DNA from: Caldilineaceae bacterium
GTDB taxonomy: Bacteria > Chloroflexota > Anaerolineae > Caldilineales > Caldilineaceae
Length of the DNA: 34,478 nucleotides
Direction of reading: 5' to 3'
NCBI GenBank assembly: GCA_023384455.1
Contig: JAHDWH010000046.1
Coordinates: forward strand, 1 to 34,478
Shown here: positions 1 to 34,478 of the stretch, in pieces
Layout of the letters: each line of letters opens with the position of its first letter
Numbering within the stretch: position 1 is the stretch's first letter
Notes under the pieces: generated by a model
Database searches by the model: none
What the model was told of the DNA's origin: nothing
Seen by the model: the letters and a program-made list of their open reading frames with translations, nothing else
Position numbers and translations under genes: made by a program

Positions 1-58
1 ACCCCTTCACCCCTGTCACCCCTTCACCCCTTCACCCCTTCACCCCTTCACCCCTTCA
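1..58. repeat. 8-bp tandem repeat (CCCCTTCA)n
   Basis: The first 58 bases are a near-perfect tandem array of CCCCTTCA, with one irregular unit near base 13. It runs into the stop codon of the RraA-like gene, whose TGA (56-58, complement) is built from the last unit. The array may extend beyond the window edge. It looks like a slippage-prone microsatellite; no function is implied. Confidence 0.85.
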
Positions 59-739
59 TCTTTCGCGTGCGGCTTCCCCCTTTTGGGTTCGCGCTGTCCG
101 CATCCGGGCCACAGAGAAGTCGGGCGCGGCGTAGGAATCGAAGATGGCCTGCTCGTTGGCCCGCACCTCCCCGGCCAGGCGCAGGACATCCGCGGCGTCG
201 GCCACGGGGATGCGCACACAGCCGTCCCCGTCGGCCACCAGCAGGTCGCCGGGGCGGACGCGTAGCTGGCAGAGGGTGAGGGGCGCGCCGATGCGGGTAG
301 CCTGGAAGACGCCGTGGCCGGGGACTGTGCCCCAGGCCCAGACGGGCAGCCCCACCTGGCGAATCCCGGCCAGGTCGCGGATGGTGCCGTCCACCAGTAC
401 ACCGACCACCCCCAGTCGCTTGTGCAGCCGGGCCATCCCATCCCCAAAGCTGGCCCCCCGCCCCGGTCGCGAATCCACATCCTTCAACACCGCCACCGTC
501 GGCCCCGGCTGGGATTCCAGATAGGCGTAGTAGTCCAGCCAGTCCAGGCCGGGGGAATCGGCGTCGTTGGTGGTCACTTCCACCGTCACCGCATAGCCGA
601 CGACGCTGCCCAACTCCGGCAGCAGACAGCGCAAACGGTGATCCGTGTACTCCTCGTTGGGCAGGCCATTCTTCAACACCAGCGCGTTGAAGAGGGTGGC
701 GGTGTCGTATTGGGCCAGGGCGGTGATGATTTGTTGCAT
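56..739 (-). CDS. RraA-like aldolase/demethylmenaquinone methyltransferase-family protein
   Basis: The 227-residue protein belongs to the RraA / 4-hydroxy-4-methyl-2-oxoglutarate aldolase family (older name: demethylmenaquinone methyltransferase-like). Members act as class II, divalent-metal-dependent aldolases or decarboxylases on small oxo-acids, or regulate RNase E. The family signature is visible as G117-T-I-R-D at 117-122, where Arg121 and Asp122 match the substrate- and metal-binding pair. A Gly/Asp-rich loop lies near 93-101. The ATG at 739 was chosen because the family-like sequence MQQIITAL starts there and an AAGGA-type ribosome site lies 11 bases upstream; the longer open frame to 913 is composed of unrelated sequence. 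The first 55 residues are nearly repeated in the truncated copy at 1502-1675. With the enolase-superfamily genes nearby, an aldolase role in sugar-acid breakdown is plausible but not shown. Cytoplasmic. Confidence 0.85.
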   Translation of the reverse strand: MQQIITALAQYDTATLFNALVLKNGLPNEEYTDHRLRCLLPELGSVVGYAVTVEVTTNDADSPGLDWLDYYAYLESQPGPTVAVLKDVDSRPGRGASFGDGMARLHKRLGVVGVLVDGTIRDLAGIRQVGLPVWAWGTVPGHGVFQATRIGAPLTLCQLRVRPGDLLVADGDGCVRIPVADAADVLRLAGEVRANEQAIFDSYAAPDFSVARMRTARTQKGEAARER

Positions 740-798
740 TTGGTGGGTTTCCTTCGGATAGGGATGGAATGGGTCTGCTGGTTTGGACACAAAAGGGA

Positions 799-1497
799 TC
801 AGAGAACGGATTGCTCGCCATCGCCCAGGAGTTGCAGTTGGGGACGGTAGAAGACGGGCAGATGGCCCGCGTCCACGTCCTGCTGCATGTGAATCTCGAT
901 GCGTGCCAGCCAATCCGCCAACGAATGGGTCGCGGGCAGGGCAGCCGTAGCGTAGTAGGCGAGGACGCCCCGGCGCTGGGCCGCATCACCCGGCGGCAGA
1001 TTGTAGTTGTGGCCTTTGCAGGTCAGCTCCGCGCCGGGCTGGGTACGCAGCACAACTGCATTGGTGTTGACCGGCACACGGCCAGCCAGCAGATTCGAGT
1101 GTCAGAGGTCGGGCAGGAGGGTGAGCCGTACCCCGGCGGGCAAATCCAGGGCGGCGAAGAAATCGTCCCAGAGCAGGTGATAGTCGTCGCTGGTGTCGCC
1201 GGTATCGCGCAACTCAAGACCGGGACGGGCCGTCTCTGCCGTCTCGCCGACGAAGTAGCCGTGGCCGCTGACGTGGACAAAGAGCGAACCGGCTTGCCAG
1301 TCGTCCATACGGCGGCGGGCCGCGGCCAGGAAAGCCAGCACCAGCACACGATCCAACTGGCCGTGCAGGGAGAAAATGCGGTCCGCGGGGAAGCCCCGGG
1401 ACAGCAGAGCCTGGGTCATGGCGCGCTGGTCGTTGTGCATGGCGGGTTCATTGGGCGGGGGTGCGGCGATGAGGAGGGTGAGGTTGTTGGGGTTCAT
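799..1497 (-). CDS. Caspase-like (C14-type) protein with in-frame TGA at the catalytic Cys position
   Basis: Two open segments, 1497-1105 and 1101-799, lie in the same frame and are separated by a single TGA (1104-1102). Read through, they give a 232-codon product. Residues 73-82 carry VHVSGHGYFV, the catalytic His loop (His79) of caspase/metacaspase folds. A DDYHLLWDDF segment (104-113) and a hydrophobic strand LTLLPDL (125-131) follow. The TGA is codon 132, followed by H-S-N. This aligns with the D-x-C-H-S-G motif of metacaspases, so the TGA falls on the nucleophile Cys, 53 residues after His79. The downstream part (VNTNAVVLRT, 142-151) resembles the next core strand. Other genes here end in ordinary TGA stops, so the whole code is not reassigned. 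Readings: selenocysteine, a point nonsense mutation (TGC or TGT to TGA), or a sequence error. The gene starts 4 bases after the stop of the truncated rraA copy, with a GGGGA-type site, so translation may be coupled. Confidence 0.7.
1069..1104 (-). promoter_or_regulatory. Candidate SECIS-like hairpin downstream of the in-frame TGA
   Basis: Reading the minus strand, the TGA (1104-1102) is followed by 14 nt and then a hairpin at 1087-1069. The arms GGCTGGC and GCCGGTC form seven pairs, two of them G-U, around the 5-nt loop CGTGT. The loop starts 21 nt after the TGA and has a G at its second position. This fits the general description of bacterial SECIS elements: a short stem-loop inside the coding region, roughly 16-37 nt after UGA, with an early loop G. 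GC-rich DNA forms such hairpins by chance, so this is a candidate only. Confidence 0.3.
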
Positions 1498-1501
1498 GGG
1501 C

Positions 1502-1675
1502 TTATCCCCGCACTTCCACGATCAGCGCACAGTCCACGACACTGCCCAACTCTGGCAGCAGGCAGCGCAGACGGTGATCCGTATATTCCTCGTTGGGCAG
1601 GCCATTTTTCAGTACCAGCGCGTTGAAAACGGTGGCGGTGTCGTACTGGGACAGGGCTGTGATGATTTTTTGCAT
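1502..1675 (-). pseudogene. Truncated second copy of the RraA-like gene (5' end)
   Basis: This 57-codon open frame repeats the N-terminus of the RraA-like protein at 56-739: 48 of the first 55 residues are identical (MQKIITAL versus MQQIITAL at the start). The copy also keeps the upstream AAGGAAACC ribosome-site region, so the duplication includes the 5' leader. Similarity ends after VEV, where the copy reads RG and then TAA (1504-1502), losing the whole catalytic RD region. The stop lies 4 bases before the start of the caspase-like gene. The fragment may still be translated and could serve as a leader that couples translation into the caspase-like gene, but as an aldolase it is dead. Confidence 0.85.
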
Positions 1676-1818
1676 TGGGCGGGGTTTCCTTTGGCCAATT
1701 GCTTCTTCACATCCCGCCACCAGCCGTCGTCCTGTGCTTTTGGCCTTGCAAACTGACGGTCAGGCCGATGCCAAAGATGCCTATGCTGGTGCGGGAAATG
1801 GGCGGTTGGGATGCGCCG

Positions 1819-1879
1819 GTTGGGTTCTTGCCGCCGGGGATGATGGAACATTCTCGAACGTGTGCGGCAAGAACCCAAC
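1819..1879. repeat. 16-bp perfect inverted repeat, 29-nt loop
   Basis: Arms 1819-1834 (GTTGGGTTCTTGCCGC) and 1864-1879 are exact reverse complements. It lies in the 300-bp non-coding gap between the truncated rraA copy and the defence operon. No T-run follows on either strand, so it may be a repeat or an element end rather than a terminator. Nothing coding was found in 1721-1974. Confidence 0.8.
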
Positions 1880-1901
1880 GGACGAGTGATCTTGTTTGTG
1901 T

Positions 1902-1958
1902 TGGGTGAATCCGTGTGGGACTGACGGGGTGCGAATTATTATGCATAGGATTCACCCA
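1902..1958 (-). repeat. 11-bp inverted repeat just past the defence operon
   Basis: Arms TGGGTGAATCC (1902-1912) and GGATTCACCCA (1948-1958) are perfectly complementary, with a 35-nt loop. It begins 17 bases after the AIPR stop codon on the transcribed strand. It could end the operon transcript, but it lacks a U-run; it could equally mark the edge of the inserted island. Confidence 0.5.
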
Positions 1959-1974
1959 TTCTACCGGCTCATTG

Positions 1975-4038
1975 CTACGAGGCCAATCCATCAGTAAATA
2001 GACCTTCATCTTCCAGCTTTTCCTCAATTTTGACGATAATCACAGATTGTTTTTCAGTGGGTATCTTACGTGGGATATCGCAGGCAACTTGGAGGATACC
2101 CATTTCTTTTTCGCTAAGAAACTTCCCTTGTAAGCCAAATAGGGCGACCTGCTTCCAATACTCTGTACCTTTTTCAATAACATATTTTTGAGCAAAAATG
2201 CCATTGTCAATTTTTTGAATCTTTTTGGCATCTTTCTCCGACAAGTCAATTTCGTTACTTTCCAATAGACCAACTTCTAAATCCCTATTTAGTGGTATTG
2301 ATATTTCCTGAAGTTTTTTCCAACACAATTCACGTTTACACCATTCTGTGACATTTGTAATACCTTCCGGGGTGTTCTGAATATGTTGATTTACCACTTC
2401 GGCAACGCCTAATAGTTGTAATTCAAGAGCGGGGGTCAGCGCTTGATCCTTCCAAATCTGAGTTAAGTTCAGACTCTTACCTGTTTCTGAAATCATATGA
2501 GCCAATTTCGCCAATGAATAAGCAATAATATTGGCCTTGTATCCACCATACCAACTTTGTTTCATAATGCTCTTGTCAAGAAAGCGGAATAAAATAGCTT
2601 TTGCAATGATATGCTGAAAGTAAAGCTCATTGAATTGTCTCTCATTCTTTTCCCACTTTTGCCCGACTTCGCTGGCAAATTTAGCAAAGTTTTTTTGTGC
2701 ACCTAAGCTGACAATGTGTGGCTGCATATCCAGAGAATATTCAAATTTTGCTAAATCAGTCTTTGTAAACATCTGTATTCTGGGGTTTTTGGAGAGGAAT
2801 TCCTTTTGTTTTGCTGCTGTTAAATTCGCCTGAGCATTGGCATATTGTCCTCGAGCACGTTCATAAAACCAATGAGTTTCTCTTAGCCCTCCATATGGAG
2901 ATGGTGCCCACAAACGACGTGATAAATTTTCTATACGTAGATGGAATGGATGATTTGAGAAAAAGTCCGCCGCGCTTACCTTATTCTGTGTGTTCGCATA
3001 TTCCGAAATTCTGGGAACAACAGCCTCTACTTTTTCAGGCTGGATAACCGTTAATTTGACCTGTACATAGACTTGTCGCAAGTCTGTTCTGTTCTTTTTG
3101 TTTGCAGTAAAGATCGACGCAGTTGTCTGCCCTCCATTTACAATCTGCAAATTTGTTACAGACTGAATCCTGCTACGCGATCCATCGGTCTGAACTTGTT
3201 CCGCTGTAGCGGTTAAGCCATTATTGTAAGCAAAAAACATCTCCGGTTCATTCTGTATAGTATTCCTAATCCCCTTATTGACCTTCCCCCGAAATTGGAG
3301 GAAGGTTCTGACGTTCTGCTCCAGAAGCCGTTCTCCATATTTATCATAAAGATCAGCTACGATTTCTCCAGGCATTACCAGAAGATAGGACGCAAACTCT
3401 TCAGAGCCAGTGAAGGCTGGCAGGCAGGGGATTCCTTCTGAAACAAACTCCTGAAAATCGATAACTATATCTTCGCGGGCTTTGCCAGATGACTCTATAC
3501 GGAACAACCGGCTGATGTCCCAAATATCGTATCTACAGTCATACCCTTCAACTTCATCTCTGTCTATCGCACTGATCCGGCTGCTAAGCTGAGCATTGCT
3601 CAACAAAAAAAAATTGACCCTGGAAATAGCCTTTGACCTATTCTTGTCGTAGATTTCTCGGGCTAATTCGTATCCAGGTGCGCTTTCTTCCAATGCTGCC
3701 AAAAAATTGATATTCAAACTTTCATTAAAATATTTCTCGATCCTTCTAAAGTTGCGCGTTACTTCTGCACTTGATAACGTTTCAATGTCATTATTAAATC
3801 TGAAATCAGTGACAAACAGACTTAGTGCCTCTGTATCTTCGTTGTAGTCCCAAGCATCGACGCGAATACCTCGTGGGCTATTTTTATAGGTGGCAAGAGT
3901 ATAATTCTCAATCGTGGCCTGATCTACCAGAAAATCGCAGATACGCTCAGTAAATTCGGCTTCCGTAAAATTTTGCTCTGCGCCTGCACGAGCATGAATA
4001 TCTTGCATAAGTTCAGTATAGTAATTGTTGATTGTCAT
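1975..4038 (-). CDS. AIPR (abortive infection phage resistance) family protein
   Basis: The 687-residue protein is the last gene of the defence operon. Family signatures are clear: YGERLLEQNVRTFLQ (234-248), FFAYNNGLTATA (268-279), QIVNGGQTTAS (298-308) and ANTQNKVSAADFF (348-360). The N-terminal part has R-V-D-A-W (59-63) followed by strand LSLFVTDFR (72-80), which resembles a restriction-endonuclease-like core; AIPR proteins are usually thought to be nucleases or nucleic-acid-binding effectors, so that role is inferred. Its ATG overlaps the stop of the upstream PD-(D/E)XK gene as ATGA (4035-4038), so translation is probably coupled. Length is normal for the family and no lesion is visible. 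The sequence is much more AT-rich than the flanking genes, which suggests acquisition with the rest of the operon. Expected in the cytoplasm, with no signal peptide or membrane segment. Confidence 0.88.
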   Translation of the reverse strand: MTINNYYTELMQDIHARAGAEQNFTEAEFTERICDFLVDQATIENYTLATYKNSPRGIRVDAWDYNEDTEALSLFVTDFRFNNDIETLSSAEVTRNFRRIEKYFNESLNINFLAALEESAPGYELAREIYDKNRSKAISRVNFFLLSNAQLSSRISAIDRDEVEGYDCRYDIWDISRLFRIESSGKAREDIVIDFQEFVSEGIPCLPAFTGSEEFASYLLVMPGEIVADLYDKYGERLLEQNVRTFLQFRGKVNKGIRNTIQNEPEMFFAYNNGLTATAEQVQTDGSRSRIQSVTNLQIVNGGQTTASIFTANKKNRTDLRQVYVQVKLTVIQPEKVEAVVPRISEYANTQNKVSAADFFSNHPFHLRIENLSRRLWAPSPYGGLRETHWFYERARGQYANAQANLTAAKQKEFLSKNPRIQMFTKTDLAKFEYSLDMQPHIVSLGAQKNFAKFASEVGQKWEKNERQFNELYFQHIIAKAILFRFLDKSIMKQSWYGGYKANIIAYSLAKLAHMISETGKSLNLTQIWKDQALTPALELQLLGVAEVVNQHIQNTPEGITNVTEWCKRELCWKKLQEISIPLNRDLEVGLLESNEIDLSEKDAKKIQKIDNGIFAQKYVIEKGTEYWKQVALFGLQGKFLSEKEMGILQVACDIPRKIPTEKQSVIIVKIEEKLEDEGLFTDGLAS

Positions 4039-5009
4039 AATGTGCTACCTGCCCAATCGGGTTTGCCTTCGAAAGATTCGCACGCTGTGAGACTGATGTT
4101 ATATGAGAGTTTTTCAATACCATGATGAATGTCGCTGCTACATATCCTGGGGAAACCGTCCGTTACTTCAAACATCTTTTCACCAGAAAAAATGTAGCTG
4201 AATTCAAGATACCGATCTGAGTCTATATAGCCGACCATATGCAAAAGATCATTAAACCGCTCAATCTGTCTCGAAGCATCTGATTGTAGAGCATCTCGAA
4301 TATGGGCAACCAAACCAGGGAGATGAATCGCAAATTCTGTTTCCGGCAAGGTTTTTCCTAAAGTTATTACAAAGAGATACATTTCAGGAAGCTGAGGGCA
4401 CAACTGGTCGGCTGATGTAATCTGAACATACGGGGAAGATGCCCCAGATTGGCACTTAACTTCTATGGCGCTGCTGTTCACATTAAAATCTTGGGGTAGC
4501 CCCTCCGGCCCCTGCCAAAATTGAATTGCTTGTCCGGCCCCAAATACCGGAATCAGGTGATTTTTAATGAACATAAGCTCACCAATCAAGCCCTTTATTT
4601 TTTCTTCAGCCAACAAATCATTTCGATTCTTTTTTAGAAAATCATGCCATCGGTCCAGACGTCGCAATATAATCTGAACTGCTGATGCTGAAGTTTCTGC
4701 CTGCCGGGTTGCCTGGACTAAATCGTCACACAACGATAAAAATAGTTCCCAGTTACTTTGTTCATTTAACATCAATACCAAACGGTTTTTGGTTGAACTA
4801 TTATCAGCTGGCAAGTAAAAGGTTTGTATCCCAGCCAAATCAGGTGAGTTGATCTTGAAGGTGACATCTTCGGAGGGAAATTCATAGATAAATAAGTAAT
4901 GCCCCAGATAATCCCTTGCCCAAAACAAATCAAGACTGTGTGTATGGTCAACCCGTCTGGCGCTGACATCTTTGGATGGTTGACGAATGTTATCCCAAGG
5001 ATTATTCAT
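4035..5009 (-). CDS. PD-(D/E)XK-motif protein, DUF4420-like
   Basis: A 324-residue protein resembling the DUF4420 'PD-(D/E)XK motif' family that accompanies Z1 and MutL-type ATPase genes. The presumed nuclease core is visible: Glu144 in K-G-L-I-G-E-L-M-F-I (139-148), Asp174 in P-Q-D-F-N (172-176), and Glu183-Val-Lys185 in the strand AIEVKCQ (181-187). The spacing fits the E...D...ExK layout of restriction-like nucleases. It starts inside the end of the Z1 gene (8-base overlap, 5002-5009) and ends over the AIPR start (4-base overlap), so all three are probably translated from one message. It is the best candidate for a DNA-cutting subunit besides Vsr. Family assignment is by motif and context, and target specificity cannot be read from sequence. 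Confidence 0.8.
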   Translation of the reverse strand: MNNPWDNIRQPSKDVSARRVDHTHSLDLFWARDYLGHYLFIYEFPSEDVTFKINSPDLAGIQTFYLPADNSSTKNRLVLMLNEQSNWELFLSLCDDLVQATRQAETSASAVQIILRRLDRWHDFLKKNRNDLLAEEKIKGLIGELMFIKNHLIPVFGAGQAIQFWQGPEGLPQDFNVNSSAIEVKCQSGASSPYVQITSADQLCPQLPEMYLFVITLGKTLPETEFAIHLPGLVAHIRDALQSDASRQIERFNDLLHMVGYIDSDRYLEFSYIFSGEKMFEVTDGFPRICSSDIHHGIEKLSYNISLTACESFEGKPDWAGSTL

Positions 5010-7659
5010 CTTCGCTTTCCTCCTCGTCTTCCAAGAACTCCAGATATTCGTTTTTCCACCAGACAGTGTTTACAACATATTCAACCAATTTTTGAGGTCT
5101 GCGGCTGCCGGCTTCGCCCGGAAAACTGATACCGTAGGCGGTGATGCCTTGCTCAAACAGAGGATTATCATCTGTTCGGCAATCCAATATATGCAACATC
5201 AATAAAGGACGGTTACGTACACCTCTATAAACATAATCCGGAATGTTTTTGCCAGTGTAATTGTTTTCAGCCTTTGTTATCTCCTGGCCTGATAAACCAG
5301 CTTTTTCTAACCCACGCGAAGCAACCCTGCGTTTGTTGAGAGCAATGTCTTTACCACCTTCCGGATACCTGGTTACTTTTCTTTTTGAAGTTATCACAGA
5401 GAAATTGCCAACCGGTACCGCAATGCTGGACTCTTCTCCTTTTGCAAGTGTAACTAAAACAACATCCCATTTATCAGTGCCCTCGGTCGCCAGCCACTCA
5501 ACATAATCTTTAATGGGACGTTTTTCTGTAAGCTGTGAAGCCGGGTGATTTTGAAAACGCTCCACAAACTGTAGGACATAATTAACTGGAACATCGCGCC
5601 ATAAATACCCTGCTTTGGCATCGTCTTTAGAGCCGAATTGATCTGCGTCAGAGACCAGTGCCTTTACAGAAGCGAAGTTCTGCTGAACAATTTCAGGCCT
5701 ACTTAGAAGAATAGATGTTTCAACCAATCGGCCTTCCAGACTGACCTGACGAAGCACGTGAGTGCCTGTTCTCATCTTATTCCTGGCAGTTACAATCAGA
5801 GACTCAGGATGACTGCGGACGCACAATCCAAAATCTTTGGGCGACATACCAGCCGCCTTCATTCGCCTAAACTCCTCGCGCAACTCGTCTGTAGCATCTG
5901 ATATATGGGCATACCACGACTCTGCCTCAGCCGTCATGTAAATGCGGCAAAGTTCTTCATAACCATCTCTGTAACCAAACCAGCGTCCCATTTGCATCAA
6001 CGTATCGTACATCACCGAATTCCGAAGGAAATAGCTAACAGTTAAACCCTCTAATGTTAATCCTCTGGAAAGACTCATACCACCAACGGCAATCACATTA
6101 CGCCCCAGGGGATAATTTTTCCGGCTATAATCTAACTGTTCAGCCGAGGATGACGAATTGACTTCAATAACTGCTATTGGAGATACAGAATTTTTTAATT
6201 CAGCTTGAACTTCACCCCAAGTATGACCAACCTGCCCAAATTCGTTATCAAAGACTTCTTTTAAGCTGGCTAACTCTCTGTTTTTCAACGCTTCACTAAT
6301 GTTCAGTTTGTAATAATTGATGATTGACTGACGAATTTCCTTGAGGTATTCATCAACCAACAACTTTACATTCGATTGTACAATTGTAAAACGGCTGACA
6401 TTAATAAGCATTGAGTGATGAGCATCAACCTGTCCTCTAATCAGCCGAAGGGAACGGCTGAGGATGAAAACTCTGATGGCCTTTTTCAAACTATCTGGAA
6501 TATCTTCTGGGTACAAATCTTTTTTGTGCTTCAAAGGCAAGTAATCTTCATAATCATTCACCAGCCGTACGATATCAAGGTCTTTGTCGCTTGAAAAGAC
6601 TCTCGCTGAACCAACATAATTGCTCGGTGGATCAAGGCTTATTATGAAATCGCGTGGGAATAGATCATCCCCCAACATATCGTCTGCAGTTTCAGGATCA
6701 ATAAACACATTGGCAAAAGGGGAGGCGGTATATCCTACATAAGATGATCTATCAAAAAGATGCAGAAGTTCTCTGATTTTTCGATTAATGGTAGTAGCTA
6801 CATCGCCATCTTTGCTGGTGTTTATTGAAGCGTGGTCTGCTTCGTCATCTACAAGCAACATCGGATAGTTTTTTAAGTTATGCGGATTATTGTGTTTCAG
6901 CCAATCGATGAGGTTCTCAAGAGTGCTTTTGTTTTTCTTTATTACCAAAATAACCGGTTCTTTCAAATCTCCGATCCCCACACCTATTTGATTAGCTACT
7001 GTTTTCTTAAAATCTCTCAAATTGGTCGTAAAATATGCCGGTTTCTTCTTGTTAGAAAGTAGTCCAACCCCAATTGTCGTTTTTTGTTCGGTATCCATTC
7101 CGATAAATCCATTATCTATTCGGAATTGGGTTTGATTTCTGAGTGAATTCAGCGTTCCGGCGAGGATTATGATCACCTTATATCCACAATCTGCCGCTTT
7201 GTTAATCAAACCTGTATAATTTGCAGTCTTCCCTGATTGAACATGACCAACAACCATTCCCTTTCTGGCCCATTCTCCTTCCTTATTCGGATTTTCCAAA
7301 TGGTCAACAATTTGGTCTGTTATGCTATCCAAACCATTAATGACCTGCTGAGGAAGTTGTTGTTGACCCAAAAGCCGTCTATATCGATTCCAGTAATACC
7401 AATCTGTTTCGCCTCTTGCAGCATCCAGCCAAGGTCGGTAATCCTCACTGGCAAATAGCGTTCCTAATGCCATAGTGATATTGAATCGTTCTTCAAGCTT
7501 CCGGCTAATATCCTGAATCTCTTGCTCTGAATAATTGCCGTGTATTCCGGCAATCGCTCTTACTTTTGCTTCAATAACCGTTCTTTCCACAGCATCAGCA
7601 TTCAAGGACGACAACAAACTTGCTGCAGCATCTTCAACTTGAATTAATCTATCGGTCAT
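5002..7659 (-). CDS. Z1-domain helicase-like ATPase
   Basis: The 885-residue protein carries the Z1 domain, a superfamily II helicase-related module of prokaryotic defence operons. Motifs in order: Walker A GHVQSGKT (138-145), Walker B/DEAD-like box LLVDDEADH (268-276), the TASPF motif (311-315), and C-terminal helicase-half motifs SRGLTLEG (531-538) and QMGRWFGYR (556-564), the last holding the arginine-finger region. The C-terminal 300 residues have no motif I recognise and may contact partners. It overlaps the GHKL ATPase gene upstream by 11 bases (7649-7659) and the DUF4420 gene downstream by 8. By analogy with related systems it probably moves on or remodels DNA and delivers it to the nuclease subunits; that is inference. 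Intact and AT-rich, as the rest of the operon. Confidence 0.92.
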   Translation of the reverse strand: MTDRLIQVEDAAASLLSSLNADAVERTVIEAKVRAIAGIHGNYSEQEIQDISRKLEERFNITMALGTLFASEDYRPWLDAARGETDWYYWNRYRRLLGQQQLPQQVINGLDSITDQIVDHLENPNKEGEWARKGMVVGHVQSGKTANYTGLINKAADCGYKVIIILAGTLNSLRNQTQFRIDNGFIGMDTEQKTTIGVGLLSNKKKPAYFTTNLRDFKKTVANQIGVGIGDLKEPVILVIKKNKSTLENLIDWLKHNNPHNLKNYPMLLVDDEADHASINTSKDGDVATTINRKIRELLHLFDRSSYVGYTASPFANVFIDPETADDMLGDDLFPRDFIISLDPPSNYVGSARVFSSDKDLDIVRLVNDYEDYLPLKHKKDLYPEDIPDSLKKAIRVFILSRSLRLIRGQVDAHHSMLINVSRFTIVQSNVKLLVDEYLKEIRQSIINYYKLNISEALKNRELASLKEVFDNEFGQVGHTWGEVQAELKNSVSPIAVIEVNSSSSAEQLDYSRKNYPLGRNVIAVGGMSLSRGLTLEGLTVSYFLRNSVMYDTLMQMGRWFGYRDGYEELCRIYMTAEAESWYAHISDATDELREEFRRMKAAGMSPKDFGLCVRSHPESLIVTARNKMRTGTHVLRQVSLEGRLVETSILLSRPEIVQQNFASVKALVSDADQFGSKDDAKAGYLWRDVPVNYVLQFVERFQNHPASQLTEKRPIKDYVEWLATEGTDKWDVVLVTLAKGEESSIAVPVGNFSVITSKRKVTRYPEGGKDIALNKRRVASRGLEKAGLSGQEITKAENNYTGKNIPDYVYRGVRNRPLLMLHILDCRTDDNPLFEQGITAYGISFPGEAGSRRPQKLVEYVVNTVWWKNEYLEFLEDEEESEDE

Positions 7660-9160
7660 TATCGTAGCCTCTTTGTTTCAGAATTATTCTGGTGCTATCT
7701 TGATGAGAAGCAAATGGGTCTGTAGAAAGGAATTTTTCCGCGAATTGCTTCTCCGGGATTCCCGCAGAAAACCAGGTCGTTACAAATATGTCAAACAGCA
7801 TTTCCAAGTCTTTCTCACCGAATCTTGGATTTGCGACTTGTTCTGGTGTGCTTGCTATATCATTAAAAAACATATCAACCGGGAAACTGCTTTCAAACGT
7901 CGTGATCAAATTCTCAAGAATATCTTTCTGCCGGTCAGAAACAGTATTTAGCAATTCTCTGATTAACGGATAATCCCTGTTTATTTGATAAGAAATCGTT
8001 CCACCTGATGCAATTCGATTCCAAACAGGAGTTTTAATGTTAGTCGAAAGTTTCTGCCCTCTTTGCTGATAAACCTTTCGTCCGGATATTTCAATTTTGC
8101 TTACCACTTGCCGTAACTCGCCGCGTATTGCCTCTGGTGGAAATGCATGGGATTTCTTGACATCAATTTTCCATAGATGATCGAGTGAGTTTGGAATATC
8201 AACCCGAACTCGAATTAATTTATTCAATTCTTCCTTCTTAATCAACCGGAACCAAGTTCCCTTGATGATTAATCGTCGATTTCTGTAGACGTAAAACCCT
8301 TGATTATGAAGATAGCCACCTTCTCCTGAATATTGAATATATTCTTGCCTTGATACCTTATTATGATGAGGCAAGACATAGGGTTGTATAACGATTGTCT
8401 CGCCGTCAATGACTATTTTCTGCTCTGCAAGTTCTTGGGTAGCAAGGTTTCGAGGGTTGAACGGGTTATGTGCAACCAGTGCATTACCATTCATATTGAT
8501 AGTTATTTTCTTTTTACCCGGGTCAGGCGATAAGTAACGATGAAAAACTAATGCAAGATGTCTTCTCGTGTCATCAATCAAGCCATTAAAATGACTTTCC
8601 TGTTTTGCCAAAGGTACTTGCTCTTTCACCCGATCAATGTCTTCCCAAACGATAATTGTTCCACTATCAAAATGTGCTAAAAACTCATCCTGAACCGAGT
8701 TTAGGATATTTCGGTTATGAAGAGCAGCCAAATCAACAATACTGAGTTGCCAGCCCACATTGTCAGTCTGAGACAGCCTATTCAAATCCCATTCGCAACA
8801 GGAGATTTTTCCATCTTTTTTACTCATCACGGTAAGATGGCGACATTGTGAAAATGAGGCCGTTTTCATGCCTAACCCGAATCTCCCAAGATCATCCACA
8901 GAGCGAGTTTCTAATGGACTTATACTACCAAAGCGCATAGCATCAATAAGTTCAGTTTTTGTCATGCCTGATCCGTTATCACTGATTGCAAGCCAAGGAT
9001 TACCCGAATTCCAAGCAAATCTAATGCTGATTTGACCTGCTCCCGCTGTAATGCTGTTGTCAATCACATCAGCAATCGCTGTTTCAATCGAATAGCCAAT
9101 GTTTCTGAGCGATTCTATTAAGGATACGGGCGTAGGGGCCAAGTCAATATAACTATTCAC
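7649..9160 (-). CDS. MutL/MORC-type GHKL ATPase
   Basis: A 503-residue HATPase of the GHKL fold. The Bergerat ATP-binding motifs are all present: N box ETAIADVIDNS (26-36, with Asn35 for Mg2+), G1 box ISDNGSGM (59-66), and G2 box GRFGLGMKTASF (92-103). These are the hallmarks of MutL, gyrase B, Hsp90 and MORC ATPases. The domain order and the restriction-modification setting match the MutL-homologue ATPases that computational studies link to eukaryotic MORC proteins. Such ATPases dimerise on ATP binding and probably act as a clamp on DNA. The start is GTG at 9160, overlapping the vsr stop by 8 bases; its 3' end overlaps the Z1 gene by 11 bases. No endonuclease motif of MutL type was noticed in the C-terminal half, so cutting is presumably left to the partners. 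Confidence 0.9.
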   Translation of the reverse strand: MNSYIDLAPTPVSLIESLRNIGYSIETAIADVIDNSITAGAGQISIRFAWNSGNPWLAISDNGSGMTKTELIDAMRFGSISPLETRSVDDLGRFGLGMKTASFSQCRHLTVMSKKDGKISCCEWDLNRLSQTDNVGWQLSIVDLAALHNRNILNSVQDEFLAHFDSGTIIVWEDIDRVKEQVPLAKQESHFNGLIDDTRRHLALVFHRYLSPDPGKKKITINMNGNALVAHNPFNPRNLATQELAEQKIVIDGETIVIQPYVLPHHNKVSRQEYIQYSGEGGYLHNQGFYVYRNRRLIIKGTWFRLIKKEELNKLIRVRVDIPNSLDHLWKIDVKKSHAFPPEAIRGELRQVVSKIEISGRKVYQQRGQKLSTNIKTPVWNRIASGGTISYQINRDYPLIRELLNTVSDRQKDILENLITTFESSFPVDMFFNDIASTPEQVANPRFGEKDLEMLFDIFVTTWFSAGIPEKQFAEKFLSTDPFASHQDSTRIILKQRGYDNDR

Positions 9161-9659
9161 CGGATACCTCGCTGAGGATGTTTATTTCATATAAGCCTTC
9201 AGTATCGATTTCCATACAGTGTTTATTATTGGGGGCCAAAAATATCTCTGCTAAACATCCGATCTGTTTCAGAGTTGTTGGCAGATCGACCTTTCTCACA
9301 CCCTTCAGGACGCATTCCCAAATAACAAGGTAAGCCCAATCAGAAGCTACCAAACTTGTGAAGTTTGTTTGATCACGATGTGCATTTCCTTCAATTTTCT
9401 TCTGCCAAAATTCCGCATTAGACTTCGGCCACTTGAAGTATTGACATTCATGTTTATGCCAAAAGCAGCCATGAATAAAAATCACCTTTTTTCTTCCGGG
9501 AAATACAATGTCTGGTTTGCCGGGCAAATTTCTGTAATGTAGTCGGTATCTATACCCATTTGCCCAAAGCCATTTGCGCACAAGCATCTCGGGTTTAGTG
9601 TTCTTCCCCTTAATTTTGGACATATTATAACTGCGTTGTCCCGGCGAATGAACATCCAT
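9153..9659 (-). CDS. vsr: Very short patch repair (Vsr) family endonuclease
   Basis: A 168-residue Vsr-type nuclease. In E. coli, Vsr nicks next to T:G mismatches left when 5-methylcytosine deaminates, and it is encoded beside dcm. The motifs match well: N-terminal M-x-x-I-K-G-K-N-T (13-21), L-P-G-K-P-D-I-V-F (45-53) with the metal-binding Asp50, and FIHGCFWHKHEC (61-72) with His63 and zinc-site His/Cys residues, then W-E-C-V-L-K-G (114-120). The ATG at 9659 was chosen because it gives the standard family N-terminus; a longer open frame to 9773 would run inside the methyltransferase gene. No clear ribosome site precedes it. The gene begins 55 bases after the methyltransferase stop and overlaps the GHKL ATPase start. 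Either repair of methylated sites or a restriction role in the operon is possible. Confidence 0.9.
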   Translation of the reverse strand: MDVHSPGQRSYNMSKIKGKNTKPEMLVRKWLWANGYRYRLHYRNLPGKPDIVFPGRKKVIFIHGCFWHKHECQYFKWPKSNAEFWQKKIEGNAHRDQTNFTSLVASDWAYLVIWECVLKGVRKVDLPTTLKQIGCLAEIFLAPNNKHCMEIDTEGLYEINILSEVSGE

Positions 9660-9714
9660 AATTTTATGCACTTTGCTTTCTTGATTGTGGTGATGAATGC
9701 GGAAGCTGTAAATG

Positions 9715-10986
9715 TCACCAAATTTCCCAAAGCTTTTCGGCGATTTTCTGAGCAAGTAACACCGGAACTGCATTTCCTATTTGGCGAAATGGGGCTGTTC
9801 GACCAGGCTGCTCTGGCTCGCTTTCAAAAAAATAGTCATCAGGAAAAGTTTGAAGGCGAGCTGCCTCTCTGGGTGTTAATGATCGATTCTGTTCAATATC
9901 TGGATGAATGTAATAGTGACCATCCTTGGCTATATGCGCAACAATAGTATGTGATACAGGTAAATTGGCTGCCACAACCTTAAACCTGTCCGTGAAGGAC
10001 GTCTGATTTTTGTGCGTTTTCAAATGCTCTGGCAGGTCGTAATATTGTAAACGTTCCTTGTGTTTATTCCATTGCTCAATAGCAAGTCTATAGATTTCCA
10101 AGTCTTGTTCGTTATGTGGGCGCGCTATATGCAGAGTGACCCGTTTATTTCCATTTCTGATTCCTGCCTCCCAAAGATACTGCCCTGAATAATCATCCAA
10201 TTCATAGGGACGAATATATCCTTCGCCCGACTTGATGGATGGTAAATCCTTTAAGACTTCATCTACAGTTGTTTTGGGATGCCATTTTTCTGGTTGAGGG
10301 AAAAAATCTTTCTTGCGCTCCCTATTTCCAATCAAAATTATCCGCTTTCTTTTTTGCAAAACACCATAATCATCAGCGGAAAGAATTTTGAAATCTATTT
10401 CATACCCAACTTCATCAAATAATTCTTTCATGTTGTCAAAGTAGCGTTCGCCATTTTCATCCTTCGCAGACATAAGTCCTGTCACATTTTCAAACACGAA
10501 ATACTTAGGTTTGTATTGCTTTAAGAACTCCGCATAAAACACATAAAGATAATTCCTTTTGTCACCCTTCATGCCATCTTTATCTCTTGAGCGGCCAACC
10601 ACAGAGTATGCCTGACAGGGCGGCCCACCGATAATCAAATCTAATTGGTTCCCTTGAAGAAGATCATCTATTAACGCAAATATTTCCGGGAGTGTGTCTT
10701 CCCCGATCTCAGAATTGATCACTGACGAGATTTCTTCTTGGGGAATATGACCGTATAAATCCGCCCTTGTTATTGACCCAGATAAATAGTTATCATAAAT
10801 TTCCAGTTGGTTATGTTTCTTGAGCCAGTGATAGGCGTTTCTGGTCTTTAATGTAAAACAGGCAGCCTTATTCGCTTCGACATGTGCGACTGGTGTAAAT
10901 CCAGACCGAATAAAGCCCTCAGACATACCACCTGCTCCGGCAAACAAGTCTAGAAATTTCAGTGTCTTTGGTACATTGTGGATCAT
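9715..10986 (-). CDS. DNA (cytosine-5-)-methyltransferase
   Basis: First gene of the defence operon: a C5-cytosine DNA methyltransferase that uses S-adenosylmethionine. In numbering from the TTG at 10998 (427 residues): motif I FLDLFAGAGGMSEGF (15-29), motif IV GGPPCQAYS (124-132) with catalytic Cys128, motif VI ENV (170-172), motif VIII DYGVLQKRKR (210-219), motif IX SLTPREAARLQTFP (373-386), motif X QIGNAVPV (406-413). All key motifs are present, so it should be active. The target-recognition region is 220-370; the recognised base sequence cannot be predicted by eye. Start is uncertain: the open frame allows TTG at 10998, but ATG at 10986, four codons later, seems likelier; neither has a strong ribosome site. 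It probably marks host DNA so the downstream nucleases spare it. Confidence 0.93.
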   Translation of the reverse strand: MIHNVPKTLKFLDLFAGAGGMSEGFIRSGFTPVAHVEANKAACFTLKTRNAYHWLKKHNQLEIYDNYLSGSITRADLYGHIPQEEISSVINSEIGEDTLPEIFALIDDLLQGNQLDLIIGGPPCQAYSVVGRSRDKDGMKGDKRNYLYVFYAEFLKQYKPKYFVFENVTGLMSAKDENGERYFDNMKELFDEVGYEIDFKILSADDYGVLQKRKRIILIGNRERKKDFFPQPEKWHPKTTVDEVLKDLPSIKSGEGYIRPYELDDYSGQYLWEAGIRNGNKRVTLHIARPHNEQDLEIYRLAIEQWNKHKERLQYYDLPEHLKTHKNQTSFTDRFKVVAANLPVSHTIVAHIAKDGHYYIHPDIEQNRSLTPREAARLQTFPDDYFFESEPEQPGRTAPFRQIGNAVPVLLAQKIAEKLWEIW

Positions 10987-11072
10987 TAAGTTTTTCAATT
11001 CGGTTAATTTGGGAATCGTGTTGTCGAACGTTCATGGTTGCGGATTGAGCGTCAATAATTCATCCTGACGTA

Positions 11073-11101
11073 AATTTAGCATAGAGCGATTCTAAGAGCA
11101 A
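11073..11101 (-). promoter_or_regulatory. Possible sigma70-type promoter of the defence operon
   Basis: On the minus strand, TTGCTC (11101-11096) and TAAATT (11078-11073) are separated by exactly 17 bases. This lies about 90 bases before the methyltransferase start, the right side and distance for the operon promoter. The boxes are imperfect and the region is AT-rich, so the match could be chance. Confidence 0.35.
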
Positions 11102-11226
11102 CTCCCTAAAACTCTCCAAGGACACAGTCAGGCCGACAGGCTGAGGCTGTGAGGTATTCTCCTGCACCACCGCCCAACCGCTCTGCGTCACCCCTCAACT
11201 ACCCAGCACTGCATCTCAGCCTTAGA

Positions 11227-11487
11227 AAAATGACTCGGCACAAGTCGGACACTGCTCGCTGAGTGTGGTGCCGAAATCATTCCTGCCTGCCGCAAAACTC
11301 AGTTGCCCACCTCCCCCACCTGATGTACGATACCTCACGCATTTATGCGCGTTCTATCGACCCACTCCCCAAAACCGGAGACTCCCCCCCAATCCCCAAA
11401 ATCACCGCCATTCAGACCATCCGCACCCGGGCCCCGGGCCGCTGGGTGATCGTCAAAGTCCTCACCGATCAGCCCGGTCTATACAGC
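11227..11487 (+). pseudogene. Dead 5' copy of the mannonate dehydratase-like gene, with its leader
   Basis: This segment repeats the leader and first codons of the enolase-superfamily gene at 11986. The peptide PKITAIQTIRTRA is retained from 11395, and similarity runs to about 11487 (QPGLY) before collapsing into tandem repeat DNA. The start codon has changed from ATG to ATC (11392-11394), and the AGGAG ribosome site has become CGGAG, so it cannot be made as before. The promoter-like pair TTGCCC (11303-11308) and TACGAT (11326-11331), 17 bases apart, is also kept. It is a relic of a partial duplication, similar in kind to the truncated rraA copy on the other side of the defence island. Confidence 0.85.
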
Positions 11488-11512
11488 TTTCCAACCACTC
11501 ATAACCGCCATT

Positions 11513-11725
11513 CAACCGCTCTGCATCACTCCCTCAACCCAATGTAACGTCGCTCAACCACACTGCGTCACCCAATCACCCCCAATGTAACAGCGCTCAA
11601 CCACTCTGCATCACCCAATCAATCCCAATGTAACAGCGCTCAACCACTCTGCATCACCCAATCAATCCCAATGTAACAGCGCGCAACCACTCTGCATCAC
11701 TCCCTCAAGCCAATGTAACGCCGTT
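11513..11725. repeat. Tandem array of 42-43 bp units, five copies plus degenerate flanks
   Basis: Units start at 11513, 11555, 11598, 11641 and 11684, each beginning CAACC and containing CACTCTGCATCACCCA-like and CCAATGTAACAGCGC-like blocks. Units 3 and 4 are identical except for the last base. Degenerate units continue to about 11815, and a similar fragment occurs at 11165-11225. There are no unique spacers, so this is not a CRISPR array. No gene was found between 10999 and 11985. Confidence 0.9.
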
Positions 11726-11895
11726 CAACCACTCTGCGTCACGCCCTCAACTACTCTGCACCTCCGCCTAACCCCTTCGCGTCGCCGTTCAACTACCCTG
11801 CACCGCATCTTAGCCACAGGAAAGTGCCTCGGCACAAGTCGGGCACTGCTCACCAGGCGTGGTGCAGAAGCCCACCCGTCTGCCCCAAAACCCAG

Positions 11896-11924
11896 TTGCC
11901 CACTGCTCCCACCTGATGTACGAT
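11896..11924 (+). promoter_or_regulatory. Probable promoter of the mannonate dehydratase-like gene
   Basis: TTGCCC (11896-11901) and TACGAT (11919-11924) are 17 bases apart, about 60 bases before the start codon. Both boxes and the spacing are preserved in the dead duplicate (11303-11331) although bases around them have changed, which supports them as real elements. Confidence 0.45.
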
Positions 11925-11985
11925 ACTTCCACGCAAATATGTGCGTTCCATCGACCCCACCCCAAAAAACAGGAGAATCCCCCCA

Positions 11986-13200
11986 ATGCCCAAAATCACC
12001 GCTATCCAGACCATCCGCACCCGGGCCGCGGGCCGCTGGGTGATCGTCAAAGTGCTGACCGACCAGCCGGGTCTCTACGGCATCGGCTCGGCCAGCGACC
12101 ACTACCACTCGTCCACGGTCATCACCGCCATCGAGACCATCGCGCCCCTGCTCATCGGGCGGGAAGCGGGGCACATCGAGGACAACTGGCAGAGTGTCTA
12201 CACCCACGGCTACTGGCGCAACGGCTCGATTCTCAACACCGCCCTGGCTGGGATCGACATGGCCCTGTGGGATATCAAAGGCAAAGAGGCGGGGATGCCC
12301 GTCTATCAACTCCTGGGCGGACCCACTCGCGATGCGGTGTTGGCCTACGCCCACGCCGGCGGCAACGATCTGGTCGAGTTGGAGGACGACGTACGCCGCT
12401 ATATGCAGGAGGGCTATCAGGTCATCCGCTGCCAGTTGGGCAATTACGGCGGGGGCGGTTTTCTCCCCGGCGGGGAGGCGGGCCAGCCCAAGAATGCGCC
12501 GCCCCGGGAGCGGGTCTTTGACGACGAAGCCTATCTGAAGAATATCCCGGAGATGTTCGCTCACCTGCGGGACAAAGTCGGCTTTGTCCCCAAACTGACC
12601 CACGACGTCCACGAACATCTGCGTCCCCACAACGCGGTGGCCCTGGCCAAACTGCTGGAACCCTACCGCCTCTTCTTTCTGGAAGACCTGCTCTCCCCGG
12701 AGCAGATCCACTGGTATCGTCAGGTGCGCCAGCAGTGCGTCACACCGCAAGCCATGGGCGAACTCTTTATCAACCCCCACGAATGGATGCCGCTGATCAC
12801 CGAGCGGCTCATCGATTACGTGCGGGTGCGGGTCTCCAAAGGCGGGGGGATTACCCAATGTCGCAAAATTGCCACCCTGTGCGAGTGGTTCGGCGTACAC
12901 ACGGCCTGGCAGGAGGGGGGCGACAACGACCCGGTCAACCAGATGGCCGCGGTCCATCTGGACCTGGCCAGCACCAGCTTTGGGGTGCAGGAGGAGAACC
13001 ACTTCCGGCCCGAGGAGTACGACCTCTTCCCCGGCTATGCAAGGCTGGAAGGGGGCTATCTTTACGCCAACGCGCAGCCGGGGCTGGGCATCGACATCGA
13101 CGAAGAGAAAGCCCGGGCCCTGCTCAACCCGGAGCTGGCGGCGAGGGCATACTTTATGGCCGAGGATCGGCGGGTGGACGGGAGTATTGTGCGGCCATAG
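11986..13200 (+). CDS. Enolase-superfamily sugar-acid dehydratase (mannonate dehydratase/RspA-like)
   Basis: A 404-residue member of the enolase superfamily, closest by eye to D-mannonate dehydratase ManD/RspA. These enzymes remove water from acid sugars such as D-mannonate through a Mg2+-stabilised enolate. Visible features: capping-domain start MPKITAIQTIRTRA; helix ALAGIDMALWDIKGK (87-100); metal ligands Asp207 in HDVHEHL, Glu233 in LEDLL and Glu259 in GELF; His209 beside the first ligand as in ManD; and the C-terminal PGLGIDIDE (365-373). The loop near 305-313 reads HTAWQEGGD, unlike the usual ManD loop, so the substrate may differ. The ATG at 11986 has AGGAG 10 bases upstream; an earlier in-frame ATG at 11941 lies in the leader. 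A truncated copy of its 5' end sits at 11227-11487. Cytoplasmic, sugar-acid catabolism. Confidence 0.85.
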   Translation: MPKITAIQTIRTRAAGRWVIVKVLTDQPGLYGIGSASDHYHSSTVITAIETIAPLLIGREAGHIEDNWQSVYTHGYWRNGSILNTALAGIDMALWDIKGKEAGMPVYQLLGGPTRDAVLAYAHAGGNDLVELEDDVRRYMQEGYQVIRCQLGNYGGGGFLPGGEAGQPKNAPPRERVFDDEAYLKNIPEMFAHLRDKVGFVPKLTHDVHEHLRPHNAVALAKLLEPYRLFFLEDLLSPEQIHWYRQVRQQCVTPQAMGELFINPHEWMPLITERLIDYVRVRVSKGGGITQCRKIATLCEWFGVHTAWQEGGDNDPVNQMAAVHLDLASTSFGVQEENHFRPEEYDLFPGYARLEGGYLYANAQPGLGIDIDEEKARALLNPELAARAYFMAEDRRVDGSIVRP

Positions 13201-13233
13201 CGGGGATGCGAAGGATGGCGAGACTGGACCTGT

Positions 13234-13695
13234 TCAGGCCGGTGGGGGATCGACAAACTCACCCGGCGTCATGACAGGGAGAGACGTGCGGCCCTGGTAG
13301 TGGCGTGCATTCCAGGTAATGAATGCACGCACACTCTCCGTTGCCTCTGCCAGTTCCAAAATGAGGCCGTCCAGATAGGGAGCAGGATGGCGGGACATCC
13401 TTTGCAGCGGGCCTTCCACCAATTCAGTGCCAAAAAACTCATCGGCTGTACGGTTGGCCGTGGCTGGATAGATGACAGTCAGCCCAAAGTGGTCTTGCAG
13501 CCAGCCCCGCCATTGGGTCAGCCGCTCTGCCGATAGATTGAATGACAACTGTCCCAGTAATTCCATCACCGAATAGATGGTTATCGCTGGTTCGTGGGTG
13601 CGAACGGCCTCCAGAAATTGGCGATTGGCGGCCTGACGACTATCCCGATGGAAAGCAAAAGCCAGCACAAAAACATCTGTATCTATGACAACCAT
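13234..13695 (-). CDS. PIN-domain toxin (VapC-like ribonuclease)
   Basis: A 153-residue PIN-domain protein, the typical toxin of type II toxin-antitoxin pairs that cleaves tRNA or other RNA. The acidic metal-binding residues stand at the expected places: Asp5 in VVIDTDVF, Glu45 in SVMELL, Asp109 in YLDGLILELA, followed by the ITWNARHY segment (126-133) that closes PIN domains. The start at 13695 overlaps the HTH antitoxin gene by 13 bases, with the antitoxin first, the classical arrangement for co-regulated pairs. The region downstream ends close to the convergent enolase-superfamily gene. No lesion is seen, so it should be active when free of its partner. Confidence 0.85.
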   Translation of the reverse strand: MVVIDTDVFVLAFAFHRDSRQAANRQFLEAVRTHEPAITIYSVMELLGQLSFNLSAERLTQWRGWLQDHFGLTVIYPATANRTADEFFGTELVEGPLQRMSRHPAPYLDGLILELAEATESVRAFITWNARHYQGRTSLPVMTPGEFVDPPPA

Positions 13696-14036
13696 TGCCG
13701 TCCTCGACGCGTCTGCATCAGTTCGTCAAAGCTGGTGTCGCTTTCCCATCGAACCAATTCTGCGCGCACAAGCGCGGCCAGCCGGTTTGCCTCTGTCAGC
13801 GAGGCAGCGTCCTGGGCGGGGGCTTCGATTCGCACCCGTTCGCGTCTTTTTGGGGTCGCCATTGCCGTTTGCAGCCGCAGCACTTCCTCCTCCGGCACGC
13901 GCCGGTAGCCGCTTTGTGGCAACCGTGCCATCCGAATCAAGCCGCGCCGTTCCCAACTGCGCAGGGTCTGTTCATGCACTCCCAATCGTTGGGCGGCTCG
14001 CTTTAGTGTCAGGTAGACAGTACCGTTTGTATCCAT
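13683..14036 (-). CDS. MerR-like HTH antitoxin paired with the PIN toxin
   Basis: A 117-residue protein with an N-terminal MerR-type winged HTH: LTLKRAAQRLGVHEQTLRSW (7-26), followed by ERRGLI and the wing GYRRVPEEEV. The C-terminal half is charged (TPKRRERVRIEAP onward) and ends in DELMQTRRGRQWLS, fitting a toxin-binding tail. The ATG at 14036 is preferred over an in-frame ATG ten codons upstream because AAGGAG lies 9 bases before it. It precedes and overlaps the PIN gene, so it most likely represses its own promoter and neutralises the toxin. The assignment as antitoxin rests on position as much as on sequence. Confidence 0.8.
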   Translation of the reverse strand: MDTNGTVYLTLKRAAQRLGVHEQTLRSWERRGLIRMARLPQSGYRRVPEEEVLRLQTAMATPKRRERVRIEAPAQDAASLTEANRLAALVRAELVRWESDTSFDELMQTRRGRQWLS

Positions 14037-14176
14037 CGCAGCCCGCTCCTTCTTGCAATCACTCAACTTTACTCAACATTTGGCAAGATTTTAGCATCTG
14101 CCAGACACAAAGTCAACCGCTGTTTTGACATTGCATAAGCACGACGTAACTGCTCAGGCATCCTCTGCTTATTAAC

Positions 14177-14215
14177 CACGGAAAACACGGAAAACACGGA
14201 ACACACGGAAAAAAA
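14177..14215. repeat. Short degenerate tandem repeat CACGGAAAA
   Basis: Four units of about 9 bases (CACGGAAAA, CACGGAAAA, CACGGAACA, CACGGAAAA). Related CACGGAT-rich stretches occur near 18360, 18660, 19650 and 22395, so it belongs to a dispersed intergenic family. No gene is supported between 14037 and 14284. Confidence 0.7.
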
Positions 14216-14284
14216 GCGCAGAACTTCCGCGTATTCTGTGTATTCAGTGGTTATTTCTGTCGTTGGCTGAGTAGTCACAACACG

Positions 14285-14433
14285 ACTTCAAATATCGGTT
14301 GGCCTATGTGGTCGAACAGGTCTGCGTTGTTCGCTACGACAACGAAGCGGGCAAAGGCGATCACCGGCACTTTGGAAGGCAGGAGAACAGCTACCTGTTT
14401 CAAGACGTGGATAGACTCATCGCCGACTTTCAA
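14285..14433 (+). pseudogene. TumE-like toxin relic (C-terminal part)
   Basis: This stretch reads FKYRLAYVVEQVCVVRYDNE, then AGKGDHRHFG and SYLFQDVDRLIADFQ. The RYDNE-GKGDHRH block and the LIADF end are typical of TumE (DUF6516-like) toxin-antitoxin proteins. There is no start region upstream: the preceding DNA is repeats, and the family's usual N-terminus is missing. The frame then runs antisense into the 3' end of the ABC exporter, which overlaps it by 17 bases. It is therefore an N-terminally truncated remnant with no antitoxin gene beside it. Family recognition is from memory of the motif. Confidence 0.6.
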
Positions 14434-16213
14434 CCGCCTGCCCCTTCCCATTCCGTCCGTTCATCACCGGGACTGGCGCGGCCTGCCCCTGCACCTGATT
14501 TAGGTGATGATAAATCCCGCCCAACGCCATCAACTCGGCGTGGCTGCCCTGCTCGGCCACGCCGCTGCCGTGGAGGACGACGATCTGGTCGGCGTTGCGG
14601 ATAGTGGAGAGGCGGTGGGCGATGACAAGCGTCGTGCGCCCCACCATCAGCCGCTCCAAGGCCTGCTGGATCAGCCGCTCGGTTTCTGTGTCCACAGACG
14701 AGGTGGCCTCGTCCAAAATCAGAATCGGCGCATCCTTCAGCACGGCCCGGGCAATGGCCAGCCGCTGCTTTTGCCCGCCGGATAGCTTCACTCCCCGCTC
14801 GCCGATGACCGTATCGTAGCCCTGGGGCAGCTGGTCGATAAATTCGGTGGCGTTGGCAATTGTCGCCGCCTCCCGCATCTCTTCCTCTGTGGCGTCCGGG
14901 CGGCCAAAGAGGATATTGTCCCGCACAGTGCCGTGAAAGAGGAAGACATCCTGCAACACAATGCTGATCTGCTGGCGCAGGCTGTGCAGAGTCAAGTCCC
15001 GGATGTCGTGGCCGTCCACCCGGATACAGCCGCCGTCCACATCGTAGAAGCGGGGGATGAGACTGGCCAGGGTCGTCTTGCCCACGCCCGTCGGCCCCAC
15101 CAGTGCGGCCACCGAGTTGGCGGGGATGTCCAGGCTGATCCCGGCCAGAACCGGCTGGTCGGGCAGATAGCTGAAGCTGACATTTTCCAGCCGCAGCGCG
15201 CCCCGGGCCCGCTCGGTCAGTTGGATGGCGTCGGGCTTGTCGTAGATGTCCGCAGGCTGATCCAGCAGTTCGGCCACCCGCTCGGCCCCGGCCAGGGACT
15301 CCTGCACGGCTTCCCAGGCGCTGCTCAGTTGGCGGATGGGGCCGTAGAACATCTCCAGATAGAGGAAAAAGGCCACCAAATCCTCGATGGGCAGGGTACC
15401 GGCCAGGGCCATACGCCCGCCAAAATAGATGACGACGATTAGCCCCAGGGAGGAGGAAAAATTGACGAAGGGCTGGAAGGTCGCCATCATTTTCAGGGCA
15501 AAGAGCAGGGAGTTCATATAATTGGTGATGCGCAGGCCGATGCGCTCGGACTCTACAGCCTCCCGGGTAAAGGTTTTGATCTCCCGGATGCCGGAGAGGT
15601 TGTCCTGCAAAATGGCGTTGAGTTCGCCCAACTCCTGCTGGCGGGTGCGAAAGGCCGGGCGCACGTAGTGGGCAAAGCCCTGCATGGCGATAATAATCAG
15701 GGGGATGGGAATGAGGGTCAGCAGCATCAGCGACGGACTCATCACAAAGAGCATCACACTGACGCCGATGAGCGTCAGAAAGTTGACCGCCACGTCCGGC
15801 ACGGCGTGGGCCATCAGTTTTTCCAGTAAATCCGAATCGTTGACCATCCGGGACATCAGTTGGCCGGTCTGTTTGTCCTCGTAGAAGCGCAGGGACATAC
15901 GCTGCAAGTGGTGGTAGACCGCCTTGCGCACATCGGCCACCACCCCCCAGCCGGCTACGTGGGCCATATAGCTGCGCAGAAATTCCAGCCCGCCCCGGGC
16001 CACAAAGACGGCCAGGGCCAGCAGGGCCAGCCGGGTGACAAAGCCGTAGTCCACGGCTTCTGTGCCCTGGGTGCGCACCGCGCCGATCAGCTCCCGGATG
16101 ATCCACGGGGTGAGTAGCTGCACGCCGACCAGCAGCGTCATACTGGCGACAGTGACAAGCAGGGCAGTGCGATAGGGTTTGGCAAAGCGGAGAAAAGAGC
16201 GCAGGGTATCCAT
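14417..16213 (-). CDS. MsbA/LmrA-like ABC exporter (TMD-NBD half-transporter)
   Basis: A 598-residue half-transporter that should work as a dimer in the inner membrane to export lipids, drugs or peptides. The N-terminal transmembrane domain spans about 15-300, with hydrophobic segments near 18-40, 60-75, 140-180 and 250-270, and the coupling motif YEDKQTGQLMSR (111-122). The nucleotide domain has Walker A GPTGVGKTT (373-381), the Q-loop LQDVFLF (420-426), signature LSGGQ (477-481), Walker B ILILDEA (497-503) and the H-loop His533. The ATG at 16213 has AAGGA 7 bases upstream. The last residues (580-598, rich in N, G, R) are probably extra sequence gained where the gene runs into the TumE relic. 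It is transcribed away from typA; the substrate cannot be told. Confidence 0.9.
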   Translation of the reverse strand: MDTLRSFLRFAKPYRTALLVTVASMTLLVGVQLLTPWIIRELIGAVRTQGTEAVDYGFVTRLALLALAVFVARGGLEFLRSYMAHVAGWGVVADVRKAVYHHLQRMSLRFYEDKQTGQLMSRMVNDSDLLEKLMAHAVPDVAVNFLTLIGVSVMLFVMSPSLMLLTLIPIPLIIIAMQGFAHYVRPAFRTRQQELGELNAILQDNLSGIREIKTFTREAVESERIGLRITNYMNSLLFALKMMATFQPFVNFSSSLGLIVVIYFGGRMALAGTLPIEDLVAFFLYLEMFYGPIRQLSSAWEAVQESLAGAERVAELLDQPADIYDKPDAIQLTERARGALRLENVSFSYLPDQPVLAGISLDIPANSVAALVGPTGVGKTTLASLIPRFYDVDGGCIRVDGHDIRDLTLHSLRQQISIVLQDVFLFHGTVRDNILFGRPDATEEEMREAATIANATEFIDQLPQGYDTVIGERGVKLSGGQKQRLAIARAVLKDAPILILDEATSSVDTETERLIQQALERLMVGRTTLVIAHRLSTIRNADQIVVLHGSGVAEQGSHAELMALGGIYHHLNQVQGQAAPVPVMNGRNGKGQAVESRR

Positions 16214-16493
16214 TGATTGTCCTTCGAGTTGCTGGTGGTTGTACCGGTTTAGGAAACTTTACCTTAATTCAGGGCCAATGTCTATTTGTGATTTGCAGCT
16301 ATAGCCGCGTATGTCCACAGAGGACCGAGACTGTACAGATAAATCTGTGTTCCCTGACGATTTTCGGCGTTCTGTGCCCGCTTTCCACGAGTGAAGATAC
16401 GCCAGCATAGGTAAAATTCGACGGTACAGGGGTCGATCTGGTAAGATACTTTTTTGAACGTCGCCCTTTGAATAGCTGAGTAATGAGAGATTT

Positions 16494-18347
16494 ATGCTGA
16501 CAACACGCACCGACTTGCGCAATATCGCCATCATCGCCCACGTTGACCACGGCAAAACGACCCTCGTGGACGGCCTGCTCCGCCAGGCCCACGTCTTCCG
16601 CACCAACCAGCAGGTGGCGGAGCGGGTGATGGACTCCAACGATCTGGAACGGGAGCGGGGGATTACGATCCTCGCCAAAAATACGGCCATCCGCATCCCG
16701 GACCCGGAGACGGGCCAGGAGGTGAAGATCAATATCGTAGACACCCCCGGCCACGCCGACTTCGGCGGCGAAGTCGAACGCATTCTGAATATGGTGGACG
16801 GGGTGCTGCTGTTGGTGGACGCCGCGGAAGGGCCAATGCCCCAGACCCGCTTTGTCCTGCGCAAGGCCCTGGAGATGGGCCACCGCGCGGTCGTTGTCAT
16901 CAACAAAGTGGACCGCAAGGACGCGGACACGGATCGGGTGCTGGACGAGACTTTTGACCTCTTTATTGAATTGGGCGCAACCGATGCCCAGGCCGAGTTC
17001 CCGGTGGTCTACACCATTGCCACCACCGCCCAGGCCGGTCTGACCCCGGATGTGGGGCCGGATTTGCAGCCCCTTTTTGAGGTGATTTTGCGCGAGATTC
17101 CCGCGCCGAAAGTAGACCCGGACGCGCCCCTGCAAATGCTGGTGACGACCCTGGACTACGACAGCTATCGGGGCTTGACTGCCATCGGGCGCATCTTTGC
17201 CGGGCGGATGGAGAGCAAACAGGCCCTGGCCCGCATCACCCTGGGCTTCGAGACTTTGCCGGAGCGGGTGCGCTATCTCTTTGTCCACGAAGGGTTGGAG
17301 CGGATGGAGGTAGAGAGCGCCTCTGCCGGGGAGATTGTGGCCGTGGCCGGTGTGGAAGCGGTTGCCATCGGCGAAACCCTGGCCGACCCGGAACACCCGG
17401 TGGCTCTGCCCGCCATCAAAGTGGAAGATCCGACCGTGCGTATGACCTTCGGCGTCAATACCTCGCCCTTTATGGGCCGGGAAGGACGCTGGGCCACCTC
17501 CCGCCGTCTGCGCGAACGGCTCTACGACGAACTCAAATCGAATGTGGCCCTGCGGGTGGAAGAGACCGACAGCGCGGATACCTTCCTCGTCTCCGGTCGG
17601 GGCGAACTGCATCTGGCAATTTTGATCGAGACGATGCGCCGGGAGGGGTATGAGTTCCAGATTTCCCGGCCAGAAGTGATCTTCCACACGGACGAGAAGG
17701 GGGATTCCCAGGAACCCTACGAGGATGTACATATCGAGACCAGCCCGGATACGGTAGGTACTGTCATCGAAATGCTGGGCAAACGGCGGGGCGAGCTTTT
17801 TAATATGAGCGACGCCCGCAACGGCACGGTGGACCTGGACTACATTGTGCCGACCCGGGGGTTGCTGGGCTTTCGCTACCAATTTCTGACTGCTACCCGG
17901 GGGATGGGCACGATCCACTCCATCTTCCACGGCTATGGGCCGATGGCGGGCGAGATCGGTTCCCGTTCCCGTGGCTCACTGATTTCCTGGGAAATGGGCA
18001 CGTCGTCGGTCTATGGGCTGAAGCAGGCGGAGACCCGGGGCGAGTTGTTCCTGGGCGCGGGGGTGGAGGTCTATCCGGGAATGGTGATCGGCGAGCACCA
18101 GCGCTCCGGCGATCTGGAGATCAACATCTGCAAGACGAAGACCCTGACCGCTGTGCATACGGTCTACTACGGGGTGGAGGACAAATCCTCGCCGCCCCGG
18201 GAGATGAGCCTGGACGAGTGTATGGAATATCTGGCCGAGGATGAACTGCTGGAAGTGACGCCCCTCAACCTGCGCATCCGCAAGCGCATCCTGGACAAGA
18301 ACCTGCGCGACCGGGAGGTCAAGCGGAATAAGGCTGTGCTGGCATAG
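16494..18347 (+). CDS. typA: Ribosome-associated GTPase TypA/BipA
   Basis: A 617-residue translational GTPase of the TypA/BipA family, normal length, which binds ribosomes and helps assembly and stress adaptation. The G motifs are clear: G1 AHVDHGKTT (15-23), switch I RERGITI (53-59), G3 DTPGHADF (83-90), G4 NKVD (137-140). The C-terminal half carries the family's EF-G-like domains and the unique end [16 protein letters not shown]. It starts 280 bases from the divergent ABC exporter, and a strong terminator follows at 18434. A 126-bp copy of its 3' end lies downstream of the inserted TPR-Arr gene. It is a housekeeping gene and a useful anchor for placing the window. Confidence 0.96.
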
Positions 18348-18433
18348 GAACAGAAGGACACGGATTGGCACGGATAGATTGGATTCACACAGATTCGGAA
18401 TCCAACGTGGATTGAGCAGATATATGCAAGATC

Positions 18434-18470
18434 AAAGCCCGTCGGGGGATTCCCGGCGGGCTTTGGTTTT
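18434..18470 (+). terminator. Rho-independent terminator of typA
   Basis: Arms AAAGCCCGTCGGG (18434-18446) and CCCGGCGGGCTTT (18452-18464) pair over 13 positions with one G-U, around a 5-nt loop, followed by GGTTTTGGTT. It is 87 bases after the typA stop codon. Confidence 0.85.
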
Positions 18471-18652
18471 GGTTGTCGATTGGCTTTGCCGGTTGAGCCT
18501 GGGCCACTGCGACGGCTTCATCCATTGCTTGTGGGTTCGCACAATCGATTGCAGAATGGAATACCCTGGGCTATAGTTATTCCGCCAGTTGCTGGATACT
18601 GTAAGTACCTTACCAGCGAACTTCTTGTTTTTTGTGCAAGAAATGAGAAATT

Positions 18653-18721
18653 GTTGTATACACGGATGGAAAGGAACACAGATCAGAAAAATCCGTGTTC
18701 CTTTCCATCCGTGTATACAAC
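18653..18721. repeat. 27-bp perfect inverted repeat (large hairpin)
   Basis: Arms 18653-18679 and 18695-18721 are exact reverse complements, beginning GTTGTATACACGGATGG, with a 15-nt loop. After one mismatch, three more pairs extend it inward. It lies 44 bases upstream of the TPR-Arr start codon, so it would be in that gene's leader or promoter region. The arms contain the ACGGAT motif of the dispersed intergenic repeats seen elsewhere in the window. The 417-bp gap 18348-18764 otherwise holds only the typA terminator and a small 8-bp hairpin near 18380-18405. Confidence 0.9.
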
Positions 18722-18764
18722 CCTCTTTGGCTCTGGCTTTGCCAGGTTAGGAGACAAGACAATT

Positions 18765-19508
18765 ATGGAATTCAACCCCAATAACAATGTTGTCAAGCTC
18801 TGTCTGCAAGGTATGGGCATGGAAGAAAAAGGCCAACCTGAAGAAGCAAGTAACCTCTTTCTTCAAGCCTGGAACGAAGCGACAAATGACTCTGAGAAAT
18901 TTATTTCAGCCCATTACGTAGCTCGCCATCAAAAAGATGTTTCCGACAAATTAAGATGGCTGGAAATGGCTTTGCAGTGTGCGTTAAGAATAGATGACGA
19001 CACCGTCAGGAGTGCGTTCCCTTCTCTCTATGCAAACATTGCCAAGTGTTATGAGAACCTGGGCGAACCTGACAAAGCAAAAAAGAATACTGAATTAGCG
19101 ACTTCGTTTAGGGAAAGGCCTTCCGACAAAGGCCCCTTCTATCACGGGACGCGAGCAGATTTGCAGGTTGGCGATCTGCTGACAGCCGGGGGCAACTCGA
19201 ACTATAAACCCGAACTCAAAATGAATCACATCTACTTCACCGCCCTTGTCAACAGCGCGGGGCTGGCTGCTGCACTGGCAAAAGGCGATGGACCTGAACG
19301 CGTCTATATCGTTGAACCGACAGGGAGTTTTGAAAATGACCCGAATGTGACAGACAAAAAGTTTCCGGGCAACCCGACACGCTCCTATCGCTCCCAAGCA
19401 CCCTTGAAAATCGTTGGCGAAGCATCAGATTGGGTAAGACAGACACCTGAGCAACTACAGCAATGGCGTGAAAGGTTGGACAATAACAAAGGAGAAATCA
19501 TCAATTAA
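18765..19508 (+). CDS. arr: TPR-Arr fusion: rifampin ADP-ribosyltransferase-like protein
   Basis: A 247-residue protein. Residues 1-115 are helical with TPR-like repeats (LCLQGMGMEEKGQPEEASNL, then YANIAKCYENLGEPDKAKKN). Residues 120-225 match Arr, which transfers ADP-ribose from NAD+ to rifamycins. The catalytic triad of Arr is present with the same spacing as His19, Tyr49 and Asp84 of the mycobacterial enzyme: His127 in FYHGT, Tyr157 in IYFTA and Asp192 in FENDPN. The family hallmark KFPGNPTRSYRS follows (199-210). Start at 18765 has AGGAG 11 bases upstream. Arr alone is about 140 residues, so the N-terminal domain is an addition that may bind a protein partner. The gene sits between typA and a copied typA 3' end, so it is an insertion. 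It may confer rifamycin resistance or modify another target; that is not shown here. Confidence 0.88.
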   Translation: MEFNPNNNVVKLCLQGMGMEEKGQPEEASNLFLQAWNEATNDSEKFISAHYVARHQKDVSDKLRWLEMALQCALRIDDDTVRSAFPSLYANIAKCYENLGEPDKAKKNTELATSFRERPSDKGPFYHGTRADLQVGDLLTAGGNSNYKPELKMNHIYFTALVNSAGLAAALAKGDGPERVYIVEPTGSFENDPNVTDKKFPGNPTRSYRSQAPLKIVGEASDWVRQTPEQLQQWRERLDNNKGEIIN

Positions 19509-19516
19509 TTGCGCCG

Positions 19517-19642
19517 GTGGAATACCTGGCCGACGACGAACTGCGGGAAGTGACGCCCCTCAACCTGCCCATCCGCAAGCGTATCCTGGACAAGAATCTG
19601 CGCGACCGGGAGGTCAAACGCACGAAGGCTGTGCTGGCGTAG
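19517..19642 (+). pseudogene. Duplicated 3' end of typA
   Basis: This segment encodes VEYLADDELREV onward to KAVLA and TAG, matching the last 41 codons of typA (18222-18347) at 36 of 41 residues with no gaps. Nothing upstream belongs to typA; the fragment begins 8 bases after the TPR-Arr stop codon. It shows that the accessory gene was inserted together with, or by recombination creating, a second copy of the flank. The fragment has no start region. Confidence 0.9.
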
Positions 19643-19660
19643 GGCCGGAATGGAACGCGG

Positions 19661-20008
19661 ATGACGCGGAAAGGGCTGATTTGCGCGGATTTGGATTTGA
19701 ACGGTTCGGATAACTCTGGTTTTTCTACCGTCTCGACGCTTTTCATGGCCGAGGGCCGTTGCAATCTGAATGGACTGCTGGCAGAACTGGTCGCCCTCTT
19801 CGACCGAGAAGAGGACAAGCAGGCGGTTTCGCTGCTGATCAATTGGTTTCGGCAGATGGCTGTCCACAAGCGGATCAGGCAGGAGGATTATCTCCTGTTG
19901 GAATACGAACAGACTGTCTATGAGAAGGGCCGTGAAGATGGACTCGAGGAGGGGATCGAGGTAAGCCAGGCAAAAATCGTGCTGGCGATTTTCTTGACAG
20001 TTACTTAG
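19661..20008 (+). pseudogene. Rpn-like (PD-(D/E)XK transposase-family) C-terminal fragment
   Basis: From about residue 27 the frame reads LFMAEGRCNLNGLLAELVALF, DREEDKQAVSLLINWFRQMA and KGREDGLEEG. This pattern, with a C-terminal E/K/G-rich stretch, is typical of the tail of Rpn-type recombination-promoting nuclease proteins. The nuclease domain that should precede it is missing, so it is a truncated relic. The end (KIVLAIFLTVT, TAG) coincides with the target site of the MITE-like element that starts at 20009, and a short open stretch (QQLVQYDPYEEKKRET) follows that element. The first ~25 codons come from repeat DNA, not a gene. Confidence 0.6.
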
Positions 20009-20127
20009 GGCTTGTCAAAGAATAACTTCCCGTTTTGGTGCGTCGCACTGTCCAGATGAGGTTGCGGACTAGAGTCATTTCGTGGACAGTGCGACGCACC
20101 GGATGGAACTTATTTCTTGACGAGTCC
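20009..20127. mobile_element. 119-bp MITE-like element with TTAG target duplication
   Basis: The element is one long inverted repeat. The inner arms GGTGCGTCGCACTGTCCA (20037-20054) and 20083-20100 are perfect; the outer parts (GGCTTGTCAAAGAATAACTT versus GGACTCGTCAAGAAATAAGT) match with a few differences and small gaps. TTAG occurs directly on both sides (20005-20008 and 20128-20131), as a target-site duplication would. It is far too short to encode a transposase, so it would be moved in trans. Its parent transposon was not seen in the window. Confidence 0.7.
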
Positions 20128-20166
20128 TTAGCAGCAGCTCGTGCAGTACGATCCCTACGAAGAAAA

Positions 20167-20206
20167 GAAGCGAGAAACGTGAGCAAACTCTCACGTTTCT
20201 CGCTTC
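20167..20206 (-). terminator. Terminator of the 2-hydroxyacid dehydrogenase gene
   Basis: Arms GAAGCGAGAAACGTGAG (20167-20183) and 20190-20206 are exact complements over 17 bp with a 6-nt loop. On the minus strand the stem is followed by TTTTCTTC. It is 67 bases beyond the dehydrogenase stop and may also end transcription coming from the other side. Confidence 0.8.
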
Positions 20207-20272
20207 GCTTTTCCTACACTGATCCGCGTAAATCCGCCCAATCAGCAAAATCCGCGCTCCATTCTTCTTCCC

Positions 20273-21241
20273 CTACAGCCCCGCCATCCGTCCCGGCCAG
20301 ACATCGGCGTTGACGATCCAGCGCGGGCGCTGACCCTGCGCGGCCAGGACGATATTGTCCGTAGCGCCGCTGTGCATAGCCGCCACGCCCCGGTCTGTGT
20401 TGGAGGCGATGTGGGGGGTGACCACCACATTCGTCATCTTCAGCAGGGGATTGTCGGCCAGGGGCGGTTCCGGGTCGGTCACGTCCAGCGCGGCCCCGGC
20501 CAGGTGACCGTCGTTCAGCACGGCGATCAGCGCGGCTTCGTCCACCACCGGACCCCGGCTGGCATTGATCAGATAACTGCCCTTCTTCATCATACGCAGA
20601 CGGGTCTCGTTGGCCAGATGGCGGGTGCTGGGCATCAGCGGCGTGTGCAGCGAAACAAAATCCCCTTCCCGAAAAATTTCGTCCAGATCGTCGGTCAGGG
20701 TGATGCCCTCTGGTGTCGGCGTGCTGGCGGGCACAAAGGGGTCGTGGACCAGCACCTTCATTTTGATGCCGTGGGCGGCAATCTCCGCCACCCGGCGGCC
20801 AATGCGCCCATAGCCGACGATGCCCAGTGTGCGCCCCAGCAGTTCCGTGCCCCGCATATCGTTGCGGTTCAGGCCGCTGTCAAAGTTGCGCAGGGACATA
20901 TCCCCCACAATCACCCGTTTGGCAATCGCCATCAGCAGGGCGATGGCGTGCTCCGCGGTAGACTCGGTGGGTGCGTCCGGCGTGTTGCAGACGAGGATGC
21001 CCCGTGCGCTGGCTGCGTCTACATCGATGGGATCCACGCCGATACCGGGCCGGGCCAGTATGCGCAACTGGGGACCGATCTTGTCCATCAGCGCGCCGTC
21101 GAACTTCATACGCACGCCGCTGACCACCTCGCAGCCGATCATCTTTTCCTGGTCGCCGTCGGTGATCAGTTCGGCCACCTCACGGATACGTGCCTGCAAT
21201 TCGGGCGCGACAGTCCAGTCCATCCAAACCTTCGGTTTCAT
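20273..21241 (-). CDS. D-2-hydroxyacid dehydrogenase (phosphoglycerate dehydrogenase-like)
   Basis: A 322-residue NAD(P)-dependent D-isomer 2-hydroxyacid dehydrogenase, the family of SerA and glyoxylate/hydroxypyruvate reductase. The Rossmann motif is GYGRIG (143-148), with the preceding strand LGIVGY. The catalytic residues are visible: Arg229 in NASRGPVVDE (226-235), Glu258 in the DPEP block (256-259) and His277 in TPHIAS. The protein lacks the C-terminal ACT-type regulatory domain of full SerA, so serine synthesis is less likely than reduction of a sugar-derived 2-oxo acid. The ATG at 21241 has a GGAAGGAA-type site upstream. It is transcribed toward a strong terminator. The neighbouring zinc dehydrogenase lies 82 bases upstream in the same direction, so the two may share an operon. 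Confidence 0.88.
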   Translation of the reverse strand: MKPKVWMDWTVAPELQARIREVAELITDGDQEKMIGCEVVSGVRMKFDGALMDKIGPQLRILARPGIGVDPIDVDAASARGILVCNTPDAPTESTAEHAIALLMAIAKRVIVGDMSLRNFDSGLNRNDMRGTELLGRTLGIVGYGRIGRRVAEIAAHGIKMKVLVHDPFVPASTPTPEGITLTDDLDEIFREGDFVSLHTPLMPSTRHLANETRLRMMKKGSYLINASRGPVVDEAALIAVLNDGHLAGAALDVTDPEPPLADNPLLKMTNVVVTPHIASNTDRGVAAMHSGATDNIVLAAQGQRPRWIVNADVWPGRMAGL

Positions 21242-21323
21242 CGGGGGTTCCTTCCCAGAGTGGTGATAGTAGACAGGTAAAGCAGTTTAGAAGTATACCA
21301 GAATGGCGGGGAGAGGCAAGCGA

Positions 21324-22373
21324 TCAAAAGACAAAAACGCCTTTACCAATCGTCTGCTTGTCGAACAGTCGATAGGCTTCCTCGGCCTCTTCCAGGGCAA
21401 AGCGGTGGGTGAAAAGCCGTTCCAACGCAATCTGATTGTCTGCCACAAAACGGGCGCAGTCGGCCTGGCCGGTGATGTTGAAGGTCCACGAGCCGATGAT
21501 CGTCAACTGTTTGCGCAGCATATCCTGGCTCACATCCAGGGTGACCGTCTTGCCTTCCCCCACAAAACAGGCCGTGCCCCAGGCCCGGCAGACCCGCACA
21601 GCCGCGGCTCGGGCTTCCGGCGCACCGCTGGCGTCCAGAGCAAACTCCACCCCTTCGCCGTGGGTCAGTTCCTTGAGTACAAAACCGGTCTCCTGAGAGG
21701 CCGAGTTGATCGTCTGCTCTGCGCCAAAGGACTGGGCCAGGGCCAGCCGCTCCGGCGCGATGTCCACGGCAAAGACCCGGGCCCCCATTGCGCTGGCAAA
21801 GATTGTAGCCGCCAGACCCACCGGTCCCTGACCGAAGACGGCGAGAGTGCTGCCACCCCGCACGCCCATCCGGCGCAGGGCATTGTAGGCCGTGCCCGCG
21901 CCACAGGAGACCGCGGCCCCTTCTACAAAAGAGAGCTGGTCAGGCAGGGAGACGAGCGTACCCGCGGGCATTTTCATAAAGGGAGCGTGCGCGCCGTGGC
22001 CGGTCAGCCCGTAGACCGTCGCACCCTCTGCGCACATCTGCGTCCACCCCTGGCGGCAGTGTTGGCAGACCCCGCAGCCGTCGTAGTGGAAGTTCATCAC
22101 CCGCTGGCCGATCCGGACCTGGCGGTCGCTGACGCCGCTGCCCCGGGCCACCACCACCCCGCAAGGCTCGTGGCCGGCGATGACAGGCGAACCGTCTCCA
22201 CCCAACCCCAACCCAGCCGCCGCGCCCCCTTTGGGCGCGCGATAGGTGTGCAGATCGCTGCCACACATACCGGATGCTTTGATTTCGACAATGACTTCGC
22301 CCGGTCCGGGCGAAGGATCGGGGAACGTCTGTAGGGCCAATTCTCGATCACCCAAAAAGACAACGCCACGCAT
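21324..22373 (-). CDS. Zinc-dependent medium-chain alcohol dehydrogenase
   Basis: A 349-residue member of the zinc-binding medium-chain dehydrogenase family, similar to polyol and sugar-acid dehydrogenases. Catalytic zinc ligands appear as Cys37 in MCGSDLHTY and His68-Glu69 in AGHEP. The structural zinc site has Cys100, Cys103, Cys106 and Cys114 in the CGVCQHC region. The coenzyme motif is GQGPVG (181-186), and a strand VFAVDIA follows for NAD(P). The ATG at 22373 is chosen because GGAGG lies 4 bases upstream; a longer open frame to 22682 passes through non-coding repeat DNA. It is adjacent to the 2-hydroxyacid dehydrogenase and near oligogalacturonate lyase, which suggests oxidation of a sugar or sugar acid; the exact substrate cannot be told. 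Confidence 0.9.
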   Translation of the reverse strand: MRGVVFLGDRELALQTFPDPSPGPGEVIVEIKASGMCGSDLHTYRAPKGGAAAGLGLGGDGSPVIAGHEPCGVVVARGSGVSDRQVRIGQRVMNFHYDGCGVCQHCRQGWTQMCAEGATVYGLTGHGAHAPFMKMPAGTLVSLPDQLSFVEGAAVSCGAGTAYNALRRMGVRGGSTLAVFGQGPVGLAATIFASAMGARVFAVDIAPERLALAQSFGAEQTINSASQETGFVLKELTHGEGVEFALDASGAPEARAAAVRVCRAWGTACFVGEGKTVTLDVSQDMLRKQLTIIGSWTFNITGQADCARFVADNQIALERLFTHRFALEEAEEAYRLFDKQTIGKGVFVF

Positions 22374-22724
22374 AGGACCTCCAAATAATTGGGACACGGA
22401 TGTCACGGATGGGAAGGATTTGCACGGATAGGAATGGAACGCGGACGACGCGGATTTCTCTCCGCGGCTTTGCGGCTCTGCGAGAGCTTTTGCCAGTCCC
22501 GACGCGCTACGTACTCTACTCCTTTTCCTGATCCTAGCCCAAGCTGCCCGCTTTGTCCACCCCGGCGGACAGCCTTTTCTCCCCCCTCCTCCTGTGGTAC
22601 AGTGTATCTGTAGGAAATGAACAGACCATCCCAATCTCCCGCAAAGGCGCAGAGGCGCGGAGAAGAGAGACTTCCGGTTCACGCACTACGCACAACGCAC
22701 CACTTCTCACCCCCAGGAGGCAAA
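22374..22724. other. Intergenic region with dispersed repeats
   Basis: This 351-bp gap between divergent genes contains CACGGAT-type degenerate repeats near 22395-22455, and a GCAAAGGCGCAGAGGCGCGG stretch near 22640. No gene is supported. The ribosome site AGGAGG of the lyase lies at its right end. Promoters for both neighbours must lie here but I could not pick convincing boxes. Confidence 0.5.
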
Positions 22725-23870
22725 ATGTCCATCGGTCAGCAATTTCCCAGCGAGTGGCGCAGCCACACCGACCCCGTCAGCGGCGTAACTGTCGAGCAAC
22801 TCACCAACCACAAAGGTCACAGCCACCACTTCTACTTCACCAATCCCGGCTGGTATGACAACGACAGCCGCCTGCTCTTTTCCTCGGATCGCCACAATGC
22901 CACCAATCTCTACAGCCTGGAACTGGCAACCGGCACGATTACCCAACTGACCGATTTGGAGCAGTTGCCCCTGCCGCGGGAAGTGGAGTTTCTGCGCGCC
23001 TGCGTCCACGCCGGCAACAACGAAGCCTATTTCTGGCACGGCTACGATCTGTGTGCGCTCAACCTGACCAGCCTGGCGCAGCGGATTCTCTACACAATGC
23101 CCGACGGCTGGGACGTGTCGATGAACAACGCCACCGCCGACGGCCAATACGTCTGCGCCAGCATCTCCGAGGATATGTCGGATCGCTTTCCCGTGGATTT
23201 GCTGCGGGGCTACGTGGGCTTTCGGGAGACCTGGGAGGCCAAACCCCTGAGCCGGGTGATGCGGGTGGCGGTGGATGGCAGCGGTGGGGAGGTGATGTGG
23301 GAGGAGAACTATTGGGTGGGCCACGTCAATACGTCACCCACCCAATCCCACCTGCTCACCTTCTGCCACGAGGGGCCGTGGCATCTGGTGGACAACCGCA
23401 TTTGGGGGCTGGATATGAATACGGGCGCGGTCTGGCAGATTCGCCCCCGGGACGAGGCGGGGGAGACCGTCGGCCACGAGTACTGGCACGCCGACGGCAT
23501 CCACATCAGCTATCACGGCCAGAAGGCCAATGGCTACAAATTCTTCGGCAAAGTGCGCTACGACAACACAGACCGCCAGGAGTACGCCTTCCCCCACGTC
23601 ACCGGCCACATCCACTCCAACGATTTTGGTCTGATTGTGGGCGACGGCGGCAAAGTTGTGCGTCTGTGGAAGTGGAACGGCGACGGCTTCGACGGCCCCA
23701 AAGTCCTGGCCCGCCACGGCAGCAGTATGCACATCCAGCAGACCCACGCCCACCCCCGCTTCAGCCCGGACGGCTCATATGTGGTCTACACCAGCGACGT
23801 GTCAGGCTATGGGAATCTCTATCGGGTAGCGGTAGCGGATTTTGAAACGCTGCCCGACGCGCAGGATTGA
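22725..23870 (+). CDS. Oligogalacturonate lyase (polysaccharide lyase family 22)
   Basis: A 381-residue oligogalacturonide lyase, which cleaves short pectin fragments (unsaturated and saturated di- and trigalacturonates) to the 5-keto-uronate that enters the KDG pathway. Length is normal (about 385). The seven-bladed propeller has repeated blade strands such as DSRLLFSSDRHNATNLYSLE (47-66) and SPDGSYVVYTSD (347-358). The catalytic and metal-binding motifs are present: CHEGPWHLVD (214-223) containing the presumed base, HEYWHADG (251-258) with a metal His, and QQTHAHP (338-344), matching the Gln-x-x-His-x-His cluster of the Mn2+ site. The ATG at 22725 follows AGGAGG by 5 bases. There is no signal peptide, so it acts in the cytoplasm on imported oligomers. 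It anchors the view that this neighbourhood handles pectin-derived sugars. Confidence 0.9.
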   Translation: MSIGQQFPSEWRSHTDPVSGVTVEQLTNHKGHSHHFYFTNPGWYDNDSRLLFSSDRHNATNLYSLELATGTITQLTDLEQLPLPREVEFLRACVHAGNNEAYFWHGYDLCALNLTSLAQRILYTMPDGWDVSMNNATADGQYVCASISEDMSDRFPVDLLRGYVGFRETWEAKPLSRVMRVAVDGSGGEVMWEENYWVGHVNTSPTQSHLLTFCHEGPWHLVDNRIWGLDMNTGAVWQIRPRDEAGETVGHEYWHADGIHISYHGQKANGYKFFGKVRYDNTDRQEYAFPHVTGHIHSNDFGLIVGDGGKVVRLWKWNGDGFDGPKVLARHGSSMHIQQTHAHPRFSPDGSYVVYTSDVSGYGNLYRVAVADFETLPDAQD

Positions 23871-23931
23871 CGTATTGCCCGTTAAGTAAATAGCGATGAT
23901 CAGCGGGGATTCTTCATTCGTGGGTAACGGC

Positions 23932-25758
23932 TCACCCCCTCCCATCCTCCCCCACCGTGGGGGAGGAGTCGCTCCAGTTCCCTCCCTGGAATGGGGAGGG
24001 GTAGGCTGGGGTGGCTGAACAATTACTCCTCAACTGCACGTTGTGCAGATTGGCATAGACACCTTTTCGTGCCATCAACTCGTCGTGGGTTCCCTGCTCA
24101 GCAATTCCGTTATGGGCCAGGACAACAATCCGTTGGGCGTTGCGCACGGTTGAGAGCCGGTGGGCAATCACAAGTGTCGTGCGGTTGTCGCTCAGGCCCT
24201 CCAGCGAATCCTGCACGGCCTTCTCGCTTTCATTGTCCAGCGCGCTGGTTGCTTCATCAAAAATGATGACCGGTGGGTCTTTCAGGAAGACCCGGGCAAT
24301 GCTCAACCGCTGCTTTTGCCCGCCGGATAATTTCACGCCCCGCTGACCGATATCCGTGTCATAGCCGTGGGACAAGGCCATAATAAACTCGTGGGCATTC
24401 GCCTTTTTGGCTGCCGCCACAATCTCTTCGTGGCTGGCCTCCAGTTTGCCGTAGCGGATATTGTCGGCCACTGTCCCGGCAAAGAGATAGACATCCTGCT
24501 GGACAATCCCGATATTCTGCCGCAAAGAGCGCAGGCGAATGTCCCGGATATTCTTGCCGTCCAGGAGGATTTCCCCCTCATCGACCTCGTAAAAGCGTGG
24601 AATCAGCGAACAGAGGGTCGTCTTGCCCACGCCAGAAGCTCCCACCAATGCCACATAGTCTCCCCTTTTGATATCCAGAGAGATGTTCTGCAGGACCTGA
24701 TTGGCGTCCTCTTTGTAGCGAAAGCTGACATTGCGGAAGGTCACATTGCCCTGGACGTGGCTGAGTTCGCTGGCATTGGCGCTGTCCTGAATGTCCGGCT
24801 CCGCCTCCAGCACTTCCATAAAACGGTCAAAACCGGTCATGCCTTCCTGATAGAGTCGGGCGAAGTTGCCAAAACGCCGGATCGGTTCGATGAGGATACC
24901 CACGCAGAGCAGAAATGTCAGAAGATCGGCCAAATCCAGGGATTCGTTTACAATGGCGACGCCCCCAAAGACAATAACGGCAATGGTCATCAGGTGGGTG
25001 AAGGCGACCAGCCCTTCATAAAAAAAGGTCTCGCTGCGAAAAGCGTCTTTTTTGCTTTCGACAAAACGCTGATTTTCGCAGGCAAACTTTTCTGTTTCAA
25101 TCGCTTCGTTGGAGAATGAGCGGACCACCCGAATCCCCGCCAGGGAATCCTCCACCTGGGCATTGATGTCGCCGATTCTGTCTCTGCTGCGGCGCAGGGC
25201 ACTCTTCATTTTCCGATTGAAATAGAAGGCGTACCCCGCCATCACAGGCAGGAAAATGAAGATAATCAGGGCCAGTTTGGCGTTGATAGCCACGAGAATC
25301 GTGAAGGCACCGACAAAGTTCAGGAAGGAAATGGCGATATCTTCCGGGCCGTGATGAAAGAGTTCGGACATAGCAAAGGAGTCATTGGTGATGCGGGTCA
25401 TCAACTGGCCGGTCTTCTGTTCGTCGTAGAAACGGAACGAGAGCTTTTGCAGATGCGCAAAGAGTTCGCCGCGCATATCCCGCTCCATCTTTGCCCCCAT
25501 TATGTGGCCCTGATAGGCAACGAACATATCACAGAGTGTATAGATCACAACCAGCCCCAGCATCACCCCACCCATTGTATAGATTTGGCTGAGCCTGTCC
25601 GCTGCGTTCCCCGCCAATAGTTCTTTGGTGATATAGCGCACGCACAGGGGGAGCGCGAGGGTGATGGCCGAAACGACAAATGCGCAGGCGATGTCGGCAA
25701 AGAAGAGGCCCAGATAGGGTCTGTAGTAGGAAATAAATTTTCTGCTGCGCGAATTCAC
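23932..25758 (-). CDS. MsbA-like ABC exporter with repeat-derived C-terminal tail
   Basis: A 608-residue ABC half-exporter, related in layout to the one at 14417-16213. The transmembrane domain has hydrophobic spans near 15-40, 62-80, 145-178 and 255-290; the coupling segment is YDEQKTGQLMTR (111-122). The nucleotide domain has Walker A GASGVGKTT (373-381), signature LSGGQ (477-481), Walker B VIIFDEA (497-503) and H-loop His533. The start is GTG at 25758 with GGGAGAG 7 bases upstream. From about residue 580 the sequence (ATPAYPSPFQGG onward) is translation of a dispersed C/G-rich repeat that also supplies the stop codon, so the natural C-terminus has been replaced or extended. The core is intact and the tail is probably harmless. 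Substrate unknown. Confidence 0.9.
   Translation of the reverse strand: MNSRSRKFISYYRPYLGLFFADIACAFVVSAITLALPLCVRYITKELLAGNAADRLSQIYTMGGVMLGLVVIYTLCDMFVAYQGHIMGAKMERDMRGELFAHLQKLSFRFYDEQKTGQLMTRITNDSFAMSELFHHGPEDIAISFLNFVGAFTILVAINAKLALIIFIFLPVMAGYAFYFNRKMKSALRRSRDRIGDINAQVEDSLAGIRVVRSFSNEAIETEKFACENQRFVESKKDAFRSETFFYEGLVAFTHLMTIAVIVFGGVAIVNESLDLADLLTFLLCVGILIEPIRRFGNFARLYQEGMTGFDRFMEVLEAEPDIQDSANASELSHVQGNVTFRNVSFRYKEDANQVLQNISLDIKRGDYVALVGASGVGKTTLCSLIPRFYEVDEGEILLDGKNIRDIRLRSLRQNIGIVQQDVYLFAGTVADNIRYGKLEASHEEIVAAAKKANAHEFIMALSHGYDTDIGQRGVKLSGGQKQRLSIARVFLKDPPVIIFDEATSALDNESEKAVQDSLEGLSDNRTTLVIAHRLSTVRNAQRIVVLAHNGIAEQGTHDELMARKGVYANLHNVQLRSNCSATPAYPSPFQGGNWSDSSPTVGEDGRG
23934..23970. repeat. 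37-bp C/G-rich hairpin repeat (copy 1)
   Basis: The block contains the palindrome CCTCCCCCACCGTGGGGGAGG. A second copy in opposite orientation lies at 27750-27786. Copy 1 covers the end of the ABC exporter and provides its last codons. Confidence 0.85.
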
Positions 25759-25818
25759 AAAATCTCTCCCTTGCTATCGTCCACTAAAAAAGCCACCGGC
25801 ACTTTGCCCGGGGCCAAT

Positions 25819-25925
25819 CAACGCAAAGGGTCACGGGATAGAATTTGTCTGCCCGTGGCCCTTTGCGTTGTATTTCCTGTGTGGATGGGAAAATAAAAGG
25901 TCACAGAGCAATCGCCCTGTGACCT
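25819..25925. repeat. Two adjacent hairpins upstream of the ABC exporter
   Basis: Hairpin one has arms CAACGCAAAGGGTCACGGG (25819-25837) and 25852-25870, 19 pairs with one G-U and a 14-nt loop. Hairpin two has arms AGGTCACAG (25898-25906) and CTGTGACCT (25917-25925) with a 10-nt loop. Neither has a convincing U-run on either strand. They could slow or end transcription between the membrane-protein gene and the exporter gene, or be mobile repeats. The 572-bp gap 25759-26330 holds no convincing gene. Confidence 0.75.
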
Positions 25926-26150
25926 GTCTCGTTCAGATTGTGGCGCGCGACAAACTTATGCCGCGGCCCGTGAGCGAGAAAGCGCCGTCACTGGGGGGAT
26001 GCCCGTCGTTGAGGATAGACTGTTGCGTCGTAACATCAGGAACACCCCCTTTCTGCGTAGGGTAGAATCGAATAATGAGTGGCATCTTAGCGGAGCGCCA
26101 TAGATTTGTCAAAGAATGTGTAGTGGTCAAGAACATCGCAAAATTTGTAG

Positions 26151-26304
26151 GTGCGGTTTGCAACCGCACTTCTTCGGGTGAAAGTACTTGCCATTTTCAG
26201 AGCAGTTCCTCATGCGACTTCGTTGCGCCACGGGGGATGAAAATGTAGGTCGGACTGTTAGTCCGACGGACCTGCAACGTCGCTGGTCGGACTAACAGTC
26301 CGAC
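26151..26304. repeat. REP-like palindrome cluster
   Basis: GTGCGGTTTGCAACCGCAC (26151-26169) is an 8-bp-stem palindrome. GTCGGACTGTTAGTCCGAC (26249-26267) is also palindromic, and its exact reverse complement stands at 26286-26304, so the two can also pair with each other. These look like REP/BIME-type dispersed repeats following the stop of the membrane-protein gene transcribed leftward. Confidence 0.8.
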
Positions 26305-26330
26305 GTACGATGGCTATTTTTCAGGGCAGG

Positions 26331-27476
26331 TCAACGCACCTGATACCCGACAGCGATTCTCGAAAATGCTGCTTCAAATGCCTCTGCCGATACCCCATAG
26401 ACCGCCGGTATCAGCGCTGCCCAGCCGTCGTGCCGGGTCAGCCCGGTCAGCAGAACGGGCAGAGCCTCCTGCCCGTAGGTGTCCGTTGCGTAGTCGATGA
26501 GCAGCGCCAGAGCTACGGCGCGGGCGTTGCTGCGCTGTGGACCGGACGGCTGGTTCTCTTCCTTCTCGCTGGACCAGACGGCTTCCGGCAGGCCTAGCCC
26601 GGCGAAGGTATCCGCTGCCGGGGAAAGGCGTAGGCCGGAGCGAGCCGCCGGTCCACAGGCCAAAGGAAGGGAATAATCCAGTGGTGACAGATGCCAGACA
26701 GAGAAGGTTCGGCAGATGCTGGTCAAGAAATCGCCAGGGACGGCCGCACCCGCCCGGCTATGACGCCAACGGACAATCTCCTCCCGACTCTCGGCCAGAG
26801 GGCCACCCGCATCCCAGAGCAGCCACAGACGCAGCCCGCCCAGCAGGGGCTGCCAGCCCGCCGGAATGTCGTGGACAACACCCGCTTCGTAGACCGCCTG
26901 ATCCACCAGCGCAACCACCCAACTCTGGCGCAGCAGATCGGCCTGTTGCCATTGGCCGGGCCTGGGGAGCAGCGCCGGGGAAGGCAGAGTGACTTGCCCC
27001 CTGGTCGTATCCCAATTGATTGCATCCGTTCCCTGCACCAAAACGGACAATCGACCATCCGGCGCACCCGCGCCGTGACTCGGCGGCACACCCACCGCCG
27101 CCAATGTATCCACATACAGCGCTTCCAACTCCTCTGCCAGCGCTGCCACCAGCGCCACATCCGCCCCACTAGCGCCAATACGCAGATGCTCGGTCAGAAT
27201 CACCTGGCGGCCGGCTCCGGCCAACCGGTCCGCACTGAGGGCAGGATGCAGGGAATGCGTCTCCCCAGCCTGGGCCGCCAACACCGACCCACTGCTCCAC
27301 AACCCGTAGCCCGCCAGCACCAGTAGCACAGAGAGCAGCCCGGCCACCTCCCGGAAAGAGTACCGGGCGCGGCTGGGCACAGATTCCGTCGGGCCAGGGG
27401 GCAGTGCCGGTTCGGAAAAATCCCATTCATTTTCGTCCAGCAATATCTGCCACTCCACCGCTATTTGTTTCTTCAT
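26331..27476 (-). CDS. Single-pass membrane protein, possible degenerate peptidase-like domain
   Basis: A 381-residue protein I cannot name. Residues 1-40 are cytoplasmic and acidic; one transmembrane segment spans about 46-64 (VAGLLSVLLVLAGYGLW). The remaining 310 residues should lie outside the membrane. The C-terminal part reads AVALALLIDYATDTYGQEAL, followed by AVYGVSAEAFEAAFSRIA, which resembles the end of gluzincin (peptidase MA-like) proteins. The expected zinc HExxH motif is not seen, so catalysis is unlikely and the relation is tentative. The ATG at 27476 was preferred over the ATG two codons earlier because GGAGG lies 6 bases upstream of it and directly abuts the other. It is divergent from the BTAD regulator gene; no anti-sigma motif was found. 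Confidence 0.6.
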   Translation of the reverse strand: MKKQIAVEWQILLDENEWDFSEPALPPGPTESVPSRARYSFREVAGLLSVLLVLAGYGLWSSGSVLAAQAGETHSLHPALSADRLAGAGRQVILTEHLRIGASGADVALVAALAEELEALYVDTLAAVGVPPSHGAGAPDGRLSVLVQGTDAINWDTTRGQVTLPSPALLPRPGQWQQADLLRQSWVVALVDQAVYEAGVVHDIPAGWQPLLGGLRLWLLWDAGGPLAESREEIVRWRHSRAGAAVPGDFLTSICRTFSVWHLSPLDYSLPLACGPAARSGLRLSPAADTFAGLGLPEAVWSSEKEENQPSGPQRSNARAVALALLIDYATDTYGQEALPVLLTGLTRHDGWAALIPAVYGVSAEAFEAAFSRIAVGYQVR

Positions 27477-27683
27477 TGCCATCCTCCAACTATATTCTTA
27501 CAAGAACTATCCGCGTTCTATTCTCTCCGGAAGGAACGCTGACACCGGCCCGGACACGAGAGTCTCTGGTAAGCGCCCGGGCCGCAGCCAGCGTTCGTAC
27601 ATCCAGCATAGCCAGCCCGCGTAGCCAAAGCGCGCCCGTCCCCGGCAACAGCGATCCCAAAGCGTGGAATTTTGCGATCCCAC

Positions 27684-27712
27684 TTGAGAATCATCGACTT
27701 TTGCCGTATACT
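27684..27712 (+). promoter_or_regulatory. Sigma70-type promoter of the BTAD-STAND regulator
   Basis: TTGAGA (27684-27689) and TATACT (27707-27712) are separated by exactly 17 bases and lie 130 bases upstream of the regulator start codon, in the right direction. The resulting leader would contain the inverted repeat at 27731-27818. The boxes are close to consensus. Confidence 0.6.
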
Positions 27713-27730
27713 TCTGGTAAGCCCATTGCA

Positions 27731-27818
27731 GCCACGAATGACACAGATCGACTCCTCCCCCAAGGTGGGGGAGGTTGGGAGGGGGTAAGCAGTTACGCAA
27801 ATTAGTGTCATTCGTGGC
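27731..27818. repeat. Nested inverted repeat containing the 37-bp repeat (copy 2)
   Basis: Outer arms GCCACGAATGACAC (27731-27744) and 27805-27818 are exact complements over 14 bp. Between them, 27750-27786 is the reverse-oriented copy of the C/G-rich hairpin repeat seen at 23934-23970. It ends 25 bases before the start codon of the regulator, so it would form a large structured leader. The arrangement is that of a small mobile-repeat unit with terminal arms. Confidence 0.8.
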
Positions 27819-27843
27819 AAAAGTCTGAAGGGAGCTTCCCCCA

Positions 27844-30800
27844 ATGCAGAAACTCGAAGTACGCGTGCTGGGCACACCCCAGGTCCACCTGAACGGCGCG
27901 CCTGTCCGCTTCCGCCTGCGCAAATCCCTGGCCCTGTTTATCTACCTGACCGTCACCCGTCAGCCCCACAGCCGGGATAAACTGGCGACCCTTCTCTGGC
28001 CGGGCTACGACCAATCCACCACCCGGGCCTATCTGCGCAAAGCCCTCTCCCTGCTCCAGCAGGACCTGCCCGGCGACTGGCTGAAGATCGACCGCCATCA
28101 ACTCGCCCTGGCCGACTGCCACAACTTTTGGCTGGATGCGGCCGAATATGCCGCCCTTGCCAACGGGGGCGGGAAGGGCAGCCTGGACAGGCTGGAACAC
28201 GCGGCCGCGCTCTATACCGGCGACTTTTTGGACGGCTTCAGCCTGCCCGACGCCGAGGGTTTTGAGGAGTGGCGGCTGCACGAGGCGGAGAGTCTGCGGG
28301 GCAGATTGATGGGTGTGCTGAAAGAGGTGGTCGATGGGCTGGCCTCCCAGGGGGAAGCCAGCCGCGCCCTGGCCTATGCCCGCCAGCGGGTAGAGTTGGA
28401 CGCTTACGACGAAGCAGCCCACGTAGCCCTTATGAATCTCTACGCGGCCAACGGACAGAGCGGCCCGGCTATCCGCCAGTACGAAACCCTTGTCCGTCTG
28501 CTGAAGGACGAGTTGGGTGTGCTCCCCGCAGCAGAGACGACGGCGACTTGGCGGGAGATTGTGGAAAATGGACGGCGCAACAACGTGCAGAACGTCCCCC
28601 TGCCCGCAGCTGTCCAGACGGACATCCCCAGCGGGCCACCCTCCAACCTGCCCCACCTGCCCGCCAGCTTTGTGGGCCGGGAAGAAGAACTGGGCCTGAT
28701 TGCTGCGCGGCTGGCAGACCCCGCCTGCCGTCTGCTCACCCTGGCCGGGCCGGGGGGAATGGGCAAGAGCCGTCTCGCTATCGAAGCCGGGACCCGGCTG
28801 CTGGCCGACAGCCCGGCGCTCTTCCCCGACGGCGTCTGGTTTGTGCCGCTGGTTGCCGCTGAGACGCGGGATGGGCTGGTGAGCCAACTGGCCGACACCT
28901 TTCAACTGCCCTTTGCCCGCATGGGTGATCCTTTCCCCGAATTGCTCAAACGGTTGGAGCAGAAGCGGTTGCTGATTGTGTTGGACAATTTTGAGCAACT
29001 GCTGGCACACGCGCCTCTCCTCTCTCAATTGCTGACCGTTGCGGGCGGGGTGAAGCTGCTCGTCACCAGCCGGGAGCGGCTGAATCTGCCCGAAGAATGG
29101 CTGATCCATCTGCACGGGCTGGCCGTTCCGCCAGACCTGTCAGGTACGCCCGCCGACTTTTCTCGTGTACCCGATGTCTCTATGGGCGCACCTGACAGGT
29201 CTCCTCCCGCGCCTGCGTTGACCCTCTTTACCCAACGCCTGCGCCAGTTGCAGCTAGATTTTGCGCCCACCGGTGAAGAGGGGCGCTGGGCCGGGGAGGT
29301 TTGCCGGATGGTGGGGGGGATGCCCCTGGCCCTGGAGCTGGCCGCGGCCTGGGGGGATGTGCTTTCCTGCCGGGAGATCGTTCAGCAGTTGGAGATAAGT
29401 CTGGGCATTCTGCGCTCTGAGAGCCTGAGTCTTCCCGAACGCCACCGCAGTATGGCCGCGGTGCTGGCGTCAGCCTGGCAGCGGCTGAGCGGGGAGGAGC
29501 AGCAGGTTATGGCCAGGCTCTCGCTTTTTCGGGGCGGCTTCACCCGGGAGGCGGCCGCGGCTGTCACCGGCGCGTCTTTGCTGCTCCTGCAGGGGCTGAT
29601 CCATCGCTCGCTGCTGCGGCGCACGGGCGAAGGGCGCTATGAAATGCAGGAGCTAATCCGCCAGTACGCGGGGGAGCGGCTGGCCCGCCAGCCCGAACGC
29701 CACGCCGCGGCCCAGGCCGCCCACGCCGGCTACTTCGCCGCTTTCATCCAGGCCAGAGAGAAGGAATTGACGACGAATCCCAGCCCGGCGCTGTTGGACG
29801 AGGTGGCGGCGGATATAGAGAATGTGCGGGTGGCCTGGCGCTATGCCCTGGAACGGGATGAGATGGAGTTGCTACTTCAGATGGTTGTGGGCCTTGCCAA
29901 ATTTCGCCACAATCGGGCCGAATGGTCTGGCGTCGTAGACACGGCTTATCTTATGGCCGCATCTCATTGTGAAGAAACTTGGGGCAAAGTACTGGCCACA
30001 CGCTCTGGGGAAGACGCGCTGAAGGCCCAGTTGGTATGGGGTTTGATTCTACGGGAGAGCGGAACTGCCCAGCGACGGGCAGGCCGCACCGCTCATTATG
30101 TGGCACTGATCAAGCGGGCAATACAGCGATTACACCCGATCAGCGAACGCTGGCCTGGTCATTTGGCCGTGGCCTATCTTGAGCGCTCTCTGTGTACAAG
30201 CCTGGCAGGGGAAACAATAGACCCGTTTGAAATGGTGGACATTGCCATCCACTGGGCAGAGAAGGCGGAAAGTCCAAGAGAGCTTTGTAGCATTCTTAGT
30301 GAAAAGGGAGTCAAGCTGATTAATGCTGGACGACTGGCCGAAGGGATCGCTGATTGTCAGAGAGCCGTTTCTCTGGCCGACGAGGCCAATGTAATTGATG
30401 TAAAGATTGGGGCGTTGTCGCGTCTGGGAATAGCAGCCCATCGCCTGGGGGATTACACCCAGGCGTACACAGCCCTGCAGAGTGCCAACGAACTAAAATC
30501 CCGCGTCAATAACGCATTCATTGAATGGTCAGTCAGCGTTGCGCGCATCAATCTGTTACGGGATATGGGCAAATTGCAGGAAGCAGCCTTGGGGGTTGCA
30601 GATTTGGAACGTTATGTCCGCCAGCCGAATGTGAGCGTCTCCAATTACTGGCTGATAGAACTTCCGATTCTACAGGCGATGGTTTTCTGGGACGAGGGCG
30701 AATTGGAGCAGGCACTCAGTTTGTTGGAAGTTGGGCTGGAAAAGCAGGTTGCGTTAGGACATCAGGGCGGCGGCGAGGCAGATGTGCGCCTGTTTCTGGC

Positions 30801-31302
30801 TTGGGTGGTAAGCAGGAAAGGTGACCTGCGCCGAGGAATTGACGAAGCCCGGCGCAGTCTGGCTGCATACGCAAAACTACAGCATACCCCCCAGCAGGCC
30901 GAAGCGCTGGCTCTGCTCAGCCAGTTGCACACATTGGCGGGCAGCGAAACACCCACCGCCATCCGCCAGAGCATCGACCTGGCCCTGCGTCTCTCCCAAA
31001 GCGCGGGGACTGTACCCGTGACGCTGGAAGCACTCTATTCCCTGGCATTGCTCCACAGCCGCGGCGACCCGGAAGAACAGGCCCAGGCCATCCGCCTGCT
31101 GGCCCTCATCGACAAACACCCCTCCGCCCGCTGGGAGACCCGGCAGCGGGCCAGCCAACTCTCGATGACCCTGCGCGCGGGGATGCCCCTGGCCCGTTTC
31201 GCCAGTCTGCGTGAACAGGGCTTTGGGCTGCGGCTGGAGGATGCGGTGACGGCAGCGATCGGGGAGGGCGTGAAAGTGGGCGCGCTGGTGGAGATGGGGT
31301 AG
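27844..31302 (+). CDS. BTAD-STAND-helical repeat transcriptional regulator (SARP/AfsR-like)
   Basis: A 1152-residue multidomain regulator. Residues 5-95 form an OmpR-type winged HTH (SARP family) for DNA binding. Residues about 97-245 are the bacterial transcriptional activation (BTAD) helical domain. A STAND/NB-ARC ATPase follows, with Walker A GPGGMGKS (302-309) and Walker [11 protein letters not shown] (375-384), then a winged-helix-like region around 505-600. The C-terminal half (about 620-1150) is helical repeat sequence of TPR type, which usually senses the inducer. Such proteins are ATP-dependent switches activating nearby genes. The ATG at 27844 has GAAGGGAG 9 bases upstream, and a good promoter lies at 27684. 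The permease gene begins 13 bases after its stop, so the two are probably co-transcribed. No frameshift is seen. Confidence 0.85.
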
Positions 31303-31315
31303 AATCGGTGGACAG

Positions 31316-32962
31316 ATGAAACTTCTTCCCGGACGGTTCGCCTATCTCTACGCCCTCCCCCTGCTCTTTCTGGCGGGCTTCTATTTCTACCCCCTGGCCG
31401 CCATTCTGCGGGTCAGCTTTGCCCAGGAGGGGGTCGGCGGCGCGCTGTGGCGTCAGCCCTTCTTCTGGCGGGTGCTCTGGTTCACCACCTGGCAGGCCGG
31501 CGCGTCCACTCTGCTGACACTGCTCATCGGGCTGCCCCTGGCCTGGCTCTTCGCCCGCTTTGATTTTCCCGGCAAATCCCTCCTGCGCGCCCTGACAACC
31601 ATCCCCTTTGTCATGCCGACGGTTGTGGTGGCCGCGGCCTTTACCACCCTCCTCGGACCGAGCGGTCTGCTCAATGAATGGCTGATGGGGCTGTTTTCTC
31701 TCACCGGGCCCCCCGTCCATCTGCTGCAAACGGTCTGGGTGATTCTGCTGGCCCACGTCTTTTACAATGTCAGTGTAGTGATCCGCACGGTCGGTTCGTT
31801 CTGGGCCAGTCTCAATCCCCACCTGGACGAGGCCGCGGCGGTGCTGGGCGCTTCCGCCCTGCGTCGCTTCCGCTGGATTACCCTCCCCCTGCTCCTGCCC
31901 AGCGTGACCGCGGCGGGGCTGCTGGTCTTTCTTTTCTGCTTTACCAGCTTTGGGGTTGTGCTGATTCTGGGGGGTCTGCGCTTCGCCACTCTGGAGGTGG
32001 AGATCTACCGCCAGGCCATCAGCCTCTTCAATCTGCCTGTGGCGGCTTCCCTGGCGCTGGTACAGATGGGGCTGACCTTTGGGGTGATGGCTCTCTACAC
32101 CCGGATGCAGCGCCGGGCCAGCCTGCCCCTGGAACAGCGCCCGTCCCAGACAACCGCCCGCGCCCCCCGCTCCCCGGCAGAGGCGGCGCTGCTCCTGGGC
32201 GGGGTGCTGCTGGTGCTTCTGCTGCTGCTTGCGCCCCTGCTCTCCCTGGCCTGGCGCAGTATTTCTCTGGGCGGCGAAGGGTTGACGCTGGCCTATTTTC
32301 AGGAGTTGACCGTCAATCGGCGGGGCAGCGCTTTCTTCGTGCCGCCCCTCTATGCCATCCGCAATTCGGTGCTGGTCGCCCTGGCAGTGGTTGGGCTGAG
32401 TCTGGTGTTGGGTATCATCAGCGCCTATCTGCTGGCCCGCCGCCAGGGCTGGCTGACCGCACTCCTCGACCCCCTCTTTTTGCTGCCCCTGGGCACCTCC
32501 GCGGTGACCCTCGGCCTGGGCTATATTGTGGCGATGGGCAGCCTGCGCGCCTCGCTTGTGCTGATCCCCATCGCACATACGCTGATCGCCGCGCCCTTTG
32601 TGGTGCGCACCCTCCTGCCTGCCCTGCGCAGTTTGAACCCGCGCCTGCGGGAAGCGGCTGCCGTCCTGGGCGCGTCGCCCTTCCGGGTCTGGTGGAAGGT
32701 GGACCTGCCCCTCCTGCGCCCGGCGCTGATTGTGGGCGCGGTCTTTGCCTTCACCATCAGTCTGGGCGAGTTTGGGGCCACGCTCCTCATCAGCCGCCCG
32801 GACTTCCCCACAATGCCGGTGGTTATCTATCAGGCCCTGGGCCAGCCCGGCGCGCTGAACTACGGCAAAGCCACGGCCATGAGTACGATTCTCATGGCCG
32901 TGGCCGGGGTCGGTCTGTTGCTCATCGAGCGGCTGCGCTGGGAAGGCAGCGGGGAGTTTTGA
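31316..32962 (+). CDS. ABC transporter permease, fused two-domain (iron/thiamine type)
   Basis: A 548-residue inner-membrane permease with two fused binding-protein-dependent transport domains, as in ThiP and FbpB/SfuB-like iron or thiamine importers. Each half has an EAA loop that contacts the ATPase: [20 protein letters not shown] (172-191) and [20 protein letters not shown] (446-465). About twelve membrane spans are visible, six before and six after a linker near 265-290. It begins 13 bases after the BTAD regulator. No periplasmic binding protein or ATPase gene is visible in the window, because the next gene is on the opposite strand; the partners are elsewhere or shared. The ATG at 31316 has only a weak GGTGGA site. 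Confidence 0.88.
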
Positions 32963-32997
32963 ATAGGGAATTTGGAATGCGGAGTGCGGAATGGATG

Positions 32998-33044
32998 AAA
33001 CGTGAAACGTGAGATTGGGTCGTGCGATCTCACGTTTCACGTTT
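32998..33044. terminator. Bidirectional terminator between convergent genes
   Basis: Arms AAACGTGAAACGTGAGAT (32998-33015) and 33027-33044 are exact complements over 18 bp with an 11-nt loop. It stands between the permease (+) and the enolase-superfamily gene (-), 35 bases after the first stop and 12 bases after the second. Stem ends are A/T-rich on both strands. Confidence 0.8.
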
Positions 33045-33055
33045 TCACGTTTCAC

Positions 33056-34246
33056 TCAGTCAAAGAAGTCTCCCTCACCGTCCTTCAAATATTTCTTGGC
33101 CTCTTTGACATTGAATGTCACGCCCAGGCCAGGGCGATCCCAGACTTCGATGTAGCTGTCCACCACAATCGGGTCGGGCAGCCCTTCGATAATGTCATAC
33201 CACCATTCGGTCTGGGCCACCGGGTATTCGAAGGCGATGTAATTGCGGGGCAGGGCCGCCGACATCTGCACCAGCGCGGCCAGACCGATGAGACCGTCGC
33301 CCGTGCCGTGGGGGGCCATCAGAATCCCGTGCAGGTCGGCATATTCGGCAATCCACTTCAGCTCGGCAATCCCGCCCACATCTGCCGGGTCTGGCCCGAC
33401 GATATTGACCGCCTGCTTCTCGAAAAGTTCTTTGAAGTGCTGGCGCAGGAAAATCTGCTCGCCGGTATGGATGGGGGTGGATGTGCTGCGGGTCACCTCC
33501 CGGTATTGGTCGGCCATCACATAGGGCGTATAGTCGCCGGTGAGCAGGTCTTCCAGCCACATTACATTCAGCCCCTCCACGGCTTTGGCCAGACGAATGG
33601 CGTCGGGGATCGTCCAGCCGGGGCCGCAGTCCAGGGCCAGCCCCACTTCATCCCCCAGCACATCTTTCATCGCTTCCACACAGGCCACTACGTGCTTCAG
33701 CCCCTTTTCGGTCAGGGGCCCCCGGTTGGCGCTGCGTCCCCGTTTGTGAATCTCGCCGTAGGAAAAATCGGGCACATTCTGGGGCATTCCGCTGTGGTAG
33801 CCGATGCCCTGCTTGACGATTTTGAACTTCTCTTTGGCTTCCAGCATCCAGGCCGTATTCTCGGCGTAGTCCTGGGGGGAGCTGCCCGCCATCGGCTTGC
33901 GGATGGCCCCGTTGTAGACCAGCACTTTGTCGCGGATTTTGCCGCCCAGCAGTTTGTAGACGGGGATGCCTGCGGCCTTGCCGGCAATGTCCCACAGGGC
34001 CATTTCGATGGCGCTGACCGCCGCGCCCCAGGGCTTGAAGCTGCCCATGCGCCGGATGTTGAGCATCACCCGTTCCACATCCGTGGGGTCTTCGCCCACA
34101 ATCAGATCTTTGTAAAAAAGGACAAATGGTTTGAGATAGGGTTTGAACGATTCGGCCTGGCCGAAGCCGTCGATGCCCGCGTCGGTGGTGATGCGCACAA
34201 TCGGATAGTTGCCGATGGTTGTACATTTGAGATCGGTAATCTTCAT
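33056..34246 (-). CDS. Enolase-superfamily protein, mandelate racemase/galactonate dehydratase-like
   Basis: A 396-residue enolase-superfamily enzyme, distinct from that at 11986. The capping domain starts at MKITDLKCTTIGNYPIVRI. Helix AVSAIEMALWDIAGK (76-90) is typical. Metal ligands appear as Asp206 in ALDCGPG, Glu232 in WLEDL and Glu263 in TGEQ. A Lys lies at K145 (IVKQG), where mandelate racemase subgroup members have catalytic Lys; His313 in APHGTGDG forms the other acid/base with Asp286, and Glu340 closes the site. This pattern fits dehydration or epimerisation of an acid sugar such as galactonate or a hexuronate. The ATG at 34246 has AGGAG 10 bases upstream; the longer open frame to 34438 is non-coding. 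It ends at a strong shared terminator. Exact substrate unknown. Confidence 0.85.
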   Translation of the reverse strand: MKITDLKCTTIGNYPIVRITTDAGIDGFGQAESFKPYLKPFVLFYKDLIVGEDPTDVERVMLNIRRMGSFKPWGAAVSAIEMALWDIAGKAAGIPVYKLLGGKIRDKVLVYNGAIRKPMAGSSPQDYAENTAWMLEAKEKFKIVKQGIGYHSGMPQNVPDFSYGEIHKRGRSANRGPLTEKGLKHVVACVEAMKDVLGDEVGLALDCGPGWTIPDAIRLAKAVEGLNVMWLEDLLTGDYTPYVMADQYREVTRSTSTPIHTGEQIFLRQHFKELFEKQAVNIVGPDPADVGGIAELKWIAEYADLHGILMAPHGTGDGLIGLAALVQMSAALPRNYIAFEYPVAQTEWWYDIIEGLPDPIVVDSYIEVWDRPGLGVTFNVKEAKKYLKDGEGDFFD

Positions 34247-34478
34247 CGCTAAGTCTCTCCTGTAGGGGGTGGGGTGGTGGGATGGTGAGATGATTGGATG
34301 GATACGACTCTCTCTATTATCCCGGAAGCGGAGGAATGCGCAAGTCTGGGAAATGGTTTCTCTGCCCCAACTCCCCGGTGCTTTGCGTCTGCCCAGCCCC
34401 AGGGCTATACTGGATATGACAGAGCAACGAGCTAACACGAATTATACGAATTTCACGAATGAAGCCGACAAATTCGTG
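34247..34478. other. Upstream region with CACGAAT repeats at the window end
   Basis: No gene is supported here. A G-rich run (GTAGGGGGTGGGGTGGTGGG) lies at 34261-34280. The last 44 bases contain ACACGAATT, TACGAATTT, CACGAATG and AATTCGTG in direct and inverted order, echoing the CACGAATG arms at 27731. The promoter of the enolase-superfamily gene should be in this stretch, but no clear boxes were found. Confidence 0.4.

Follow-up and report, generated by a model that had tools for sequence, protein, structure and literature searches.

Caspase-fold proteins of Chloroflexota with a predicted selenocysteine at the nucleophile position

Introduction

Caspase-like enzymes are known with cysteine as the nucleophile. 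What, then, is to be made of a caspase-like gene of a Caldilineaceae bacterium (phylum Chloroflexota in the NCBI taxonomy) in which the codon of this very residue is TGA? The sequence-only reading of the locus had proposed a selenocysteine (Sec)-containing caspase-like protease, of a kind not known to it as described, with a TGC or TGT to TGA nonsense mutation as the plain alternative.

The prokaryotic selenoprotein table of 2026 comprises 119 families or subfamilies (PMC13188914, Table 1), and this table has no row for caspase, CHAT or metacaspase. The word "caspase" is absent from the main texts of PMC13188914, PMC12013277, PMC9312934, PMC2398784 and PMC1794560. Among the titles and abstract openings of the open-access literature, no Sec-containing caspase or metacaspase was found, and the passages of PMC8004986 and PMC10531186 that pair the search words are unrelated to such proteins. 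Thus, within the selenoprotein table and this open-access literature, the proposed protein appears to be new, as had been supposed.

Results

The window, that is, the whole stretch of 34,478 nucleotides analyzed here, is contig C146 of a binned 6.77-Mb genome in 448 contigs (completeness 98.6%, contamination 6.1%). On its minus strand, from 1497 to 799, 131 codons starting with ATG are followed by TGA (1104-1102), 100 sense codons and a TGA stop (801-799) (Table 1). This confirms the earlier description of a caspase-like reading frame with one TGA at the nucleophile codon. The distance of 53 codons from His79 to the TGA came out the same on recount, and the downstream frame is indeed open, yet for 100 codons instead of the 99 given before. 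In the encoded protein, His79 lies within VSGHGYF and residue 132 within LPDL-U-HSN; a CxxU or UxxC motif is absent. A plain listing of open reading frames splits the gene into two truncated ones. Genome-wide recoding of TGA is unsupported, as TGA terminates 10 of 20 hand-picked long open reading frames of the window.

Two RraA-like 5' copies of 86% identity (575-757 and 1511-1694) flank the gene, and the arrangement looks as if a gene had been inserted with duplication of its target site. Elsewhere in the window, a tandem CCCCTTCA-type repeat occupies the contig end (1-60), and a 342-residue open reading frame (18480-19508), which matches TPR weakly, ends in a domain resembling rifampin ADP-ribosyltransferase (Arr-ms, E 3.3e-47).

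Table 1. Features of the Sec-caspase locus (window coordinates)
Feature	Position	Strand	Remarks
RraA-like gene	56..739	-	Downstream of the Sec-caspase gene; ATG start inferred
Sec-caspase gene	799..1497	-	232 codons, codon 132 being a TGA predicted to be read as Sec, plus terminal TGA
Terminal TGA, normal stop	799..801	-	60 bases from the stop fold weakly (-4.3 kcal/mol)
Cys160 codon, possible partner of Sec132	1018..1020	-	Cys in 11/11 aligned rows reaching the site; putative role
SECIS-type hairpin	1069..1087	-	7-bp stem; 5-nt loop CGUGU starting 21 nt after UGA
In-frame TGA (predicted Sec132)	1102..1104	-	Metacaspase nucleophile position; TGA in 12/12 copies reaching the codon
His79 codon, metacaspase catalytic His position	1261..1263	-	His in 9/13 copies, Asp in 3, Asn in 1
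Truncated copy, 5' part of RraA-like gene	1501..1694	-	Directly upstream; 4 nt separate the end of its short ORF from the Sec-caspase ATG

Searches among relatives revealed TGA at codon 132 in every one of the 12 gene copies that reach it, from 11 genomes of five families. With the read-through protein as the query, seven of 100 genomes (own included) gave a match: five carry TGA at the codon, namely the source genome, G017 (two copies; placed in the same family as the source genome), G097, G075 and G025; in G004 the contig edge comes before codon 132, and G076 has an ordinary Cys caspase. A class search with the alignment as the query matched 14 of 396 genomes, four of them already known, and added six TGA genomes (G230, G145, G154, G218, G189 and G172) besides decayed fragments in G100 and G169 and distant Cys caspases in G006 and G048. 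The phylum search matched three of 400 genomes: the source genome, one distant Cys caspase and one chance match. The last lies in another frame of what we take to be an FtsH-type gene. At most seven candidates per genome were scored in the class and phylum searches, and absence from these genomes is hence non-exhaustive. No new members appeared in 10 genomes of the G230 family or 20 of the G145 order. The single-protein query gave no match in wider genome contigs, and viral contigs, plasmids and phages gave none either; the alignment query of the wider contigs returned three loci, all known already: the G025 copy and both copies of G017. Excluded from the counts are G004 (L008), the fragments of G100 (L041) and G169 (L040), which lack the codon, the distant Cys caspases of G076, G006, G048 and G474, and the chance match in G468 (L051).

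Asked of these homologs, the question whether Cys or TGA stands at the aligned codon has a uniform answer: all close relatives have TGA, and Cys occurs at the Sec position in distant caspases only, three of which (E 1.4e-4 to 9.8e-4) make up the Cys matches in the 396 class and 400 phylum genomes. The frame is unbroken in nine of the 12 copies, all nine with TGA, and the aligned part of the 12 copies contains no other in-frame stop. The rows of G189, G075 (first part) and G172 (second half) are incomplete: the G189 copy lacks the start and loses the frame after about position 171, and the frame breaks before codon 132 in G172 and after it in G075. With three of 12 copies partial or frame-broken, the gene decays readily. 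Moreover, G097 and G075 are closely alike, so the 12 copies are not 12 independent events. The window protein shares 40 to 65% identity with the other rows, and P129, D130, Sec132, N135, L136, R140, P154 and G155 are invariant in the 12-row alignment. As to the fragments, both are decayed (L040, G169:C294, and L041, G100:C67), and the one in G100 has lost the middle with the Sec codon, an apparent CHAT-type gene start being visible by eye just downstream.

In all 11 diverged pairs, chosen from 66 possible ones, dN is lower than dS on both sides of the TGA, with dN of 0.16 to 0.60 and dS of 0.47 to 2.02 before it, and dN of 0.16 to 0.54 and dS of 0.70 to 1.80 after it. From these sequences, purifying selection is similar before and after the TGA. 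In the closely alike G097 and G075, dN is 0.045 and dS 0.022 over the 27 codons compared past the TGA, too short a stretch to tell.

RNAalifold analysis of the 12 sequences yielded a single stem of 7 bp with a 5-nt loop that starts 21 nt past the UGA. The stem is paired in 81 of 84 cells (96.4%), compared with at most 48.8% once the partners are slid by 1 to 3 columns. When the letters of the 3' arm were dealt anew 500 times, the observed pairing was never reached; the number of pairs changed on both sides was reached in 175 cases. One pair between two third codon positions is kept in all 12 copies by five pair types (C-G, G-C, A-U, G-U and U-G), and another stem pair shows one change, from G-C to A-U. 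Upon synonymous codon shuffling within the genes, none of 5000 trials reached 81 paired cells (maximum 72, on average 61.2), and no 7-bp hairpin in the stretch scanned ranked above the SECIS-type one. The codon-shuffle null removes the relatedness of the sequences, whereas the slid-column control retains it. Third positions near the TGA show no general excess of conservation (0.71 near versus 0.70 elsewhere); we therefore rely on the covariation and the codon-shuffle test.

The bacterial SECIS (bSECIS) model set out in PMC13188914 has a loop of 3-9 nt, a stem of 4-16 bp, a spacing of 16-37 nt, an energy of at most -7.5 kcal/mol and, within the first two bases of the loop, a G that usually precedes G or U. 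Eleven of the 12 hairpins, that of the window included, agree with all of these published constraints, and the G097 hairpin misses the energy limit only (-5.8). Free folding of 48 nt gave the same stem-loop in eight of the 12 copies, a shortened one in G097 and other folds in G230, G218 and G172. The loop falls on an Arg codon, which is CGT in nine copies and CGG in three, the commonest Arg codon of these genes being CGC; such a choice fits the G[G/U] of the SECIS model.

All four components of the Sec machinery that the sequence-only reading had named for a check were found in the source genome: a tRNA-Sec (66.9 bits, anticodon TCA), SelA (567 bits), SelB (304 bits) and SelD (339 bits), encoded on other contigs than the Sec-caspase gene. 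Among the 11 TGA genomes plus G004, tRNA-Sec was detected in 10, SelA in 11, and SelB and SelD in all 12; the tRNA went undetected in G154, and in G218, which is 70% complete, both the tRNA and SelA did. ARAGORN agreed on the tRNA-Sec in 10 of 10. Out of 14 control genomes, five passed the cut-off for tRNA-Sec, one for SelA, two for SelB and two for SelD, which makes the tRNA model the least specific and weakest of the four markers. SelB scores above its threshold in 88 of the 100 relatives, so that the Sec trait, being widespread among them, is not in itself a pointer to the Sec-caspase gene. The best SelD has one in-frame TGA in 11 of the 12 genomes, the exception being G075. In the source genome (L077, G000:C69:3633-4625) it reads MVACAGUASKLPPG with a hairpin thereafter, and this SelD is predicted to be itself a selenoprotein. 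Two further observations concern the machinery. The loop GGUCGUG, similar to that of the Sec-caspase hairpin, occurs in the SelD hairpin of G000, G004, G017 and G025 and not in the other five of the nine copies with the Sec codon located, the codon not being located by pattern in five further copies; the likeness carries little weight. Besides the tRNA-Sec on C1, G097 has a second match above the cut-off (C32:19097-19178, 50.1 bits).

Comparison of the family alignment with PDB sequences gave 14 hits at E <=1, the top 11 being 10 named metacaspases and GSU0716, with E values of 7.5e-5 for 4f6o, 1.1e-4 for 8a53, 1.2e-4 for 3bij (GSU0716) and 3e-4 for 6w8s. In the three alignments shown, SGHG is matched by SGHG, and the residue opposite Sec132 is Cys for 4f6o and 3bij and Ala for 8a53; this Ala is taken for a mutated nucleophile. 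Against five Cys caspases of relatives, hhalign gave 97.9% over 191 columns, again with Sec on Cys. The AlphaFold2 model, built from four sequences, is of moderate quality, with a pTM of 0.73 and a pLDDT of 68 (40 to 62 for the other four models); stretches 80-106, 132-139 and 151-162 are poorly predicted, so that the pocket is not readable. A Foldseek search with it returned 92 PDB chains at E <=0.001, of which the best 50 are caspases (caspase-4, -11 and -3), MALT1, metacaspase 4, GSU0716 and legumain-type proteins, at TM scores of about 0.4 to 0.6. Pfam C14 gives the window protein 13.1 bits versus a cut-off of 21.4 and matches two of the 12 members at E <=0.1 (best 0.0024); the catalytic Cys of C14 peptidases is absent, with UGA instead in 12 of 12. 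We are highly confident that the protein is a metacaspase relative. Of the term "caspase-like protease" used before, the caspase-like part is thus borne out by the profile search, which puts Sec132 on the nucleophile, and by the model, which matches caspases and MALT1; the protease part is putative.

The catalytic His recognized earlier in SGHGYF is present in the window; across the family it is kept in nine of 13 copies only. Residue 79 is Asp in G017a, G154 and G004 and Asn in G025. A small tree, part of it weakly supported, sets G017a and G154 apart. G004 is not in this tree; over 95 residues its protein shares 82% identity with that of the window. The change at this position therefore seemingly arose more than once. 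Two readings offer themselves: the selenolate can do without the His, or the protein serves as a redox device.

Genes for CHAT, nSTAND1, WD40 or C14 proteins lie near six of the 13 loci, a raw count, uncorrected for background and drawn from the neighbors of all loci but those of G025 and G218, and CHAT proteins adjoin some family members. The window neighborhood is an Mza-type operon rather than a CHAT/nSTAND/WD40 module, and PADLOC gave no match for the window Sec-caspase protein. Given this gene context, the odds that Sec-caspases are effectors in conflict systems are about even. At the second copy of G017, the Sec-caspase is followed by a gene (L047 6723-7706) with a match to PARG_cat_C (E 1.8e-12), a fold of ADP-ribose glycohydrolases.

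Discussion

The conserved UGA at the nucleophile codon, the selection beyond it, the covarying SECIS-type hairpin, the Sec machinery and the kinship with metacaspases are all read from sequence. Sec insertion, peptidase chemistry and a role in conflict modules are what we infer. Our explanation as a whole, to which we give a probability of roughly 0.7, is a new selenoprotein family of Chloroflexota, in which a caspase-fold peptidase with a Sec nucleophile serves conflict modules. For its parts our confidence differs. That the family consists of selenoproteins with Sec at codon 132 is hardly in doubt, as judged from these sequences, and the Sec-containing caspase-like protein proposed at the outset is backed by the family-wide TGA, the hairpin and the Sec machinery. 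That the protein is a peptidase is slightly favored.

In the putative model, the product is a stand-alone caspase-fold protein of about 232 residues, a metacaspase relative in which Sec would replace the catalytic Cys. The UGA at codon 132 would be read as Sec, with the hairpin, which starts 14 nt downstream, presumably recruiting SelB with Sec-tRNA-Sec. Most likely, the selenolate would then attack a peptide bond like the Cys of metacaspases. A selenolate is already ionized at neutral pH, and loss of the thiol-activating His may be tolerable for this reason. Beside CHAT, nSTAND1 or WD40 conflict proteins, the Sec-caspase probably would act as an effector or amplifier, to judge by gene context. 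We further put forward, tentatively and at less than even odds, a natural Sec peptidase as a new catalytic type of protease: a caspase-fold enzyme with a selenolate so reactive that the His would be optional, and whose ready oxidation, together with Cys160, would make it a selenium- and redox-gated executioner in bacterial conflict or cell-death modules.

Among the alternatives, the strongest is that the selenoprotein is a redox device, in which peroxide oxidizes Sec132, Cys160 resolves it as a selenenylsulfide, and the sensing or removal of oxidant is reported to the conflict module. Subtilisin artificially made with Sec reportedly acts as a peroxidase. Cys160 is kept in all 11 rows reaching the site, the His position is variable, and most known selenoproteins resemble redox proteins (PMC13188914). 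However, His is retained in most copies, the window protein has neither CxxU nor UxxC, and the model predicts the surroundings of Cys160 too poorly for its distance from Sec to be read. We consider a redox device less likely than a peptidase, yet a serious alternative.

Far less probable is a reading without Sec, in which a near-cognate tRNA (Trp or Cys) decodes the UGA or two halves of a split protein are translated separately. A GTG nine codons past the TGA could start a second half in six of the 12 copies, window included, but the other six have GCG at that site, and internal translation from this GTG was rejected accordingly. Neither variant sits well with one continuous frame in nine of 12 copies, agreement of 11 of 12 hairpins with the bSECIS model as published, and SelB in 12 of 12 genomes. 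Least credible of all is a nonsense mutation, a sequencing error or a pseudogene. The partial or frame-broken copies of G189, G172 and G075 and the decayed fragments in G100 and G169 would suit a pseudogene; yet the same codon is TGA in 12 copies, dN remains below dS after it, and the hairpin covaries. Recurrence in 11 separate assemblies makes a base error very unlikely, and on the TGA in 12 of 12 copies we reject a lone event of any of these kinds, including the TGC or TGT to TGA mutation named before as the plain alternative.

If a Sec peptidase of conflict modules is the right reading, selenium would be tied to a cell-death-type enzyme. A caspase relative found here only in its Sec form raises the question of what selenium adds to a hydrolytic nucleophile, and further whether Sec can relax the Cys-His dyad and whether the supply of selenium, or oxidants, may gate the cell-death proteases of bacteria. 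Gene finders without a Sec model would split the gene into two truncated reading frames, and the family is thus easily overlooked.

With metacaspases and other C14 proteins (4f6o, 8a53, 6w8s and 3bij), the Sec-caspases share the caspase fold, SGHG and the D-x-[nucleophile]-H-S motif; they differ in the predicted Sec for Cys, the variable His, the length of about 232 residues and the sub-cut-off Pfam C14 score. The sole NCBIfam model matched is NF047832 (EACC1-associated caspase), which three of the 12 members match at E <=0.1 (best 1.8e-4); the window protein reaches 12.8 bits against its cut-off of 140, and the Sec-caspase is one domain long. Matches to the CHAT domain (PF12770) are weak, involving three of the 12 members at E <=0.1 (best 0.0039), the window protein not among them. 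In common with the prokaryotic selenoproteins described in PMC13188914, the family has the in-frame UGA, a bSECIS hairpin and SelA/B/C/D in the genome. The trypsin-like and MucD-type selenoproteins predicted in PMC2398784 are likewise protease-like with a predicted Sec, but these are of serine-protease types, for which that paper suggests a redox function in the trypsin-like case and names a CxxU motif in MucD.
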